This document shows, in pieces, positions 1 through 64,000 of a stretch of 64,000 nt of DNA. The stretch comes from Synechococcus sp. BL107. Its GTDB lineage: Bacteria > Cyanobacteriota > Cyanobacteriia > PCC-6307 > Cyanobiaceae. Under the pieces are notes generated by a model. That model worked only from the letters and a program-made list of their open reading frames with translations. It did no database searches and was not told the origin of the DNA. The stretch spans positions 1,616,827-1,680,826 of the forward strand of contig NZ_DS022298.1 of assembly GCF_000153805.1 (NCBI RefSeq). The letters run 5' to 3'. The position numbers and the translations under genes were made by a program. How positions within the stretch are numbered: position 1 is the first letter of the stretch; every line of letters begins with the position of its first letter.

Positions 1-1407
1 GCTCATAATTCCCTCACCTCTTGTGGCACGAATAAATTCACCACGGAAACCAATCAATCCCCGTGAAGGAACAACAAACTCCAGCTGGGTTCGGCCATCA
101 GTTCCTGTTTCCATATTTTGCATTTCTGCCTTACGGGTTCCAAGCTTTTCGATACAGGATCCAACCGCAGCCTCAGGCACATCCATGACCAGGGTTTCAA
201 CTGGCTCGCAAGGCGTTCCATCAATTGTGCGAAAGATCACCTGAGGTTGGGACACTTGAAACTCAAACCCCTCGCGGCGCATCGTTTCAATCAAAATTCC
301 CAGGTGGAGTTCTCCCCGTCCGCTGACAGCGAAGCTGTCAGGAGAATCCGTATCTTCAACTCTTAGAGCGACGTTCGTTAGTAATTCTCGCTGCAAACGG
401 TCTCGGATCTGGCGACTTGTGACGAACTTTCCTTCTTTTCCAGCAAACGGAGAATCGTTGACAACGAATGTCATCTGGAGGGTAGGTTCGTCTACCTTGA
501 TCAGAGGCAAAGCCTTCGGTTCATCTGGGCAGGCAATCGTTTCGCCGATGTTGACATCATCAAAGCCAGCAACCGCAACAAGGTCACCAGCGGAGGCTTC
601 ATCAATATCAACCCGTTGAAGGCCTTCAAACCCTAATAATTTGCTAATTCTTCCCTTTTTAAGATTTCCGTCATCCTTAATCAAGGACGCATTTTGCCCT
701 TTCCGAATCACACCATTATGAACTCGACCAATGATGATTCGACCCAAAAAGTCTGAATAATCCAGAGTTGTAATTTGAAGCTGGAGTGGCTTGGTTACAT
801 CACCAACTGGGGGCGGGACATGACGGAGAATTGCATCAAAGAGAGGACGCATATTATCGCTCTCTGTTTTCATATCTGGCTTGGCAAAACCACCAAGACC
901 GCTACCAAATAAATAAGGGAAATCACACTGGTCATCATCTGCACCAAGCTCAATAAACAGATCGAGCACCTTGTCGACTGCGGTTTCGGGATCGACCCGG
1001 GCTCGATCAATCTTGTTCACAAAGATGATCGGTCTTAACCCCTGCTCCAGTGCTTTCTTCAGAACAAAGCGGGTTTGGGGCATCGGACCCTCGTTGGCGT
1101 CAACGATGAGCAGGCACCCATCAACCATGCCGAGCACCCGCTCCACCTCGCCACCAAAATCGGCGTGACCAGGGGTATCAACAATGTTGATCCGAGTCTC
1201 GTTGTAGGTAACAGCTGCGTTCTTCGAAAGAATGGTGATGCCGCGCTCACGCTCCAAATCGTTGGAGTCCAAAACACACGTCGGCACAGCTTCGTTGTCG
1301 CGGAAAATTCCGGATTGCGCCAGCAATGCGTCGACCAAGGTCGTTTTGCCATGATCAACGTGGGCGATGATCGCGATATTGCGAATCGCCTTTTGCTGGG
1401 CGCTCAT
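1..1407 (-). CDS. typA: Translational GTPase TypA/BipA, partial (3' end beyond the left edge)
   Basis: This is a ribosome-associated GTPase of the EF-G superfamily, known in other bacteria for ribosome assembly and stress or cold adaptation. The reading frame is open from the ATG at 1407 to the window edge, so the C-terminus is missing. The sequence shows G1 ([10 protein letters not shown]), G3 ([12 protein letters not shown]) and G4 (NKID), followed by EF-Tu domain II and EF-G-like domains III/V typical of BipA. The start gives [10 protein letters not shown] directly ahead of the G domain, as in family members. It lies 57 bases downstream of the U32 gene on the same strand and may be read with it. 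Identification is firm; only the missing end is unseen. Confidence 0.96.
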
Positions 1408-1464
1408 ACGGGATATTCGTCAGGAATTGTGAAGAACGCCACGACGGCGCTGCGAAAGGTTATC

Positions 1465-4020
1465 TCAACGTGAGACGCGACTGGTCTTTTCCGGCCCCTT
1501 CACCAACAGGCTCCCTCGCGTAACGCCAAGTTGATCGTGGATCCGCTCCTGACGCCAAACATCCTTCGATGCGAGTCGACCCGCCAGCGCATCGGCATAA
1601 AGACGGACTCGCCTCAACGTCGACTCAGCATCCTCATCCAATAACTCGAGACGAAAGGAGGTCACACCTGCCTTTCTTAGGGCGGGTAAAGCCTCAACCC
1701 CTGTCTGAGCAATGCCATTAAAAAGCGTATTGCGGCATCCCAAATCAGCGCGTAGCGGATGTTCAACACCGCTGCGATCCCTCAGTGTCACCGTGTGTTG
1801 CTCACAAGGACGTCCGCAATCTGTGTGGTCCTGTCCGTCCGAAAGGAAGGCGCAAAACAAACAGTGCTCCATGTGAAATAAGGGCATGTGTTGATGGAGC
1901 GTGACCTCCAGCGCGGTTCCATCGACATGGGATGTCAAATCAAGCAGTTGCTGCAAATTCAGGTCGTAACTCGCTGTCACGCGTTTCAAGCCCCAATGTT
2001 CGCGATACCAAGACATCGCCAAGGGATTGGCGATGTTCAGGGAGAAATCACCAATGCAAGGAGCTAACGGAGACAAAGTTTCCAATTGATCGGCATTACG
2101 AACCAGAAATCCATCAGGTCGCGCTCGAATCAAAGGATCCAAAGTCCACCGTTCATTCGGTCGTGTGACACGGGCACCAGACAGCCAGATCCCCTCCGGC
2201 CAATGCCCACGCCCCATGGCAACGGCTTCACGCAAATCTCGCGGATGCTCGAGGTCTGCCACCACCGAACGAATGGGGGCCAGGGCTGCCGGCAACGCCT
2301 TCAAAGCCCTGAGCTGCTGAAGACTGCGCACGAGCACCACCAGCCCCGGCTCCTGGGGGTCCGCAGGATTTGAAGGAGTGGGAGATCCCGCTATGGGGCT
2401 GAGCATCGGGACGAGGACGTCCTGCACACACCGCGCACTGTCTTCAGTCACTTCACGATCTGCCGTCGGGGCTTCATCAGCAACGGCAAGGGTCTCAAGG
2501 GAATCCAGCAGTTGACGACGCATCCGATTCAGTTCAGCGACAGGTAAGAAGAGATCCCCTTCCAAATGCAGCTCAAGGCGCTCTAACCGCCAAGCCGTGC
2601 CACCCAGCCGTCCCAGTTGCTCAGTCAGACGCTGATGATCCAGTGGCCTTTGGCTCGCAACTTGAAGAGGCATCCCGCTTTTTACGCTGAGCCCTGCGGT
2701 GCTCGGTTGCAGTAATTCGATTGTTAGGGGCTGATTCACCGCGCCAGTTACCGACACCACCAAAGGGGTGGATACGGGCTCGACGATGCGGCGGGAGGCC
2801 CGTTGCCACTGAGCTTGCCAAGCTGGATCGCTTGTCAGCCATACCGATGCACCAGCCCTCAGCGCGTCGGTCTTAAGACGGTGAGGTCCTAGACGAAGTT
2901 TCAAGCGCTCACGACCGATCTGCTCACAGGCCATCACCCGTCCACCGATCTCGCGGGGTGGGGTTAATGGATCAGGCGACAACACCTCCAAGACAACACC
3001 TTGACCTGCCCGAATCCGCTCACGACTTCGAATTTGAAGCCAGCCGCCCCGCTCAACAGCGAGGAGTTGCCCCACCAACGGGCCTCGCTTCTTACTCCAA
3101 CGCCCGTGCACCAATTGACGGTGGTTGACCCCCCCCAACCAACCGGTGGACAAACCCCGGGAAAAAGCAAGCTCCAGTTGTCGTCGAACAGCTAAAGGGT
3201 CTTCATCCTGCTGATCCAGCCGATTGCGGTAAGCCTCCGTCACAGCAGCCACATAGGTGGCGTCTTTTAAACGACCCTCAATTTTGAGACTGGCGATACC
3301 AATGCGCTGCAATTCAGGAAGCAGTTCCCAGGCGGCAAGATCCTGTGGTGAGAGCAAATAACGTTGATCTTCAAGGGAATGGGACGTGCCATCCACGACC
3401 ATTTCATAGGGGAGGCGACAGGCTTGGGCGCATTCGCCACGGTTGGCACTGCGCTGCCCCAACGATTCACTCGTGAGGCACTGTCCTGAATACGCCACAC
3501 ATAGTGCGCCATGCACAAACACTTCCAAAGGAATCTGCAAATGCCTCTGGGTGAGCTGATTTTGAAGCCGCTCAAGATCCTGCAAGGACAGCTCACGAGC
3601 CAAGACAACCCGTTCACAACCCAAGGCAGCGGCTTGGGCCACCCCCGCGGCACTGGTGATCGACATCTGCGTCGAACCGTGCAGGGTTAATCGCGGCACC
3701 AACCGTTGGGCTAAACGGCAAAGGCCAACGTCTTGAACAATCACCGCATCGACACCGGCTTGATCTGCAGCAAGCAGCAACTGGGCCGCTGACTCCAACT
3801 CATCGGTGAACACCAGAACGTTGAAGGTAAGGAAGCCCCGCACACCGCGCTGATGCAGCCAATGCATCAATTGCGGCAGCTCTTCCACACGAAAATTTTC
3901 GGCGCGCTGTCTTGCGTTAAAAGCATCAACGCCGAAGTAAACCGCGTCGGCGCCAGATGCAACGGCCGCCTTCAGTGCAGCCCAGTCGCCAGCTGGCGAT
4001 AACAGCTCAGGAAACGTCAC
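1465..4020 (-). CDS. U32 family peptidase-like protein (RlhA/TrhP hydroxylase family)
   Basis: This is an 851-residue member of the collagenase-like U32 family. Characterised E. coli relatives hydroxylate 23S rRNA (RlhA) or tRNA wobble uridine (TrhP), so an RNA-modification role is more likely than proteolysis. The N-terminal barrel begins LLSPAGDW, and the U32 signature follows near residues 165-205: HGALC, a GxC motif, then RSANRGECAQACR with conserved cysteines. A long C-terminal part has a further Cys cluster (HCLFCAF, DCGRPCEQH). The GTG start at 4020 overlaps the stop of the VanY-like gene (GTGA), which suggests translational coupling. Family membership is firm; the substrate cannot be read from sequence. 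Confidence 0.93.
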   Translation of the reverse strand: MTFPELLSPAGDWAALKAAVASGADAVYFGVDAFNARQRAENFRVEELPQLMHWLHQRGVRGFLTFNVLVFTDELESAAQLLLAADQAGVDAVIVQDVGLCRLAQRLVPRLTLHGSTQMSITSAAGVAQAAALGCERVVLARELSLQDLERLQNQLTQRHLQIPLEVFVHGALCVAYSGQCLTSESLGQRSANRGECAQACRLPYEMVVDGTSHSLEDQRYLLSPQDLAAWELLPELQRIGIASLKIEGRLKDATYVAAVTEAYRNRLDQQDEDPLAVRRQLELAFSRGLSTGWLGGVNHRQLVHGRWSKKRGPLVGQLLAVERGGWLQIRSRERIRAGQGVVLEVLSPDPLTPPREIGGRVMACEQIGRERLKLRLGPHRLKTDALRAGASVWLTSDPAWQAQWQRASRRIVEPVSTPLVVSVTGAVNQPLTIELLQPSTAGLSVKSGMPLQVASQRPLDHQRLTEQLGRLGGTAWRLERLELHLEGDLFLPVAELNRMRRQLLDSLETLAVADEAPTADREVTEDSARCVQDVLVPMLSPIAGSPTPSNPADPQEPGLVVLVRSLQQLRALKALPAALAPIRSVVADLEHPRDLREAVAMGRGHWPEGIWLSGARVTRPNERWTLDPLIRARPDGFLVRNADQLETLSPLAPCIGDFSLNIANPLAMSWYREHWGLKRVTASYDLNLQQLLDLTSHVDGTALEVTLHQHMPLFHMEHCLFCAFLSDGQDHTDCGRPCEQHTVTLRDRSGVEHPLRADLGCRNTLFNGIAQTGVEALPALRKAGVTSFRLELLDEDAESTLRRVRLYADALAGRLASKDVWRQERIHDQLGVTRGSLLVKGPEKTSRVSR

Positions 4021-4820
4021 GGAAGCGGACGGGAAAAGCGACGAGCAGCCTCAAACAGACGCAGGGCGTCCGCGGAGCCCTCATATCGCCAATGCCAAGG
4101 CTCGTACATCACCCCTTGATCGTTCCCATCAGGGAAGGAGAGCACAAAGTGATATCGAGCAGCGTGATCTTGAAGCCATCGGAAGGCTTGGGTGTTTTGA
4201 AACTGCGTGGACAAGTTGGTTTCTTGAGCCTCCCCATCGCCGAGATCGATTGCATAACCAGTGCTGTGTTCGGAATAGCCAGGGGGAGCTGAAACCTGTG
4301 CGCGCTCTTCAGGCGTTTGATTACGTTCCGATGCCACATCAAAAAAGATTGATTCCTGAAGTGCTTGAGAGCGGTACCCACTGAGCAGACGAAGATCAAC
4401 ACCGTCGGCAAGGGCAGCATTCATCATCGAATTCAATGCCGCTGCCGTATCAACATGCAATTCCACGCCGGGTTGAAAAACAATCAGCTCATCGGTTAGT
4501 GCCTCACGGTACGGAAAGTGACCCAACAAACGACCATCTGAATCGGGACGTTCACGGAACCCACGAATTTCAAACGGTTCACTTGGTGCCATGCCCATCA
4601 ACAACTGTGGAGCCACCATCACGGCCAGAACACTTCCACCGCCAACGAAAAGACATCCCATTAGGAGACCAAGTCCACTGTTTGATTTGCGTTGACGTGG
4701 CGGTCGAGAGCGTTGGGCAACGGGAATGTCATCGCGCTCGGTGCGTCGCGCAGAGGATGGCCGAACCACAGCGCTGATGCATGTTGTTTCGATCGTAAGG
4801 GTGTAAGCCCGTGCTACCAA
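4017..4820 (-). CDS. D-alanyl-D-alanine carboxypeptidase, VanY/M15B family
   Basis: This is a zinc peptidase of family M15, which trims the terminal D-Ala of peptidoglycan stem peptides. The basic N-terminus (about 50 residues) leads into one hydrophobic segment (GLLMGCLFVGGGSVLAVMV), so the enzyme is probably a membrane-anchored periplasmic protein. The catalytic domain shows LLSGYRS, the zinc motif SEHSTGYAIDLGD and PWHWRYEG near the end. The open frame begins with a TTG at 4820. A shorter start at one of the GTG codons about 18 residues in is possible, so the N-terminus is uncertain. It is divergent from chlP and overlaps the U32 gene by four bases. Confidence 0.88.
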   Translation of the reverse strand: MVARAYTLTIETTCISAVVRPSSARRTERDDIPVAQRSRPPRQRKSNSGLGLLMGCLFVGGGSVLAVMVAPQLLMGMAPSEPFEIRGFRERPDSDGRLLGHFPYREALTDELIVFQPGVELHVDTAAALNSMMNAALADGVDLRLLSGYRSQALQESIFFDVASERNQTPEERAQVSAPPGYSEHSTGYAIDLGDGEAQETNLSTQFQNTQAFRWLQDHAARYHFVLSFPDGNDQGVMYEPWHWRYEGSADALRLFEAARRFSRPLP

Positions 4821-4877
4821 GACAAGTTCATTTCTCGGTAGTAGCTTTAAAAAACAGACCAGCGGAGTTTTGCTGAG

Positions 4878-6236
4878 ATGTTGAAAGTCGCAGTGATTGG
4901 CGGAGGACCAAGTGGTTCTTGCGCGGCGGAAATTCTCGCGAAGGCTGGGATTGAAACTTGGTTGTTCGAGCGAAAACTCGACAACGCCAAACCCTGTGGT
5001 GGTGCTATTCCGCTCTGCATGGTTGAAGAATTCAACCTGCCTGATTCGATCATCGATCGAAAGGTGCGGAACATGAAAATGATTTCCCCCTCCAATCGTG
5101 AGGTGGATATTCAGCTCGATCCCCTCGGTTACGACGAGAACGCCTACATCGGCATGTGCCGAAGGGAAGTGTTTGATGCCTTCCTAAGGAACCGCGCGGC
5201 AGACCTAGGCACCACGTTGATCAATGGCCTGGTGCAAAAAATCGACACCGGCAAAAACCGTCAGGGGCCGTATTGCATTCATTACGCCGATTACAGCAGT
5301 GGCGGTCCGACAGGCGAGCCTAAAACCCTTGATGTGGATCTGATCATCGGTGCCGATGGAGCCAACTCCCGAGTGGCGAAGGCGATGGACGCCGGTGATT
5401 ACAACGTGGCGATTGCCTTCCAGGAACGGATCAAACTTCCGCCTGAGGAGATGACTTATTACGAGGATCTCGCGGAGATGTACGTCGGTACAGACGTATC
5501 GCCGGACTTCTATGCCTGGGTGTTCCCGAAGTACGACCATGTGGCGGTTGGTACCGGCACGATGCAACAAAACCAAAGCCTGATTAAGGGTTTGCAGAAG
5601 GGCATCCGTGAACGCGCCACCAAACGCCTCTTCAAAGGTGAAGTGATCAAGGTTGAAGCTCACCCCATCCCAGAGCATCCGCGGCCTCGCCGCGTCGTGG
5701 GACGCATGGCGCTTGTGGGTGATGCCGCTGGATACGTCACCAAAAGTTCTGGAGAAGGGATTTACTTCGCTGCCAAAAGTGGCCGGATGTGCGCGGAAGC
5801 GATTGTTGAAATCTCCAACAACGGTGCGAACGTTCCGACGGAGAAGCAGATCAAATCCACCTACCTCAAGCGTTGGGATCGCAAATACGGCGCAACCTAT
5901 GCCGTGCTCGATATTTTGCAGCGCATTTTTTATCGAAATGACGCCGCACGGGAAGCCTTCGTCGAAATGTGTGACGACAAAGATGTCCAACGCCTCACCT
6001 TTGACAGCTACCTCTACAAGCGAGTGGTGCTGATGAATCCATGGCAGCAGGTGAAGCTCACGCTTCGCACCCTTGGAAGTTTGCTTCGCGGAGAAGCACT
6101 AGCTCCTCCGGTGTACAAGCCAGTACCTTCGGCCGTCGGTCGGTCTGATGGTGATTTCCTGGCGGAAGAAGCCTCCCAACAAATCAAAGCTCAAGCAAAA
6201 GAACAGGAGAGCAAAGAAAAAGCCAAAGTGAATTAA
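4878..6236 (+). CDS. chlP: Geranylgeranyl diphosphate/chlorophyll reductase
   Basis: ChlP reduces three double bonds of the geranylgeranyl group to phytyl, giving chlorophyll a and phytyl diphosphate for tocopherol and phylloquinone. The 452-residue protein starts with a Rossmann FAD motif (VIGGGPSGSCAAE), then PCGGAIP, and later the second FAD motif (LVGDAAGYVTKSSGEGI). Length and layout match cyanobacterial ChlP. The C-terminal tail is rich in Lys, Glu and Gln. The ATG at 4878 lies 57 bases from the divergent VanY-like open frame, so the short gap carries both promoters if that start is right. Confidence 0.96.
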   Translation: MLKVAVIGGGPSGSCAAEILAKAGIETWLFERKLDNAKPCGGAIPLCMVEEFNLPDSIIDRKVRNMKMISPSNREVDIQLDPLGYDENAYIGMCRREVFDAFLRNRAADLGTTLINGLVQKIDTGKNRQGPYCIHYADYSSGGPTGEPKTLDVDLIIGADGANSRVAKAMDAGDYNVAIAFQERIKLPPEEMTYYEDLAEMYVGTDVSPDFYAWVFPKYDHVAVGTGTMQQNQSLIKGLQKGIRERATKRLFKGEVIKVEAHPIPEHPRPRRVVGRMALVGDAAGYVTKSSGEGIYFAAKSGRMCAEAIVEISNNGANVPTEKQIKSTYLKRWDRKYGATYAVLDILQRIFYRNDAAREAFVEMCDDKDVQRLTFDSYLYKRVVLMNPWQQVKLTLRTLGSLLRGEALAPPVYKPVPSAVGRSDGDFLAEEASQQIKAQAKEQESKEKAKVN

Positions 6237-6255
6237 CTCCAGCTTGCCTCCAGCC

Positions 6256-6441
6256 TCACCGGCGAGATTCCATTGCTTTCGCCGCGGCATCCTTCAGCCG
6301 TTCGATTCCCTGCTCCAGGTTCTTGCCTGGAGCAGTTTCTTTTTTGGTGGTTGACCACACATTGATGGCGTACATCGCCGCACCGGCAATGATCAATTCC
6401 GCCACAATCGTTCCCAATGCGTTTCCCTCCAGATGAATCAC
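6256..6441 (-). CDS. Small membrane protein of unknown function (61 aa)
   Basis: The protein has a short acidic N-terminus, one hydrophobic stretch (LGTIVAELIIAGAAMYAINVW) and a charged tail with Lys, Glu and Arg. It starts with GTG at 6441. I do not recognise a named family, but the composition and the clear codon pattern suggest a real conserved cyanobacterial protein. It is convergent with chlP with 19 bases between the ends. A 14-base tandem repeat lies just upstream of the start. Confidence 0.7.
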   Translation of the reverse strand: MIHLEGNALGTIVAELIIAGAAMYAINVWSTTKKETAPGKNLEQGIERLKDAAAKAMESRR

Positions 6442-6446
6442 GACGG

Positions 6447-6474
6447 GAGCTTGTTGCTGAGAGCTTGTTGCTGA
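6447..6474. repeat. Two tandem copies of a 14-base unit
   Basis: The unit GAGCTTGTTGCTGA occurs twice head to tail in the gap between the 61-residue membrane protein and glyS, directly before the start of the former. Both copies are perfect. It is either a recent duplication or part of a leader; nothing else identifies it. Confidence 0.9.
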
Positions 6475-6568
6475 GAGCCCGTTCCTGATGCGTTCTCTTG
6501 ATCGGTCATTTTGAAAAAATTCAGCAGCGTCTCGATATTCGTTTAAGACACTGCTGCCAAGGAAATCG

Positions 6569-8731
6569 TCAACTTTGAATCAACTCGAATTGAGCGAAGA
6601 CAGCCGCTTGATTGCGTAACACCCCGAGCAAATTAAGTCGGTTCGTCCGAAGGGCCGGATCATCGGCCATCACCATCACACTCTGATCACCATCAAAGAA
6701 TGCCTCCAAGGCCGGTGTGGATTCCACAAGGACGTCACAAAGTTGTTGATAAGCACCACTTGCCGCAAGCGGGTTCAAGCGTTGTGTGGCATCGAACAAC
6801 CCCTGCTCACTGGCCGACTCAAACAGCGCAGGGTCGACCACATCAGAGCTGGACAACACACCTGAAGGGAGATCACCCTTCTCAGCCAATCGAGAAGCCC
6901 GCTGAACGACGGCTTGCACTGCAGTTAATCGCCCCTGATCTCTCAAGCCCCGCAGCATTTGAATACGAACCCGCACATCCAGGGGATCCCACAACAGCCG
7001 TGTCGTCGAAACGGTGTCGCCAGCGACCGCCTGAACCAAATCGGCGGCGTAGCCATCGTCTTCGAGTTGCGAGGTGATGCGCTGTCGCAACAGGGCTGAG
7101 AGATCACCAACCAGTTGGGCTGTATCCACCGCGAACGCAGGGAACAGCTCTTTCCAGGCTTCAACAGCTTTGGCAAGAAAACCATTGAGATCGAGTTTCC
7201 AGCCTTGATTCCAAAGAATCAGGAGCACACCGTTCCCCGCCCGTCGCAGGGCATAAGGATCGGATGAGCCAGTGGGACGTTCCCCCTTGGCATAAATGCT
7301 GAGGAGCAATTCAAACCGCTCGGCGAGGGCCACCACGGCCCCAGCGTCGGTGCTGGGCAAATCGTCTCCCGCACCCCGCGGTAGATAGTGCTCCACCACG
7401 GCCAGCGCCACATCACGCGATTCGCCTTCCTCCAGTAGATATTTCCCACCCATCAACCCCTGAAGTTCAGGGAATTCACCCACCATCTGACTGACAAGAT
7501 CGTGCTTGCACAGATGCGCCGCACGACGCGACGCCGTCGCAACTGAATCCGACAGCCCAAGGTCAGTCAATAGCTGGTCCGTGAGGCGTTCAATCCGGTC
7601 ACACCGATCACGAAGACTTCCAATCCCCTCGGCAAACGTGACGCGGCTTAAAGCATCACGACGCGTTGCACTGGCCTGACGTCGATCAACCTCGAGGAAA
7701 AACTCTGCGTCGGCAAGACGAGCACCCAAGACCCGCTCATTGCCGCGGATAATCAACGCAGAAGCCTGCTCAAGACCATTCGCCACTAGCAGAAACTCAG
7801 GGCGCAGCACCGCCTCTGCCGTGAGTCGCAGCGGGTCAGGGGTAAGTCCAGGAATCTGCAACGGCACGTAGCGCTGATGCGCTTGCATCACGGTGGAAAT
7901 CACCTCAGGCGGTAAGTGCAGAAATTGTTCCGCAATTTGCCCCTGCAAAATCCTGGGACCCTCGACAAGATCAACGAGTTCTTCAAACAGTCGGTCTGGG
8001 CAGTTGGCCTCCCCATTTGCGGCCTCAGCCCCTTGATCAATCGACGCTCGAATCAAACGAGATCGTTCATCACGATCCACCAGAACCCCAGCCTGTTGCA
8101 GGGTTTTGACGTATTGATCCGCCGACGCAATGCACAGCGGTTGATCGCCATGGAGACGATGGCTACGGCTGAAGCGATCACTTTGAACCACGGGATCTGC
8201 TCCAGGCATCTCCACATCGATCACGTCGTCGCCATGGAGAGCAACCAGCCAACGAATTGGTCGACTGAAGCGCTGGGTCCCCGTCCCCCATCGCATAAAG
8301 CGACGACCTTGCAATGCGTCAATCCAGGTTGGGATCAGGTCGCGAAGGAGAGACACACCGTCGCGTCCTGCCGTCAACACAGTGGCAAAGACACACGGTC
8401 CTTTGGGTGTATCGCGTTGCTCGAGCTGCGAAGCATCGATGCCGCAACGTTTGGCAAAGCCAATCGCAGCAGGGCCTGGAACACCATCTTTGAAAGCCTG
8501 AGCGACTGGAGGACCTTTTCGCTCTTCACGGAGATCTGGTTGATGGTCGTCCAGGTTGGGGACCGACACCACGAGACGGCGCGGCGTTCCAAAGATCGAA
8601 ATCGATCCATGGCTCAACCGAGCTTCTGCAAGATCGTGCAGAACCCGGTCTCGGAGTTGATCGAGCGCTTGACGCGCAAAATCCGCCGGCAATTCTTCAG
8701 TGCCGATTTCAAGAAGAAACGTTGTTGTCAC
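6569..8731 (-). CDS. glyS: Glycyl-tRNA synthetase beta subunit
   Basis: This is the beta chain of the alpha2-beta2 bacterial glycyl-tRNA synthetase, involved in tRNA binding and needed for charging. The sequence opens TFLLEIGTEELP, the usual family N-terminus, which places the start at the GTG at 8731 rather than at 8839 where the open frame begins. Later motifs include HQRYVPLQ and SSDPYALRRAGNGVL. About 720 residues is normal. The alpha subunit gene is not in this window. It is divergent from sir with about 87 bases between. Confidence 0.95.
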   Translation of the reverse strand: MTTTFLLEIGTEELPADFARQALDQLRDRVLHDLAEARLSHGSISIFGTPRRLVVSVPNLDDHQPDLREERKGPPVAQAFKDGVPGPAAIGFAKRCGIDASQLEQRDTPKGPCVFATVLTAGRDGVSLLRDLIPTWIDALQGRRFMRWGTGTQRFSRPIRWLVALHGDDVIDVEMPGADPVVQSDRFSRSHRLHGDQPLCIASADQYVKTLQQAGVLVDRDERSRLIRASIDQGAEAANGEANCPDRLFEELVDLVEGPRILQGQIAEQFLHLPPEVISTVMQAHQRYVPLQIPGLTPDPLRLTAEAVLRPEFLLVANGLEQASALIIRGNERVLGARLADAEFFLEVDRRQASATRRDALSRVTFAEGIGSLRDRCDRIERLTDQLLTDLGLSDSVATASRRAAHLCKHDLVSQMVGEFPELQGLMGGKYLLEEGESRDVALAVVEHYLPRGAGDDLPSTDAGAVVALAERFELLLSIYAKGERPTGSSDPYALRRAGNGVLLILWNQGWKLDLNGFLAKAVEAWKELFPAFAVDTAQLVGDLSALLRQRITSQLEDDGYAADLVQAVAGDTVSTTRLLWDPLDVRVRIQMLRGLRDQGRLTAVQAVVQRASRLAEKGDLPSGVLSSSDVVDPALFESASEQGLFDATQRLNPLAASGAYQQLCDVLVESTPALEAFFDGDQSVMVMADDPALRTNRLNLLGVLRNQAAVFAQFELIQS

Positions 8732-8818
8732 GACACGGACATGAGCCAATCCGACTGTATTGGAAGCCGTTTCGCTACGGTCAGTTAGTAACTCCTGATC
8801 TGAGCAAGAGAAGGCTCT

Positions 8819-10561
8819 GTGGACGTGGCGGAACCTCAAACCAACAGCCTCTCAAAAGCAGAGCAGCGCAAGCTCGACAGCGACCATCTGCGCGAGCCGT
8901 TGTTAACGGAACTTGGCAACGATGAGGTTCGCTTCAGCGAAGACGCTGTTCAGCTCCTCAAATTTCATGGCAGCTACCAGCAGCACCACAGGGAACTCAG
9001 AAAAACCGACAAGGTCCGTAGTTGGCAAATGATGCTGCGGCTTCGCAGCCCGGGTGGTCGAATCCCTGCCCAGTTGTTTTTAGCCCTCGATGAGCTCTCC
9101 AACCGTATTGGAGATGGAACCCTTCGGACCACAACCCGGCAGGCCTTCCAGATGCACGGGATCCCAAAGGCTGATCTGAAAGAGGTGATCGGCACCATCG
9201 TGCGCAACTTGGGATCCACCCTTGCTGCCTGTGGCGACATCAACAGAAATGTGATGGCGCCGCCTGCCCCTTTTGAAAAAGGTGGATACCCCGCAGCTCG
9301 GCAGCTAGCTGACGAGATTGCCGACCTACTCAGTCCAGAAGCGGCTGAAGGTTCGTATCTCGACCTTTGGGTAGATGGCGATCTCAGCTATCGCTTCAAA
9401 CCATCCAAGGCGGTGAAACAGGTACGCAAGCGCCAGTCGGAAGGTGGGGTCTTCTCCGGAAGTGAGGCTGAACCTCTTTATGGAGACACCTACTTACCGA
9501 GGAAATTCAAAGTCGGCGTCACCGTGCCAGGCGACAACTCCATCGATCTGCTCACGCAAGACATCGGATTGGTGGTCTTTACCCATCCATCTGGGGAGTT
9601 GAAAGGTTGCAACGTTTATGTGGGCGGTGGTATGGGACGCACCCACAACAAAGATGAGACGTTCGCTCGCATCGCTGATCCCCTCGGATACGTAGCAGCA
9701 GAGCACGTCTTAGACGTGGTTCAGTCGATCCTTGCGCTACAGCGAGATCATGGCGATCGGATCATCCGGCCCCACGCCCGAATGAAATATTTGCTGCACG
9801 ACAAAGGGATTCAATGGTTCCGCCAGACGTTGCAGCGGGATTATTTCAAGGCTGAGCTCACAGGACTCCGTAACGAACCCAAACCCAAACTTCTCGACTA
9901 TCTGGGTTGGCACCGTCAGCGGGCCGGGCTCTGGTTTGTGGGACTACCCCTGCTTTGCGGGCGGTTGGAAGGAGAACTGAAACAAGGGCTTCGACAGCTC
10001 GTGGAGACCTATCAACTGGAAATCAGGCTCACGGCGAACCAGGATTTACTGCTCTGCAACATCGGAACCGCGCAACGCGCCGGCATTCGATCGGCACTAG
10101 CTGAACTGGGCTTTGAAGTACCGGAGTCGCCGGCACCCTTGGCCCGACACGCGATTGCCTGTCCAGCTCTGCCGACATGCGGTTTAGCGATTACAGAATC
10201 CGAGCGGATTCTTCCCAATGTGTTGGATCGACTCGATGCCCAGCTCAGGCGACTGGAGATTGAGAAATCCCTACTGGTGCGTATGACTGGCTGCCCCAAT
10301 GGTTGTGCTCGGCCGTACATGGCTGAGCTCGCCTTGGTGGGGAATGGGGTGAATCAATACCAGCTCTGGCTAGGAGGTACTCCGAATTTGCAAAATCTGG
10401 CACGCCCTTACGTGGAGAAGCTTCCACTCAAGGATCTAGAGCAAACCATTGAGCCACTGTTGCTGAGCTGGAAAGCTGCTGGTGGCCGTCGAAGTTTTGG
10501 AGATCACATCAACAAACTTGGCGATCAAGGGGTTGCTGAATTGCTTCCTACTTCCGCGTAG
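8819..10561 (+). CDS. sir: Ferredoxin-dependent assimilatory sulfite reductase
   Basis: This enzyme reduces sulfite to sulfide with six electrons from ferredoxin, using a siroheme coupled to a 4Fe-4S cluster. The four cluster cysteines are visible as CPALPTC (CX5C) and, about 50 residues on, TGCPNGC (CX3C). The siroheme repeats include TTRQAFQMHGI and the NVMAPP region. At 580 residues it fits the plant/cyanobacterial type and has no flavoprotein domain. Nitrite reductase is the related alternative; the N-terminal layout favours sulfite reductase. The start is GTG at 8819 or 8825. The end overlaps the convergent dipeptidase gene by 37 bases. Confidence 0.92.
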   Translation: MDVAEPQTNSLSKAEQRKLDSDHLREPLLTELGNDEVRFSEDAVQLLKFHGSYQQHHRELRKTDKVRSWQMMLRLRSPGGRIPAQLFLALDELSNRIGDGTLRTTTRQAFQMHGIPKADLKEVIGTIVRNLGSTLAACGDINRNVMAPPAPFEKGGYPAARQLADEIADLLSPEAAEGSYLDLWVDGDLSYRFKPSKAVKQVRKRQSEGGVFSGSEAEPLYGDTYLPRKFKVGVTVPGDNSIDLLTQDIGLVVFTHPSGELKGCNVYVGGGMGRTHNKDETFARIADPLGYVAAEHVLDVVQSILALQRDHGDRIIRPHARMKYLLHDKGIQWFRQTLQRDYFKAELTGLRNEPKPKLLDYLGWHRQRAGLWFVGLPLLCGRLEGELKQGLRQLVETYQLEIRLTANQDLLLCNIGTAQRAGIRSALAELGFEVPESPAPLARHAIACPALPTCGLAITESERILPNVLDRLDAQLRRLEIEKSLLVRMTGCPNGCARPYMAELALVGNGVNQYQLWLGGTPNLQNLARPYVEKLPLKDLEQTIEPLLLSWKAAGGRRSFGDHINKLGDQGVAELLPTSA

Positions 10562-11235
10562 ATCGCTACTTCGGCCCCAGTCCGCCAAGCCCACAATTGG
10601 TCGCCATAGGAATAGTGCCACCACTCATTTGGGTGTTGAGCAAACCCGGCAGACGCCATCACCGAGCGCAAAAGTTCTCGTCGTTGATGAAACAACTGCT
10701 CCGCTGGATCGAATGCTTTAGCGAAGTAATCAGGTTCTGAAACGGCTCCAATGGCATCAATTGGTCCACCCATCTCCAGCAGCTCTCCAGCATCCGTTGC
10801 GAGGGTGAGATCGACTGCAGCTCCAGTGCTATGGGGGGGAGGGGTTTGAGGATTTCGACTCGGTGGAGCCCAAAAGCGCCCCACCTCAGATTCCACGTTG
10901 TGTAAGTCAGCTTTTTGACCAGGATCATCGCGATCGATACCCCGTTCTCGGCACAGCTGATCGACGGTGTAATTCACCATGAAGGCCTGAACGCTGATCG
11001 GCCTCCATGCATCGAAGATTGCGAAATGGAGATGGGGGGCACGATTACGCAATTGATCCTGCGCCTCAAGTAATCGACTAACGACACCGGATCGGAGACG
11101 AAAGGGGTCCTTATTTTGGCCATAGGGCGCTCCCACAGACGCATAGGGATGGGGCTCAATTCGAAACAATGGCGGCGGTAAATGATCCAATGGTTCCAAG
11201 CAATCTTGGATCGGACGATCACTCCAAGGACGCAT
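10525..11235 (-). CDS. D-alanyl-D-alanine dipeptidase, VanX/DdpX (M15D) family
   Basis: This is a zinc dipeptidase expected to split D-Ala-D-Ala, in non-pathogens usually for recycling of cell-wall material. Visible motifs are FDAWRP, HSTGAAVDLTL (zinc His and Asp) and EWWHYSYGD, which holds the catalytic Glu and the third zinc His. There is no convincing signal peptide, so it is probably cytoplasmic. At 236 residues it is a little longer than VanX. It lies 58 bases downstream of recG on the same strand and its end overlaps the end of sir. Confidence 0.88.
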   Translation of the reverse strand: MRPWSDRPIQDCLEPLDHLPPPLFRIEPHPYASVGAPYGQNKDPFRLRSGVVSRLLEAQDQLRNRAPHLHFAIFDAWRPISVQAFMVNYTVDQLCRERGIDRDDPGQKADLHNVESEVGRFWAPPSRNPQTPPPHSTGAAVDLTLATDAGELLEMGGPIDAIGAVSEPDYFAKAFDPAEQLFHQRRELLRSVMASAGFAQHPNEWWHYSYGDQLWAWRTGAEVAIYAEVGSNSATP

Positions 11236-11293
11236 GGGTTGAAGATTCGGTGATGTGGATGTCCAAAGTTGAATGGAATCCAGTGAATAATGA

Positions 11294-13948
11294 TTAATTC
11301 AGTGGCGTGCCACCACTGAGGCGACGTTGTTGATCATCCAGCAAGGCTCGAAGTTGGGGGCAACGTTCAAGATTTGGATCATCACGGAGTAGATCCTGGG
11401 CTGCAGTTCGGGCATCCTCCAAAACAGCTGCATCATCGGCGAGGCTTGCCAGGGCCAAATCTGGCAAACCGGATTGGCGCGTGCCCAGCACCTGTCCAGG
11501 ACCACGCAACCTCAAATCCATTTCAGCAATTTCAAATCCATCGGTGGATCGGACCAAAACATCGAGCCGCTGACGGGCCAAGGGGTTGGAACTGCCATTG
11601 ATCAATAAACAGTGGGATGCAGCCGCCCCACGCCCCACCCGTCCGCGCAACTGGTGGAGTTGGGCCAGGCCAAACCGCTCTGCGTGGTCGATCATCATCA
11701 CGCTCGCTTCAGGCACATCCACCCCCACTTCCACGACGGTTGTCGACACCAGCACCTGACAGGCTCCGGACGAGAACGAGGCAAGCACCTCTTGTTTCTC
11801 CACACTGCTCAACCGACCGTGCAGCAAGCCAACCTGCAGATCTGGGAACACCTCCGACACCAGCTCAGCATGCACTTCAACCGCTGAACGCAATTCCAAT
11901 TTCTCGGATTCCTCCACGAGTGGCAGCACCACATAGGCGCGCTGACCTTTCGACACTTCGTCCCGGATCAAGGCATAGGCCTTCTCCCGTTGTCCGGCGG
12001 ACAGCATCGCCGTCTTGATCGGCGTTCGACCTGGCGGCAATTCATCAATTTGGCTCACATCCAAATCACCATGAACAGACAGTGCCAATGTTCTGGGAAT
12101 TGGAGTTGCCGTCATCGTGAGCAGATGCGGCTGCAGACCTTTGTTCAGCAGTCGGTCCCGTTGATGAACGCCAAAGCGATGTTGCTCATCAACCACCACA
12201 AGTCCAAGCCGTTCAAACACCACGGGATCCTCCAAGAGAGCATGGGTGCCCACCAATAATTTCAACGAGCCACTGGCCAGGTCGTCGAGGAGCTGACGCC
12301 GACGGGGACGGGGCGTTGAGCCCGTAAGCAACTCAACTGTGATGTGAAGTTGGGGCAACCAATGACACAGATTGCGATGGTGCTGCTCAGCCAACACTTC
12401 GGTGGGTGCCATCAATGCGCCCTGCCAGCCAGAGGCGATGGTGCTGAGTAGAGCTGCAATCGCAACGACGGTTTTCCCTGAGCCCACATCGCCTTGGACC
12501 AGACGTGCCATGGGTTTCGACTGGGCCAAATCAGCCTCGATTTCATGCAACACCCGCTGTTGAGCCTCGGTGAACTGGAACGACAGCAAATCCCTGAAAT
12601 CCTGGACAAGTCCCTGAGTGGAGGGGAGAAGGCCGAGCTCAGGACCAGGACGAGAGCGCAACGCCTGGCGACGCCTCAACAAGCCCAGTTGCAACAGCAG
12701 AAATTCGTCGAAGACCAAACGATGACGACCACGGTCCAGCGTGGTCCGATCCTTCGGAGCATGGAGCGCCTGCAATGCCTCTGAAACCGACAAAAGATCA
12801 AACGTCTGCCGTAATGCCTCTGGCAGAGGTTCGGTCCATTGCTCTGTAAGGGGTAACACCTGTTCAATCAGGCCTCTAAATCGATCAGCCCCCACACCCT
12901 CTGTGAGGGCGTACACCGGAAGAAGACGTCCAATGCTGGCCGACTTCACTGGCGAGGAGGGGTTCTCAAGAACCTCAATCAATGGATCCTGAAACGACAA
13001 CCCATAGGCACCATCTTTCACAAGACCACTCACAGCCACGCTGGCTCCAGCTGGATAAAGGCGTTGTTGACCTTTGAGGTATGCCTGTGAACTAAAGCGT
13101 TTCCCGGCGAGAAAGCGCGTCACCTTGAGCCGCCCTGTTGGGTCCTGCAGCTGAAGTTCAAGAATGGCGAGGTTGGGATTGCGTGGGCTTACAAAGCCAT
13201 TACAACGGCGAATCGTGGCCACGATGGTGGCTGTTTCCCCTGCAACCAAGGCCTCAATCCGTCGCATGGACGAGTAATCGACGTGGTCGCGGGGGTAATG
13301 ACGCAACAGATCTTTCACCAGCAATAAATTGAGTGAGGCCAAGCGACTGGCCAACTTCGGTCCCACCCCTTTAATGCGGGTGATCGGACTCTCAAGATCA
13401 AGGCTGGGACGTTCGTTTGGTTGTGGCCCAGAAGCGGTTTGCAGTTTTAAGCGCGGTGGTGCCATCGGAGCCGATGGTTCCAAGCGATGGCGTAACTCGA
13501 ACAGCCACTGACGGGCATCAGTGACGAGCCGACGACGGGCGACATCTGAGAGCTGCGGATACGCATCAAAGGAGCTGCGCAAACGCTCCATCCGTTCCAC
13601 AGCGCCACGGGGCATGGGTATCGGGGGAGGCGCCGACAACTGTTGCGATAAAAATTGGTGAAAACGCTGTTGACGTCCCTGGAGATTTTGAAAACCGCGA
13701 TCCACCTCCAAACCCAACGACTGCTGCAGTGGACGCAACCAGTCGAGGAACAGCGCTAGCTGAGCGCTTGTCAGTCCACGGTCGGCGTTGATCTCGAGTC
13801 GCGTGCAGTCGAGTCGAGTGGGGTCGAATCGGATGGGGTCTGCCAATGGGTCCGGGCCTCGCGATCCAGGGAGCGACGCTCCCAATGACGTTGCTGTCCG
13901 ACCATTTTGGTCAAGTCTTGATGGTGTTGGCGTAAACGGCTGCGGCAA
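11294..13948 (-). CDS. recG: ATP-dependent DNA helicase RecG
   Basis: RecG remodels stalled replication forks and Holliday junctions. After the wedge/OB region, the superfamily 2 motifs are clear: GDVGSGKT (Walker A), VVDEQHRFG (DEQH box), TATPIPRTL and QLRGRVGRG. The open frame begins with an ATG at 13948, but its first 59 codons overlap the end of the upstream gene in another frame and are Arg/Asp/Pro-rich repeats. Family-like sequence starts near LALFLDWLRPLQQ. Alternative in-frame starts are TTG at 13843 and TTG/GTG about residue 80-82, so the true N-terminus is unsettled. It is probably the last gene of the rpsB-tsf series or followed by the dipeptidase. Confidence 0.94.
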   Translation of the reverse strand: MPQPFTPTPSRLDQNGRTATSLGASLPGSRGPDPLADPIRFDPTRLDCTRLEINADRGLTSAQLALFLDWLRPLQQSLGLEVDRGFQNLQGRQQRFHQFLSQQLSAPPPIPMPRGAVERMERLRSSFDAYPQLSDVARRRLVTDARQWLFELRHRLEPSAPMAPPRLKLQTASGPQPNERPSLDLESPITRIKGVGPKLASRLASLNLLLVKDLLRHYPRDHVDYSSMRRIEALVAGETATIVATIRRCNGFVSPRNPNLAILELQLQDPTGRLKVTRFLAGKRFSSQAYLKGQQRLYPAGASVAVSGLVKDGAYGLSFQDPLIEVLENPSSPVKSASIGRLLPVYALTEGVGADRFRGLIEQVLPLTEQWTEPLPEALRQTFDLLSVSEALQALHAPKDRTTLDRGRHRLVFDEFLLLQLGLLRRRQALRSRPGPELGLLPSTQGLVQDFRDLLSFQFTEAQQRVLHEIEADLAQSKPMARLVQGDVGSGKTVVAIAALLSTIASGWQGALMAPTEVLAEQHHRNLCHWLPQLHITVELLTGSTPRPRRRQLLDDLASGSLKLLVGTHALLEDPVVFERLGLVVVDEQHRFGVHQRDRLLNKGLQPHLLTMTATPIPRTLALSVHGDLDVSQIDELPPGRTPIKTAMLSAGQREKAYALIRDEVSKGQRAYVVLPLVEESEKLELRSAVEVHAELVSEVFPDLQVGLLHGRLSSVEKQEVLASFSSGACQVLVSTTVVEVGVDVPEASVMMIDHAERFGLAQLHQLRGRVGRGAAASHCLLINGSSNPLARQRLDVLVRSTDGFEIAEMDLRLRGPGQVLGTRQSGLPDLALASLADDAAVLEDARTAAQDLLRDDPNLERCPQLRALLDDQQRRLSGGTPLN

Positions 13949-14970
13949 CGGCGCAACCGATGACTGTCGAATTCCAACTCACTGGTTCGAATCAAAATCG
14001 AAAACACATCCATGCCTGGCTCAAGTTCACCCATGGCCAAGGGCAATCGAATGCGTAAAACATTGCTCGCCGTCGGCTGGGTTTCCATTTGTCCCCGCTG
14101 AACGGCCTCCAAAAGGGTGATGGGGAGAAGGGCTTGCGCAAGCCCCGCCCTCAACATCTGAACATTGACGGCATGGGACAAATTACGCAGACGCCGAGAG
14201 AGGGCCAGATCCATGGACTGCATCCAATGAAGCAGGGCATCCGGACGTGTCGGAAGCAAATAGTCATCCCCTTCGGACGAGGGGCTGCTCGGTGCATCCA
14301 GCATCCAATCCTCCACAGGATCAGACGGTTGCATGACATCACCAGCCAGCTGAAATAACGATTGCAAGACGTCGAGATCAGAACTCTGTTGTGGTTCCTC
14401 CTCGTCCCCAGGCATGACGGCATCTGACGCATCGCTGGCTTCGTTCTGACTTTCATCAGAAACATGGCGCGGTGCGACAGGAGGGGTGCCCAGCGGAGAC
14501 GCCAAACTCAAATGAACGGACCCCGCAGGATCACTTCGGTTCAACCGCGACGAATCGGGTTGGTCCGATTGTGTTGCTGCTTTGGTCTCTTGAAGATTTT
14601 TGGAGAGACCCTGAAACATCTCACGACTTGCATGCGCCTGTTGGCGACGCTGCTCATCATGCATTTGGTTGACGAGATGGATGAGTTGCTCAACCGTCAG
14701 TAAAACGGAGCACCGCTTGGTGAGGTCCTGAATCGCCGCGTGAAAACGGCTCCGCTCTCCGGCACTTAGTCGACTAAATCGTGCTGGATCAACCTCGCTC
14801 AACAAACTGAACAGCGCCTGACGCGTGGCAGTTTGCACTTCATCGCGCAAAACCTGCAGATAAAGCGCTTGATCCCGATAGATGGCAACCGATCTCTGCC
14901 GGCACTGCCGTTGTAGGAGTGCCAGCTGCTCAGATGGGTCGTAGGCGGACTGGATGTCCAGGGCTGACAC
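13771..14970 (-). CDS. Hypothetical protein (399 aa) between tsf and recG
   Basis: I do not recognise a named family. The N-terminal 110 residues are Gln/Arg/Leu-rich and probably helical (QLALLQRQCRQRS and onward), the middle (residues 120-220) is low-complexity and acidic, and the C-terminal third is again basic and helical. It starts five bases after the tsf stop and runs into the recG frame, so it is almost surely cotranscribed with both. The last about 59 codons are read in two frames with recG and end in Ser/Thr/Asp repeats. No catalytic motif is visible. Confidence 0.75.
   Translation of the reverse strand: MSALDIQSAYDPSEQLALLQRQCRQRSVAIYRDQALYLQVLRDEVQTATRQALFSLLSEVDPARFSRLSAGERSRFHAAIQDLTKRCSVLLTVEQLIHLVNQMHDEQRRQQAHASREMFQGLSKNLQETKAATQSDQPDSSRLNRSDPAGSVHLSLASPLGTPPVAPRHVSDESQNEASDASDAVMPGDEEEPQQSSDLDVLQSLFQLAGDVMQPSDPVEDWMLDAPSSPSSEGDDYLLPTRPDALLHWMQSMDLALSRRLRNLSHAVNVQMLRAGLAQALLPITLLEAVQRGQMETQPTASNVLRIRLPLAMGELEPGMDVFSILIRTSELEFDSHRLRRCRSRLRQHHQDLTKMVGQQRHWERRSLDREARTHWQTPSDSTPLDSTARDSRSTPTVD
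13790..13850. repeat. Degenerate short repeats inside the recG overlap
   Basis: Several imperfect copies of GTCGAGTC/GGTCGAAT-like words are packed here. In one minus frame they encode an Asp-Ser-Thr rich tail of the 399-residue protein, and in another frame the repeated PTRLD/CTRLE words of the long RecG open frame. The pattern looks like slippage-driven expansion. Confidence 0.6.
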
Positions 14971-14975
14971 CGGGA

Positions 14976-15635
14976 TCAGCCGGCGTTCTGCATGGATGCC
15001 ACTTCAGCGGCGAAGTCGTTGTCTTCGACTTCAATGCCTTCGCCGAGGGTGTAACGGGTGAAACGACGGACTTTGACGTTCTCACCGATCTTGCCGGCAG
15101 CCTGCTTCACCAATTCCGCAACGGTGATCGAGCTGTCTTTGATAAAGGGTTGTTCCATCAGAGCTAGCTCTTTCAGGCGCTTAGCAATGCGACCCTCCAC
15201 GATCTTTTCCTTCATCTTCTCGGGCTTCCCTTCCAGATCATCCCGACCCATTTCAATCGCTTTCTCGCGCTCACTGATCTCTGCTGGAATTTCATCGGTG
15301 GTGACGTACTCCACATTGGGACAGGCAGCCACCTGCATCGACACATCCCGGAGCAGCTCTTGGAACATGTCGCCACGGGCGACGAAATCTGTTTCACAGT
15401 TGATTTCGATCAACACTCCCACCCGAGCACCGGTGTGGATGTAGCTCCCGATCGACCCCTCTGCGGCGGTTCGACCAGATTTTTTCTCGGCACTGGCAAT
15501 ACCCTTTTGGCGCAGCCACTCAACAGCTTTGTCGGTATCACCGTCGGTGGCTGCAAGAGCTTTCTTGCAGTCCATCATTCCCGCGCCTGTCTTGTCGCGC
15601 AGTTCTTTGACAAGCTTTGCGGTTACGGCAGCCAT
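14976..15635 (-). CDS. tsf: Translation elongation factor Ts
   Basis: EF-Ts is the nucleotide exchange factor that regenerates EF-Tu-GTP. The 219 residues start with the UBA-like domain ([21 protein letters not shown]), containing the family signature, and continue with ETDFVARGD. The short, single-core form is usual in cyanobacteria. It follows rpsB after 82 bases that contain a strong hairpin, and is followed after five bases by the 399-residue unknown. Confidence 0.97.
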
Positions 15636-15666
15636 CGGATTAAAAGGAGATAAAAAGGAAACATGA

Positions 15667-15696
15667 CGCCGCCAATCTGCAAGCAGATCGGCGGCG
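15667..15696 (-). other. GC-rich hairpin between rpsB and tsf
   Basis: The arms CGCCGCCAATCTGC and GCAGATCGGCGGCG pair with one mismatch. On the coding strand no immediate T-run follows, so it is not a classic intrinsic terminator. An intercistronic stabiliser, processing site or partial attenuator setting the rpsB:tsf ratio is a reasonable reading. Confidence 0.65.
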
Positions 15697-15717
15697 AGAA
15701 CTTAGCGGATCAAGGGC

Positions 15718-16437
15718 TTAGCCCTCGTAATCGTCTCCGCCTCTTTGCTCATTTGAGCCATGGCGGCCTTCATTGATCGCGTCAGCCAAGCGACCAAGGA
15801 CGAGTTGAACAGAACGAACTGCATCGTCGTTGCAAGGGATCGGCACCTCACAGAGATCCGGATCGCAATTGGTGTCCAACATCGACACCAACGGGATATC
15901 AAGTTTGCGGGCCTCGAGAACGGCGTTGGATTCGCGGCGTTGGTCGACCAAAACGACAACATCAGGAAGACGACGCATGGTCTTCAGACCACCGAGGTAC
16001 TTCTGAAGACGCTCGAGCTCTCGGCGAAGAACAGCTCCTTCCTTCTTCGGACGCATCGCAATGGCACCGCTGGATTCCATGCGTTCGAGGTCTTTCAGAC
16101 GATCGATGCGCGCCTTCATCGTGGTCCAGTTGGTGAGCATGCCGCCCAACCAACGCTGGTTGACGTAGGCCGCCCCACAACGAGCAGCTTCCAAAGCAAC
16201 TACTTCGGAGGCCTGTTTTTTGGTGCCAACAAAGAGGAAACGTTTGCCGCTTCGGGCCGCAGAACGAGTCCACTTGTATGCATTGTTCATGCACACAGCG
16301 GTCTTAACGAGGTCAATGATGTGAACCCCATTTCGCGCGCAGTAGATGTAGCGCGACATCTTGGGATTCCAACGACGGGTTTGGTGCCCAAAGTGGGCAC
16401 CCGCCTCCATCATTTCGGAGAGAGTGACAACAGCCAT
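15718..16437 (-). CDS. rpsB: 30S ribosomal protein S2
   Basis: S2 is a late-assembling protein of the 30S head-body junction that is needed for S1 binding. The N-terminus ([25 protein letters not shown], shown here only as [16 protein letters not shown] for identification) is the family signature, and [19 protein letters not shown] and NDDAVRS follow. The 239 residues are standard. It leads the gene series rpsB-tsf-unknown-recG. The 138-base gap upstream holds its promoter and a small hairpin (CCCG-TTT-CGGG) near 16520. Confidence 0.97.
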
Positions 16438-16575
16438 GGTTTGAGGGTTTCGGGTTCGCCTCCACCTGCCAGGGACTGAACAATCACAGCGAAAGGCTGA
16501 AAATCATCCAAGTACACCCGAAACGGGCAAGTGTGCGGTGTTAGGTACCCCTTGAAGTTACCAAATCGATCGCAA

Positions 16576-17508
16576 TTAGCGCAGTCCTTCCGCCTTTGCC
16601 ACTTGAAAAAGAGTACGAACGCCAATCCTGTTCAAAGGAAGTCGCAAGACCTCCATCGCAGTGCCCGTATAGCCGTTATGAATCAACCAGCGCAGCAACG
16701 GTCGAAGACTGTGTTGATTCACTAGACCCCCAAGCGTTAAGAGCTCCCAGAGCAATCGATGCAACCAAGTGAACTGAATAATGAAACGCACCCGACGGGT
16801 GGGGTGTTTTCGAAAGAACACCAGTCCCATTCGTGCCCGTTCACCCTCAACACGGATCAACTTGGGAATCTGGTCGAGGGTGAGGGCTGGATGCCAGTGA
16901 TACCCCACGGCCTCTGGACACTTAATTAAGCCAACCCCCATCCGCCGTAATCGTTCCCCCAGTTCCAAGTCTTCCCATCCATACAGACGGAACGAACAAT
17001 CGAAAAGGCCAGAGCGCTCCAAAACTCCACGGTCGATCGCCACATTGCCCGTGGCGAAATAAGCCCATGAAAGATCTCGAAGCTTGTGTCGTTCCGATGT
17101 GGGGTCTTCAAAATTGGCAGTATTCACAACCGCCCCGTAGGTGAAGCAAAGGCGATCGCCACGCTGCTTCCAACTGCGTTGCAAAGCTTTGGCATGACAA
17201 GCCAAAAACGACTCAGTGACCACCAAATCACTGTCGATAAAGACAATCACATCGCCTCTAGCGTGATCGACTCCGCGATTACGCCCTTCCGCAGGACCAC
17301 CGTGCTGCTGTTCCACCAAACGAACATGGGGGAAACGATCCACCTGCCCAAGCAGCCATGTGGGGGTGCCATCGGTGGAGCCGTCGTCGACGACAACCAC
17401 CTCGTACTGATCAAGAGCATCCGCTAAATGCTGGCGCTCTAATGCATCGAGACACTTCTCGAGAATCGGCCGGCGGTTGTAGGTCGGAATAACGACGCTT
17501 ACGAACAT
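16576..17508 (-). CDS. Family 2 glycosyltransferase
   Basis: This is a GT-A type glycosyltransferase, probably acting on a surface polysaccharide or glycolipid. The N-terminus shows VVIPTYNRRPILEKCL, then VVVDDGSTDGTPTW for nucleotide binding, VFIDSDLV as the DxD metal site, and GWEDLELGERL, the acceptor-side ED motif. The 310 residues are normal and there is no obvious membrane span. The donor and acceptor sugars cannot be read. It stands alone between rpsB and the 51-residue protein terminator. Confidence 0.9.
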   Translation of the reverse strand: MFVSVVIPTYNRRPILEKCLDALERQHLADALDQYEVVVVDDGSTDGTPTWLLGQVDRFPHVRLVEQQHGGPAEGRNRGVDHARGDVIVFIDSDLVVTESFLACHAKALQRSWKQRGDRLCFTYGAVVNTANFEDPTSERHKLRDLSWAYFATGNVAIDRGVLERSGLFDCSFRLYGWEDLELGERLRRMGVGLIKCPEAVGYHWHPALTLDQIPKLIRVEGERARMGLVFFRKHPTRRVRFIIQFTWLHRLLWELLTLGGLVNQHSLRPLLRWLIHNGYTGTAMEVLRLPLNRIGVRTLFQVAKAEGLR

Positions 17509-17548
17509 CGCGACGGCCGAAACAAGGAGACCCCCAGCCTACGGACAC

Positions 17549-17580
17549 AAAAAGAGGGGGGCTAAACCCCCCTCTTTTAA
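17549..17580 (-). terminator. Intrinsic terminator after the 51-residue protein gene
   Basis: The perfect stem AAAGAGGGGGG/CCCCCCTCTTT has a four-base loop region and a U-rich tail on the minus strand. It sits between the small basic protein gene and the glycosyltransferase and would stop transcription of the former. The near symmetry (A-run on the other side) could let it act both ways. Confidence 0.88.
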
Positions 17581-17611
17581 AAAATCGTTCTTCAAAGACT
17601 GGTTAGAACGA

Positions 17612-17767
17612 TTAATCGGCAGCGCCACCGTTGTTGGCAGTTCCAGTTACACCATTGCCGGCACCTTCGCCCCGGCCATCGTTACGCATTTTACGCTTTT
17701 TAAATTTGCGCGCATAAGCGCGGTTGCGCTCCTGTTTCTCTTTCTTCAGGTTTCTGCGCTTGGCCAT
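17612..17767 (-). CDS. Small basic protein (51 aa), unknown function
   Basis: The ATG at 17767 opens a frame starting MAKRRNLKKEKQERNRAY, followed by a run of Lys/Arg and then a Gly/Asn/Ala-rich neutral tail ending NNGGAAD. The highly basic first 30 residues suggest an RNA- or ribosome-associated protein. Similar short MAKRRNLKKEK-type proteins are familiar in cyanobacteria, though I know of no assigned role. A strong terminator follows its stop, which supports it being a real gene. Confidence 0.82.
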   Translation of the reverse strand: MAKRRNLKKEKQERNRAYARKFKKRKMRNDGRGEGAGNGVTGTANNGGAAD

Positions 17768-17797
17768 CCGTTGGTGTCACATTCAATTTCCACCATC

Positions 17798-18511
17798 TTA
17801 CTGAACAGCAGGCAATAAACAGCCATCTTCCATTTGAAGAAGACGGTCGGCCACATCCAAAATGCGCGGATCGTGGGTCACCATCAACACCGCACAGGAT
17901 TGCTCCCGGGCCAGTTTCTTGAGGAGATCCACCACTTCCCGTCCGGTTCTGCTGTCGAGTGCTGCGGTGGGTTCATCAGCCAAAAGCAAACGCGGATGGG
18001 CAGCGAGGGCACGGGCTATCGCAACACGCTGTTTTTGGCCACCCGACAGATCATGGGGCAACTGGCCCATTTGATGATCATCCAAACCAACCGCCCTAAG
18101 CCAAGTGCGTGCTTCGTTCCTTCGCGCCCGATAACTGAGATCCGGCAGCAGATCTGCACCCATTTGCACGTTTTGTTCTGCCGTTAGGCAGCGCAATAGG
18201 TTGTGGCCCTGAAAAATCATTCCAATGCGACGGCGCACTTGTTGGCGGCTGCGGCGTCCTGCACCGTCTAATCGTTGACCGAGCACATGCACCGACCCCT
18301 GTTGCACCGTGCGTAGAGCACCAATCAGCGTGAGCAATGTGGTTTTGCCGCATCCCGAAGGGCCGGTGAGCAGCACAACTTCTCCAGGGTTGATGCGCAG
18401 GGAAATGTCTTCAAGAACCTGACGGCGCATCGCACCTTGTCCGTAGGAGTGGCTCAACGTGTCAATCGACACCGCCGGGAGCACCGAATCAAAGTCTTGA
18501 ACAACAGGCAT
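17798..18511 (-). CDS. devA: DevA-like ABC transporter ATP-binding protein
   Basis: This is the ATPase of a MacB/DevBCA-type exporter. It carries GPSGCGKTTLL (Walker A), LSGGQKQRVAIARALA (signature) and LLLADEPTAALD (Walker B), then the H-loop MVTHD. It belongs to the LolD/MacB subgroup. The ATG at 18511 (MPVVQDF) is preferred; the frame could extend to 18538, which would overlap devC by 26 bases. It is the last of four genes read pcyA-devB-devC-devA. In Anabaena the paralogues export heterocyst glycolipid; this organism makes no heterocysts, so the substrate here is unknown. Confidence 0.9.
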   Translation of the reverse strand: MPVVQDFDSVLPAVSIDTLSHSYGQGAMRRQVLEDISLRINPGEVVLLTGPSGCGKTTLLTLIGALRTVQQGSVHVLGQRLDGAGRRSRQQVRRRIGMIFQGHNLLRCLTAEQNVQMGADLLPDLSYRARRNEARTWLRAVGLDDHQMGQLPHDLSGGQKQRVAIARALAAHPRLLLADEPTAALDSRTGREVVDLLKKLAREQSCAVLMVTHDPRILDVADRLLQMEDGCLLPAVQ

Positions 18512-18512
18512 A

Positions 18513-19682
18513 TCAGAAGATCTCCGCAGGATCGGCATCGATCAAACGGCGCATGGCCAACAGCGACGACAGCATGCACATCACAAGAATCATCACCAGA
18601 ACAGTGATGGCGCGGGCAGGGTCCATCCCCACGGGAAGTTTTGTGGCGTCGCGAACAAACCAATAGAGACCTTGTCCAGCGAGATAAGCGGGCACATAAC
18701 CAAGCGCTGCAAGATAAAAGCCTTCTCGCATCACAACCCCGAGCAGGTGACTGATGCGATATCCCATCGCCATCAAGGTGGCGTATTCGGGCAGATGATC
18801 ACTCACATCGGTGTACAACACCTGATACACAATCACGCAACCCACCACGAAGCCCATGGCAGCCCCCAGGGTGAAGATGAAGCCAATGGATGTGCTGCTT
18901 TTCCAGTAGTTCTGCTCGAAATCAATAAAACCTTGTTTCGTCAGAACCGTGACGTCACCGGGCAAGCGTTGCTGAAGACGCTCCACAGCGAGATCGGGAT
19001 TGGTTCCAGGCTTTAAGCGAATCAGGCCCACCTCAATGCCACCAGGCGATTTTTGAGGCATCAAGTCCAAAAACGTTTCGGTGCTCGTCAGCAAATTTCC
19101 ATCCGCACCAAAGCTGGTGCCCAAGCTCACCAACCCTTCCACACGAACGCGGTTCCCAGAGATCTCTGTTTCCACAACCTTCCCCTCGTTGTACCAATCG
19201 GCAATCGGGCCAAATTCAGGACGCGACAGCCGGTCAAAGAGGATTCGGCCTTTTTGCTTCAACACCCCGGTTTGATCCGCAAGTCCAGGGTCCAAAAAGA
19301 AGGGATCATCAGGATTGAAGCCCAGGGCAAGGATGGCTCGGTTTCGACGGGTTTCTGGATTGCGCCACAACATCAGACCCCAATGAACAGGTGTGACGCC
19401 TTCGACCGAGGGGTCAGCCAGGGTTTGAATGAGTCGTCGTCGCGGGAATCCCGCCATCCGCACCGAGCTCGCCGAACGGGGGCTGATCAGCACTAAGTCG
19501 GCATCAAACAGGCGGTGAACCGTGACGCTCGCATCGAACAAGCCATCCCGAAAACCGAGCTGCATGAACATCAGGATCCCGGCGAAACTGATGCCAGCCA
19601 GGGCCACCAACAACCGCACAGGTTGTCGGGTGAGCAACATCCACGAAAGGGGAATACGACGTCCCTGCCAAGACCAAGTCAT
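18513..19682 (-). CDS. devC: DevC-like ABC exporter permease
   Basis: This is the membrane subunit of a DevBCA-type tripartite exporter, FtsX/MacB fold: an N-terminal membrane helix (RLLVALAGISFAGILMFMQLG), a large periplasmic domain of roughly 200 residues, then three helices in the C-terminal 130 residues. The 389 residues match DevC. Its start overlaps the devB stop by four bases, and it ends next to devA, as expected for a coupled operon. Confidence 0.9.
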   Translation of the reverse strand: MTWSWQGRRIPLSWMLLTRQPVRLLVALAGISFAGILMFMQLGFRDGLFDASVTVHRLFDADLVLISPRSASSVRMAGFPRRRLIQTLADPSVEGVTPVHWGLMLWRNPETRRNRAILALGFNPDDPFFLDPGLADQTGVLKQKGRILFDRLSRPEFGPIADWYNEGKVVETEISGNRVRVEGLVSLGTSFGADGNLLTSTETFLDLMPQKSPGGIEVGLIRLKPGTNPDLAVERLQQRLPGDVTVLTKQGFIDFEQNYWKSSTSIGFIFTLGAAMGFVVGCVIVYQVLYTDVSDHLPEYATLMAMGYRISHLLGVVMREGFYLAALGYVPAYLAGQGLYWFVRDATKLPVGMDPARAITVLVMILVMCMLSSLLAMRRLIDADPAEIF

Positions 19683-20593
19683 GGGGTGGGCTGGAAACGG
19701 GCAATCACTTTCAACCCAGCCAAGCGCATCACCCTTTTGGCATCAGCAGGATCCAAACCAACATCAACCTGCACCACCCGGGCATCCGCATCGCCGGTGG
19801 GGTCGGTCGACAACACAGCACGCTGCTCAACCTGGGGACTAATCCGAATCACGCGACCATTCAGATTGCCTTTGAAACCACCATTTTCACTCGTTAAAAG
19901 CACGATTTGACCCATCCGGATACGCGCAACATCCGACTCATAAACCTCAATTTTGGCTTCCATCTTTTGACTGGCCCCAACATCCATGACGCCATCGCTG
20001 CCAGGGCGTTCTCCCTCATGGGCATGAATTTCAAGCACTAGGCCGTCAATCGGCGAGGTGAGTTGGCTCAATTCAAGATCTGTTTGCAAACCCTTTCGAG
20101 CCGCCAATGCCTCTAAGCGTTGACCCTGCATCCGGATCAGCTCTTCACGTTTGTTATCCACCAACACCCGTTCAGCAGCCCCCGACTCAGCTGCTTTTTG
20201 AAAGCGACTGACCTCAACCGTTTGCAGAGCTATTTGCAGCTGAAGACTTTGTAATTTTGCGTTGATTTCCTCTAGATCTGCCAAGAGTCCCTGGCGGTGA
20301 TCAAAGGTGGCCAACACCTCACCACGTTGAATCAGCGCACCTTCATTCACATGAAGGGCTGCGATTCGAGGCGTTCCCGCGATGCCCGCGGTCGGTGCCG
20401 CAAGACTACGAATATCGCCGGCGGGCTCCAGTTGACCGAGGGCTGCCACCGCTTCAGCTTTCCTAGGAAGCGCCTGCTCTGGAACAACTGGCGCGCTTTG
20501 AAGCTCTGAAGGCTTTGGACGCAGTAACCAACAACCGCCAGCCGCAACAACGACTGCAGTGGCTGCGATCAAAGGACGAGGAATCTGGAGCAT
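19679..20593 (-). CDS. devB: DevB-like membrane fusion (HlyD family) protein
   Basis: This is the periplasmic adaptor of the exporter. It has an N-terminal membrane anchor (PLIAATAVVVAAGGCWLL), a lipoyl-like half motif (AALHVNEGALIQRGEVLATFD), a coiled-coil hairpin of about 80 residues rich in Leu, Gln and Glu, the second half motif (SPIDGLVLEIHAHEGE) and a beta-barrel domain. The start codon overlaps the pcyA stop by one base (TAATG), which implies translational coupling to bilin synthesis. Confidence 0.9.
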   Translation of the reverse strand: MLQIPRPLIAATAVVVAAGGCWLLRPKPSELQSAPVVPEQALPRKAEAVAALGQLEPAGDIRSLAAPTAGIAGTPRIAALHVNEGALIQRGEVLATFDHRQGLLADLEEINAKLQSLQLQIALQTVEVSRFQKAAESGAAERVLVDNKREELIRMQGQRLEALAARKGLQTDLELSQLTSPIDGLVLEIHAHEGERPGSDGVMDVGASQKMEAKIEVYESDVARIRMGQIVLLTSENGGFKGNLNGRVIRISPQVEQRAVLSTDPTGDADARVVQVDVGLDPADAKRVMRLAGLKVIARFQPTP

Positions 20594-21333
20594 TAAAGAG
20601 TTGGCGGGTTATCAAACAGCAGAAGCTCGATGTATCGATCGGCCCACTCTGGATCGAACGCTTTCTCGAGCACCCGGCGGGTTTTGTCGTTGCGCTTCTG
20701 TTGAAGGCAGTAGTTCAGTTGGCCTTCATACCGAGCAATCGTAGAAACAGCTCTTGGTGATTCGGGAATCGCGCGCGATGCGCAGTCAGTAAGGACCTTG
20801 AGATAGTCGGTGACGACCTGATTAAAAAGAGCCTCCTCATCGGCTCCATCCGGCCGAATAAAACACACCTTGCTCGAAAAAATGGTCCCCCAGCCAGGCA
20901 GGTCTCGCACCTGACGAAATGCTGGCCTTTCGATCGACTCAAGGCCTTCGAACACAGGATCGGGTAATCGTCCCGATGTGGGCGATAGATCCACAATCGC
21001 TGCTGATATTCCCGCAGGACCCGCAACGATATCGGCACCAAAAATCGGTAGGTCGTATCGGGGATCAGGAAACCAAACGCAGTGAAGAATCTGCAAGCCG
21101 TTACCGAGTCTTGCTATTTCCAGATGAATTTTGCGAAAACCTCGGCACTGATACAGCTCATTGCCGATAAAAAGCGTTTCACCATCGAGTTCTCCATGAA
21201 TCGCCTTGAGGTCTTCAGCGGTGCTTAACGGTGCAAGTTCTGGAAGTTTTTGCCAAGACGAACGGATGGACGCTGCGAGCGTCAACACCAGAGGATGCAG
21301 TTCCTGACAGGGATCCTTCGACTGAGGCTGCAT
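20593..21333 (-). CDS. pcyA: Phycocyanobilin:ferredoxin oxidoreductase
   Basis: PcyA reduces biliverdin IX-alpha to phycocyanobilin with four electrons from ferredoxin, making the phycobilisome pigment. Catalytic residues of the family are in place: Glu in GNELYQ, His in FRKIHLE and Asp in [11 protein letters not shown]. The ATG at 21333 gives a 246-residue protein, the normal size; the frame is open about 100 codons further upstream but that part is not family-like and overlaps the divergent protease gene. It is the first gene of the apparent pcyA-devBCA unit. Confidence 0.95.
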
Positions 21334-21400
21334 CAAGGCCGGCAGGCACAGAATAGAACTTTGCCACGCAGTTCTGAACCGTTCGTTCTTCGCTCCCAAG

Positions 21401-22639
21401 TTGGACAACTGGACTTTGCCCAACGGCACCCGTTGCGTGGCGGCAGCGATGCCCGATGCACCGCTCACCTGCATTGATTTTTGGTGCCAAGCCGGCAGCA
21501 GCAGTGAGCGGTCTGGTGAGGAAGGCATCGCCCATTTTCTTGAACACATGGTGTTCAAGGGAAGTGGTCGTCTAGCCGCTGGGGCATTCGATGAAGCCAT
21601 CGAAGCGCTTGGAGGCAGCAGCAATGCAGCCACTGGATTCGACGACGTGCACTTTCACGTTTTGGTCCCACCAGATCGAGCAGCAGAGGCTCTGGATTTG
21701 CTTCTCGAACTTGTGCTGAAACCAGCTCTCGAACCGCAGGGCTTTGCCACAGAAAGAGATGTGGTGCTCGAAGAGATTGCCCAATATGCCGACCAACCCA
21801 CCGAGCAAGTGCTGCAAAGCATCTTGAGCTTGGGTTGTGGAGACCACGCCTATGGCAGACCCATTCTTGGCGACGTTGCAACCCTCAACGCCATGGAGCC
21901 CAGCCTGATGCAGCGGTTTCACCAACGGCGTTATCTCGGGCCGAATTGCACACTTGCCCTGGCTGGCCCTGCCCCAGAAACTCTCAAACCGGCCATCGCA
22001 GCATCGGCTCTAGCGGACCTACCAGCAGATCAAAACAAGCCCAGCTCGCATCAACCCTTGCCGTTGATGCTTCAAGCCGGCCGCCACACGCAACGGGTCG
22101 ACCGATTGGAGTCGGCGCGAATATTGATGCTTTGGACGACAGCTCCCGCCCACAACCAGGACGCCGTCATGGGAGCAGATCTCGCAACAACATTATTAGG
22201 TGAGGGAAGAAGAAGCCGTTTGGTGGAGCGTTTACGGGAAGAGCTTCAATTGGTTGAGAGCATCTCGATGGATCTCACAGCCTTGGAGGAGGGGAGCCTC
22301 ATCACCCTTGAAGTGATCTGCCAAGAGGACGCATTGTCCGCCGTCGAACAAGAGATCAGTGCAGTGCTGCATCAAGTGGCAAACGAAGCCGTCTCAGAAC
22401 AAGAGTTACGGCGTGGTTATCAACTTGTGAGCAATAGCCTCCGCTATTCGTTGGAATCTGTCGGACATGTGACCGGTCTTTGTGCCAGCCACGTGCTTTG
22501 GCATCGCCACCAAGACTTGTTATCTCCCCTAAACCTCCTAGGCCACTGGAGTACCGACCGACTACAGACCGAACTATTTCCTGCGCTTCTGCCTGAAAAG
22601 GCCTGTGTATTGATTGCTCGCCCGGGAGATCACCAGTGA
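21401..22639 (+). CDS. M16 family zinc protease, catalytic subunit
   Basis: This is a pitrilysin/processing-peptidase family protein. The inverted zinc motif HFLEH is present near residue 45, with the downstream Glu in [12 protein letters not shown], so this is the active subunit. The 412 residues make the usual two-domain half clam. It starts with TTG at 21401, 67 bases from the divergent pcyA start. The stop overlaps the second M16 gene by four bases (GTGA), and the two products probably form a heterodimer. Confidence 0.92.
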
Positions 22640-23889
22640 AATCAGCACTGGATGTTCTGGTCGAACCTCTCGCGTCACCGGGCGTGATGGCCGCAAAGCT
22701 TTGGCTGCCATTTGGCAGTGCTTGCGATGCCAAAGATCAGCGCGGTGCCCACGACTTATTGGCATCGCTTCTGAGCCGGGGCTGCGGCCCTTACAACCCA
22801 AGGGAACTCGCCGATGTTGTCGAAGGATGTGGAGCAGGGCTGCGCTGCGATGCCCAAGAGGATGGGCTGCTGCTGAGCCTTCGCAGCACCCTGGAAGACG
22901 CTGAGCTGCTTCTTCCGTTATTGGCGTGGATGGTGCTGGAACCGCATCTCGCACCGGATCAGGTCGCCCTTGAAAAAAGCCTTACCCTGCAAATGCTGCA
23001 ACGGCAGCGGGAAGACCCATTCCACATGGCAGCCATCGCCTGGCGAGAACTGGCATTCGGCGCTGGCGGCTATGGCCATGATCCGATGGGAGTGGAATGC
23101 GACCTCCAAAGCATCGAGCGTCAGCAGATTCTTCCCCTGGCCCAGCGACTCCCCAACGGGCGAAGCGTTTTGAGCCTGGCGGGCTGCTTACCCGATGACA
23201 TTGAGCACCACATTCATGCCATGGATGGATTCCGTGGCTGGCCCTTAGTCGTTGAAGAATCAAACGTTTGTCGTCTCAATTACGGAACGCCTGCGTGCGA
23301 AACGATTCACCTTGAATCCATGGACACCGAACAGGTGGTTCTGATGCTTGGACAAGCAACGGTCCCCCACGGACATCCCGATGATCTGGTGTTGCGTTTG
23401 CTCCAATGTCATCTCGGGGTTGGGATGTCGAGCCTTCTGTTTCGACGTCTTCGAGAGGAACACGGTGTTGCCTATGAAGTTGCGGTGCACTATCCACAAC
23501 TCATAGGACCAGCCCCATTTGTGCTCCTGGCTGCTACAGGAATGGAGCGGGCAGAACTCAGTCTGCGCCTCCTCCTTCAAAGCTGGGACGAACTCAGACA
23601 AACCACTCTGAGCCAAACCGATCTCACCCTTGCCCGCGCCAAGTTCATCGGTCAGATGGCGCAGGCACGACAAACCTGCTCTCAACGCGCTGAGCGGAGG
23701 GTTCAACTTCGCGCCATGGGACTGCGCGATGACCACGACCAGCGCTGCATGGACGCCATTCAGGCGATCACGGTTGATCAAATCCAAGCAACCTGCCAAC
23801 GCTGGTTTCAGAAACCCCAGCTCAGCCTCTGTGGCCCTCCAGAATCATTGGAAACGCTCGAACGGGTTTGGGCTGAACGACATTCATAA
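22636..23889 (+). CDS. M16 family protease-like protein, non-catalytic subunit
   Basis: This 417-residue partner of the preceding gene has the M16 fold but no HxxEH motif at the equivalent place (RGAHDLLASLL). The C-terminal half has the Arg-rich substrate-holding segment and GVAYEV, as in inactive processing-peptidase alpha chains. The start is GTG, coupled to the upstream gene. In this arrangement the inactive chain completes the chamber. The physiological substrate is unknown. Confidence 0.9.
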   Translation: MKSALDVLVEPLASPGVMAAKLWLPFGSACDAKDQRGAHDLLASLLSRGCGPYNPRELADVVEGCGAGLRCDAQEDGLLLSLRSTLEDAELLLPLLAWMVLEPHLAPDQVALEKSLTLQMLQRQREDPFHMAAIAWRELAFGAGGYGHDPMGVECDLQSIERQQILPLAQRLPNGRSVLSLAGCLPDDIEHHIHAMDGFRGWPLVVEESNVCRLNYGTPACETIHLESMDTEQVVLMLGQATVPHGHPDDLVLRLLQCHLGVGMSSLLFRRLREEHGVAYEVAVHYPQLIGPAPFVLLAATGMERAELSLRLLLQSWDELRQTTLSQTDLTLARAKFIGQMAQARQTCSQRAERRVQLRAMGLRDDHDQRCMDAIQAITVDQIQATCQRWFQKPQLSLCGPPESLETLERVWAERHS

Positions 23890-23910
23890 CGAGATCACGG
23901 CGTCAAGACA

Positions 23911-24198
23911 TCACTCGATCACGTCATCGGCATCGGTATCGGTATCGGCATCTTTTGTGGTGGCATCGTCTTGAGAAGCATCGTCTTGAGAAGCAGCCTC
24001 AAGTTGATCGAGGGAAATTAAATAGGTTCCGCGGCGAAACCGAACAGCAACGGTGTCGAACGGATGAAGCGCGACGACTTCACCCAACTCATCCAGGCTG
24101 ACAAGGTCCGATGGACGCAACATCGGCATGGGGTCGGCGGTTTTCAAATAAGGAACTTGTCGCTTCAGTCGCAACCTGTCACCAATGGAGGCCGTCAT
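23911..24198 (-). CDS. sipA: SipA-like protein (DUF3148), NblS-interacting family
   Basis: The core (VPYLKTADPMPMLRPSDLV, then VRFRRGTYLIS) matches the DUF3148 family. In Synechococcus elongatus and Synechocystis, SipA binds the histidine kinase NblS (Hik33) and stimulates its autophosphorylation, linking it to light and nutrient stress control. The ATG at 24198 gives a family-like N-terminus. The last about 30 residues are an acidic tail (ASQDD twice, then alternating Asp-Ala/Thr) that I do not associate with the family and that arises from tandem DNA repeats. Confidence 0.8.
   Translation of the reverse strand: MTASIGDRLRLKRQVPYLKTADPMPMLRPSDLVSLDELGEVVALHPFDTVAVRFRRGTYLISLDQLEAASQDDASQDDATTKDADTDTDADDVIE
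23922..23992. repeat. Tandem repeats coding the acidic tail of the SipA-like protein
   Basis: A 15-base unit is perfectly repeated twice (23963-23977 and 23978-23992), encoding ASQDD twice. Next to it lies a short six-base series (CGGTAT/CGGCAT, about 23925-23950) encoding the Asp-Ala/Asp-Thr run. Both are in frame, so copy changes would only lengthen or shorten the tail. Confidence 0.9.
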
Positions 24199-24254
24199 GA
24201 TCTCTAGGCAGGACATTCATTCTCGAGCAGGATGGGCCCAGTTGCTCGTGGAAC

Positions 24255-24824
24255 GTGAGGGCTCTCGCCATCTGGAGCGGTGCCCTGGCTGGGCTGATGG
24301 CCATTTTGATTGGCAGCCTTGTGCCAGCGGCCCTTCTCCTACCGACTCCAGAGATCGCGGTTCTTGATCTCCCTGCAACCTGGCAAGTCTCCGCACTGTT
24401 GGTCTGCGCCATGGTGAGTGGCCCTCGCGCTGGCGTTATTGCAGCGGTGGCTTACTTGAGCATGGGCTTCACCAACCTTCCGGTGTTCCACGGTGGTGGG
24501 GGGTTGAATTACCTGCTTGAGCCAGGCTTTGGATATTTGGCAGGCTTTGTTCCAGCCGCATGGTTAACCGGCCGACTGGCGCATCAAACGGGAATGCAGG
24601 ACCTATCAAAGCAATGCCTCTCTGCCGGAGCTGGCCTTTTGGTTTTGCAGTTGTGTGGCCTTCTCAACCTCGGTTTGGGTGCGCTACTCGGGCGGTGGAG
24701 TTCACCGTTGCTGAGCCTGATCATGCAGTACTCCGTCAACCCTCTACCGGCACAAATTCTCCTGTGCATTGCATCAGGCTTGCTTGCTGTGATTTTGCGC
24801 CGCTTACTGATCGTTGAATCATGA
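24255..24824 (+). CDS. bioY: BioY family biotin transporter, S component
   Basis: BioY is the substrate-binding membrane subunit of energy-coupling-factor type biotin uptake. The 189 residues form about six hydrophobic segments and include the typical GFTNLPVFHGGGGLNYLLEP stretch (20 residues) followed by GFGYLAGF. The start is GTG at 24255, 56 bases from the divergent sipA start. The end overlaps lspA by four bases. No ATPase or T component lies nearby, so it either works alone or uses a shared module. Confidence 0.9.
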   Translation: MRALAIWSGALAGLMAILIGSLVPAALLLPTPEIAVLDLPATWQVSALLVCAMVSGPRAGVIAAVAYLSMGFTNLPVFHGGGGLNYLLEPGFGYLAGFVPAAWLTGRLAHQTGMQDLSKQCLSAGAGLLVLQLCGLLNLGLGALLGRWSSPLLSLIMQYSVNPLPAQILLCIASGLLAVILRRLLIVES

Positions 24825-25297
24825 GCAGGTTGCTGCAACGATCCACAACCTTGTCGATTGCTGCAGCCATCGTGCTGATCGATCAGCTGAGTAAAGCGGG
24901 ACTCTCGGCGATCTTGGTTGATGGCAGATCGATCCCCGCTATTCCCGGGATCCTCTCCCTGCAACTCGTTCACAACAGCGGCGCTGCTTTCAGCCTATTC
25001 AGCGGATCCACAGAACTTCTTGGCCTACTCAGTCTGTTGGTGAGTCTGGGAATCCTGGTATGGATTGGGCGACAGCGCGCGATACCTTTTTGGCAAGGCT
25101 TAGCGACAGCATGCCTGTTGGGCGGAACGCTCGGAAATGGATTGGACCGGTGGCGCCTTGGCTACGTGGTGGACTTTCTAGCGCTGGTGCCAATTAACTT
25201 CCCCATTTTCAACGCTGCAGATATCGCCATCAATTTTGCGGTGCTCTGCTTCGGCATTGATCTCTGGCTCAATCGCCATGACGGAGACCATGCTTAG
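24821..25297 (+). CDS. lspA: Lipoprotein signal peptidase (SPase II)
   Basis: This inner-membrane aspartic protease cleaves lipoprotein signal peptides after lipidation. The family motifs are present: VHNSGAAFSLF, GNGLDRWRLGYVVDF with the first catalytic Asp, and FPIFNAADIAIN with the second. Four membrane helices are visible in 158 residues. It is coupled to bioY by an ATGA overlap and followed by the DUF697 GTPase. Confidence 0.95.
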   Translation: MSRLLQRSTTLSIAAAIVLIDQLSKAGLSAILVDGRSIPAIPGILSLQLVHNSGAAFSLFSGSTELLGLLSLLVSLGILVWIGRQRAIPFWQGLATACLLGGTLGNGLDRWRLGYVVDFLALVPINFPIFNAADIAINFAVLCFGIDLWLNRHDGDHA

Positions 25298-25417
25298 ACC
25301 CACCTCGGGAGAACATTCAAAAGTCCACAACCCAACCCTGGGATCAATGGCGATCGCCGTTGGCCTACGGGGCGAAATGGTCTTTGCCGCTAGGGGCCGA
25401 ATAAGCCAAGCCAAACC

Positions 25418-27007
25418 ATGAAAGGTCGCACACGGCTACTACTTGGACTCGCCTGTGCCTTGCTGGCCATGGTGATCGTGGGAGTTGTTTTACAGGCCGT
25501 CCGCACCCTGCTTTGGGATCTCAGTTATTTCCTGCCCCCTTGGCTTCTCACCCCAATTCTGCTGCTCGGACTCGTTCTCATCGCAACCGCCGTTGTCCAG
25601 GTGGGTCTGCCTTGGTGGAAGCAACGACAAACAACGGCACAACGCCGCCCCACGCAACCCCTGCAGGCGCCAACCAATCGGCGCGATGCCGCTGACCAAA
25701 GCCTGAGCAATATCGACCGTTTGATCGAGAGGCTTGAAAGTGATATTGCCCGCGAAAGCCTTCAGGCTGAGCGAGATCGGGTCAACGAAGAACTGCAGCG
25801 TGGAGACCTGGTGGTCGTCGTCTTTGGCACCGGCTCCAGCGGCAAAACATCTTTAATCAGAGCCCTCCTGCAAAAAATGGTCGGAGACGTGGGGGCTCCA
25901 ATGGGGCTCACCAAAGAAACGCGCAGTTACAGGTTGCGCCTCAAAGGGTTAAGTCGAGGACTGCAACTCGTGGATACCCCTGGGATTCTTGAAGCAGGCG
26001 ACGACGGTCTGAGTCGAGAAGATCAAGCACGACGACGCGCAATTCGAGCCGACTTGCTTTTGGTGGTGGTGGATGGCGATCTCCGAGCGTCGGAACTGGC
26101 GGTCGTGCGCTCGATTGCTGATCTTGGAAAACGGCTTCTCCTTGTTCTCAACAAACGCGATTTACGGGGAGTGGATGAAGAGAAACAACTCCTGCAAGTG
26201 TTGCGATCTCGCTGCACAGGTCTGTTGTCGAACGCGGATGTTTTGGCGTGCAGTGCCGCCCCTCAATCGATCCCACAACCAGGTCGGCGGCCCCTACAAC
26301 CCAAGCCCGACGTGATGGATCTGCTGCAACGCTTAGCGGTTGTGTTGCAGGCTGAGGGAGAAGAACTCATCGCCGACAACATTCTTCTCCAGTGCCGCAA
26401 CCTTGATTCCCGCGGTCGAGACTTGTTAAACCAACAACGCATCCGCGAAGCGAAGCGGTGCGTCGATCGCTATTGCTGGATCGGAGCAGGGGTCGTAGCC
26501 GCCAATCCACTGCCGGGTGTCGACCTCCTCAGTACGGCTGCGGTCAATGCCCAAATGGTGGTGGAAATGGCGGGCATCTACGGCATTGAAATGTCAAAAG
26601 AGCGCGCCAAGGAACTCGCCGTTTCGGTAGGACGCACCCTGGCAACCCTTGGCATGGTGAAAGGTGCCATGAGCTTGCTGGGTACTGCGCTCACCGTACA
26701 TTTGCCGACCCTGTTGGTGGGTCGTGCGATCCAGGGAGTGACAGCGGCATGGCTCACCCGAGTCGCGGGAAGCAGCTTCATTCGCTTTTTTGAACAAGAC
26801 CAAGATTGGGGAGATGGCGGCATGCAAGACGCCGTTCAAGAGGCGTTTCAGCTCAATCGGCGGGAAACATCGCTGCAACGCTTTTTGGAAACCGCGATGC
26901 GTCAGGTGGTGGCGCCACTTCAGCGGTCGGCGAAGCGACAACTTCCGCCCCAGCCAGGGCCTCGGGAGGAGGGGGGAGCAGCGGACCGCGGGCATCAAGA
27001 GCGGTGA
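25418..27007 (+). CDS. Membrane-associated GTPase with DUF697 domain
   Basis: The 529-residue protein starts with two hydrophobic segments (residues 5-60), then a basic linker, a coiled region (IERLESDIARESLQAERDR) and an Era-like G domain with GTGSSGKTSL (G1), DTPGILEAGDD (G3) and LNKRDL (G4). The C-terminal 200 residues form the hydrophobic DUF697 domain (PLPGVDLLSTAAVN onward). Cyanobacteria carry this as a conserved gene of unknown role, probably at the membrane. The last 150 bases overlap a minus-strand gene. Confidence 0.85.
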   Translation: MKGRTRLLLGLACALLAMVIVGVVLQAVRTLLWDLSYFLPPWLLTPILLLGLVLIATAVVQVGLPWWKQRQTTAQRRPTQPLQAPTNRRDAADQSLSNIDRLIERLESDIARESLQAERDRVNEELQRGDLVVVVFGTGSSGKTSLIRALLQKMVGDVGAPMGLTKETRSYRLRLKGLSRGLQLVDTPGILEAGDDGLSREDQARRRAIRADLLLVVVDGDLRASELAVVRSIADLGKRLLLVLNKRDLRGVDEEKQLLQVLRSRCTGLLSNADVLACSAAPQSIPQPGRRPLQPKPDVMDLLQRLAVVLQAEGEELIADNILLQCRNLDSRGRDLLNQQRIREAKRCVDRYCWIGAGVVAANPLPGVDLLSTAAVNAQMVVEMAGIYGIEMSKERAKELAVSVGRTLATLGMVKGAMSLLGTALTVHLPTLLVGRAIQGVTAAWLTRVAGSSFIRFFEQDQDWGDGGMQDAVQEAFQLNRRETSLQRFLETAMRQVVAPLQRSAKRQLPPQPGPREEGGAADRGHQER

Positions 27008-27137
27008 TCATCAAGAGATAGAGCAGTCCAATCGCCACAGAAATTGCGCCGGTCACGATGGCGATCCAGCGGGGTCGCTGCGACTGTTCCGGCATGGGCT
27101 GTTGAAGCAATGAATCGATTGTGGTCGATTGGATCAA
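26853..27137 (-). CDS. Small single-span membrane protein (94 aa) downstream of the PLP decarboxylase
   Basis: The frame starts with TTG at 27137, overlapping the decarboxylase stop by four bases; an ATG at 27095 (MPEQSQRP) is an alternative. One strong hydrophobic segment (IAIVTGAISVAIGLLYLLMI) is followed by a Pro/Ala-rich tail. The tail overlaps the 3' end of the GTPase gene on the other strand by about 155 bases. The coupling and the clean membrane span favour a real gene, though the family is unknown to me. Confidence 0.55.
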   Translation of the reverse strand: MIQSTTIDSLLQQPMPEQSQRPRWIAIVTGAISVAIGLLYLLMITALDARGPLLPPPPEALAGAEVVASPTAEVAPPPDASRFPKSVAAMFPAD

Positions 27138-28585
27138 CGCACCGAGCCATTGATCAGTTGTGCCAGTTCGGTCAGATGCTCTGGCGTGGTGTGGGGGTTA
27201 CCAAAAACCCCCTTCAAACAGAAGCGATCCCCATAGAACGGCCGCGAAAGCATGTACCCCGCTGACAACAGCTGCTGACGCAGATGATCGCTCCAGGCAT
27301 CACCGCTTGCTGAATCGCTTTGGTTGAGACGAAACGCCTGAATATGCAACTCACCTGGCAACAAGGTGAGGCGAGTGCTGTCCAATTGACTGGCAAATGC
27401 CGCTCGTCGCGCCAAGGCATTGGACAGAATCGTTTCGATGCCCACCTCTCCCAGCTGGCGAAGACCAAGCCAAAGCTTGAGAACTTCAGCTGGACGCGTT
27501 CCCTGCAGGCCCACCTCTCCGCCATGGTGTTCACCGGTCGGTCGTTCCATGTATGGAAGTCCGGTGCCGAACGTTGTGCTGAGTTGATGCCCATCACGAA
27601 GCAGGAGCAGCGATGAGGCCTTAGTGATGCCAAGCAGCTTTTGGGGGTTCAGCGTGATCGAATCCGCCTGATCCAAACCTCTCATCAAGGACGCATGCTC
27701 GGCACTCAGGGCAAAGACGCCGCCGATAGCTGCGTCAACATGAAGCCAAACACTGTGCAGTCGACAGAGATCTGCCAACTGAAGCAAAGGATCAATCGCA
27801 CCGCGAACCGTGGTTCCTGCTGTGGCCACCACCGCCAGACATGGACGCTGCAGACGACGCAAGTGATTCAGCTTTTGCTCAACCGCAGCAACACACAGTC
27901 GTCCAGCGTCGTCCGTTGGCAGCAAGACAAGGGCTTCATCCGGCAAACCCATCACCCGCGTTGCCTTGACCAACGACACATGGGAATCGCAACTACACAG
28001 GATCACCCCATCGCGAAGGCCTTGCCCACAGGCACGCGCCGTGACCAGTGCCATCAAGTTGCTGAGGGTGCCACCGCTCGCAAGGACACCACCAGCTCCT
28101 TTGGGAAGCCCAAGTCGCTGACAAAACCAGCGGCACAATTCCTGTTCCAAGCTGGATAGGCCTGGTGACAACTCATCCGCCAACAGGTTGTTATTGAGCC
28201 CCGCACAGACCAGTTCCGCCGCAATGGATGCCGTTAGGGGTGGTGGATCGAGATGGGCGAGAGAGCCTGGATGGGATGGCTGGAAGGCCCCATCCATCAC
28301 CACCTGCAAATCGTGGAGAAGAGCATCAAGATCCGCCGCCTCAGTATTCGGTGCAATCGACGGCTGGGGACGCATCAGAGGCAAAGGACTGTGCTGCTCC
28401 GCCGATCCAATCCAGGCACAAAGCAGATCCGCCGTCCTGTGCAGAAAATCCTGCAGCACAGGATCCGTTGCATAGGGAGCCGCAAACGGTGCCAATCGTG
28501 CCGTTGAAGGATTTGGATCGGAACCGGCGTGCAAGAGCGAGGGCTGAACTGACCTAATCCTCGCCCTTCGTGGGATGGTGCTCAC
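27134..28585 (-). CDS. Group II PLP-dependent amino acid decarboxylase
   Basis: This 483-residue enzyme belongs to the glutamate/tyrosine/diaminobutyrate decarboxylase family. The PLP-phosphate region is seen in GVLASGGTLSNLMAL, the ring-stacking region in HVDAAIGGVFAL and the Schiff-base Lys in NPQKLLGI; most relatives have HK instead of QK there. The substrate cannot be assigned; aspartate, diaminobutyrate or an aromatic amino acid are possible. The open frame begins with GTG at 28585 and overlaps the divergent tadA start by 16 bases, so one of the two starts may lie further in. Confidence 0.88.
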   Translation of the reverse strand: MSTIPRRARIRSVQPSLLHAGSDPNPSTARLAPFAAPYATDPVLQDFLHRTADLLCAWIGSAEQHSPLPLMRPQPSIAPNTEAADLDALLHDLQVVMDGAFQPSHPGSLAHLDPPPLTASIAAELVCAGLNNNLLADELSPGLSSLEQELCRWFCQRLGLPKGAGGVLASGGTLSNLMALVTARACGQGLRDGVILCSCDSHVSLVKATRVMGLPDEALVLLPTDDAGRLCVAAVEQKLNHLRRLQRPCLAVVATAGTTVRGAIDPLLQLADLCRLHSVWLHVDAAIGGVFALSAEHASLMRGLDQADSITLNPQKLLGITKASSLLLLRDGHQLSTTFGTGLPYMERPTGEHHGGEVGLQGTRPAEVLKLWLGLRQLGEVGIETILSNALARRAAFASQLDSTRLTLLPGELHIQAFRLNQSDSASGDAWSDHLRQQLLSAGYMLSRPFYGDRFCLKGVFGNPHTTPEHLTELAQLINGSVR

Positions 28586-29079
28586 AGCCGTGCCTGCGAT
28601 TCGGAGTGGATCAAACCGATCGATTCCACGAGTGGATGAAGGTGCTGTTGCAGCGGGCTCAGGTCAACGGCCTCAGCGGTGAGGTTCCTGTTGCTGCAGT
28701 GGTATTGGGTCCGGATGGTCGAGCCATCGGCCATGGCCGAAATCGACGTGAAACCGAACAAGATCCCCTGGGCCATGCGGAATTGGTCGCGCTTCGACAA
28801 GCCGCGTTGATACTTGGAGATTGGCGCTTCAACCAATGTTGCTTGATCGTGACGCTCGAGCCCTGTCCGATGTGTGCCGGAGCTCTAGTTCAGGCCCGAA
28901 TGGGGACCGTTGTTTTTGGAGCCCATGATCGGAAAAGGGGAGGTCTGGGAGGCACGATGAACCTCTCAACCCACCCCAGTGCCCATCACAAAATGACGGT
29001 GATCGGCGGAGTGATGGAGGCCGAAGCTTCCACCCAACTGGAGCAATGGTTCAAGCAGCGGAGGCAACGGAACCGCTGA
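28570..29079 (+). CDS. tadA: tRNA-specific adenosine deaminase
   Basis: TadA converts wobble adenosine 34 of tRNA-Arg(ACG) to inosine. The zinc site is complete: HAELVAL with the catalytic Glu, and PCPMCAGAL for the two Cys. The region HEWMKVLLQRAQ is the family N-terminal helix. The frame starts GTG at 28570; an ATG exists at the WM position but would remove part of that helix, so an upstream start is preferred. The end overlaps the convergent aminotransferase by 29 bases. Confidence 0.92.
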   Translation: MGWCSQPCLRFGVDQTDRFHEWMKVLLQRAQVNGLSGEVPVAAVVLGPDGRAIGHGRNRRETEQDPLGHAELVALRQAALILGDWRFNQCCLIVTLEPCPMCAGALVQARMGTVVFGAHDRKRGGLGGTMNLSTHPSAHHKMTVIGGVMEAEASTQLEQWFKQRRQRNR

Positions 29080-30235
29080 ATTTCGGCAGCTCGGACTCAA
29101 ACAAATTGAGCAGGTGGGTCACGTTTTCTGGATTGGAGTTGTAGCCCATCAAGCCGATCCGCCAAATCTTGCCGGCCAAAGATCCCAAACCACCACCGAT
29201 TTCGATGCCGTGTTGGTTCAAGAGGTGCTGACTAAAGGCCTTACCGTCCACACCTTCCGGAATTCGAACCGTCGTCAGCGTGGGAAGCCGACGATCGGCT
29301 GGAACATGCATCGACAAACCAAGGCTCTCCAATCCGTTCCATAACGCTTCAGCGTTATGGCGGTGGCGGGCCCAAGATTGCTCGACGCCTTCTTCGGCTA
29401 GAAGCCGTAGCGCCTCCCGCATCCCGAAGTTCATGTTGACGGGGGCCGTGTGGTGATAGACACGGTCGCTCCCCCAGTACTTGTTCAGCAGAGAAACATC
29501 GAGATACCAGTTCGGAACTTTGTCCGTACGAGCTTCCATCTTGGCTTCAGCCCTTGGCCCCATGGTGAAGGGACCCAACCCGGGAGGACAGCTCAGCCCC
29601 TTTTGGCTGCAGCTGTAGGCCAAATCCACCTTCCATTCATCGATGTAGAGCGGCACCCCGCCCAAAGACGTCACCGTGTCCAGCAGCAGTAGGCAGTCAT
29701 GCTTTCTGCAAAGGTCACCAACCCCTTCCATGGGCTGACAGACGCCCGTTGAGGTTTCAGCGTGGACGATTGCCAACATTGTTGGCTTGTGCTCAATCAG
29801 AGCCGCTTCGAGTTCTTCGAGGGAGAACCACTCACCCCAGGGCTTTTCAATGGTTTTGACATTGGCCCGATAACGGCCGGCCATATCGACAAGACGAAGA
29901 CCGAAATACCCCTTCACTGCAACCAGAACCGTGTCGCCGGGTTCGACCGTGTTAGCAATCGTGGCTTCCATGGCCGCACTCCCCGTGCCGCTCATCGGCA
30001 GGGTGAGACGGTTATCGGTTTGCCAGGCATAGCGAAGAAGTTCTTGAACTTCACCCATCAACTCCACATAGAGCGGATCGAGGTGACCGATGGGCGTGCG
30101 CGCTAACGCTTGAAGAACAGTTGGGTGGGCGTTGGACGGACCCGGACCCAACAACAATCGGTCGGGTGTTGCGATCGGAGCAAAGGACTTGCGATGACGA
30201 TCGTCAACATGGAGAAGAGATTGCGACGTCGCCAA
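29051..30235 (-). CDS. Alanine/serine-glyoxylate aminotransferase family protein
   Basis: This is a class V PLP aminotransferase of 394 residues. It shows LLLGPGPSNAHP at the N-terminus, PMSGTGSAAMEA, the PLP Asp in LLLDTVTSLGG and the Lys in SCSQKGLSCPPG. Relatives detoxify photorespiratory glyoxylate with alanine or serine, which would fit a cyanobacterium; hydrogenase-style subunit annotations of the same family are historical. It is convergent with tadA and followed upstream by apcF on the same strand after 95 bases. Confidence 0.9.
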   Translation of the reverse strand: MATSQSLLHVDDRHRKSFAPIATPDRLLLGPGPSNAHPTVLQALARTPIGHLDPLYVELMGEVQELLRYAWQTDNRLTLPMSGTGSAAMEATIANTVEPGDTVLVAVKGYFGLRLVDMAGRYRANVKTIEKPWGEWFSLEELEAALIEHKPTMLAIVHAETSTGVCQPMEGVGDLCRKHDCLLLLDTVTSLGGVPLYIDEWKVDLAYSCSQKGLSCPPGLGPFTMGPRAEAKMEARTDKVPNWYLDVSLLNKYWGSDRVYHHTAPVNMNFGMREALRLLAEEGVEQSWARHRHNAEALWNGLESLGLSMHVPADRRLPTLTTVRIPEGVDGKAFSQHLLNQHGIEIGGGLGSLAGKIWRIGLMGYNSNPENVTHLLNLFESELPKFSGSVASAA

Positions 30236-30330
30236 GGCCTTGAACGTTATTTCTGAGAACAGAGCCTACGCAGTCATCGTTCCGAATCGGCACCCAAACG
30301 GGGCGATTGCAAACCTGCTGAAACCTTGAT

Positions 30331-30855
30331 TCAGCGCTGACGAAGGTTGGTCTCCCCCAACCCACGGGCCAGATGATCAAAGGGTTGCATCACTGAGCCG
30401 AGCTTGTCAGCAGGAACACCCTGTTGCAGAAGGCTCTCAGCAACTACTTCGCCCAGTAAAACAATGCTGCGCACAGTCGGACCGGTCGGAACGCCAAGAC
30501 TCTTATACGTATCGTCCAACCCGTTCAGAACACGTTCATTGAGGATCGTGCTGTCTCCGGCCACAAGCGCATAGCTCGCGTAACGCAGGAAGTAATCCAT
30601 ATCCCGCAAACATGCCGCAAGGCGCCGAGTGGTGTAGGCATTCCCTCCGGGCAAAAGCAAATCTGGTTCATCTTGAAAAAGGCGCTGACTGGCTTCGCGC
30701 ACAATTTCAGCCGAGTTGGAGTTGATCAACTCAACAGCACGGATGCGCAGCTCCGATTCATCGAGGTATGACTCAATGCTGTCGATCGCCGACCTGTCGA
30801 AATAGCGGCCCAGCTGGTCGTAGCGACCGATCAGACCACCAATGGCATCGCGCAT
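30331..30855 (-). CDS. apcF: Allophycocyanin beta-18-type subunit
   Basis: This is a phycobiliprotein of the phycobilisome core that replaces one beta-allophycocyanin next to the terminal emitter. At 174 residues it starts MRDAIGGLIGRYDQLGRYFD and has GGNAYTTRRLAACLRDMDYF, with the bilin-binding Cys and the expected partner residues, then LGVPTGPTVRS. It differs from ApcB and matches ApcF. It stands alone, divergent from glnA over a 201-base shared promoter region. Confidence 0.9.
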   Translation of the reverse strand: MRDAIGGLIGRYDQLGRYFDRSAIDSIESYLDESELRIRAVELINSNSAEIVREASQRLFQDEPDLLLPGGNAYTTRRLAACLRDMDYFLRYASYALVAGDSTILNERVLNGLDDTYKSLGVPTGPTVRSIVLLGEVVAESLLQQGVPADKLGSVMQPFDHLARGLGETNLRQR

Positions 30856-30931
30856 GTCTTGGAACTCAGGACTACCCCGATTTGGACGCTAACACCGCTT
30901 TACAGCTGAGAAACCCTGGCAGGCCTGTGAT

Positions 30932-30946
30932 CCTGTCTTTTTGACA
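30932..30946. promoter_or_regulatory. Inverted repeat in the apcF-glnA intergenic region
   Basis: CTGTC and GACAG flank five T bases, about 110 bases upstream of glnA and 77 bases upstream of apcF. It could be an operator. It does not match the NtcA consensus GTA-N8-TAC, which I looked for across this gap and did not find. Confidence 0.35.
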
Positions 30947-31056
30947 GAAACGGTTACGCGATCCACATTCAGAAGCCGGAATGTCCCCCTTGATACAAGA
31001 TGGAGCCATCGAGATCTTTACGGTCTCTCTAATTCCGTCTTTGGCGCCCGTTTTTC

Positions 31057-32478
31057 ATGGCCAAAACCCCCCAGGAAGTCCTTCGTCAAATTAAGGACGA
31101 AGGCATAGAGCTAATTGATCTGAAATTCACTGACCTTCACGGCAAGTGGCAGCACCTGACGGTATGCACTGAGTTGCTGGAGGAAGAGTCGTTCACCGAA
31201 GGACTGGCCTTCGATGGATCCTCCATTCGTGGATGGAAGGCCATTAACGCCTCGGACATGGCGATGGTGCCGGATCCAAATTCAGCATGGATCGATCCGT
31301 TTTACCGCCATAAAACGTTGAGCATGATTTGCTCAATTCAAGACCCTCGCACCGGTCAGGATTACGACCGTTGTCCAAGGGCATTAGCGCAACGCGCTCT
31401 CAACCACCTCAACAACACCGGGCTTGCCGACACGGCATTTTTCGGACCTGAGCCTGAATTTTTCATCTTCGACGACGTTCGCTACAACTCGTCAGAGGGT
31501 GGATCCTTCTACAGCGTTGACACCATTGAGGCCGGCTGGAACACAGGCCGCATCGAGGAGGGTGGCAACCTTGCGTACAAAATCCAAACCAAAGAGGGCT
31601 ACTTCCCTGTAGCTCCGAATGACACAGCTCAGGACATTCGCTCCGAAATGCTGCTGCTCATGGCCCAACTGGGCATTCCTATTGAAAAGCACCACCACGA
31701 AGTGGCCGGTGCGGGACAGCACGAACTGGGCATGAAGTTCGCGCAGCTGATTGAAGCTGCCGACAACGTCATGATTTACAAGTACGTCGTTCGGAACGTT
31801 GCCAAGAAATACGGCAAAACCGCCACCTTTATGCCGAAGCCGGTGTTTAACGACAACGGCACAGGCATGCATGTTCACCAAAGCCTTTGGAAGGGCGGTG
31901 AACCGTTGTTCTTCGGTGAAGGCACCTACGCCAACCTGTCTCAGACAGCACGTTGGTATATCGGTGGCATCTTGAAGCACGCGCCGGCATTCCTCGCCTT
32001 CACCAACCCAACCACCAACAGCTACAAACGCCTGGTTCCAGGTTTTGAAGCCCCGGTGAATTTGGTGTATTCCGAAGGCAACCGCTCCGCCGCTGTTCGC
32101 ATTCCTCTAACGGGTCCAAGCCCAAAGGCCAAGCGCTTGGAGTTCCGATCAGGTGATGCCCTCGCCAATCCTTACTTGGCCTTCAGCGCCATGATGATGG
32201 CTGGGTTAGACGGCATCAAAAATCAAATTGATCCCGGCGATGGTGAAGATCGCGATCTGTTTGAACTGAGTGCTGAGGAACTCCAGAAGATCGCAACGGT
32301 GCCGCCTTCATTGAATGGTGCTCTAGAAGCTCTGAGTGCTGACCGCGCCTTCTTAACCGAAGGTGGCGTCTTCACCGACGACTTCATCGACAACTGGATC
32401 GACCTCAAATACGAGGAAGTTCAGCAATTGCGCCAGCGCCCACACCCCCACGAATTCACGATGTATTACGACGCCTGA
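31057..32478 (+). CDS. glnA: Glutamine synthetase type I
   Basis: GlnA makes glutamine from glutamate, ammonia and ATP and is the entry of nitrogen into metabolism. The 473 residues show [18 protein letters not shown] (metal Glu), [17 protein letters not shown], the ATP site in [17 protein letters not shown] and NRSAAVRIP. It is the dodecameric GSI-beta-like type of cyanobacteria. It is monocistronic, with a strong terminator directly after it. Regulation is expected through NtcA, but no canonical site is visible upstream. Confidence 0.98.
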
Positions 32479-32498
32479 TTTAGGTAGTTGGAGTCTCC

Positions 32499-32529
32499 AA
32501 AGCCCGCCTCAATTGAGGCGGGCTTTTTA
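32499..32529 (+). terminator. Intrinsic terminator of glnA
   Basis: An 11-base perfect stem AAGCCCGCCTC/GAGGCGGGCTT with an AATT loop is followed by a T-run. It starts about 20 bases after the glnA stop. Confidence 0.93.
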
Positions 32530-32594
32530 GTGCCTACTCAAAGCCGCATTTTTCTGTCGCATTCGTTGGAATAGTGGTCTTGTGCGATGTCTCG

Positions 32595-33668
32595 ATGGCG
32601 ACCACGCCCTTCAGCAAATTGGCTTACCAGACCCTTCAACAGGGCAAAAGCATCGCTGGACTGGCCCATAAGGAGCTAAGCACCAAACTGATGGAGCTGG
32701 TGGCTCCAGAGGCGATGCCGACCACCGAGTCGGTGTCACCAGACATTCTGCAAACGTTGCGCAATGCCATGGCACAGCTCGAGGAGCGTGATTGGCAAGA
32801 AGCTGAGCAGGGCGTCTATCCAACATCACTGTTATTCGATGCACCCTGGCTGGATTGGGCCAGTCGCTACCCCCAGGTTTGGCTTGACCTGCCCTCGATC
32901 TGGAATCGGAGGAAAGAACGCAATGTGCGTGATCTTCCTAAAGACACCGATCCAGCCCTTTTCCCTGAGTACTACCTTCAAAATTTTCATCACCAAACCG
33001 ACGGTTACCTCAGTGATCATTCGGCAGGTTTGTACGACCTACAGGTTGAAATTCTTTTCAACGGCACCGCTGATGCGATGCGTCGTCGCGTTATTGCGCC
33101 TTTGAAGCGTGGTTTGAAGCATTTCTCAGACCGCAGTCCTGCCTCTGTACGCATCCTTGATGTAGCAACAGGAACGGGTCGAACTCTGCACCAAATCAGA
33201 GCCGCTCTTCCCAACGCCGAGCTCATCGGAACAGATTTATCTGACGCCTACTTGCGACAGGCCAATCGTTGGCTCAATAGTGCCCAATCGTCCCTCGTAC
33301 AACTGATTCGCGCCAACGGAGAATCACTCCCTTTGGCGAATGGATGCTTGCAGGGGGTGACCTGCGTGTTCTTGCTGCATGAACTTCCTGGAGAAGCGCG
33401 TCAAAACGTGATCAACGAAGCCTGGAGGGTGTTGGAGCCCGGTGGAGTGCTCGTGTTGGCCGATTCGATTCAATTAGCGGACACACCGGAATTCAGTGTG
33501 GTGATGGAGAACTTTCGCAAGTTCTTCCACGAGCCCTACTACCGCGATTACATCGGCGATGACATTGAGGCTCGACTCCACACCGCTGGATTTGAAGGGG
33601 TCACGGCTGAATCCCACTTCATGACGAGGATTTGGTCTGCACGGAAGCCGATCTCCAGCCACACCTGA
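32595..33668 (+). CDS. SAM-dependent methyltransferase (UbiE/COQ5-like)
   Basis: This is a class I methyltransferase of about 357 residues. A cyanobacterial N-terminal domain of about 190 residues precedes the catalytic fold, where motif I (ILDVATGTGRTL), ELIGTDLS and the motif near VLEPGGVLVLAD are clear. The ATG at 32595 (MATTPFSK) is preferred to one seven codons earlier. The substrate is unknown; quinone- or sterol-like small molecules are usual for the family. It is monocistronic. Confidence 0.85.
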   Translation: MATTPFSKLAYQTLQQGKSIAGLAHKELSTKLMELVAPEAMPTTESVSPDILQTLRNAMAQLEERDWQEAEQGVYPTSLLFDAPWLDWASRYPQVWLDLPSIWNRRKERNVRDLPKDTDPALFPEYYLQNFHHQTDGYLSDHSAGLYDLQVEILFNGTADAMRRRVIAPLKRGLKHFSDRSPASVRILDVATGTGRTLHQIRAALPNAELIGTDLSDAYLRQANRWLNSAQSSLVQLIRANGESLPLANGCLQGVTCVFLLHELPGEARQNVINEAWRVLEPGGVLVLADSIQLADTPEFSVVMENFRKFFHEPYYRDYIGDDIEARLHTAGFEGVTAESHFMTRIWSARKPISSHT

Positions 33669-33740
33669 GCGGATTCGCTGACATGCCCTGTGCCCACAAG
33701 GCTGGCCGCCATATGGTGAATTCAAACCCAAAGGGTATTC

Positions 33741-34064
33741 ATGACAAATCCCTTTCGGTTGCGTTGGTTAGAAGGTTGGACCTTTCAAGTGGTCCTGATG
33801 GAAGGTCACGTTCAAATTGAAGCCCAAGGGTTTGGCATCACCCTTCGAACACCCGTTCGTCCTCAGGAAACACCTCAAGCGGCAGCTGATCGACTGGTTT
33901 TGGATGAAGATCGCCGCAGAAGAGCGATGCGACAAGCTTGGATTCGGGGGCAAGATGCTCTGTCGCCCAACAAGGAGACGCGTTATTCGAACGCGAATTC
34001 TGAGGAGAGTCTTCCCAACTCACTCGTTGTTGTTGGCGAAGGACATCGCCAATTGGTGGCTTGA
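33741..34064 (+). CDS. Small hypothetical protein (107 aa)
   Basis: The first 70 residues look folded (FRLRWLEGWTFQVVLMEGHVQIEA in two beta-like strands, split here for reading as FRLRWLEGW and FQVVLMEGHVQ), with an Arg-rich helix RRRRAMRQAW, and then a polar tail. I do not recognise the family. It ends seven bases before the end of a convergent small gene. A frame on the opposite strand is longer but has no convincing composition. Confidence 0.5.
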   Translation: MTNPFRLRWLEGWTFQVVLMEGHVQIEAQGFGITLRTPVRPQETPQAAADRLVLDEDRRRRAMRQAWIRGQDALSPNKETRYSNANSEESLPNSLVVVGEGHRQLVA

Positions 34065-34070
34065 GTTGGT

Positions 34071-34340
34071 TTAAAGATGGGCCATAACCCAAGCCACAAC
34101 AAATCCTGCTCCTCCCCAGCGCAGCCCTCTCCAAAAACGTGATCCCGAAAGCTGAGGATGAAGCCATCCTTTGAAGTCGCGATCGAGCAACTGTTGAGCG
34201 AACGACTGCCGTTGCTTCCAACGGCGTCCCCGAACGCCCAACACCGGCTGATGTTGACATTCTCCCTGTTGGATCAATCGGGAGAGGCCATGAAGCCATT
34301 TCAACTGTCGCTGTTCACGACGACGTGGGTTTGGTGGCAT
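34071..34340 (-). CDS. Small Arg/Gln-rich protein with C-terminal membrane segment (89 aa)
   Basis: The ATG at 34340 gives MPPNPRRREQRQLKWLHGL, followed by QHQPVLGVRGRRWKQRQSF, WLHPQLSGSRFWRGLRW and a final hydrophobic stretch (GGAGFVVAWVMAHL). The strongly patterned Trp/Arg composition looks like a conserved picocyanobacterial protein of unknown role. The frame extends upstream to 34433, but this would overlap the divergent small gene at 34390. Confidence 0.6.
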   Translation of the reverse strand: MPPNPRRREQRQLKWLHGLSRLIQQGECQHQPVLGVRGRRWKQRQSFAQQLLDRDFKGWLHPQLSGSRFWRGLRWGGAGFVVAWVMAHL

Positions 34341-34389
34341 CCGCTCGCCTCCTTCAACTCCGAAACTAGATCCACTACATCGCATCGCC

Positions 34390-34644
34390 ATGGCTAAACC
34401 AGATTCGATCTGGCCGGAGCAAACCCAGGCCAAATCGACTGAGCTCCATAGCCTCTTGAAAATTGGTGATCGTGATTGGCACCGGTTGAAATCACAATCG
34501 AACCGACGCGCCGCCGAACTCCTTGCAGCAGCCCTGGTTCAGTTAATTCAAGACGGCAACCCTGAGGATGTGGCTGCTCTCACCAATCAAGCGCTGGGAT
34601 GGATCAAAGGAGACCTGAAAGATCCCGGTTGTCCGCGCCACTAA
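34390..34644 (+). CDS. Small cyanobacterial protein (84 aa), DUF6439-like
   Basis: The protein is helical and soluble: LLKIGDRDWHRLKSQSNRR, AAELLAAALVQLIQDGN and ALTNQALGWIKGDLKDPGCP. This pattern is familiar from short cyanobacterial conserved proteins; the DUF assignment is from memory and not checked. Its stop overlaps the end of the anti-sigma-like gene by four bases (convergent). Confidence 0.68.
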   Translation: MAKPDSIWPEQTQAKSTELHSLLKIGDRDWHRLKSQSNRRAAELLAAALVQLIQDGNPEDVAALTNQALGWIKGDLKDPGCPRH

Positions 34645-35090
34645 TCAGGACGGCGACAGGCGAGTTGAAGCCGATTTCCACGCCGGCTCCAACGAACATC
34701 ATCAAAACATTGATGAATCAGAAACAAGCCACGCCCATGTTGGGCGTCTACAGATAGGGGAAGCTCAGCGGCACGAGCCGTCGGAGGTAATCCACAACCC
34801 TCATCCTGCACCTGCCAAATCAACCAATTGGGAGTCAGAATTCGACGGACGCGGAGTTGTTTTTGGGGGTTTTCGGAATTGCCATGACGCACAGCATTAA
34901 CCAACGCTTCGTGTAAGCCAAGCTCGACTTTCTGACTGGTCATTTCACAGCCGACAGGTTCAACCAAAAGCTCCAACAGGGGAGCCAGCTGAAGCGTGGA
35001 CGGCAAAACAAAGTCTGCCCAGCGGAATCGATGAAACGGCACGATTCGCCCGGCGGCAACGACCTCTTTTGAACCTACCTCGTTCGACAC
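34641..35090 (-). CDS. Anti-sigma factor-like histidine-kinase ATPase (RsbW family)
   Basis: The 149 residues form a GHKL ATP-binding domain without a kinase dimerisation domain. The N box is ELGLHEALVNAVRHGN, the G1 box VQDEGCGLPP and the G2 region HGRGLFLIHQCF. Such proteins act as anti-sigma factors or serine kinases in partner-switching control. No anti-anti-sigma or sigma gene lies nearby. It follows gun4 after 16 bases on the same strand. Confidence 0.85.
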   Translation of the reverse strand: MSNEVGSKEVVAAGRIVPFHRFRWADFVLPSTLQLAPLLELLVEPVGCEMTSQKVELGLHEALVNAVRHGNSENPQKQLRVRRILTPNWLIWQVQDEGCGLPPTARAAELPLSVDAQHGRGLFLIHQCFDDVRWSRRGNRLQLACRRPD

Positions 35091-35106
35091 CCGATGACAG
35101 GAGCAA

Positions 35107-35835
35107 TTAGGCTCGACGGGCTATCAAGGCTGGGTGCTTCAGAACTGCATCCATCAGGCGTACACCCCGCAGTTGATTGATCAAAGGCATGTGGCCCTCA
35201 GGTGCTTCTAACGACCACGTGAATGACCGGGGATATCGGGTCCACACACCTTCCCGTTTCCAGCCAATACGCGGCCAAAGTTGGTCAAAGCGACCATCCA
35301 AGGTGGTTAACAACCTCGCCTGGCTCGTAAAGCCAAACCGTCCCTGGGAATACACCGTCCAAAGACGATCAATGCTGACGAGATCAACGCCCTGCATGGC
35401 GGGCACTTCACTGAAATAAACGTAACCACGCTGAACCGCAGCATCTCCCGCGAGCTCACGCAACATGCTGCTCGTAAGACGATCTGCCGCCTCAAAGTCT
35501 TGATTCAAAAGATCTCGCTGCAACGCAACAAAATCGAGACCCATGGCTGATTCCACGCTTAACCAGCCGGCCGTGGAACCCTTCAGCAGCTCCGATAAGG
35601 CGGCAGGACGATGGCGCTGGATCACCTGAAGGATCCAACCAGGCGCCCAATCGTCACCCTTGGGGTCAAAGGGCAGCAATTCGGAAGCATCCAACGTCAC
35701 CAGGTCATCGACCCGAGATTCAATCGTCTTGATCAGCGGCCGGCGCTGACGGGGATTACCAGCGGCGAAGCGCTCAATGAGCATCTCAACGCTGAGGGAC
35801 GTGGTGGGAGAAGAACCGGAAAGCATTTTTCGCAA
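35107..35835 (-). CDS. gun4: GUN4-family tetrapyrrole-binding protein
   Basis: Gun4 binds protoporphyrin IX and Mg-protoporphyrin and stimulates Mg-chelatase at the first step of the chlorophyll branch. The GUN4 core is at residues 130-215 (DLVSIDRLWTVYSQGRFGFT, 20 residues, and RIGWKREGVWTRYP with FTWSLEAPEGHMPL). An N-terminal helical-repeat domain of about 85 residues precedes it, as in Synechocystis Gun4. The frame starts at 35835; ATG at 35826 is equally possible. It is divergent from mnmH. Confidence 0.9.
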   Translation of the reverse strand: MRKMLSGSSPTTSLSVEMLIERFAAGNPRQRRPLIKTIESRVDDLVTLDASELLPFDPKGDDWAPGWILQVIQRHRPAALSELLKGSTAGWLSVESAMGLDFVALQRDLLNQDFEAADRLTSSMLRELAGDAAVQRGYVYFSEVPAMQGVDLVSIDRLWTVYSQGRFGFTSQARLLTTLDGRFDQLWPRIGWKREGVWTRYPRSFTWSLEAPEGHMPLINQLRGVRLMDAVLKHPALIARRA

Positions 35836-35866
35836 CCGGCTTTGTCGAGCACGGCGTTATCCCACT

Positions 35867-36910
35867 ATGTCAGGCATGGGAGATGACCATTTCACTTCAA
35901 TCGAACAGCTGCGGCAACTCCATGGACCGCTGATCGATGTCAGAAGTCCCTCCGAATTCGAGAAGGGGCATTGGCCAGGGGCTGTGAACCTCCCCTTATT
36001 CAGCGACGACGAGCGCGCCGCCGTTGGGACCAGTTACAAGCAAGACGGGCGATTGAAAGCCATTCACCTGGGGCTGCGGATTACTGGACCGAAGATGGCG
36101 GTCTTAGCCGAACAGCTCGACCAATACAGGGGGGCAGAACAGTTGAGACTGTATTGCTGGAGAGGCGGGATGCGCTCAGCAAGCATGGCTTGGCTTGCGC
36201 ATCAAATTGACCTCAACCCTCTGCTGCTTCAAGGGGGATACAAGGCCTATCGCCATTGGGCTCAATCAAGTTTCGATCAGGAATGGCCCTTAAGGATCAT
36301 GGGTGGTCGCACCGGTACGGGAAAAACCGATCTGCTGCTGGCTCTGCAGATCAAAGGTGTTGCCGTTTTAGATCTTGAGGGTCTTGCCAACCATCGCGGC
36401 AGCAGTTTCGGAGGTCTTGGACTACCAGCTCAACCCAGCACTGAGCACTACGAAAATCTTCTCGCTGAGGTTCTTGATCACCATCGGCGCCAGGGTGCCG
36501 GTTCCATCTGGCTCGAGGCGGAAAGCATTCAGGTCGGACGCTGCCGCATCCCAAAAGGTCTTTTTGATCAAATGCAAACCGCACCTGTTCTCGAAATCCA
36601 GCGCAACCTCGACGAACGCGTTGAGCAGCTGGTGGAGGTCTATGGACAACAGGGCTCTGAGGGCTTAGCAGAAGCCACCAACAGAATTAGTCGTCGACTG
36701 GGTCCCCAACGCACTCAGCAGGCTTTGGAGGCCATTGCAGCCCAAGACTGGGCGACAGCCTGTCGAGCCACACTCGATTACTACGACCGCTGCTACGACC
36801 ACGAACTGGCACGCTGCCCCGACAGAAATAGCGTTGATTTGACCGGGCAAACCGCGGCAGTGGCCGCAGAGACGCTGCTCAAAGCCAAACTTGTGGAACT
36901 TTCCGCCTAA
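35867..36910 (+). CDS. mnmH: tRNA 2-selenouridine/geranyl-2-thiouridine synthase
   Basis: MnmH (SelU, YbbB) exchanges sulfur for selenium at wobble 2-thiouridine through a geranylated intermediate. An N-terminal rhodanese domain carries [18 protein letters not shown] and the catalytic Cys in [10 protein letters not shown]; a P-loop domain has GGRTGTGKT. About 347 residues is normal. The ATG at 35867 (or 35876) is preferred; the frame extends upstream into gun4. No selenophosphate synthetase gene is in the window, so whether selenium is used here is open. Confidence 0.9.
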
Positions 36911-36936
36911 GATCCCGCTTCAAGAAAGGGGATCCT

Positions 36937-37332
36937 ATGGCCGAGGCAAAAGGAACGGCATCGATTCAATTTTTCAGAGGCGTCGATGAGCCGGTCGTCC
37001 CCGATATTCGTCTCACTCGCAGCCGTGATGGGAGAACCGGCCAAGCCACATTCGTGTTCGAGCAACCTCAAGCCCTGGCCCCAGAAACCTTCGGGAACAT
37101 CGGAGGCATGTGGATGGTGGATGAAGAAGGGGAAATGGTCACCCGTGAAGTAAACGGAAAATTCGTCAACGGCATTCCTAGCGCCCTCGAAGCCACCTAC
37201 ACCTGGAAGACAGAAGAAGATTTTGAACGGTTTATGCGCTTCGCCCAGCGCTATGCCGATTCCAACGGACTTGGTTACTCACAAAATCAAAAGTCTGATC
37301 AATCAGACGCAGCAACCGAAGAACAAGCTTGA
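36937..37332 (+). CDS. psb28: Photosystem II assembly protein Psb28
   Basis: Psb28 binds the cytoplasmic side of PSII assembly intermediates near cytochrome b559 and protects them during biogenesis. The 131 residues start with [20 protein letters not shown] and include [10 protein letters not shown] and the [10 protein letters not shown] strand, typical of the family. The tail is acidic and Gln-rich. The stop overlaps the TTG start of the first AI-2E-type transporter by four bases. Confidence 0.95.
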
Positions 37333-38408
37333 GATTGCCTCACTGGCTGTCACTTACAGCCTTAATTGCAGCAACAGTTCTGCTGTGGTCGTTGCGTGAG
37401 GTCTTGCTGCTCCTGTTCGCGGGGGTTGTGGTGGCAATGGCCCTTTGCACGCTTGTAGGCATCTTGCGTGAACGTCGCCCCATGGGTCGTTCCCTCGCAC
37501 TCGTGATCTGCTTGGGCGGTCTTTTGACGATTTTCACCGTCATTCTCACAGTGGTGATCCCCCCTTTTTTGGAGGAATTCGCTGTTCTTTTGCAGCAACT
37601 TCCTAAAGCAGCGCAAACACTCTTGGGGTTGTTGATGGACTGGATCGATGGCATCAGCCAAGCGATCTACGGAGCTGATTCCGCTTCCAATCTTGACGAG
37701 CTTGGCGTCTCCGACCCGAGCAAATTGGTGCCAGATGGTCAGTCCATCGCAGCCGGGCTTGGCAGCGGTGTGCTCGGCCTCCTTGGTCTGGCCGGCAACG
37801 TGGGTAATGCCGTATTGCGCCTGCTCTTCGTGGTTGCAGTAGCACTCATGGTGAGTGTGCAACCCCAGGCCTATCGCGGCGTGGGCTTGCAATTGGTTCC
37901 GTCGTTTTATCGACGCCGGGCTGCAGAGGTCTTGGATCGATGTGGACAAGCTCTGAGCAGTTGGATGGTGGGAGTGTTGATCAGTTCAGTCGCTGTCTCA
38001 GCACTGTGTGGCATCGCTTTATCGCTTTTGGGTGTGAAATTAGTACTCGCTAACGCCCTGCTTGCTGGACTTTTAAACATCATCCCCAATGTGGGACCAA
38101 CGATGAGCACGGTGTTTCCTATGGCGGTTGCCGTGTTGGATGCTCCCTGGAAATCGATCGCAGTGCTTGGAGCGTATGTGGTGATCCAAAACATGGAGAG
38201 TTATGTGATCACCCCATCGGTGATGCATCACCAAGTGAAATTGCTCCCTGGCTTGACCTTGGCCGCCCAGTTCGTATTCACATTGATGTTTGGACCGCTG
38301 GGGTTGCTCTTGGCATTGCCCTTAGCCGTAGTTTTTCAAGTCGTGATTCGTGAAGTCTTGATCCACGACGTTTTGGATCATTGGACCAACTCTGGAGCGA
38401 CGCCATGA
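37329..38408 (+). CDS. AI-2E family transporter (first of an adjacent pair)
   Basis: This is a TqsA/PerM-like membrane protein of 359 residues with about eight hydrophobic segments in the usual pattern: a pair at the N-terminus, a soluble middle region, and the C-terminal core with [14 protein letters not shown] and [10 protein letters not shown]. The family is named for autoinducer-2 export but most members have other or unknown cargo, Na+/H+ antiport among them. The start is TTG, overlapping the psb28 stop. It is directly coupled to the second copy. Confidence 0.88.
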
Positions 38409-39394
38409 CGGCAAGAAGCGTCTTGGTGGCCCTAAGCCTCGTGGTGCTGACCTTACTGACATGGCACTTGCGCTGGGTGTTGTTGGTGTTGTTTGGCGCC
38501 GTGGTGGTGGCGGTGGCCCTGGATGTGCTGATCCAAAGCCTTCAAAAATGCACAAAGCTGGAGCGTCCCGCAGCGCTCGCTGTTGTGCTGGGCCTCTTGC
38601 TCTTAGCGGGAGCGTTCCTTGGTCAGCTCCTTCTACCGGAATTGCTCGATCAGTTCCGGCAATTGGGGCGAGACCTTCCCCAATTGGTTGGAAAGTTGTC
38701 TGATCTGATCAGCAGCGACCCCCGTCTAGAGCAGTTTGACGAGGCCATTGGCTCAGCCATCAATCTCAAAGGACTTCAACCCCTACTTGGTTTTGCAGGT
38801 GGGGCTGCCAACACGTTGATCCAGCTCTTGCTGATGGTTCTGCTGGCGATTCTTCTTGCGCTGGATCCCGGTGCCCACCGCCGCATGCTGCTTGCGGCTT
38901 GCCCACGGCCAGCCAGGGAACAGTTGGACCAGCTTCTGGATGAATGCAGACATGCACTGGGCGGTTGGCTCAGCGGAATGACCCTCTCAGCCACAACTGT
39001 CTTTCTGCTGACATGGGGCGGATTACTTGTCCTCAAAGCACCGCTTGCCCTCTTAAGTGCGCTGGTTTGTGGATTCCTCACCTTTGTTCCCACCATTGGG
39101 CCAACGGCCGCCACTCTTCTCCCGACCGGGCTAGCGCTTCTCCAGTCACCACAACTGATGGTGTCTGTTCTGGTGTTCCGTCTCATTCTTCAAAACCTCG
39201 AAGCTTTTCTGCTCACACCGCTACTGCTTCGGAAAACGGTCAATCTTCTCCCAACAGTGGCGTTGATGGCGCAATTCAGCCTGGGGGCTTTGCTCGGTTT
39301 ACCCGGTGTACTTTTGGCTCTTCCCTTGGTTGTTGTGCTGCAAGTGCTGATGCAACGGGTCGTTGTGCAGCAAATCATGGATCGATGGGCCTAG
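38405..39394 (+). CDS. AI-2E family transporter (second of an adjacent pair)
   Basis: This 329-residue paralogue of the preceding gene has the same layout, with FLTFVPTIGPTAATL and QNLEAFLLTPLLL marking the equivalent positions. Identity to the first copy is visibly limited, so the duplication is old. The ATG at 38405 forms an ATGA overlap with the first copy's stop, so both are made together and could form a mixed complex. Confidence 0.87.
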   Translation: MTARSVLVALSLVVLTLLTWHLRWVLLVLFGAVVVAVALDVLIQSLQKCTKLERPAALAVVLGLLLLAGAFLGQLLLPELLDQFRQLGRDLPQLVGKLSDLISSDPRLEQFDEAIGSAINLKGLQPLLGFAGGAANTLIQLLLMVLLAILLALDPGAHRRMLLAACPRPAREQLDQLLDECRHALGGWLSGMTLSATTVFLLTWGGLLVLKAPLALLSALVCGFLTFVPTIGPTAATLLPTGLALLQSPQLMVSVLVFRLILQNLEAFLLTPLLLRKTVNLLPTVALMAQFSLGALLGLPGVLLALPLVVVLQVLMQRVVVQQIMDRWA

Positions 39395-39412
39395 GTCCGA
39401 CGGTTACATACG

Positions 39413-39667
39413 GTGGATTGTGATCACCTTCATACGATCGAGTTGGACGTCATTTTTAATTTTTCCCGTTACGAGGAGCTGCGAGAGGCCGTGCAGCAAC
39501 TCCAGCGCGACAACTTTGATCCCGAACTTCTTCGCGAAGAAGCCCATGACCTCTTCGAATCATGGTGGTCATCCAATAACAGTCAGGGGGAATGGAATGA
39601 GGCCATCAAAGAACGAACCTGGAATTCACTTTGGAACGAATTTGGTCCTAAGGACGTTCAGCGATAG
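39413..39667 (+). CDS. Small acidic hypothetical protein (84 aa)
   Basis: The frame starts with GTG at 39413, 18 bases after the transporter. The protein is Trp/Glu/Asn-rich: FNFSRYEELREAVQQLQ, then HDLFESWWSSNN and WNEAIKERTWNSLWNEFG. It looks soluble and helical. I do not recognise a family. Its end overlaps the convergent small membrane protein gene by ten bases. Confidence 0.55.
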   Translation: MDCDHLHTIELDVIFNFSRYEELREAVQQLQRDNFDPELLREEAHDLFESWWSSNNSQGEWNEAIKERTWNSLWNEFGPKDVQR

Positions 39668-39882
39668 CGCCGCCATAAAGAGACAGAGCTCAGCAGAACA
39701 ACAATCGCCAGTTGATGATCGCGGATCGCATAGGTCATCGCCGTCAGAGTGAAGTGATCCGCAAGGAGAATGAGCTCTGTGCGCAAGTCACCAAACGCCA
39801 GCAGGATCAGTAGGAGAGGAAACCATCCAGCTGAACGACGCTGCAGCAGGGGTCGTGCGGAGTTCATCAGCTTGTTAATCAC
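39658..39882 (-). CDS. Small membrane protein downstream of secF
   Basis: The GTG at 39882 overlaps the secF stop by eight bases; an ATG at 39867 (MNSARPLL) is the alternative. Two hydrophobic stretches are visible (AGWFPLLLILLAFGDL and QLAIVVLLSSVSLW), ending in RRYR. About 69-74 residues. The position and hydrophobicity support a real gene in the secDF unit; the family is unknown to me. Confidence 0.6.
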   Translation of the reverse strand: MINKLMNSARPLLQRRSAGWFPLLLILLAFGDLRTELILLADHFTLTAMTYAIRDHQLAIVVLLSSVSLWRRYR

Positions 39883-40861
39883 CCTGTGGTTGCCACAACG
39901 TGAGCAATGAGGGAGCAAGGGCAATACTCGACCAACTCCCCACCACCACGCCCAGGGCAAGGGCAATCGCAAACCAATACAGGGTGGAGCCACCGAAAAA
40001 CACCAAGGCCAGCAAAGGCATCAAGGTGGTTCCACTGGTGTAAAGCGTCCGGGTCAGGGTGGCTGATACGGCCTGATCCACCTGAAGCTTCAGGGGCAAA
40101 TCAGACCCTTGTTGGGTGCGTTCACGGATCCGATCGAATACCACAACCGTGTCGTTCACGGAGTAGCCGGCAATGGTAAGCAGTGCCACGGCAAACAGGC
40201 TGTCGACTTCCAGCTGAAAGAACAATCCGAGCCAAGCAAAAATGCCGCAGACGATGACAACGTCATGGGCCAAGGCGACCAGTGCCAAGAATGCATATCG
40301 CCGGTCGTAGCGGAAGGAGATGTAGACGGCGATCCCCGCAAACGCCACCAGCAAGGACACCAAGCTGCTTTGCAATAACTGGCGCCCCAGGCTTGGCCCA
40401 ATGGTGTCAACCGATTGACCACCATCCCTGAACGGACCAGCGACCGGTTCAACGGCCTGAATGACCGCTTGTCCCTGGGCGGCAGACAGCGTGGGGAGCC
40501 GCAACAACAGCGATTGGCCCGCATCGAGCAACTGCACCCGAGGTGCATTCAGTTGCGGTAACGGCGCATTGCCCTCTTTGGGAAGAGCCAATCCACGGAT
40601 GACATCCGATACGGCAATCGCTTTGAGATCGGAGCAGGTTGGGTCGCAATTGCGCTCAAGCTGGATTTGGGTGCCACCCGTGAAATCAAGGCCAGGACGC
40701 AGCGGTGCACGAATCGCTGGATCCAGCCAACTGGTCACTAAACCAATCAGGCTCACCACAACAACCGCTGCTGAAATCAGCCACACGCGTTGTCGCATCG
40801 AGCTCAAAGACCAGCGCAACTGACGGACTTCGGCCGTCGCGGGGGAAGACGCGTCAACCAT
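39875..40861 (-). CDS. secF: Protein translocase subunit SecF
   Basis: SecF works with SecD to pull proteins out of the Sec channel using the proton gradient. The N-terminal helix is followed by PGLDFTGGTQIQLE, a periplasmic domain, and five helices including VDSLFAVALLTIAGYSVNDTVVVFDRIRE (family motif GYSVNDTVVVFDR). The 328 residues are normal. It starts three bases after secD. Confidence 0.96.
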   Translation of the reverse strand: MVDASSPATAEVRQLRWSLSSMRQRVWLISAAVVVVSLIGLVTSWLDPAIRAPLRPGLDFTGGTQIQLERNCDPTCSDLKAIAVSDVIRGLALPKEGNAPLPQLNAPRVQLLDAGQSLLLRLPTLSAAQGQAVIQAVEPVAGPFRDGGQSVDTIGPSLGRQLLQSSLVSLLVAFAGIAVYISFRYDRRYAFLALVALAHDVVIVCGIFAWLGLFFQLEVDSLFAVALLTIAGYSVNDTVVVFDRIRERTQQGSDLPLKLQVDQAVSATLTRTLYTSGTTLMPLLALVFFGGSTLYWFAIALALGVVVGSWSSIALAPSLLTLWQPQGD

Positions 40862-40864
40862 GGA

Positions 40865-42355
40865 TCAGGCGGAGGGGGTAGGGAGCTGACTGTTGGGCAA
40901 GAAATTATTCGGGGAACGAAGACCCGAATAACCCATCAGGAATCGCAACAGCGTGCGGGTACACGTGAGTGCCGTAAACAGGCTGAGCAAAACGCCAATC
41001 CCCAACGTTGCAGCGAAACCCTTCACCAAACCCGTGCCAAGGAAGAACAAGGCTGCGCAGCTGATCAGCGTGGTGAGATGACCATCAACAATGGATGAAA
41101 AGGCCTCGGAAAAGCCTGTATCAATCGAACGAATTAGCGTGTTGCCACGCCTCAATTCATCCTTAATCCGCTCAAAAATCAACACGTTGGCATCCACCGC
41201 CATGCCAATACTGAGAATGAAACCTGCAATCCCAGGGAGCGTGAGGGTGACAGGAATCAAGGCATACATTGCCAAGTTAAAAAGGGCGTACAAGCTCAAA
41301 GCAACCACCGCCACGGCCCCAGGGAGCCTGTAGGCCAAGACCATAAAGACCGCCACAAAGGCCAGACCAGATAGGGCCGCCACCAAGCTTCGACGGATGT
41401 TTTCGGCACCAAGGGTTGGACCAATGGTGCGAACTTCAATGATTTCAACGGGTAGAGGCAGCGATCCACCGCGGAGCTGAACTTCCAACTCTCTCGCTTC
41501 TTCAGCGGTGAAGTTTCCACTGATACTGGCGGCACCACCGGAGATGCCGGCAGCTTCGAACTGGGGGCCAACACTGGCTTCGCTGATGGCTTGACCATCA
41601 AGAACGATGCCGAGCAGCCGGTCGGTTCCAGCAATGGATTTCGTGAGCTCAGCAAACGCCTCAGCCCCGTCACTGTTGAACGACAGGGTGACTTCCCAAC
41701 TATTGGGGTTGTTTTGCAACGGCTGACGACCTGCCGTAACCAAATCCTTACCCGTTAAGGCAGCGGGCTCGAACTGTTGAACGATTTCCTCATTCACCTT
41801 CTCGAGGAGCTGTTGCAACTGATCGGTTTCGCTGGTGGCCTCACCATCGAGACCAAAGAGCTTCTGGGCCTCAGCCAATTGGTCGAAATCGATCCCATCG
41901 TTGTCATCGATATCGCCATTAAGAGCTTGTTCTTCTCGCAACCGCAAAATGGCGCGGACTTGCGATCGCAACTGACGCAAACTTCTGAGATCTCCCTCCG
42001 CACCTGGCTTTTGTGCACGGAACTCCAACATCGCGGTGCTGCCAAGCACCCTTGCCGCTCGGGTTGGATCCTGTTCGCCGGGGAGTTGAAGCACCAACTG
42101 GGTATCACCCACGGTTTGAAGCGTCGACTCGGCTACACCAAGACCATTGACACGGCGCTCCAGCACCGCTTTCACCGCCTCCATTTCCTCGGAGCCCACG
42201 CGGGTAATCTCCCCAGCCGGCTGCACCTGCACGGTGAGCTGACTACCCCCGCGTAAATCAAGACCCAATTCCAACGGAGTCCGAAGCAAAAACATCCCAG
42301 CCGCTATGGCCAAGGCAAGAACAAACGCAAACCAACCCTGATAACGCGCCATCAA
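40865..42355 (-). CDS. secD: Protein translocase subunit SecD
   Basis: This is the larger partner of SecF, with six membrane helices and a periplasmic P1 domain. GLDLRGGSQLTVQV is the family motif after the first helix, and IAGFILSIGMAVDANVLIFERIKDE is the conserved core (key DANVLIFER). The 496 residues are normal. It is followed directly by secF and preceded by pdhB, two bases away, so all three may share a transcript. Confidence 0.96.
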   Translation of the reverse strand: MMARYQGWFAFVLALAIAAGMFLLRTPLELGLDLRGGSQLTVQVQPAGEITRVGSEEMEAVKAVLERRVNGLGVAESTLQTVGDTQLVLQLPGEQDPTRAARVLGSTAMLEFRAQKPGAEGDLRSLRQLRSQVRAILRLREEQALNGDIDDNDGIDFDQLAEAQKLFGLDGEATSETDQLQQLLEKVNEEIVQQFEPAALTGKDLVTAGRQPLQNNPNSWEVTLSFNSDGAEAFAELTKSIAGTDRLLGIVLDGQAISEASVGPQFEAAGISGGAASISGNFTAEEARELEVQLRGGSLPLPVEIIEVRTIGPTLGAENIRRSLVAALSGLAFVAVFMVLAYRLPGAVAVVALSLYALFNLAMYALIPVTLTLPGIAGFILSIGMAVDANVLIFERIKDELRRGNTLIRSIDTGFSEAFSSIVDGHLTTLISCAALFFLGTGLVKGFAATLGIGVLLSLFTALTCTRTLLRFLMGYSGLRSPNNFLPNSQLPTPSA

Positions 42356-42357
42356 CG

Positions 42358-43341
42358 TCAGAGACCCTTGGTGACCATCTCTTTCGCCGCCTCAACAATT
42401 TGATGGGGCTGAATGATGGTCAGATTTTCAAGGGAGCCGTTGTAGGGCGTTGGAATGTCTTGACTCGACAGCCGAATCGGACGGGCATCGAGATCGTCGA
42501 AACAGTGCTCCGTAATCAGCGCAAGTAGCTCAGCGCCAATTCCGCCAGTTTTCATGCACTCTTCCACCACAATCACGCGGTGAGTCTTCCGAATCGATTG
42601 ACTGATGGTGTCCATATCCAGTGGCTTCAAGCTGATCAGATCAATCAGCTCAACACTCACGCCTTCGGCCTCTAACTGCTCAACCGCCTTCAGGCAGTGA
42701 TACCGCATTCTCGAGTAGGTGATGATCGTGATGTCACTCCCCTCCTGCACGAGATCAGCTTGATCGAGGGCACAGGTGTAGTCGCCTTCTGGCAGCTCTT
42801 CTGTGAGGTTGTAGAGCAGCACATGCTCAAAGAAGAGCACGGGATTGTTATCTCGAATCGCGGCCTTCATCAGGCCTTTTGCATTCGTGGGAGTACTGCA
42901 AGCCACGATTTTGATGCCGGGCACCGCATGGAAGTAAGCCTCGAGCCTTTGGCTGTGCTCAGCACCCAGTTGACGGCCTACACCACCCGGACCGCGCACC
43001 ACGGTCGGAATCGTGAAATTGCCCCCACTCGTGTACCTCAACATCCCCATGTTGTTGGAGATTTGGTTGAAGGCGAGGAGCAAAAAGCCCATATTCATGC
43101 CTTCAACAATCGGCCGCAGGCCGGTCATGGCAGCACCCACAGCCATGCCTGTGAAACCGTTCTCAGCGATTGGGGTATCGAGAACCCGTAGTTCGCCGTA
43201 TTTCTCGTAGAGGTCTTTGGTGACCTTGTAACTGCCGCCGTATTGGCCGACGTCTTCCCCCATCACGCAGACGTAGGGATCGCGGGCCATCTCCTCATCG
43301 ATGGCTTCGCGCAGAGCGTTGAAGAGAAGTGTTCCTGCCAC
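42358..43341 (-). CDS. pdhB: Pyruvate dehydrogenase E1 component, beta subunit
   Basis: The beta chain of the thiamine-diphosphate E1 enzyme, which with the alpha chain oxidises pyruvate to acetyl-CoA. It starts [19 protein letters not shown] and has [14 protein letters not shown], the [18 protein letters not shown] thiamine-binding region and a transketolase C-domain (DLISLKPLD). The 327 residues are the plastid/cyanobacterial form. The alpha gene is not in this window. Confidence 0.96.
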
Positions 43342-43403
43342 GGCTTCACTGTGATCCCGGCTAATCCGGGGAATGAAGCCAAGCTATCTCAGCCTGCGCA
43401 AGC

Positions 43404-43499
43404 TCAACCGCCTGCCGCGAAGGTAAAGAGCAACAAAACTGACAACAACATCGCTGGCGACAACAGCAGCACCAGTTGACCGAGGTCATGGGGCGTCAT
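43404..43499 (-). CDS. Possible very small hydrophobic protein (31 aa)
   Basis: The ATG at 43499 opens MTPHDLGQLVLLLSPAMLL, followed by more hydrophobic residues and ending FAAGG before TGA at 43404. It would be a single membrane helix, like the small photosystem or cytochrome subunits of cyanobacteria, but it matches none that I can name. It lies between DUF3082 and pdhB in the same direction. Leu-rich frames occur by chance in GC-rich DNA, so this is tentative. Confidence 0.4.
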   Translation of the reverse strand: MTPHDLGQLVLLLSPAMLLSVLLLFTFAAGG

Positions 43500-43524
43500 C
43501 CAACCACTGCAAGATGAATCGACG

Positions 43525-43845
43525 CTAGGCAGGGTTCTGATCCTTGCTTGCAAAAAGACTGCGAAGGAACACCAACGTCAAACCAAGGGCCACAAAGCTT
43601 GTGCTGAAGGTGGCGATGAACGACAACCCCACCAACAGCGTCTTCAACGTGACGGCGATATTTGTGGCAATCGGTGAGCTGTAGTGCGGGGGATGGACGG
43701 CGAAGTACACCACCATTCGCCGACTTAACCCCAGGGCAAGCCAAGCCAGGACGCCTGCCGTGAGGGCCCCAGACAAAAAGCTGAGAGGCCCTTTTCTCGG
43801 ATCCCGCGGTTCTTCGACTGAATCGGTCGGAGTGGGGTCAGTCAT
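43525..43845 (-). CDS. DUF3082 membrane protein (106 aa)
   Basis: The ATG at 43845 overlaps the ispE stop (ATGA). After a polar N-terminus there are two long hydrophobic segments ([20 protein letters not shown] and, past [10 protein letters not shown], a C-terminal one containing LIFVLLVGLSF-like residues ending [15 protein letters not shown]). The pattern with HPPHY between helices matches the cyanobacterial DUF3082 family of unknown function. It is coupled to ispE. Confidence 0.78.
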
Positions 43846-44765
43846 GACGCAATCCTCACGCCATCGCTTCGAAACGAGCAAGTCCAAGCTTTTAATCCGG
43901 CTGCCTTGAGCTGTGGACCCAGGTCAGCAGCAGCCTGATCACACTGGTCTTGATCGCGAAACAAGGCAAAACAACTGGGGCCCGAGCCGCTCATGGCAAC
44001 CGCGAGGGTATTGGGGAGCATTTTGAGCAACTGAAGCGACGCCTGAACCGCCTGCGTTTCCGGTGCCACCACCACCTGCAAATCATTCCGGAGAGGCGGT
44101 GGGCACTCAGCCCGTAACGGCTGAAGCCATGGGGCCTCCCGCAGGTTCTGTCGGCACTGCTCAAACGCCATCTCCCCCTCTAGGTAATCCATGCCTTTGA
44201 GCTCTTTACAGCGTTGATAGGCCCAGGGAGTGGACACACTCACCAGGGGATCCTTCACCAAAAGCACAGCCAATCCCTCCGTTGTTGGAGCCACGGGTTC
44301 CAATAACTCACCACGACCAAAACAAAGCTGTGTGCCTCCAGCCACACAAAACGGCATATCCGAGCCGAGTTCAGCAGCCATGGACTCGAGGGCAGCTGGG
44401 GTGTAGCCAAGTCCCCACAACGCATTCAGCCCCACCAGAGCCGCTGCGCCGTCGCTAGAGCCTCCCGCCAAGCCTGCCCCAATGGGAATTCGCTTCTCCA
44501 GATGCATCGAAACCCCCAGCTCGCTGAAGCCCGACCTGGACCGCAGCAGCATTGCCGCTTTCAGCACCAAGTTGTCGGCACCAGTACTCAGGCTGGGATC
44601 GTCACAACGAAGCGTGATTTGTGCGTCAGCAGTGTTGGTGAACTGGAGGGAATCGGCCAGGTCGATGCTCTGCATCACCATCGCCAATTCATGAAAGCCA
44701 TCGGACCGCAGTCCCAACACCTCCAAGTGCAAATTCACCTTGGCCGGTGCCGTCACAGTGAGCAT
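43842..44765 (-). CDS. ispE: 4-diphosphocytidyl-2-C-methyl-D-erythritol kinase
   Basis: IspE phosphorylates CDP-methylerythritol in the MEP isoprenoid pathway that feeds carotenoids and phytol. GHMP kinase motifs are clear: [12 protein letters not shown] at the start, [17 protein letters not shown] (ATP loop) and [11 protein letters not shown]. The ATG at 44765 puts TAPAKVN close to the N-terminus as in the family; a TTG at 44786 that overlaps the rsmA stop is also in frame. About 307 residues. Confidence 0.94.
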
Positions 44766-44782
44766 GGCGATCGGAAGGCGGT

Positions 44783-45607
44783 TCAAACGTCTTGATTCAA
44801 ACCCCTGGCGAGGGCAACCCAGGCCTCAGCGGCCACCTCTTGGGGACGTTGCTGCAGGCTGATTCCCACTGATGCCGCCAACGGTTCCAAAATCTGAGGT
44901 TCGATGACACCGGCCAGGGTGTTGCGCAACATCTTCCGCCGCGCTTGAAAGGCTTGCTTCAGCAATGCTTCAACGCGACTCGCAAGATCGATGGGCAGGC
45001 GCCTCTCTGGAGGAAATGGCTTAAGAAGGATGACTTCTGACTGCACCTTCGGTGGTGGCTGAAAACAACGGGGCGGAACGGGGCAGACCAAGGAACAATC
45101 CGCCAAAAGCTGCATGCGAACACTTAAAGCACTGAAGCTGCTCCGCCCGGGCTGGGCGCGAATCCGTTCGGCCACTTCTTTCTGTAGAAGCAGTACAAGA
45201 CAGTCATAGGTGGGCTCGACTGGACGATCGAGGCGGCCAATCAGTCGCGCCAGCAACGGACCCGTGATGTTGTAAGGAATATTGGCAACTACTTTGTTGG
45301 CAAATCCGCCATCCCCCAGGTGTAGCGGTGCATCCAAGACATCGCCCTCGCGAAGGCTGAACCTGCTCTGGGCTCCGAAGCGATCGTGTAAACCCTGCAC
45401 CAAGTCGCGGTCCAATTCGATCGCATGGATTTGGGCCGCCGCTGAGGCCAGCAAACGTTCTGTCAAAGCACCACGACCAGGACCGACCTCCAACACGCGG
45501 TCGTCTTGCTGCAGACGGGCAGCGCTAACGATCTGATCCAGCACCCGCGCATCACGCAGCCAGTGCTGGCCAAAACGCTTACGGGCGGTATGGCCTGAAA
45601 AGGACAT
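44783..45607 (-). CDS. rsmA: 16S rRNA dimethyladenosine transferase (KsgA)
   Basis: RsmA dimethylates two adjacent adenosines in helix 45 of 16S rRNA as a late checkpoint of 30S assembly. It starts [12 protein letters not shown] and has [16 protein letters not shown] (SAM motif I), [12 protein letters not shown] (the NxPY motif IV) and a C-terminal helical domain. The 274 residues are normal. It begins the series rsmA-ispE-DUF3082. Confidence 0.95.
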
Positions 45608-45676
45608 CTCGGTTTCGGGATTCCCGAACTGGATTCATTCACTGTGCCCGAGGCCGGGACGAGCTGGTGATCAATC

Positions 45677-45702
45677 ACAACGGCAGCGGTCAACGGCAGC
45701 GG
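45677..45702. repeat. Two tandem copies of a 13-base unit after yraN
   Basis: CAACGGCAGCGGT is perfectly repeated head to tail, ending one base before the yraN stop. It lies in the short gap between yraN and rsmA. No function is apparent. Confidence 0.88.
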
Positions 45703-46068
45703 TCAACTCAATTGATGAATGGCCAACCAGCGCACGGATGTGGCGGAGCCGGACAGGTTGACGAGGGCTAAAACCACCTGAAGGAGCTGATGATCAGCGT
45801 CTGGATGATCGGATCTCCAACAGTTAATCGCCCGCGCCAAGCGTCGCCGCTTACGACTGTGAAAGGCATCCAAACCGCCACGGTCATGCCGTCGTGCCGT
45901 CCGACCTTTCACCTCCACAACCAACAAGCGTTGATCTTTCTGCAGCACCAGATCCAATTCCCCCCAACGGCAAGTCCAATTCCGATCGAGCAACACCCAC
46001 CCCTTCCCTTGCAGGAGCTTGAACGCGATCTCTTCGGCTCGATCCCCTTGTATCTGCTGCTTGGTCAA
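45703..46068 (-). CDS. YraN family protein (UPF0102), nuclease-like fold
   Basis: The 121-residue protein has the restriction-endonuclease-like core of YraN: GDRAEEIAFKLL, WGELDLVLQ, then VVEVKGR, which gives the E...D...ExK arrangement. Family members are widespread and are thought to act on recombination or repair intermediates, without an established role. It lies 95 bases upstream of rsmA on the same strand. Confidence 0.85.
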   Translation of the reverse strand: MTKQQIQGDRAEEIAFKLLQGKGWVLLDRNWTCRWGELDLVLQKDQRLLVVEVKGRTARRHDRGGLDAFHSRKRRRLARAINCWRSDHPDADHQLLQVVLALVNLSGSATSVRWLAIHQLS

Positions 46069-46141
46069 ACCCTGATGCCCTCACTGTCTGCCTGAATTCC
46101 CAGGGCGTCACATCGCGACGCGAGTCGCTGTCTTCAGAGTC

Positions 46142-46157
46142 GGCCTAGGGTTAGGCC
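46142..46157. other. Perfect hairpin upstream of the pentapeptide gene
   Basis: GGCCTA and TAGGCC flank a GGGT loop, ending nine bases before the start codon of the pentapeptide protein. It would fall in the leader next to the ribosome-binding site and could influence initiation. Confidence 0.5.
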
Positions 46158-46165
46158 ATCACGGG

Positions 46166-46663
46166 ATGGAACCAATGCGTCGCCGACCGCTGGCTTTGTT
46201 AGCTGCATTGCTTCTTCTGCTTTCGCCTCTTCTTTACGCCGCAGCGCCAGTGTTCGCGGCGGTGGATGTCGCGAAGCAAGTGTTGATTGGCGCTGATTAC
46301 GCCAACAAAGATCTCGTCGGGGCCACCTTCAACCTCAGCAATCTTCGTGAAGCCGATCTCTCCGGCTCCGACCTTCGTGGAGCCAGTTTGTACGGGGCCA
46401 AGCTCCAGGATGCCGACCTCAGCGACACCGACCTTCGTGAAGCCACCTTGGATTCAGCGGTCATGACCGGCACCAATCTCAGCAATGCAGTGATGGAAGG
46501 TGCCTTTGCCTTCAACACCCGTTTTAAAGACGTTGTGATTACCGGGGCTGACTTCACCGATGTCCCCATGCGTCCTGATCAGCTGAAAAGTCTTTGCAGT
46601 GTTGCTGATGGAACCAACCCCGTCACCGGCCGGAGCACCCGCGAAAGCCTTGGCTGCAGCTGA
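46166..46663 (+). CDS. Exported pentapeptide-repeat protein (lumenal/periplasmic)
   Basis: A basic start and a Leu-rich signal sequence (LALLAALLLLLSPLLYAAA) end in a VFA/AVD cleavage site. About 15 pentapeptide repeats follow (ANKDLVGATFNLSNLREADL and similar A(D/N)LxX units), which form a right-handed square helix. The C-terminal 30 residues contain two Cys (LCSVADG, SLGCS). Similar lumenal pentapeptide proteins are known in cyanobacterial thylakoids; their role is unsettled. Confidence 0.88.
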   Translation: MEPMRRRPLALLAALLLLLSPLLYAAAPVFAAVDVAKQVLIGADYANKDLVGATFNLSNLREADLSGSDLRGASLYGAKLQDADLSDTDLREATLDSAVMTGTNLSNAVMEGAFAFNTRFKDVVITGADFTDVPMRPDQLKSLCSVADGTNPVTGRSTRESLGCS

Positions 46664-46666
46664 GCG

Positions 46667-47086
46667 ATGAGTTTCGATTCCCGCAGCTTGGACCGCTTAC
46701 GTGAATTGGGCAGAAGCTTGCCGAAACGGCTGCCTGAGCCCGAGCCCGCTGTAACGCCCAAGGCACGTCAAGTGCGCCACAAAGTCGAAACCGAGCAAGA
46801 TCCCGATTTGCTCTTTCAAGAGTTAATGCAAGTGAGCCCGGATGGAACGGTTCCTGAGCACCTAATGGCCCGTCTCAAAGAACTTGAGCAGCGCCGTATC
46901 CCTGCGCCAACCAATACAACCACCGGTGCAGCAGCTCGCGATTTACCGCCCCTACCCAGAAACCATGCGGGCCCAGGGAAAACCACCCGGCCACAACCAC
47001 CGAATGTTCCCCCTGGAAGTGAAGAGGAAAGTTTGTATGTGGCCTTTGGGCAACTCCTACTCGAAGACGATGAGGTCAGCGATTGA
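46667..47086 (+). CDS. Hypothetical protein (139 aa) upstream of rlmH
   Basis: The N-terminal third is basic ([20 protein letters not shown]), a helical segment follows ([19 protein letters not shown]), and the rest is Pro/Arg/Asn-rich and probably disordered until a conserved-looking end ([19 protein letters not shown]). I do not recognise a family. It starts three bases after the pentapeptide gene and overlaps rlmH by four bases, so it is in the same operon. Confidence 0.7.
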
Positions 47087-47517
47087 ATCCCGCGCGCTGT
47101 CGGATCGTTGCCGTCGGCAAGGTTCGTCGCGGTTGGATTCAAGACGGGATTGATCTCTACTTAAAGCGATTGCCCGGCTTCAGCATCACCGAATTGCGTG
47201 ATAGCTCAGCAGCCAAGGAAGCTGAAGCAATCCGATCAGCCATTCGTTCTGACGAAACCCTGATCGTGTTAATGGAACAGGGAGACGTCCTCGCTTCGAT
47301 TCCATTCGCAAAACGGCTCAACCATTACGGCAACGAACGACTCGTGTTCGTAATCGGTGGTGCCGATGGCCTAACCGAGGAGATCAAGGCCCAAGCCCAC
47401 TGGCAGCTGAGCCTGTCGCCGATGACCTTTCCCCATGAACTGGCCCGCTTGATGCTGGTGGAACAGCTCTTCCGCGCCCAGTCCATCCTTCAAGGCAGCC
47501 CGTACCATCGCGCTTGA
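47083..47517 (+). CDS. rlmH: 23S rRNA pseudouridine-1915 N3-methyltransferase
   Basis: RlmH is a SPOUT methyltransferase acting on helix 69 of assembled 70S ribosomes. It starts [19 protein letters not shown] and shows [10 protein letters not shown] (the trefoil-knot SAM site) and [19 protein letters not shown], ending with GSPYHRA, as in all RlmH. The 144 residues are slightly short but complete. The start is TTG at 47083, coupled to the upstream gene. Confidence 0.95.
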
Positions 47518-47580
47518 AGAGGAAAACAACACGAGCAGACCTATAAAATTACACACCAGTACGTCTGTAAAAGCACATCG

Positions 47581-48414
47581 ATGCGCCTCGCCTTGTTGTC
47601 GCCCGTGCATGGACAGTCGATCGACCATATTGCCCAGCAATTGGACAACTACAAAGCATTTCTTGCACCATTTGCGCTTCGGCATTACTTACATATATCC
47701 CTTGATAGCAGCCCAGACCTAAAATCAAATCTGCTTGAATTTGCCGATCAAAATGGCCATGACATCGTCATTTGCAAAAAATCTCGCTCCACATGGCGCC
47801 CCTGCACATCCAATGCCCTTTGCGAATTAATCAAGACAACTCTTAAAGACAATATTAGACATGACAAAGTTCTGATCCATACAGATACCGATCTTCTATT
47901 CTCCGAAGGCATAAAAACTCACTTACAGCAGCACTCCATTGGCTGCGGAAACAAACCCTTTCGATTCAGCAACCGTGGCTGGAAATGGTGCTCAAAGGCG
48001 AAAGCTGATCCTAGAATTGATCGCCTAATTTTAGAAATGTTAGATGGAGATCCTGCCTCTTTGAGGGTTGGGCGTGTCTGTGGGAGCTTCATGCCATGGG
48101 ATTTATTCAAATCTTTCGGCGTGATGTACAACTATTACTTTAACGATACTTTTTTTGATAAGAACCAAAACGCATTTTGGCCAATTACAGAGATTGCTAT
48201 CCCAACAATTTTACAACTCCTAGCGGGCCAAGGGCGTGAATTTGAACTACCTTTAATTCGTAATCCAAAAGAAAAGATAGACCGCAAAACGATCTCTCAA
48301 CATCTATGGTTTGGAGATTATTTTGGACTCAAAAAGATCGGTCGCGATCCAAACAGCAAGGCTTTCCGTTATTTAAAGCGCTTACAAGCTAAAGCAACAG
48401 GAGAGTGTTTTTAA
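47581..48414 (+). CDS. Glycosyltransferase-like protein, probably acquired (277 aa)
   Basis: The gene is visibly more AT-rich than both flanks. The protein begins LALLSPVHGQSIDHIAQQL, has a DxD-like metal motif in LIHTDTDLLFSEG near residue 100, and conserved-looking aromatic stretches (FRFSNRGWKWCSKA, SFMPWDLF, FWPITEIAIPTILQLL). This resembles bacterial core-2/I-branching-like or GT-A transferases of surface-polysaccharide clusters, but no family can be fixed. It starts after a 63-base AT-rich gap and is followed two bases later by an oxygenase gene. Confidence 0.6.
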   Translation: MRLALLSPVHGQSIDHIAQQLDNYKAFLAPFALRHYLHISLDSSPDLKSNLLEFADQNGHDIVICKKSRSTWRPCTSNALCELIKTTLKDNIRHDKVLIHTDTDLLFSEGIKTHLQQHSIGCGNKPFRFSNRGWKWCSKAKADPRIDRLILEMLDGDPASLRVGRVCGSFMPWDLFKSFGVMYNYYFNDTFFDKNQNAFWPITEIAIPTILQLLAGQGREFELPLIRNPKEKIDRKTISQHLWFGDYFGLKKIGRDPNSKAFRYLKRLQAKATGECF

Positions 48415-48416
48415 CG

Positions 48417-49016
48417 ATGTTGCAGGTGATCGACAATTGGCTGCCGACCACTCTGGTGCAGTCACTTCAACAGCTATGTGACGCTCATGGAGCACTGAGG
48501 CAGAACCAACTCGAAAACCAGCTGTTCAGCTGGAGACCCGACCACGGCACCCCCCGATCCGCCCACGCGCCAGAGCAGCAAGCCGTGATGGAGCACTATC
48601 TCAGCGAATTTTTGCGCCCTCTCCTCGCCCCGTGGAGCCCCACCGCGACTGGCGTGGAATGGTGGTGCAACACCAACAATGACCTCGACTGGCACATCGA
48701 TAAAGATGAGGCCGAATACAGGCGCAGTGGTCAATACGCGCTGCCTCTCCTCTCCACCGTGTTTTACCCCCACGTGAGCTGCGCAGGTGGTGAACTTCTT
48801 GTCGCCGACAATCCACCGGTGAAGGAAGGCCAAACCGCCCCGCCACCACGGTTCCGATCTGTGATTTCGATCCCTCCGGTGGTGAATCGCTTGGTGGCGT
48901 TTTCCCCCGGAATCGTGCACCGAATCAACCCATTCGAAGGTGAGCGCTATTCCATTGCCGTCAACATCTGGCAGAGCGAACCCCTCACCACGCAGGAGTC
49001 AGCGCCACCGGCTTGA
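48417..49016 (+). CDS. 2OG-Fe(II) oxygenase superfamily protein
   Basis: This dioxygenase-like protein of about 199 residues has the iron-binding HxD in LDWHIDKDE and the distal His in PGIVHRINPFEGERYS, with Arg for 2-oxoglutarate. Relatives include prolyl hydroxylase-like and small-molecule oxygenases; the substrate is unknown. The ATG at 48417 is used in preference to a GTG at 48405 inside the previous gene. Its base composition is like the core genome, unlike its upstream neighbour. The end overlaps the opposite-strand gene. Confidence 0.83.
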   Translation: MLQVIDNWLPTTLVQSLQQLCDAHGALRQNQLENQLFSWRPDHGTPRSAHAPEQQAVMEHYLSEFLRPLLAPWSPTATGVEWWCNTNNDLDWHIDKDEAEYRRSGQYALPLLSTVFYPHVSCAGGELLVADNPPVKEGQTAPPPRFRSVISIPPVVNRLVAFSPGIVHRINPFEGERYSIAVNIWQSEPLTTQESAPPA

Positions 49017-49410
49017 ACTTCTCCACGGCCATCGTCCAAGCACGTGACGACATGGCCTGCAGAGCCATCTTCAACTCCTCCGTATCACCCGTTCTCAGCC
49101 AAGCCGCCTTGGCCGCCGGCAAATCTTCCGGCAATCGCTCGATCGGCAGCTCTACCAGCAGGAGGCTGTGCAACCCAGCAGCCCGCTGCAAGGCACCCTC
49201 GTCACTGCGCTGCCACACCCGAAGTAACAGCTCAAGCACCAACGCATGGCCTAGCACCTGCGGCACCTCACCTTCAGGCACCACCTCCGCCTGCGACCGC
49301 CCCGCCAAGGGCAACGCCCGTCGCCCTTGCTGATCAAACAACGCCAACGCAATTAAATACGGGGTATCAGCCACCGCAAACCACACAAGAACCCCCATCC
49401 TCACCGGCAC
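48985..49410 (-). CDS. Hypothetical protein (141 aa), divergent from umuD
   Basis: The first 30 residues look like beta strands (GVLVWFAVADTPYLIALALF), the middle is Leu/Glu/Ala-rich, and the tail is helical and ends WTMAVEKFKPVAL. I do not recognise a family. Its start is only 16 bases from the LexA box that also serves umuD, so it may be SOS-controlled. The 3' end overlaps the oxygenase by 32 bases. Confidence 0.6.
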   Translation of the reverse strand: MPVRMGVLVWFAVADTPYLIALALFDQQGRRALPLAGRSQAEVVPEGEVPQVLGHALVLELLLRVWQRSDEGALQRAAGLHSLLLVELPIERLPEDLPAAKAAWLRTGDTEELKMALQAMSSRAWTMAVEKFKPVALTPAW

Positions 49411-49425
49411 GGGGGCAAAAAAGAA

Positions 49426-49439
49426 AGTACATTTGTACT
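49426..49439. promoter_or_regulatory. LexA (SOS) box, perfect palindrome
   Basis: AGTACATTTGTACT has five-base inverted arms (AGTAC/GTACT) and matches the cyanobacterial LexA consensus of RGTAC-N3-DGTWCB type. It lies 13 bases before the umuD start and 16 bases from the divergent 141-residue gene, so repression could cover both. Confidence 0.85.
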
Positions 49440-49452
49440 ATTCAAGAATTCG

Positions 49453-49896
49453 TTGCTGTTGGCCTTGGACTTCCAGCGCATCCCGCGACCGCTACACGCC
49501 AGCCGGACGCAGCAGATCCTCCCTTTGGTGAGCGAGCGCGTTCCAGCCGGGTTCCCATCCCCGGCCGACGATTACGTGGAGATGGGCATTGACCTCAATG
49601 AACAATTAATCCGCCATCCCGGCAGCACCTTTTTCTTGAAGGTGAGCGGCGAATCGATGACGGAAGCCGGCATCCATGACGGCGACTTGCTGGTCGTCGA
49701 CCGCAGCCTCGACCCACGGCCCGGACGCGTCGTCGTGGCCGTGCTGGACGGGGCCTTCACGCTGAAACGCTTGGCCCGTCATCACGGGCGTCTCCGACTG
49801 GAAGCAGCCCATCCGGACTACCCCCCCTTGGAACTCCAACACTGCAGCGATGTGCAGATCTGGGGCATCGCCATTTATGTCATCCACCCACTCTGA
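49453..49896 (+). CDS. umuD: SOS mutagenesis protein UmuD (S24 peptidase)
   Basis: UmuD is cleaved during the SOS response and the shortened form partners UmuC for translesion synthesis. The Ser-Lys dyad is present in KVSGESMTEAGI and FTLKRLAR. The likely self-cleavage site is near PAGFPSPADDY, where the Ala-Gly pair replaces the usual Cys-Gly. The 147 residues are normal. The start is a TTG just behind the LexA box, so initiation is probably weak. Confidence 0.92.
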   Translation: MLLALDFQRIPRPLHASRTQQILPLVSERVPAGFPSPADDYVEMGIDLNEQLIRHPGSTFFLKVSGESMTEAGIHDGDLLVVDRSLDPRPGRVVVAVLDGAFTLKRLARHHGRLRLEAAHPDYPPLELQHCSDVQIWGIAIYVIHPL

Positions 49897-49901
49897 GTGA
49901 C

Positions 49902-51176
49902 ATGGCTCAGGTCACCGCCCTCATTGACGGGAACAATTTCTATGCATCCTGCGAACAGAGCCTGGACCCAGCCCTGGTTGGTCGGCCGGTGGTGGTGCTC
50001 TCCAATAACGACGGTTGCATCGTGGCTCGAAGTGCCGAAGCGCGGGCGCTTGGCATCCGCATGGGGACGCCGTACTTCAAGGCGCGCCGGGAGCTTGAAC
50101 GCCAAAACGTTGTGGTGCGCAGCTCGAACTATGCCCTCTACGCCGATATGAGCCAACGGATGATGAGCCTGCTTGAGGCCCATTGCGACGACGTTGAGAT
50201 CTATTCCATCGATGAAGCCTTTGGACGACTAAGGCGGCCCAACAATGGGGCCCTGATTCCCTGGGCGCGCCAACTTCGCGCACGGGTACGCCAAAATCTG
50301 GGACTGCCCATTGCGATCGGATTGGGCGCGAGCAAAAGTCAAGCCAAACTGGCGAACCGGCTGGCAAAAGCGGTCCCTAATCATGCGGGGGTCTTCGATT
50401 TCGGGACTTGCCACAACCCAGATCAATGGCTGGAAACGATTGCGATCGAAGACGTTTGGGGGATCGGCCGGCAATTGGCGGCGTGGTGTCAGCGGAGAGG
50501 CATCAGCAACGCACGCCAACTGAGGGATATGCCCCAAGGAGAGCTCAAAGCGAAATGTGGCGTGGTGGGGTTACGACTCCAATGGGAACTGCGGGGATAT
50601 GCCTGCCTGCCCATGGATTTGGCACCCGCAGCCAAACAAGAAACATGTGTGAGCCGTAGCTTCAGCCAACCGGTAACCACCCGCGAAGAGCTGCGCCAGT
50701 CGATCGCGACCTATGTGGTGCGCGCAGCCGAAAAATTGCGTAAGCAACAGCAACGCACCTCGGCCTTCACGATCTACACCCGCACCAGTCCCTTCAAGCC
50801 CAACTTTTACAGCCGTGCTGCCAGCCGCCAATTGGATCTACCCAGCAACGACACTGCTGTTCTGCTCCAAGCGGCGCTGCCCCTGGTCGATCACATCTTT
50901 CGCCCGCACCGCCCCCTCGCGAAAGCGGGGGTCTTGATGCAACACCTCCAGAGCATCGACACCCTTCAATCCCACTTGTTGGTACCGATGAGTGCCGAGC
51001 AACAAGACAAACGGGAGAGCCTGATGCAAACCATCGACCAGCTCAACCGACGCTATGGGCGAGGCTCCGTGCACTGGGCGGCCTGTGGACTGGAACCCGG
51101 ATGGGCCATGCGTCGCGACCAATTGAGTCGTGCCGCGACCACCCGTTTAAGGGATATTCCCGTGGTCCAGGCTTAA
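49902..51176 (+). CDS. umuC: Error-prone DNA polymerase V catalytic subunit UmuC
   Basis: This Y-family polymerase bypasses lesions together with UmuD'. Catalytic residues are visible in ALIDGNNFYASCE and in IYSIDEAF; the thumb and little-finger domains follow, with the UmuC-type C-terminal extension (DUF4113-like, RRYGRGSVHWAACG). The 424 residues are the usual length. It follows umuD by five bases under one SOS promoter. The end overlaps a convergent small gene by four bases. Confidence 0.95.
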   Translation: MAQVTALIDGNNFYASCEQSLDPALVGRPVVVLSNNDGCIVARSAEARALGIRMGTPYFKARRELERQNVVVRSSNYALYADMSQRMMSLLEAHCDDVEIYSIDEAFGRLRRPNNGALIPWARQLRARVRQNLGLPIAIGLGASKSQAKLANRLAKAVPNHAGVFDFGTCHNPDQWLETIAIEDVWGIGRQLAAWCQRRGISNARQLRDMPQGELKAKCGVVGLRLQWELRGYACLPMDLAPAAKQETCVSRSFSQPVTTREELRQSIATYVVRAAEKLRKQQQRTSAFTIYTRTSPFKPNFYSRAASRQLDLPSNDTAVLLQAALPLVDHIFRPHRPLAKAGVLMQHLQSIDTLQSHLLVPMSAEQQDKRESLMQTIDQLNRRYGRGSVHWAACGLEPGWAMRRDQLSRAATTRLRDIPVVQA

Positions 51177-51469
51177 GCATGTTGCAACAGCTGGATCGCC
51201 TGATCCTGCGTACTCAGCAGGAGCACCATCCGCTCGCCATGGGCGTTTAAGCCGGTTTGCTCACGGACTAAATCGGTACTCGCCAAAGCCAAACCACAGG
51301 TCTCGGTGACGAGTACAGGCAAGGTGCTGCCATGCCCACGCATCCGTTGTAAATCCAACGCCTGAAGGACAGCGCGCTGGGCCCGCTCCATGCCGAGCCG
51401 CTCCACAAAAGCTGGCCAAAGATCATTGACTGGCGATAACGCAGCGAAGTCGAGCGATGAATCAGCCAT
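51173..51469 (-). CDS. Hypothetical protein (98 aa) convergent with umuC
   Basis: A helical, Leu-rich soluble protein: FVERLGMERAQRAVLQALDLQ, then GLALASTDLVREQTG and a final LLSTQDQAIQLLQHA. No known family or catalytic motif is visible. It ends within umuC by four bases, with normal core-genome composition, and appears monocistronic. Confidence 0.58.
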   Translation of the reverse strand: MADSSLDFAALSPVNDLWPAFVERLGMERAQRAVLQALDLQRMRGHGSTLPVLVTETCGLALASTDLVREQTGLNAHGERMVLLLSTQDQAIQLLQHA

Positions 51470-51592
51470 TCGCGATCGTGGAGATCAACACAATTGTGCC
51501 GAGGCAGAGGGTCGGTGTATCCCCAAAAAACATTGGAGAAGAAGCAAAACCCCGAAAGAAGCGATTGAAATTCTCACGGAGAACAAATCGTT

Positions 51593-51844
51593 TTAGAGAT
51601 CAGACAAGGCATCAATAATCATTTGAGCCTGAACAGAAATGGTTTCCAACGCATCCTTGTTATCGAGATAGGCATCAAACGAGGCAAAGCGTTCCACATG
51701 GGGCGAGGCACCGTCAGCAGCACAGGCCGCAACCCAATCTCCATCGTCAGGCTTCACCGCAACAAACGATTGAAGTGCTTCCTCGAGGTCACCACCATCA
51801 CCAATGCCTTCACCCTGCCAAATCGCTTCAAAGAATTCAGACAT
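51593..51844 (-). CDS. Small acidic hypothetical protein (83 aa)
   Basis: The ATG at 51844 (MSEFFEAIWQGEGIGDGG) opens an acidic protein with two short aromatic patches (DGDWVAACAADG, FASFDAYLDNKDALET). It is soluble and looks folded. I know no family, although similar short acidic proteins are common in marine picocyanobacteria. It lies at the edge of a long gap and may be an isolated gene. Confidence 0.5.
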   Translation of the reverse strand: MSEFFEAIWQGEGIGDGGDLEEALQSFVAVKPDDGDWVAACAADGASPHVERFASFDAYLDNKDALETISVQAQMIIDALSDL

Positions 51845-51850
51845 CTTCAA

Positions 51851-52783
51851 AACACAAAACGATCATTGCTTGGAGTGCTTTCAGCTGATGCAAGCGTATT
51901 TTACAGGAGAAAAAGAAAGAGAACAATAAATAAGGTTCCCATAAGAATAAATCTATCCTTGCCATCATTGATGTCATTCATGTTTCACTTTAAATAGGTC
52001 ATTTAACCGTAGCTCATAAAGCCTCCAATCGTGAGAATAATTGAACCATCAATAATTTAAAAGACGCGATCGCAGGGCGATTTAAAAAATAATTTGCACA
52101 GATTTAAGGACTATTCTTCTAGAAGGATGAATTGGGTTATCCCAATCATGCCTGGCCCAGAATCGAGATCAACGAGCCAAGGACGAAATCGCACTTCGTC
52201 TCTATGATGTTGAGGTGAAAGGGAGACCAATCAGGCGTGGTTGCTTGTATTGGTGGGTTGGGTCACGCCTACTGCCTCTTTCACAACACATTTGACTGAC
52301 GCAAAGACGGCTTCGTCCGAGCAATGGAAGCGGACCGAAAGCACGAGGCGGGCGATCAAGCATGAGCGATCATTGTTCAACGATGACAACCACTCTTAGT
52401 CTTGATTGAGTGATGGAGAGGGAGTCATGAATGTTGCTCTCAATTCATCAACCTCTATCTTTACCTGGCTTGTCGCACCGAAGACTACTTCGATTGACCA
52501 AAAAACCGACTCCCATCACGAGTCTTAGGCCCACACTTAAAAAATTTAACCCGAAAGCATTTTTTAACCCCTAAATCTCAGATACAGCAATCACATTTCA
52601 GATCAGATCAAATCAAATCAAACAAATTTGAACCGCGCGATAACCAGTCTGCTCAGCTTCGAGAACTGTCATTAAGCCTTAATATCTCACACTAGTAGTA
52701 ATTAAAAATATGATTGACCATCTCAACGACTTAACAAGATCATTGGCCAGCATCATTATTGAAAAAAGATTAAACCAAGATCC
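51851..52783. other. Long intergenic region (about 930 bases) with stem-loops
   Basis: I see no convincing long frame. Two adjacent stem-loops stand out at 52182-52288. A 33-codon frame at 52427-52528 has a good purine-rich site before its ATG (GGAGAGGGAG) but a polar, unremarkable product. Near 52596-52625 there is a run of five-base near-repeats (ATCAG/ATCAA). The right half is AT-rich. A metal-transporter permease, expected beside the ATPase to the right, is not here. Confidence 0.7.
52182..52288. ncRNA. Candidate structured RNA or regulatory element
   Basis: The first hairpin is GACGAA/TTCGTC with a seven-base loop (52182-52200). The second is compound: outer arms TGTTG...TGAAAG against CTTTCA...CAACA (52208-52221 with 52278-52288) around an inner perfect seven-base stem AGGCGTG/CACGCCT (52233-52239 with 52264-52270). 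Nested pairing at this scale in a non-coding gap is unusual. No clear terminator follows, so the strand and ends are not known. Confidence 0.35.
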
Positions 52784-53554
52784 TTAATTAATTGGCTCAA
52801 CAGAATCGCCTGAAGAGCTGCGACCTGTTAATAGATTAGGAGGAAACCCGCCAAAAGTCATAGCAAGATTCTCAGGCGTAAAGACTTCAGACGTCTCACC
52901 ATAAGCGAGCACAGTTTTGTTAATTAAGACAACTGAATCACAGAAATCACGCACATGACTGAGGTCGTGGGTGGAAATCAAAATCGTACGACCTTCTTCA
53001 CGAAACTGAATAAATAACTGGGCCATTAATTTCTCAGTTCTTACATCTACTCCATTAAAAGGCTCATCCAATAAAAGAACATCTGCTCTTTGCGCAATAG
53101 CACGAGCCAAAAACGCACGCTTGCGTTGACCACCGGAAAGGGTACCGATCGGTCGGTTGCGCAGCTCCAACAACTCAACTCGTTCCAGGGCATGTCGAAC
53201 GGCTACGCGATCGGAACCGCGTGGAATCCTGAGGAAGTTCATCGCGCCATAGCGACCCATCATCACCACATCCCAAACCGAGACAGGAAACTGACAATCG
53301 ATTCCCTCACTCTGCGGGACGTAGGCAACGGCTTGCTCACGCTGGGCCTCTTTGACACTGCGGCCATTGATGCGAATCAAGCCTCGAGAAGGTCGGACGA
53401 AGCCTGTTAGAGCCTTAAACAAGGTGGACTTGCCAGCCCCATTCATCCCGACAAGACCACAAATACAACCAGCAGGCAAATGGAGACTGGCGTCATAGAG
53501 CGCCACCGTGCCGTTGTAGTCAACACAGAGTTGATCGGCGTCGATGCGCATCAA
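52784..53554 (-). CDS. Metal (Mn/Zn-type) ABC transporter ATP-binding protein
   Basis: This is the ATPase of a cluster-9 metal importer. It has GMNGAGKSTLF (Walker A), LSGGQRKRAFLARAIAQ (signature) and LLLDEPFNGVD (Walker B), with the H-loop in ISTHDLSHV. The 256 residues are close to MntA/ZnuC. Its start overlaps the stop of the substrate-binding lipoprotein gene (four bases). The membrane subunit normally present downstream is absent; the next 900 bases have no gene. Confidence 0.92.
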   Translation of the reverse strand: MMRIDADQLCVDYNGTVALYDASLHLPAGCICGLVGMNGAGKSTLFKALTGFVRPSRGLIRINGRSVKEAQREQAVAYVPQSEGIDCQFPVSVWDVVMMGRYGAMNFLRIPRGSDRVAVRHALERVELLELRNRPIGTLSGGQRKRAFLARAIAQRADVLLLDEPFNGVDVRTEKLMAQLFIQFREEGRTILISTHDLSHVRDFCDSVVLINKTVLAYGETSEVFTPENLAMTFGGFPPNLLTGRSSSGDSVEPIN

Positions 53555-54483
53555 CCGTCTCCCCCCCTGTCTGTTAAACCATCAAGTATCAGTTTCACAT
53601 TGTGACGCTGCAATTCCAAGAGGGTGGGCGCCGGGCCATCAGGCTTCGAAAGCGAATCCACAAAAAACGTCCCTCCAAACCGAGAGTTAGCTGCGGCAGC
53701 GACTTCTCGTTGAGCCTTATCACTCACAGTGCTTTCGCAGAACACCGCAGGGACTGCACGCTCACGCACGATATTGATCAATCGCGCCATTCGTTTTGGA
53801 GTGATCTCACTTTCGGCATTCACAGGCCAAAGGAAAGCTTCCTCGAGTCCGTAATCCGTCGCGAGATAAGTGAAAGCACCTTCACAGCTCACCAACACCC
53901 GATGTTGCGGTGGGATGGTGGCAAGAACTTCGCGCAATTCACCATCTAAGGCTTGAAGCTTTTTGTTGTAGGCCTCAGCATTATTGGCGTAGTCCTCCGC
54001 ACCATCAGGGTCCAAATTGGTGAAGGCATCCCGAAGACGATCGACATAGTCCATAGCCCGCTTCGGCGACATCCAGGCATGGGGATTGGGTTTTCCGGCG
54101 TAAGCGTCTGCGCGGATGAGAAGTGGCTCCATCCCTTCCGACAAGGTGACGGTGGGGATGTCTCCTGCCGCAGCCGTAAAACGACGGGCCCAAAGCTCGA
54201 GGCCCAACCCATTCTCAACTAAAAGATCTGCACCAACAGACCGCTCAATATCACTGGGCGTGGGCTGATATCCATGAATTTCCGCTCCCTCTTTCACGAT
54301 CGAATGCACCTGAAGGCGATCGCCAGCCACATTGCGCGCCAAATCAGCGAGCACCGTGAATGTGGTGAGAACCCGTGGCCGTGAATCGTCCCGTGACACA
54401 CGGGAACGATCAACACAACCCGCAACGATGACGCCCAGACCCAGCACAACAGCTGCAGCTCTCGAGATCAGACGAATCCCCAT
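53551..54483 (-). CDS. Metal ABC transporter substrate-binding lipoprotein
   Basis: This is a ZnuA/PsaA/MntC-like (cluster 9) protein of about 310 residues. The ATG at 54483 starts a lipoprotein signal ending GLGVIVAGC. Metal ligands are seen in HGYQPTPSDI, NPHAWMSPKRAMDYV, VSCEGAFTYLATDYG and FCESTVSDKAQRE, giving the two-His, acidic-ligand site. There is no long His-rich loop, which argues for manganese over zinc, though weakly. A palindrome lies about 90 bases upstream. Confidence 0.9.
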   Translation of the reverse strand: MGIRLISRAAAVVLGLGVIVAGCVDRSRVSRDDSRPRVLTTFTVLADLARNVAGDRLQVHSIVKEGAEIHGYQPTPSDIERSVGADLLVENGLGLELWARRFTAAAGDIPTVTLSEGMEPLLIRADAYAGKPNPHAWMSPKRAMDYVDRLRDAFTNLDPDGAEDYANNAEAYNKKLQALDGELREVLATIPPQHRVLVSCEGAFTYLATDYGLEEAFLWPVNAESEITPKRMARLINIVRERAVPAVFCESTVSDKAQREVAAAANSRFGGTFFVDSLSKPDGPAPTLLELQRHNVKLILDGLTDRGGDG

Positions 54484-54569
54484 AGACCCACTATGTCTGC
54501 CACATGGATGCAACGGAGGCATCGCAGCCAGGAGCAAAGACTTAGGAACACAATATTTTATCTATACTG

Positions 54570-54583
54570 ACACTATTTAGTGT
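54570..54583. promoter_or_regulatory. Perfect palindrome between metal transporter and nth genes
   Basis: ACACTA and TAGTGT flank TT, with AT-rich DNA on both sides. The position, 87 bases upstream of the metal-binding lipoprotein and 65 before nth, fits an operator for a metal-responsive repressor. It is not a clear match to the Zur or Fur consensus that I know. Confidence 0.4.
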
Positions 54584-54647
54584 TTATATCGTGCCAACAC
54601 TTCACGCCACAAGCTGCCTAAGTTGCCATTTGTGATGCAGGACTGTC

Positions 54648-55301
54648 TTGCGCAAAGCAGAGCGGGCTCAGCTTGTTTTGGAGCGACTTAATCAGCACTA
54701 CCCCGAAACACCCATTCCCCTAGACCACTCCGATCCGTTCACCCTTCTGATCGCAGTTCTCCTGAGTGCTCAATGCACAGACAAAAAGGTGAATGAAGTC
54801 ACACCAGCACTCTTTGCTGCAGGGCCAACACCACAGGCGATGGCATCTCTCGATGAAACAGAGATTTTGAGCTTCATCCGTCAACTCGGCCTGGCAAAGA
54901 CAAAGGCCAAACACGTTCGCCGGCTCTCTGAACTGTTAATCAGCGAGCATGCCGGGGCTGTACCCAACAGCTTCAAGGCCCTCGAAGCACTTCCAGGCGT
55001 GGGGCACAAAACGGCCAGCGTTGTGATGTCCCAGGCCTTTGGCGTCCCTGCCTTTCCCGTCGATACCCACATCCACCGCCTTGCCCAACGCTGGGGCTTG
55101 ACCAATGGTTCATCCGTAGCCACCACAGAACAAGACCTCAAACGACTCTTTCCAAAAAGCCAGTGGAATCGACTTCACCTGCAAATCATTTTTTACGGCA
55201 GGGAGTACTGCTCAGCACGGGGATGTAATGGAACGATCTGCCCTCTCTGCAAAGAACTCTTCCCCAAGCGTCGAAAAGCAGTGATCACGCAGAAGGCGTG
55301 A
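54648..55301 (+). CDS. nth: Endonuclease III
   Basis: Nth is a DNA glycosylase/AP lyase that removes oxidised pyrimidines. The helix-hairpin-helix LPGVGHKTASVVM with the catalytic Lys and the Asp in FPVDTHIHRLA are present. Four C-terminal cysteines lie in YCSARGCNGTICPLC, but the spacing (CX4CX4CX2C) differs from the CX6CX2CX5C cluster of E. coli, so cluster ligation may differ. The 217 residues are normal. The start is TTG. It ends one base before the end of the ferredoxin gene. Confidence 0.92.
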   Translation: MRKAERAQLVLERLNQHYPETPIPLDHSDPFTLLIAVLLSAQCTDKKVNEVTPALFAAGPTPQAMASLDETEILSFIRQLGLAKTKAKHVRRLSELLISEHAGAVPNSFKALEALPGVGHKTASVVMSQAFGVPAFPVDTHIHRLAQRWGLTNGSSVATTEQDLKRLFPKSQWNRLHLQIIFYGREYCSARGCNGTICPLCKELFPKRRKAVITQKA

Positions 55302-55586
55302 TTAGTTGAAGTCGTTTTGGCTATCCGACTGAATGGTGCAATTTGCCGTTGGATAACTCACGCACAACAGGGCATAGCCCTGACCCATCTGATCGTCATC
55401 TAAAAAACTTTGATCGGATTGGTCTACAGACCCCGTGAGAATTTTTCCAGCGCAGGTTGAACAGGCGCCGGCCCGACAGGAGGATGGCAAGTCAACACCC
55501 GCCGCATCAGCGGCATCGAGAATGTAGACGTCGTCTTCGCACTCGAAGCTGCTACCACCTTCGATGCTGATCGTGTAAGAGGCCAT
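55302..55586 (-). CDS. Plant-type [2Fe-2S] ferredoxin
   Basis: This is a 94-residue soluble electron carrier, reduced by photosystem I and used by enzymes such as sulfite reductase, PcyA and nitrate assimilation. The cluster ligands are in [12 protein letters not shown] (CX4CX2C) and a fourth Cys in ALLCVSYPT. The ATG at 55586 gives [11 protein letters not shown]; the frame extends upstream but that part is not ferredoxin-like. It is probably cotranscribed behind the kinase-like gene, 23 bases upstream. Confidence 0.93.
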
Positions 55587-55609
55587 AATCAAAACCACCT
55601 GACCCGTTG

Positions 55610-56299
55610 TTAGCCGTGACTGGTGATCCGCGCCAAAACCGCACGGCAACCTTCAACAGGATCACGCACCACAACATGGGCCTGCTGTCGTAGTGGAACG
55701 ATGAAGCGGCGCTCCCCAGGAAGCATTTGCCAAAACGTTTGGTGAAGAACAGAGATCGGAGAACGCCCACGCTCACGAACATCACGGCAAAGTCGTCGCC
55801 AAATACGACGCCAAAGTGGTGTTTCGAGATACACCACGACAGCGATCAAAACTCTGGGAAGGATCGCTTGAGGCCCGTAGGCACCCTCCACAACAATCAG
55901 GTCATAACCAGCGGTAAGGCAGCTTTCTCCAATGGGCCGGTAAACAACCACGCGCGAGGACATGTCGTAGTGACGCAAATGAGTGAGCGTTCCCTCTCTG
56001 GCCGCTTGCAGATCGGCCAGAAGAGCCTCTGTATCAATCGCATTGATCGTGTCAAACCCAGTGATCGGATCAGGCTTGTACCGACTTCGGTAGTAGTTGT
56101 CGCAATGCAAGGAAAGGGCAGTAAGCCCGATTGATTCGAGCTGTCGCACCAGACCATTCACAAAATGAGTCTTGCCAGATGCCGACCCACCACAAATACA
56201 AAGGAGAGGTGGGGAACCATCGGCATGATTCAAATTGTTGAGGGTATTCTTCGTAGATTGGTCCAACGAAAGCCTCCACCCTGAATCAGGTCTACTCAT
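55610..56299 (-). CDS. Uridine kinase/phosphoribulokinase-like P-loop protein
   Basis: A P-loop NTPase of 229 residues with [17 protein letters not shown] (Walker A), [22 protein letters not shown] (the uridine-kinase type DxYY region, quoted in part: LHCDNYY) and LIVVEGAYG (Walker B). A basic stretch [18 protein letters not shown] matches the lid region. It may phosphorylate a nucleoside or a sugar; uridine kinase is the nearest known activity. It sits at the boundary with the AT-rich right end. Confidence 0.78.
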
Positions 56300-56537
56300 A
56301 CCAACGGGCTACACCAGAGATCCAGGCCAGAAAAAGTCAACAAGTGGGCCAACAACTTAACTGAAGCGTGCGTCTCAACAAGGAATAAATCAAAGGCTTC
56401 AAAAGTGGTGATCTCAAAGGCTGAACATACAAATTTCAACACATCACTGAGGATGGTGAAGTTGCAGTCAATTAACTATTGTTGATTAAAAAATCAACAC
56501 ATCAAGCTAACTTAAAACTGCTTAAATTAACAAACGA
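56300..56537. other. AT-rich boundary gap with small hairpin
   Basis: Base composition shifts here from core-like to AT-rich. A perfect hairpin GTTGATT-AAAA-AATCAAC lies near 56483-56500. No gene is evident. Confidence 0.5.
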
Positions 56538-56759
56538 ATGGTTTTACCGCGAACCACTTTAGACAAAGAGCCGAAGCGAAGAAACCATGATCCAATAAAT
56601 TTCCATGGCACGACAAGATTTATTTTGACAAAAAATGGAAAGAGAAAACAAAACTCAGGCAAAAAGAACAAGCGAAAGAGTTATTTGGATGCCAATAAAG
56701 TAATATATGCCGCAACATTGGTAAACAATTACAGCAGAGCAGAGTGGCTGTACGGCTAA
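56538..56759 (+). CDS. Possible small basic protein (73 aa)
   Basis: The frame starts at an ATG and encodes a strongly basic, polar peptide (KNGKRKQNSGKKNKRKSYLD near the middle) ending in a more ordinary YAATLVNNYSRAEWLYG. It could be a nucleic-acid-binding protein, but long Lys/Asn-rich frames arise by chance in AT-rich DNA. It overlaps the next candidate's longer frame by 16 bases. Confidence 0.3.
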   Translation: MVLPRTTLDKEPKRRNHDPINFHGTTRFILTKNGKRKQNSGKKNKRKSYLDANKVIYAATLVNNYSRAEWLYG

Positions 56760-56785
56760 TCTCTAAATTAAGAACAAGTAACACA

Positions 56786-56950
56786 ATGCATTCATTTCCG
56801 GAAAAGTGGGCCGAGCCTACATTTTTAGAATTTGCATATGATAACTATGGCATTTGGTGGCGTTGCCGAATTGCACATCTATCCTCAGTGTCAAAGACCA
56901 AAGAAGCTCGGGCTTTATTTGCTGAATGGGAGACAGGATGCAACGACTAA
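56786..56950 (+). CDS. Possible small protein (54 aa)
   Basis: The ATG at 56786 gives MHSFPEKWAEPTFLEFAYD, then GIWWRCRIAHLSS and a helical end EARALFAEWETGC. The composition looks protein-like (aromatic and charged residues balanced) compared with its AT-rich setting. A longer frame from 56744 exists. The family is unknown. Confidence 0.4.
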   Translation: MHSFPEKWAEPTFLEFAYDNYGIWWRCRIAHLSSVSKTKEARALFAEWETGCND

Positions 56951-57350
56951 TTGAAATTTATAATATATTAATGCAAAAATAGGTGAGGAGAAGGTGAACG
57001 CGTGTTATTGGCGAGGCAGAACAAACTGGCGGTTTGTCGATCAAGGAAAGACCTGGAATAAGCGAATGGCATAGAAAAACGAGCGGGAATCATGCACGGC
57101 AACCAAAAAAGATAGATGAGAATAGACAGTAAATGAGTTGTAAACAAAGACAAATAGGGAGGTAGCAAAAAGCACTCGCAAGAATGGAGCTGGGAAATTC
57201 ATCTCGAAGCACGTAAAACACGATGCCGCATTATGTATAAATTGTCATAAAACAAATGACCAATGATTCAGTCAGGAAAAGTAGTGTTAACAACACTGAA
57301 GCAGGGGGTTACTTAATTCGTACTCTGTGAAAGCACAATGGTTTGTTTAC
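56951..57350. other. Gap upstream of isiA
   Basis: This 400-base stretch has no convincing gene. It should hold the isiA promoter and leader: an AT-rich TATGTATAAAT sequence lies near 57230-57241, and a perfect inverted repeat AGTGTT-AAC-AACACT lies at 57283-57297, about 55 bases before the isiA ATG. No good Fur box was seen. Confidence 0.55.
57283..57297. promoter_or_regulatory. Inverted repeat upstream of isiA
   Basis: Six-base arms AGTGTT and AACACT around AAC form a perfect palindrome in the leader region. It may be an operator or a leader hairpin. It is not the Fur consensus that controls isiA in other cyanobacteria. Confidence 0.4.
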
Positions 57351-58385
57351 ATGCAATCCTATGGAAATCCATCAGTCAGCTATGACTGGTGGGCAGGAAA
57401 TTCAGGAGTAGCCAAGCGATCTGGCTCATTTATTGCAGCGCATGCGGCACATGCTGGCCTCATCATGTTCTGGGCTGGTGCATTCACTCTCTTTGAATTG
57501 GCTCGCTACAGCAGCGCATTGCCTATGGGTGACCAAGGATTAATTTTGCTGCCCCATATGGCGTCTTTAGGCTTAGGCCTCGATGCTAATGGAACAATTG
57601 CAAATACAGAGCCATACATTGCTATTGCTGCCTTTCATTTGGTGTCTTCAGCAGTTTTGGGAGCCGCTGGAATTTGGCATACGCTAAGAGCACCAAAAGA
57701 CTTGTCTGAAGCAGAGGGACGAGCACAAAAATTCCACTTTGAATGGGACGACGCTAAAAAACTCACCTTTATCCTTGGCCACCATCTGATCTTTCTTGGA
57801 TTGGGTGTTATCGCATTCGTTGAATGGGCCAAACACCATGGCATCTATGACACTGCAATAGGTGCCGTTCGCCAAGTTGAGCCCAATATAGATCTAGGAA
57901 TGGTCTGGGGTTACCAGACAAATTTTCTCTCAATCAATAGTCTTGAGGACGTGATGGGAGGACACGCCGTTCTGGCATTTATCCTCACTATTGGTGGGGT
58001 CTGGCATATCATTTCAAGTCCATTTGGGCCATTCAAGAAGATTTTGATCTATTCCGGAGAAGCCATCCTGTCTTATTCATTAGCAGGCATCGCTCTAATG
58101 GGATTTGTTACTAGTATCTGGTGTGCACAGAACACTCTGATCTATCCAGTTGAGTTTTACGGAGAGGCACTGAAACTCAATTTCGCATTCTCTCCATACT
58201 TCAGTGACACTGCTGCAGTCTTAAACAATGGACATACAGCAAGGGCCTGGTTAGCTAATACACATTTCTATCTTGCCTTCTTCTTCCTTCAAGGCCATTT
58301 TTGGCATGCACTACGCAGTATGGGATTCAACTTTAAAAGTGTATCTCAGGCGTTAGAAACGATGGATACGGCAAAGGTAAGCTAA
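57351..58385 (+). CDS. isiA: Iron-stress chlorophyll-binding protein IsiA (CP43')
   Basis: IsiA is a six-helix chlorophyll protein that forms antenna rings around photosystem I in iron starvation and also dissipates energy. The ATG at 57351 gives MQSYGNPSVSYDWWAGNSGV, the usual family start, followed by FIAAHAAHAGLIMFWAGAF. Chlorophyll-ligating His residues recur in the helices (AAFHLVSS, LGHHLIFL, GGHAVLAF, TIGGVWHII, FLQGHFWHALRSMGF). At about 344 residues it lacks the large lumenal loop of CP43. The flavodoxin gene isiB is not adjacent. A strong terminator follows. Confidence 0.93.
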   Translation: MQSYGNPSVSYDWWAGNSGVAKRSGSFIAAHAAHAGLIMFWAGAFTLFELARYSSALPMGDQGLILLPHMASLGLGLDANGTIANTEPYIAIAAFHLVSSAVLGAAGIWHTLRAPKDLSEAEGRAQKFHFEWDDAKKLTFILGHHLIFLGLGVIAFVEWAKHHGIYDTAIGAVRQVEPNIDLGMVWGYQTNFLSINSLEDVMGGHAVLAFILTIGGVWHIISSPFGPFKKILIYSGEAILSYSLAGIALMGFVTSIWCAQNTLIYPVEFYGEALKLNFAFSPYFSDTAAVLNNGHTARAWLANTHFYLAFFFLQGHFWHALRSMGFNFKSVSQALETMDTAKVS

Positions 58386-58422
58386 AAACGACACGATAAG
58401 TACCTACCGCTCTCCTAAAGCC

Positions 58423-58453
58423 AAAGCCCCTCTAAGCCCTAGAGGGGCTTTTT
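58423..58453 (+). terminator. Intrinsic terminator of isiA
   Basis: A perfect 12-base stem AAAGCCCCTCTA/TAGAGGGGCTTT with a five-base loop (AGCCC) and T-run follows the isiA stop by about 37 bases. isiA is therefore monocistronic. Confidence 0.92.
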
Positions 58454-58530
58454 ATTGTAGAGAAACAGAATTCATTGACCAACACTTATTGATGCAGAAA
58501 GTACGGATAGCAGAATTAAAAAAACACCAA

Positions 58531-58743
58531 TCACAACTGATCAGGTTTTGATTCTTTCGATTTGATCAGTGGCAAACAATCAAGACGAAGGCCTCCAACT
58601 ATTGAAATGAACAATGGTGTAAAAACCATTGCGACGACCAGAAGCCCGATAGGTTGAATCGTTGATTCATGACGAGCGAGAATCAACACCCCAACACACA
58701 TAGATGTGTATGCAATCGAAAATAGAAATACTTTCCAATTCAT
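58531..58743 (-). CDS. Small two-span membrane protein (70 aa)
   Basis: Two hydrophobic segments are visible (VFLFSIAYTSMCVGVLILA and, after ARHESTIQP, IGLLVVAMVFTPLFISIVGG), then a basic tail. The start is 10 bases after the stop of the PsbY-like gene on the same strand, so the two probably form an operon. The family is unknown. It may be a thylakoid protein given the neighbours. Confidence 0.65.
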   Translation of the reverse strand: MNWKVFLFSIAYTSMCVGVLILARHESTIQPIGLLVVAMVFTPLFISIVGGLRLDCLPLIKSKESKPDQL

Positions 58744-58753
58744 TGTATCGTTA

Positions 58754-58897
58754 TCAGTTAGAAGAATTTTGCTTGTACTGTTGAGTAGCTAACTGAATTT
58801 GTCCAAGAGCTGCTCGGCCAATGTTGAACCCAGCCCAACCCAGTGCTAAAAAAATAGGTGCAAAATCAAGAAGGATTCTAAAGTCCAACAACGACAC
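58754..58897 (-). CDS. psbY: Probable photosystem II protein PsbY
   Basis: A short frame (up to 47 residues) reads DFRILLDFAPIFLALGWAGF, then NIGRAALGQIQLATQQYK. This pattern, a single helix with ALGWAGFNI and a Q-rich basic tail, is that of PsbY, a peripheral PSII subunit near cytochrome b559. There is no ATG; GTG at 58897 or TTG at 58891/58888 would start it. It was too short to be found by length alone. Assignment is by remembered family pattern. Confidence 0.6.
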   Translation of the reverse strand: MSLLDFRILLDFAPIFLALGWAGFNIGRAALGQIQLATQQYKQNSSN

Positions 58898-59055
58898 CAA
58901 AAGAAAGTACAAGTATCACAATTTAAACGCAAGAACTCATATCTTTAGCTACAAATAAAGCAATACCGAAGATCTTTTAGAGGAAGAATATGATTCAAGC
59001 TTGGAGAACATTTAGTACAGTACAATAATTCGAGAGTGTAGTAAAAAATAAAACA

Positions 59056-59355
59056 ATGAGTTATTTGCAATGCAACAACCGAGGATCACTAGAGTTTGTT
59101 CAATGGTGTAGTGAGCTTTTCGAGATGATGGTTGAACCGAACTGGGATTACTTTGTTAATGAGCCACTTGACAGTGGAACGATTCGATTCGAAACAAAAA
59201 CAGAGCGGGCACTTTTTGCTCGTGTGATTGCTGGAGAAGCAAATTGGATGGAACAGAATTCATTAGATCGATTAAACACTTGGAGGCTTGCAAAATATGA
59301 CCTAGAGGCCTTTCTTGATGGGCGCCGTGCTGCTAGAGCAAGAGCAAGTCTATGA
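59056..59355 (+). CDS. Hypothetical protein (99 aa)
   Basis: The protein is soluble and helical with many Trp and Glu residues: SLEFVQWCSELFEMM, PNWDYFVNEPLDSGT, FETKTERALFARVIAG and a basic end ARARASL. I do not recognise the family. It starts with ATG after an AT-rich leader and has good codon use compared with its surroundings, so it is probably real. Confidence 0.62.
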   Translation: MSYLQCNNRGSLEFVQWCSELFEMMVEPNWDYFVNEPLDSGTIRFETKTERALFARVIAGEANWMEQNSLDRLNTWRLAKYDLEAFLDGRRAARARASL

Positions 59356-59669
59356 GTGCTATCGTCGACTGCGATTCAATTTCACACTCAATAGTCAAGG
59401 AGAATAAAATGCCTAAGAACAATCCGTAATACATAACCGTTGAGCAGAAATCAAACCAAAGAATCAATGCCTTGACTAGGTATTAAGCAATAAGATAAAT
59501 GTATGCATTTTTCAAATATCTTCCAATGACAATGAAAACTAGCAAATTGCCAAAACTATTTATGTTAAGACAATAAAATTAGAATTGTGAATCTTTTCAG
59601 ATGCCCGAATGAGTCATTAGTTACGAATGCAAAAATGGCAGGACTAAAATTTAATAAATAAGCAAAGAC
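59356..59669. other. AT-rich gap with a six-codon frame
   Basis: No gene of normal size. A perfect ribosome-binding sequence AAGGAG (59397-59402 region) stands before ATG at 59409, which opens a frame of only six codons ending TAA at 59429. It may be a leader peptide or the remnant of a gene start. The rest is AT-rich without visible structure. Confidence 0.4.
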
Positions 59670-59807
59670 ATGTACCAAGACTATACCGCTATTTTACTTA
59701 TGTTGCTCACGGCGATACCACTAGCCGTTGTTGCAGCTACAATATTCTTCTACATACGGAACAATGACAGGAAAACCCCACTAAAGAGAGACGATTTTCA
59801 TCGCTAA
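59670..59807 (+). CDS. Small single-span membrane protein (45 aa)
   Basis: The frame reads MYQDYTAILLMLLTAIPLAV, then a continuing hydrophobic stretch to FFYIRNND and a basic, polar tail ending RDDFHR. The layout, a short acidic N-terminus, one helix and a positively charged tail, matches small thylakoid subunits in general, but I cannot name it. It lies between the 99-residue gene and the linker gene. Confidence 0.55.
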   Translation: MYQDYTAILLMLLTAIPLAVVAATIFFYIRNNDRKTPLKRDDFHR

Positions 59808-60045
59808 TAATAATATTTACAATTGAATAAATTACTATATTTTATTTCTGTCTTTATCGGATTTCGACAAGCGCTCGTTATAGCGCATTAATGATAAACA
59901 ATTGAATCCAAATTTTTCAGGTGTATTTGTCGGTAGAATTATGTTTATTCGATGCTGAACACTTATACAATTGACGCACGAATAGCCTATAAAATAGTGC
60001 AGCGTGATTATCAATTTGCTGATGATGATTTCTTGGCGAATCTTA

Positions 60046-60798
60046 CTAAGAATTAAACATAGCATCAAAAATAGATAGAATAATTACGACGCTTGAAATA
60101 ATGCCAATGGATAGTGATACTCTCCAGATTATCAATGACCTCCCTTTAGGTTCGTTGTAAATTAAATTGTCAACAGATGTGCGCGGTCTGTTTGCAACAT
60201 TAAATGCCTCGATAGACATCATAATGTTATCTTGAATGAGACGATCTCTCCAACTTTCACCATACCTGGGCAATCGCTGATAGATAGGAATCTCTCCGAT
60301 TGCTTTACCTGGAAGAGTCCTATTAACTTGTCGCGGCACATCATCGTAACCAAACCTTTGCATATACTCATCACTATCTAAAATGGTATCAACGAAATAA
60401 TTAAATCCACGATCTGCGATCAAAATTGACCAAGAAAGCCTTTCACGAATGCTATAAATAGGCCGCCCTAAAACTCTTCCAATCACCTGTTCAACAAGTC
60501 GATTATTATTATTGCAAGCAACATAACCCCGATAGAAACGATCAGATAGCAGTAAGCCTCTAATGAAATCTCTTGTTTCAATACTGCCACTTTTAAACTG
60601 TGACTCAAGAAATAAATCTCGGTCAGAGTTCATTGAGTGAAAAAATATTTGCCGATAACATTTTTCTATTAATTCTATAGAGGAATTCAAAGATGTGTCT
60701 TTTCGAGAATCGTTGTTGAAAGAATAGATCGTTTCTACTCGAGAATTTTGAGTCTTATAGTTAAAATCCAATCTATTGCTCGACGAAAGATTTCCCAT
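60046..60798 (-). CDS. Phycobilisome rod linker (CpcG/CpcL type) with C-terminal membrane segment
   Basis: The 250 residues hold a PBS linker domain at about 45-160: CYRQIFFHSMNSDRDLFLES, FKSGSIETRDFIRGLLLSD, VIGRVLGRPIYSIRERLSW, DSDEYMQRFGYDDVPRQ. The ending VPRQVNR matches rod-core linkers. Instead of a core-binding tail, the last 25 residues are a hydrophobic helix (VSLSIGIISSVVIILSIFD). In CpcL (CpcG2) of Synechocystis and Anabaena such a helix anchors a rod-only phycobilisome to the membrane for photosystem I. The same job is inferred here. The N-terminal 40 residues are Ser/Asn-rich and unlike standard CpcG. Confidence 0.82.
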   Translation of the reverse strand: MGNLSSSNRLDFNYKTQNSRVETIYSFNNDSRKDTSLNSSIELIEKCYRQIFFHSMNSDRDLFLESQFKSGSIETRDFIRGLLLSDRFYRGYVACNNNNRLVEQVIGRVLGRPIYSIRERLSWSILIADRGFNYFVDTILDSDEYMQRFGYDDVPRQVNRTLPGKAIGEIPIYQRLPRYGESWRDRLIQDNIMMSIEAFNVANRPRTSVDNLIYNEPKGRSLIIWRVSLSIGIISSVVIILSIFDAMFNS

Positions 60799-61091
60799 AC
60801 CGATTACTTATTAACCTATAAACTATGATTACGCATCTAGCCGCAAACAGCGGACAAAATTTGTCATTAAAGTGGATTATTTGTTACTTACTCTCCTTGC
60901 AACATACTTAAAGGGGTTTAAGTCCATACTTGAAGTGTCTATAAATAACTTGTTATCATAAACAGTCATCATAATTACTACATACTATATTTGACTTGCA
61001 GCTTGAAGATTTTATACCGTCCGCAGATCGATAAGTTTCAATCATTGACAACGATACGGGATGGTAAATTATCCTGACCGTACAAATTGCA

Positions 61092-61403
61092 ATGGCACTT
61101 TCCGGCTTCGAAATCGCTACAGGTGGTATCACGTCAATTCCAGTTACGGCGGCTCTTATATTTCTAAGCTATAAAGCTTTTGGTGAAAAAAACTTAGATA
61201 CTACCAAGTATAAGCCCAAAAAACCTGTACAAACTAAGAAAGCTGGTCCTTCAAAAGAGACGTCTGAATCCGAAAAAGCTGATGTTTCTAAAAAGGATAC
61301 AGATACAAATAAGAGCGCGACAGAGAGAGAATCAGCAACTATTAAGAAAAGCCCTAATGACAAAACTGTTAACTCTAGGAAGTCAATAGATATAAAAGAT
61401 TAA
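61092..61403 (+). CDS. Hypothetical membrane-anchored Lys-rich protein (103 aa)
   Basis: One hydrophobic segment (ITSIPVTAALIFLSYKAFG) near the N-terminus is followed by about 70 residues of low-complexity Lys/Ser/Asp/Thr sequence, probably disordered and exposed to the cytoplasm. The same frame continues for 19 more codons of similar composition after the TAA (61404-61463), so the tail may have been shortened by a stop mutation. No family is known to me. Confidence 0.55.
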   Translation: MALSGFEIATGGITSIPVTAALIFLSYKAFGEKNLDTTKYKPKKPVQTKKAGPSKETSESEKADVSKKDTDTNKSATERESATIKKSPNDKTVNSRKSIDIKD

Positions 61404-61764
61404 GTGAGGCCAAAGATTGATGATAAAGAAATAACTTCAGCTGTACCAGATTCCAAGCCTTAGGATTAACCACAAATAGCCTTCAGATCATATTCAGGGT
61501 CGATAATCATTTTGATGCGGATAAGATATATAAATATCTTCTAAGCTAAATCACCGGAATATTAAATGCAAGCTCTATCGATTTGAATGATAGATAAAGA
61601 CGCAAATAATTGTGTTGCTATTATATTCGAACGACTCATGTGTATCTTGTGATCTGACGCTATGTAGATATTGGGGGTTTAATTGTCTCATTTGATAAGT
61701 AAATAAGCAGCATAGAATCATTTTACGAGTTGATGAAATGTAGAATTTATAAAATATTTATTTC
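61404..61764. other. AT-rich gap with possible tail remnant
   Basis: The first 60 bases look like a continuation of the preceding Lys-rich frame after its stop. The rest is AT-rich with no gene or clear structure; a promoter for the following gene should lie here. Confidence 0.45.
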
Positions 61765-62127
61765 ATGAATTTTCTGAACGTTGTTATTGGTTCTTCTTTG
61801 GCAGCCTGGGTTCTGATTGGAATTAGAATGCATGCTTCATGGATTATGGATACTTTTCTAAGAGAAACAGAAAAAATTGATTTTCAACAATATGAGATTG
61901 ATAATAATGGATATAATTCAATTTCAGTTGACAAGAATCTTAAGCCACAAAAACTAGTTGTCTACGGATATTGGGGAAACCTAGACGAAAGCTTAGGAGA
62001 TCAAGAGAAGAAAAAAAGAAGTCCGATTGTCTTTAGATTAGTCAATGCAAGTTTGATTTCATTTACCGCGATCTTTGTTCTAATTATTTGCAGCAAGGGT
62101 TTCTTCTCTAGCATTGGTGTTTATTGA
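61765..62127 (+). CDS. Hypothetical two-span membrane protein (120 aa)
   Basis: A first hydrophobic segment (FLNVVIGSSLAAWVLIGI) is followed by a polar middle of about 65 residues with many Asp, Asn and Lys, and a second segment (SLISFTAIFVLIICSKGFF). A soluble loop between two helices would face one side of the membrane. I recognise no family. Codon use is AT-biased like its surroundings. Confidence 0.55.
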   Translation: MNFLNVVIGSSLAAWVLIGIRMHASWIMDTFLRETEKIDFQQYEIDNNGYNSISVDKNLKPQKLVVYGYWGNLDESLGDQEKKKRSPIVFRLVNASLISFTAIFVLIICSKGFFSSIGVY

Positions 62128-62254
62128 ACCATAACATAACAACAATTAACATGAGATTGACGCATACATAATCGTGTCATCAGAAAGAATCATTGAATAA
62201 GACACTAAAAATAAATTAAATTTTTAATTATAATTCCTTAGAACTCAAATCATG

Positions 62255-62566
62255 TTACGCATCAGGATTCTTGGTTCGCATTAATACGTTGTCGAATTTG
62301 TCGTGAAGGCCGTCTACAGAATTGCAGGCCCATCCACCCCTGCATTCACCAGAAGGGGTAGATGTGTTCGCGACCTGTCGATCCCGTCTAAGAACGACCA
62401 ATTCAGAATGGTCGATCACAGACTTAGTAAGAGTATTAAACGCTCGCAACAAGCGTGACATATGTGCATACAGCTCGCGGATATAGATTACACACAGGTT
62501 GCAGATAATTGTCTTGTATTCGTAGCTCTGGATAAGCGAGTTAAAGAAAGGCATCAAACGACTCAT
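62255..62566 (-). CDS. Hypothetical protein with internal repeat (68-103 aa)
   Basis: The frame begins at 62566, with an internal ATG at 62461. The N-terminal MSRLMPFFNSLIQS resembles MSRLLRAFNTLTKS at the inner ATG, which suggests a duplication of the start region. The C-terminal part (LVVLRRDRQVANTSTP, ECRGGWACNSVDGL, DNVLMRTKNP) looks conserved and has two Cys around GGWA. The start and family are uncertain. Confidence 0.45.
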   Translation of the reverse strand: MSRLMPFFNSLIQSYEYKTIICNLCVIYIRELYAHMSRLLRAFNTLTKSVIDHSELVVLRRDRQVANTSTPSGECRGGWACNSVDGLHDKFDNVLMRTKNPDA

Positions 62567-62706
62567 GCCAGCTGATCAATGATTTTTAAGCAATCTGAGG
62601 CATATGCTGTGAGTGTTATGTTCTTCAACTAGGAGTATCGAATATCACAGCAGATCACAGGCTGGTGACATAATCCGTTACATTATTGAAAATGCACTTC
62701 TAAAGC

Positions 62707-62844
62707 ATGGACGACGCGAAATTCGGTTTTTCCTCTTTTGCCGAACAGTGGAATGGCCGTCTGGCAATGATGGGTTTCATCATTGGCCTCGGTACGGAGC
62801 TGCTGACTGGCCAGAGCATCCTGCATCAGATTGGACTTGGCTAA
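62707..62844 (+). CDS. hli: High-light-inducible protein (Hli/Scp family), 45 aa
   Basis: The short frame reads MDDAKFGFSSFAEQWNGRLA, then MMGFIIGLGTELLTGQS and ends HQIGLG. It contains the Hli/light-harvesting signature (ExxNGRxAMxGF) with Glu and Asn/Arg for chlorophyll binding. Hli proteins are single-helix pigment proteins that protect photosystems in high light and other stress. The gene is too short to be detected by length but is unmistakable. The next gene starts four bases after its stop, and a terminator ends the pair. Confidence 0.93.
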   Translation: MDDAKFGFSSFAEQWNGRLAMMGFIIGLGTELLTGQSILHQIGLG

Positions 62845-62848
62845 ATAC

Positions 62849-63001
62849 ATGCAGGATCCCGACGTTTGGGTTCCAGAGAACAGTGCTGGCTATTACCGAC
62901 TCTTTTTCTTTGGATCATTCATCGCAGGGCTTGGGGTGGGAGCCAACACGGTTGGCCACTATCTTTGGGTATCGATTCAAGCCATGAACAACTACTTCTA
63001 G
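62849..63001 (+). CDS. Small membrane protein (50 aa) coupled to hli, unknown family
   Basis: Starting four bases after the hli stop, the frame reads MQDPDVWVPENSAGYYRLFF, then FGSFIAGLGVGANTVGHYLW, and ends MNNYF. The middle is one hydrophobic helix with Gly-rich spacing and a His near its end, which could ligate a pigment. I do not know this family. Tight coupling to hli and the shared terminator downstream suggest it works with the Hli protein. Confidence 0.8.
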   Translation: MQDPDVWVPENSAGYYRLFFFGSFIAGLGVGANTVGHYLWVSIQAMNNYF

Positions 63002-63363
63002 TTTCCTCTGAGAACCACTGGCTGATACTCAAAGGGCACTCTGCGAAATAACTCAATTTGAGTTTAGACTAGAACTAAGCTCAACAAATTAATCAATCTG
63101 AAACCTCTCAGATTATGCGACACAACCAACTGTGTCGTTTTTTTTGAAGATGTCACTATATTCAGCAATTGAGACTGCGTTCCCATTAGCTAGTCTGGAG
63201 TTTGATGACTTGGACAAATATTGTTAATCGCACAACAAATGTTTTACATCCTCTCTTTACGCGAAGTGATTATCTAGTGAATTTGGATATGAATTGCTCG
63301 ACCCGGGCCCCAATTGCTTAGGAATAAATCTTCGTAGTTAAACAGTGATTGATACAATTATCA
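63002..63363. other. Gap after the hli pair
   Basis: Apart from the terminator at 63118-63145 I see no gene. A 25-codon frame right after the terminator (63151 on) is too short to support. The right part is AT-rich and probably holds promoters. Confidence 0.5.
63118..63145 (+). terminator. Intrinsic terminator of the hli operon
   Basis: CGACACA and TGTGTCG pair perfectly around ACCAAC and are followed by eight T bases. It lies about 116 bases after the 50-residue gene and closes the two-gene unit. Confidence 0.93.
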
Positions 63364-63588
63364 TCATGCTTGAATCTTCGAGTGAAACTTATATTTTTTA
63401 CTACAATGTGCCTTAATCGCGAGACATTTTATATCTCGCATAATTGTTTTGGGCGTCATAAATAAATAATCTGCTATTTTCGTGTACGACCAGCCTTGCT
63501 TTCTCAAGGCGACTGCTATGTGTAATCTTTTATACCTCCAGCCCTTTATCGGACCCAAGTGATGCGAAATGGGATTTGAAATTGTCAT
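63364..63588 (-). CDS. Small helix-turn-helix protein (74 aa), putative regulator
   Basis: The ATG at 63588 gives a basic protein whose centre reads LHIAVALRKQGWSYTKIADY, then LFMTPKTIMRDIKCL, which fits a homeodomain-like helix-turn-helix of the transposase/ResA-type (WSYxxIAxxLxxxxxTIxRDIK). The rest is Lys/His-rich. It may regulate the adjacent small genes or be a fragment of a larger DNA-binding protein. It is convergent or divergent with no named partner. Confidence 0.5.
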   Translation of the reverse strand: MTISNPISHHLGPIKGWRYKRLHIAVALRKQGWSYTKIADYLFMTPKTIMRDIKCLAIKAHCSKKYKFHSKIQA

Positions 63589-63796
63589 TGTTAATTCCAA
63601 ACTGTTAACACATTATCTTGATCAGTCCGAATGGCTGATTAATTCCAACAAGCAGGCGCTAATAAAGACCAGAATAATACATCAAACGATACACATAAAC
63701 TGGGTGCTGACAATCGCCAACACAACCCTGGGTGGTATAAAATTATCGCACGAAGAGCAACATAAACATCTATCGATCCTTCTTGCACAACAATAA
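63569..63796 (+). CDS. Possible small protein (75 aa), doubtful
   Basis: The frame overlaps the start of the HTH gene on the other strand and reads as a mixed polar peptide (LLTHYLDQSEWLINSNKQAL, then INWVLTIANTTLGG). There is no known motif. It could be real because it lies just upstream of the ferredoxin gene in the same direction, but a chance frame is as likely. Confidence 0.25.
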   Translation: MGFEIVIVNSKLLTHYLDQSEWLINSNKQALIKTRIIHQTIHINWVLTIANTTLGGIKLSHEEQHKHLSILLAQQ

Positions 63797-63814
63797 TTAT
63801 GTGGGTTGTAGTTA

Positions 63815-64000
63815 ATGATGTCTGCTTTCAAGATCACAATGCATACCCCAAAGGGATTGCAAACATTTGAATGTCAGGATGATGAATACATTCTTGATGC
63901 AGCAGAGCAAGCGGGATTCGATATGGCATATTCATGCAGAGCAGGGGCTTGCAGCTCATGTGTTGGAAAAATATTAGAAGGTACAGTCGATCAATCTGAT
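63815..64000 (+). CDS. Second [2Fe-2S] ferredoxin, partial at the right edge
   Basis: The frame starts with a double ATG at 63815 and 63818 and runs off the window. It reads [20 protein letters not shown], then [20 protein letters not shown] and [15 protein letters not shown], giving three of the four cluster cysteines (CX4CX2C). It is clearly a plant-type ferredoxin, but differs from the one at 55302-55586 in about half of the visible positions. In this AT-rich island it may be a stress-specific variant. Confidence 0.9.

Follow-up and report, generated by a model that had tools for sequence, protein, structure and literature searches.

CpcGIII of marine Synechococcus, a predicted membrane-anchored rod linker of CpcL-like design and separate descent, is linked to iron-stress genes in distribution and gene neighborhood

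Overview

We analyzed a 64,000-nucleotide stretch of the Synechococcus sp. BL107 genome (the window) and found that its cpcGIII gene encodes, as judged from sequence comparison, a CpcL-like phycobilisome linker of separate descent that is tied by distribution and linkage to iron-stress genes. CpcGIII probably attaches phycobilin rods directly to the thylakoid membrane in some marine Synechococcus, and the observation that cpcGIII comes and goes with isiA between genomes suggests a rod-type antenna for conditions in which iron and photosystem I (PSI) are scarce. Marine Synechococcus are often iron-limited, and PSI is the costly component there. If a phycobilin antenna goes with isiA, it would offer a specific and testable route for bringing more light to fewer PSI centers, and surveys of iron adaptation that rely on isiA and flavodoxin would overlook a third gene of the set as well as two or more small membrane proteins.

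The cpcGIII gene and its product

The gene and its predicted protein features are as follows.

60046-60798, minus strand: cpcGIII, predicted membrane-anchored rod linker of 250 aa (the open reading frame has exactly this extent and an ATG start; named from the gene set and the lack of linkage to other phycobilisome genes)
60328-60678, minus strand: PF00427 phycobilisome linker domain, aa 41-157 (E-value 5.6e-32)
60067-60135, minus strand: C-terminal membrane helix, aa 222-244, with an IYxxPxG motif just before it (hydropathy, alignment and AlphaFold2)

PF00427 is the single Pfam domain in CpcGIII, in agreement with the rod-core-type linker domain described in an earlier note on this DNA. The top Foldseek matches are CpcG and CpcL chains, including the CpcL chain 8hfq_n, and the closest solved structures of similar length are rod-core linkers and CpcL. 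The dN/dS ratios of 0.05-0.24 among cpcGIII orthologs point to purifying selection. The same note regarded the Ser/Asn-rich N-terminus as unusual, a view that was not sustained: this region contains the QN.RV motif common to nearly all CpcG and CpcL rows of the alignment, the gene has a GC content of 36% (53% for the window), and the N-termini of distant orthologs are not Asn-rich. The Asn-rich N-terminus was thus rejected as a functional novelty.

The 2.285-Mb genome holds 13 PF00427 domains and three CpcG-type proteins, namely CpcGI (L010), which has a soluble tail, CpcGII (L011), which is encoded in the rod cluster, located at roughly 796-814 kb, and also ends in a membrane helix, and the window protein, the third cpcG copy, which is encoded outside the rod and core clusters. 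Since this set matches cpcGI, cpcGII and cpcGIII and the window gene is unlinked to other phycobilisome genes, we identified it as cpcGIII, which the cpcGIII passages of Six et al. 2007 (PMC2246261) describe as a third cpcG copy unlinked to phycobilisome genes. These passages place cpcGIII only in strains BL107, CC9902, CC9311 and CC9605, and mention neither a membrane helix nor an association with isiA. The gene is therefore already known as cpcGIII, and what is new relative to these passages is the membrane anchor and the company of isiA; later naming may exist.

C-terminal membrane helix

The last 30 residues of CpcGIII form a hydrophobic segment, in which the best 19-residue Kyte-Doolittle mean is 2.25 (aa 222-240), and the IYxxPxG motif preceding it is specific to CpcGIII. 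The AlphaFold2 model contains a helix at residues 220-248 with pLDDT values of 79-88 in this block, the mean of the whole model being moderate (65.7). Lys and Arg residues are found before the helix and none after it, which fits the expectation for an N-in topology, thus the linker domain is expected on the cytoplasmic side. The hydrophobic segment is kept in all 17 of the 17 cpcGIII orthologs, and in each of them the helix stands in place of the GFPQ-type core-binding tail of CpcG, which is absent. These results bear out the proposal of the earlier note that a hydrophobic helix replaces the core-binding tail, and the predicted membrane anchoring of CpcGIII is well supported. We further infer that CpcGIII binds rods and assembles them without a core.

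Phylogeny of CpcG-type linkers

In a comparison of 97 CpcG-type proteins, sampled within the genus, across its family and from further cyanobacterial families, we observed a clean split into helix-ended proteins, with a C-terminal mean above 1.5, and hydrophilic-ended proteins, with a mean below 1.0; the tails of CpcGI and freshwater CpcG have hydropathy below 1.0. In the maximum-likelihood tree, the cpcGIII proteins form one clade (support 98/84), which is joined by a protein from genome G057 (100/99), and together they are sister to marine CpcGII (100/99). A split with support of 100/99 separates all of these proteins from CpcGI, freshwater CpcG and the freshwater CpcL-like proteins, the last of which are nested among freshwater CpcG. 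The same grouping was obtained after dropping the C-terminal columns, and the AU test rejected a single clade of all helix-ended linkers (p = 0.017), which lowered the log-likelihood by 53.6. The G057 protein (L031, contig C8) is a long-branch relative with 49% identity that branches next to the cpcGIII clade as its sister; G057 belongs to another genus and also has isiA, isiB and the small membrane protein S103 described below.

CpcGIII shares the design of a linker domain followed by a C-terminal helix with CpcL (CpcG2) of Synechocystis PCC 6803 and Anabaena PCC 7120. In our alignment, R175 of CpcGIII lines up with CpcL R178; most orthologs have Arg at this position, and CpcGII has Gln or Ser. 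However, CpcGIII is without the EQQ insertion of freshwater CpcL, whose residues N55, Q57 and Q58 in the 6803 protein (placed by our own alignment and not against the 6803 sequence itself) contact bilin in the CpcL-phycobilisome structure (PMC10322944). The CpcL red-shift residue P137 is also absent from CpcGIII, although this was given no weight because P137 is variable among freshwater CpcL-like proteins as well. The gene contexts differ too, cpcGIII being found with the isiA set and CpcL with ccaSR or in a cpc operon. The CpcG and CpcGI rod-core linkers have PF00427 and the N-terminal QNxRV motif in common with CpcGIII but, unlike it, end in a hydrophilic core-binding tail. The sister clade CpcGII, encoded in the rod gene cluster, resembles CpcGIII in combining PF00427 with a C-terminal membrane helix and no core-binding tail, whereas it differs in being present in nearly all strains, in not being tied to isiA, and in its anchor, which has conserved E and R residues inside the helix. 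Because the CpcGIII anchor is unlike those of both CpcGII and CpcL, homology does not reveal the partner.

The description of the protein as CpcL-like in the earlier note therefore holds for its design (linker domain, helix, divergent sequence), which the alignment with CpcG and CpcL types confirmed, and not for identity with freshwater CpcL itself. The protein forms a separate clade rather than falling among ordinary CpcG, and its relatives retain the helix. Orthology with freshwater CpcL was rejected on the basis of the separate clade (100/99), the AU test (p 0.017) and the missing EQQ insertion; thus, by the comparisons made here, CpcGIII fits the CpcL design yet is no CpcL ortholog. This points to more than one origin of membrane-anchored rods and to an anchor that can be exchanged between linkers; for other cyanobacteria, earlier work suggested that the helix was gained or lost repeatedly (PMC10053587).

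Genomic linkage to isiA

The neighborhood of cpcGIII in the window contains the following genes.

57351-58385, plus strand: isiA, PSI-associated chlorophyll antenna CP43' (TIGR03041, 1.7e-152; ATG at 57351 chosen from ortholog comparison)
58531-58743, minus strand: S70, small membrane protein conserved in the neighborhood
58754-58912, minus strand: PsbY (PF06298, 3.3e-11)
59056-59355, plus strand: S99, small soluble protein conserved in the neighborhood
59670-59807, plus strand: 45-aa membrane protein with a single segment, conserved in the neighborhood
61092-61403, plus strand: S103, 103 aa, with a membrane segment at the N-terminus and a tail rich in Lys and Ser, divergent neighbor of cpcGIII
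61765-62127, plus strand: S120, 120 aa, with two membrane segments
62707-62844, plus strand: high-light-inducible-type protein (PF00504, 9.6e-4, just under the cut-off), conserved with the next gene
62831-63001, plus strand: 56-aa membrane protein without a Pfam match, conserved beside the high-light-inducible-type gene
63364-63600, minus strand: HTH protein (PF13384, 1.9e-5)
63815-64000, plus strand: 2Fe-2S ferredoxin (PF00111, 7e-15), running beyond the window end

The region from 57 to 63.7 kb has a GC content of 39%, compared with 53% for the window, as expected for an exchangeable islet. The distance between isiA and cpcGIII is 1.7 kb in the window and 1.2-1.7 kb in six genomes, which show two arrangements. 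The two genes lie on opposite strands in G000, G006 and G027, whereas in G020, G022 and G023 they lie on the same strand, with a relative of the window 2Fe-2S ferredoxin between them and with isiB also close. In the latter arrangement the HTH gene is also found beside cpcGIII; lying beside the islet ferredoxin in the window, its product is a candidate local regulator. About ten genomes possess both cpcGIII and isiA as non-adjacent genes. The proximity to isiA reported in the earlier note is thus confirmed, and the association is a conserved pattern among genomes. Outside these two arrangements, a 4Fe-4S ferredoxin gene is located directly downstream of cpcGIII in 11 genomes (L076-L084, L089 and L090), and in seven a further flavodoxin gene, divergent and with about 60% identity to isiB, is found within 2-7 kb.

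Co-occurrence with isiA and small membrane proteins

Among 118 relatives searched, isiA-type genes (at least 82% identity) were identified in 20 genomes and cpcGIII in 18, including the G057 relative. The 19 near-complete members of the genus (at least 98% complete) comprise nine genomes with both genes, three with isiA alone, seven with neither and none with cpcGIII alone (Fisher p 0.003). In two drafts, G011 and G015 (53% and 79% complete), cpcGIII is present and isiA was not detected, which may be explained by incompleteness. Dufresne et al. 2008 (PMC2441476) reported isiA and isiB in BL107, CC9311, CC9605 and CC9902 out of 11 strains; this list is identical to that given for cpcGIII in the passages of Six et al. 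cited above (the same 4 of 11 strains, with a chance of 1/330). On the GlyS tree both traits flip several times, and wherever both change they do so in the same direction. The tree supports three to five phylogenetically independent pairs, none of them in the wrong direction, a number too small for significance in a sign test. Genome G008 (98% complete) possesses isiA, isiB, S103 and S120, and its only CpcG-type match is CpcGI, with none to CpcGII or CpcGIII.

The distribution of S103 coincides with that of isiB and, among near-complete genomes, with that of isiA (12/12 versus 0/7). S103 copies adjoin cpcGIII, isiA or both, except in the G020, G022 and G023 group, where S103 is located elsewhere; several genomes have one copy beside cpcGIII and another beside isiA. 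The distribution of S120 follows that of cpcGIII, with the exceptions of G008, which has S120 without cpcGIII, and G057, which is without S120. No family match was found in NCBIfam, Pfam or PHROGs for S103, S120, S99 and the 45-aa protein.

A scan of the window with a Fur-type consensus gave one weak match, fewer than expected by chance, and a palindromic motif search on isiA promoters, followed by scanning of the cpcGIII and flavodoxin promoters, gave none above background; both are weak methods.

Proposed role and alternative explanations

We propose that the linker domain of CpcGIII would close off a phycocyanin (and phycoerythrin) rod at its base, and that this rod, lacking a core, would be held directly at a complex of the thylakoid membrane by the C-terminal transmembrane helix that stands in place of a core-binding tail. 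The cpcGIII gene would then belong, together with isiA, isiB (flavodoxin), S103 and S120, to an iron-stress accessory set located partly in the exchangeable AT-rich islet. At low iron, with PSI in short supply, the chlorophyll antenna of PSI would be extended by IsiA, which is known to enlarge it under iron stress (PMC8635728), and the phycobilin antenna of PSI by CpcGIII rods. With CpcL, whose rods feed PSI (PMC10322944, PMC12461855), as a precedent and with isiA as a companion gene, the most economical interpretation is that CpcGIII would provide the phycobilin counterpart for PSI or PSI-IsiA. We thus lean, with slightly better than even confidence, towards the view that CpcGIII anchors rods to the membrane as part of an iron-stress antenna set and most likely serves PSI or PSI-IsiA. 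Within this reading, iron regulation of cpcGIII and the PSI or PSI-IsiA partner are the components that we infer; the lack of a detectable shared promoter motif, together with the fact that iron stress usually lowers phycobilisome content (PMC8635728), argues against them. A more elaborate version, which we put forward tentatively, is a mobile iron-stress module in which a CpcGIII rod is mounted on PSI-IsiA with S103 and S120, by an anchor whose origin is separate from that of the freshwater CpcL anchor. If true, such a module would provide PSI with chlorophyll and phycobilin antennae at once.

Alternatively, CpcGIII could be a membrane-anchored, stress-related linker whose rods attach to IsiA aggregates, to PSII or to some other membrane protein and serve storage, quenching or delivery to PSII instead of light harvesting for PSI. 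A different partner is plausible given that the CpcGIII helix is without the internal E and R of CpcGII and that its anchor aligns to the CpcGII-type anchor with a score of 1, against 84 for the phycoerythrin linker described below; PsbY and a high-light-inducible-type protein are also encoded in the islet. We nevertheless consider this explanation rather improbable, because PSI is the complex served by the rod linkers with a membrane helix that have been studied to date (CpcL of Synechocystis and Anabaena; PMC10322944, PMC11165356, PMC12461855). It is unlikely that the association with isiA reflects hitchhiking, with cpcGIII encoding a spare anchored rod linker (for light color or another stress) and residing in exchangeable DNA in which isiA is often present. 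The AT-rich islet, the patchy distribution, the three near-complete genomes with isiA and without cpcGIII and the failure to find a promoter motif common to both genes are in line with hitchhiking, but the co-occurrence persists in G005, G009, G019, G029 and G031, where the genes are far apart, and S103 copies accompany both of them. Finally, given the linker domain common to CpcGIII and CpcG, CpcGIII might act in ordinary phycobilisomes as an alternative rod-core linker whose hydrophobic end is buried; this is very improbable, because the core-binding tail is absent and a hydrophobic helix of ~23 residues with positive-inside charges is found in all orthologs.

Other membrane-anchored linkers

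The helix-ended design is not unique to CpcGIII in this genome, being shared by CpcGII and a phycoerythrin-type linker. According to the passages of Six et al. (PMC2246261), phycobilisomes prepared from the examined strains contained no detectable CpcGII, MpeF or MpeG, although CpcGII had earlier been seen in WH8102. Since CpcGII and MpeF/MpeG-type linkers end in membrane anchors and CpcL enters the Triton layer in Triton-based preparations (PMC12461855), the membrane-anchored linkers of marine Synechococcus may have been missed by the preparation method.

The phycoerythrin-type (MpeF/MpeG-like) rod linker L005 (G000:C1:2199131-2200024, minus strand; 298 aa) is encoded outside the window. Its 45-residue tail aligns without gaps to the membrane anchor of CpcGII (BLOSUM score 84, z >10 versus shuffles), hence L005 is a predicted membrane-anchored phycoerythrin linker, in which the anchor appears as a swappable module. 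Homologs of L005 were found at seven loci (L273-L276, L278, L281 and L282).
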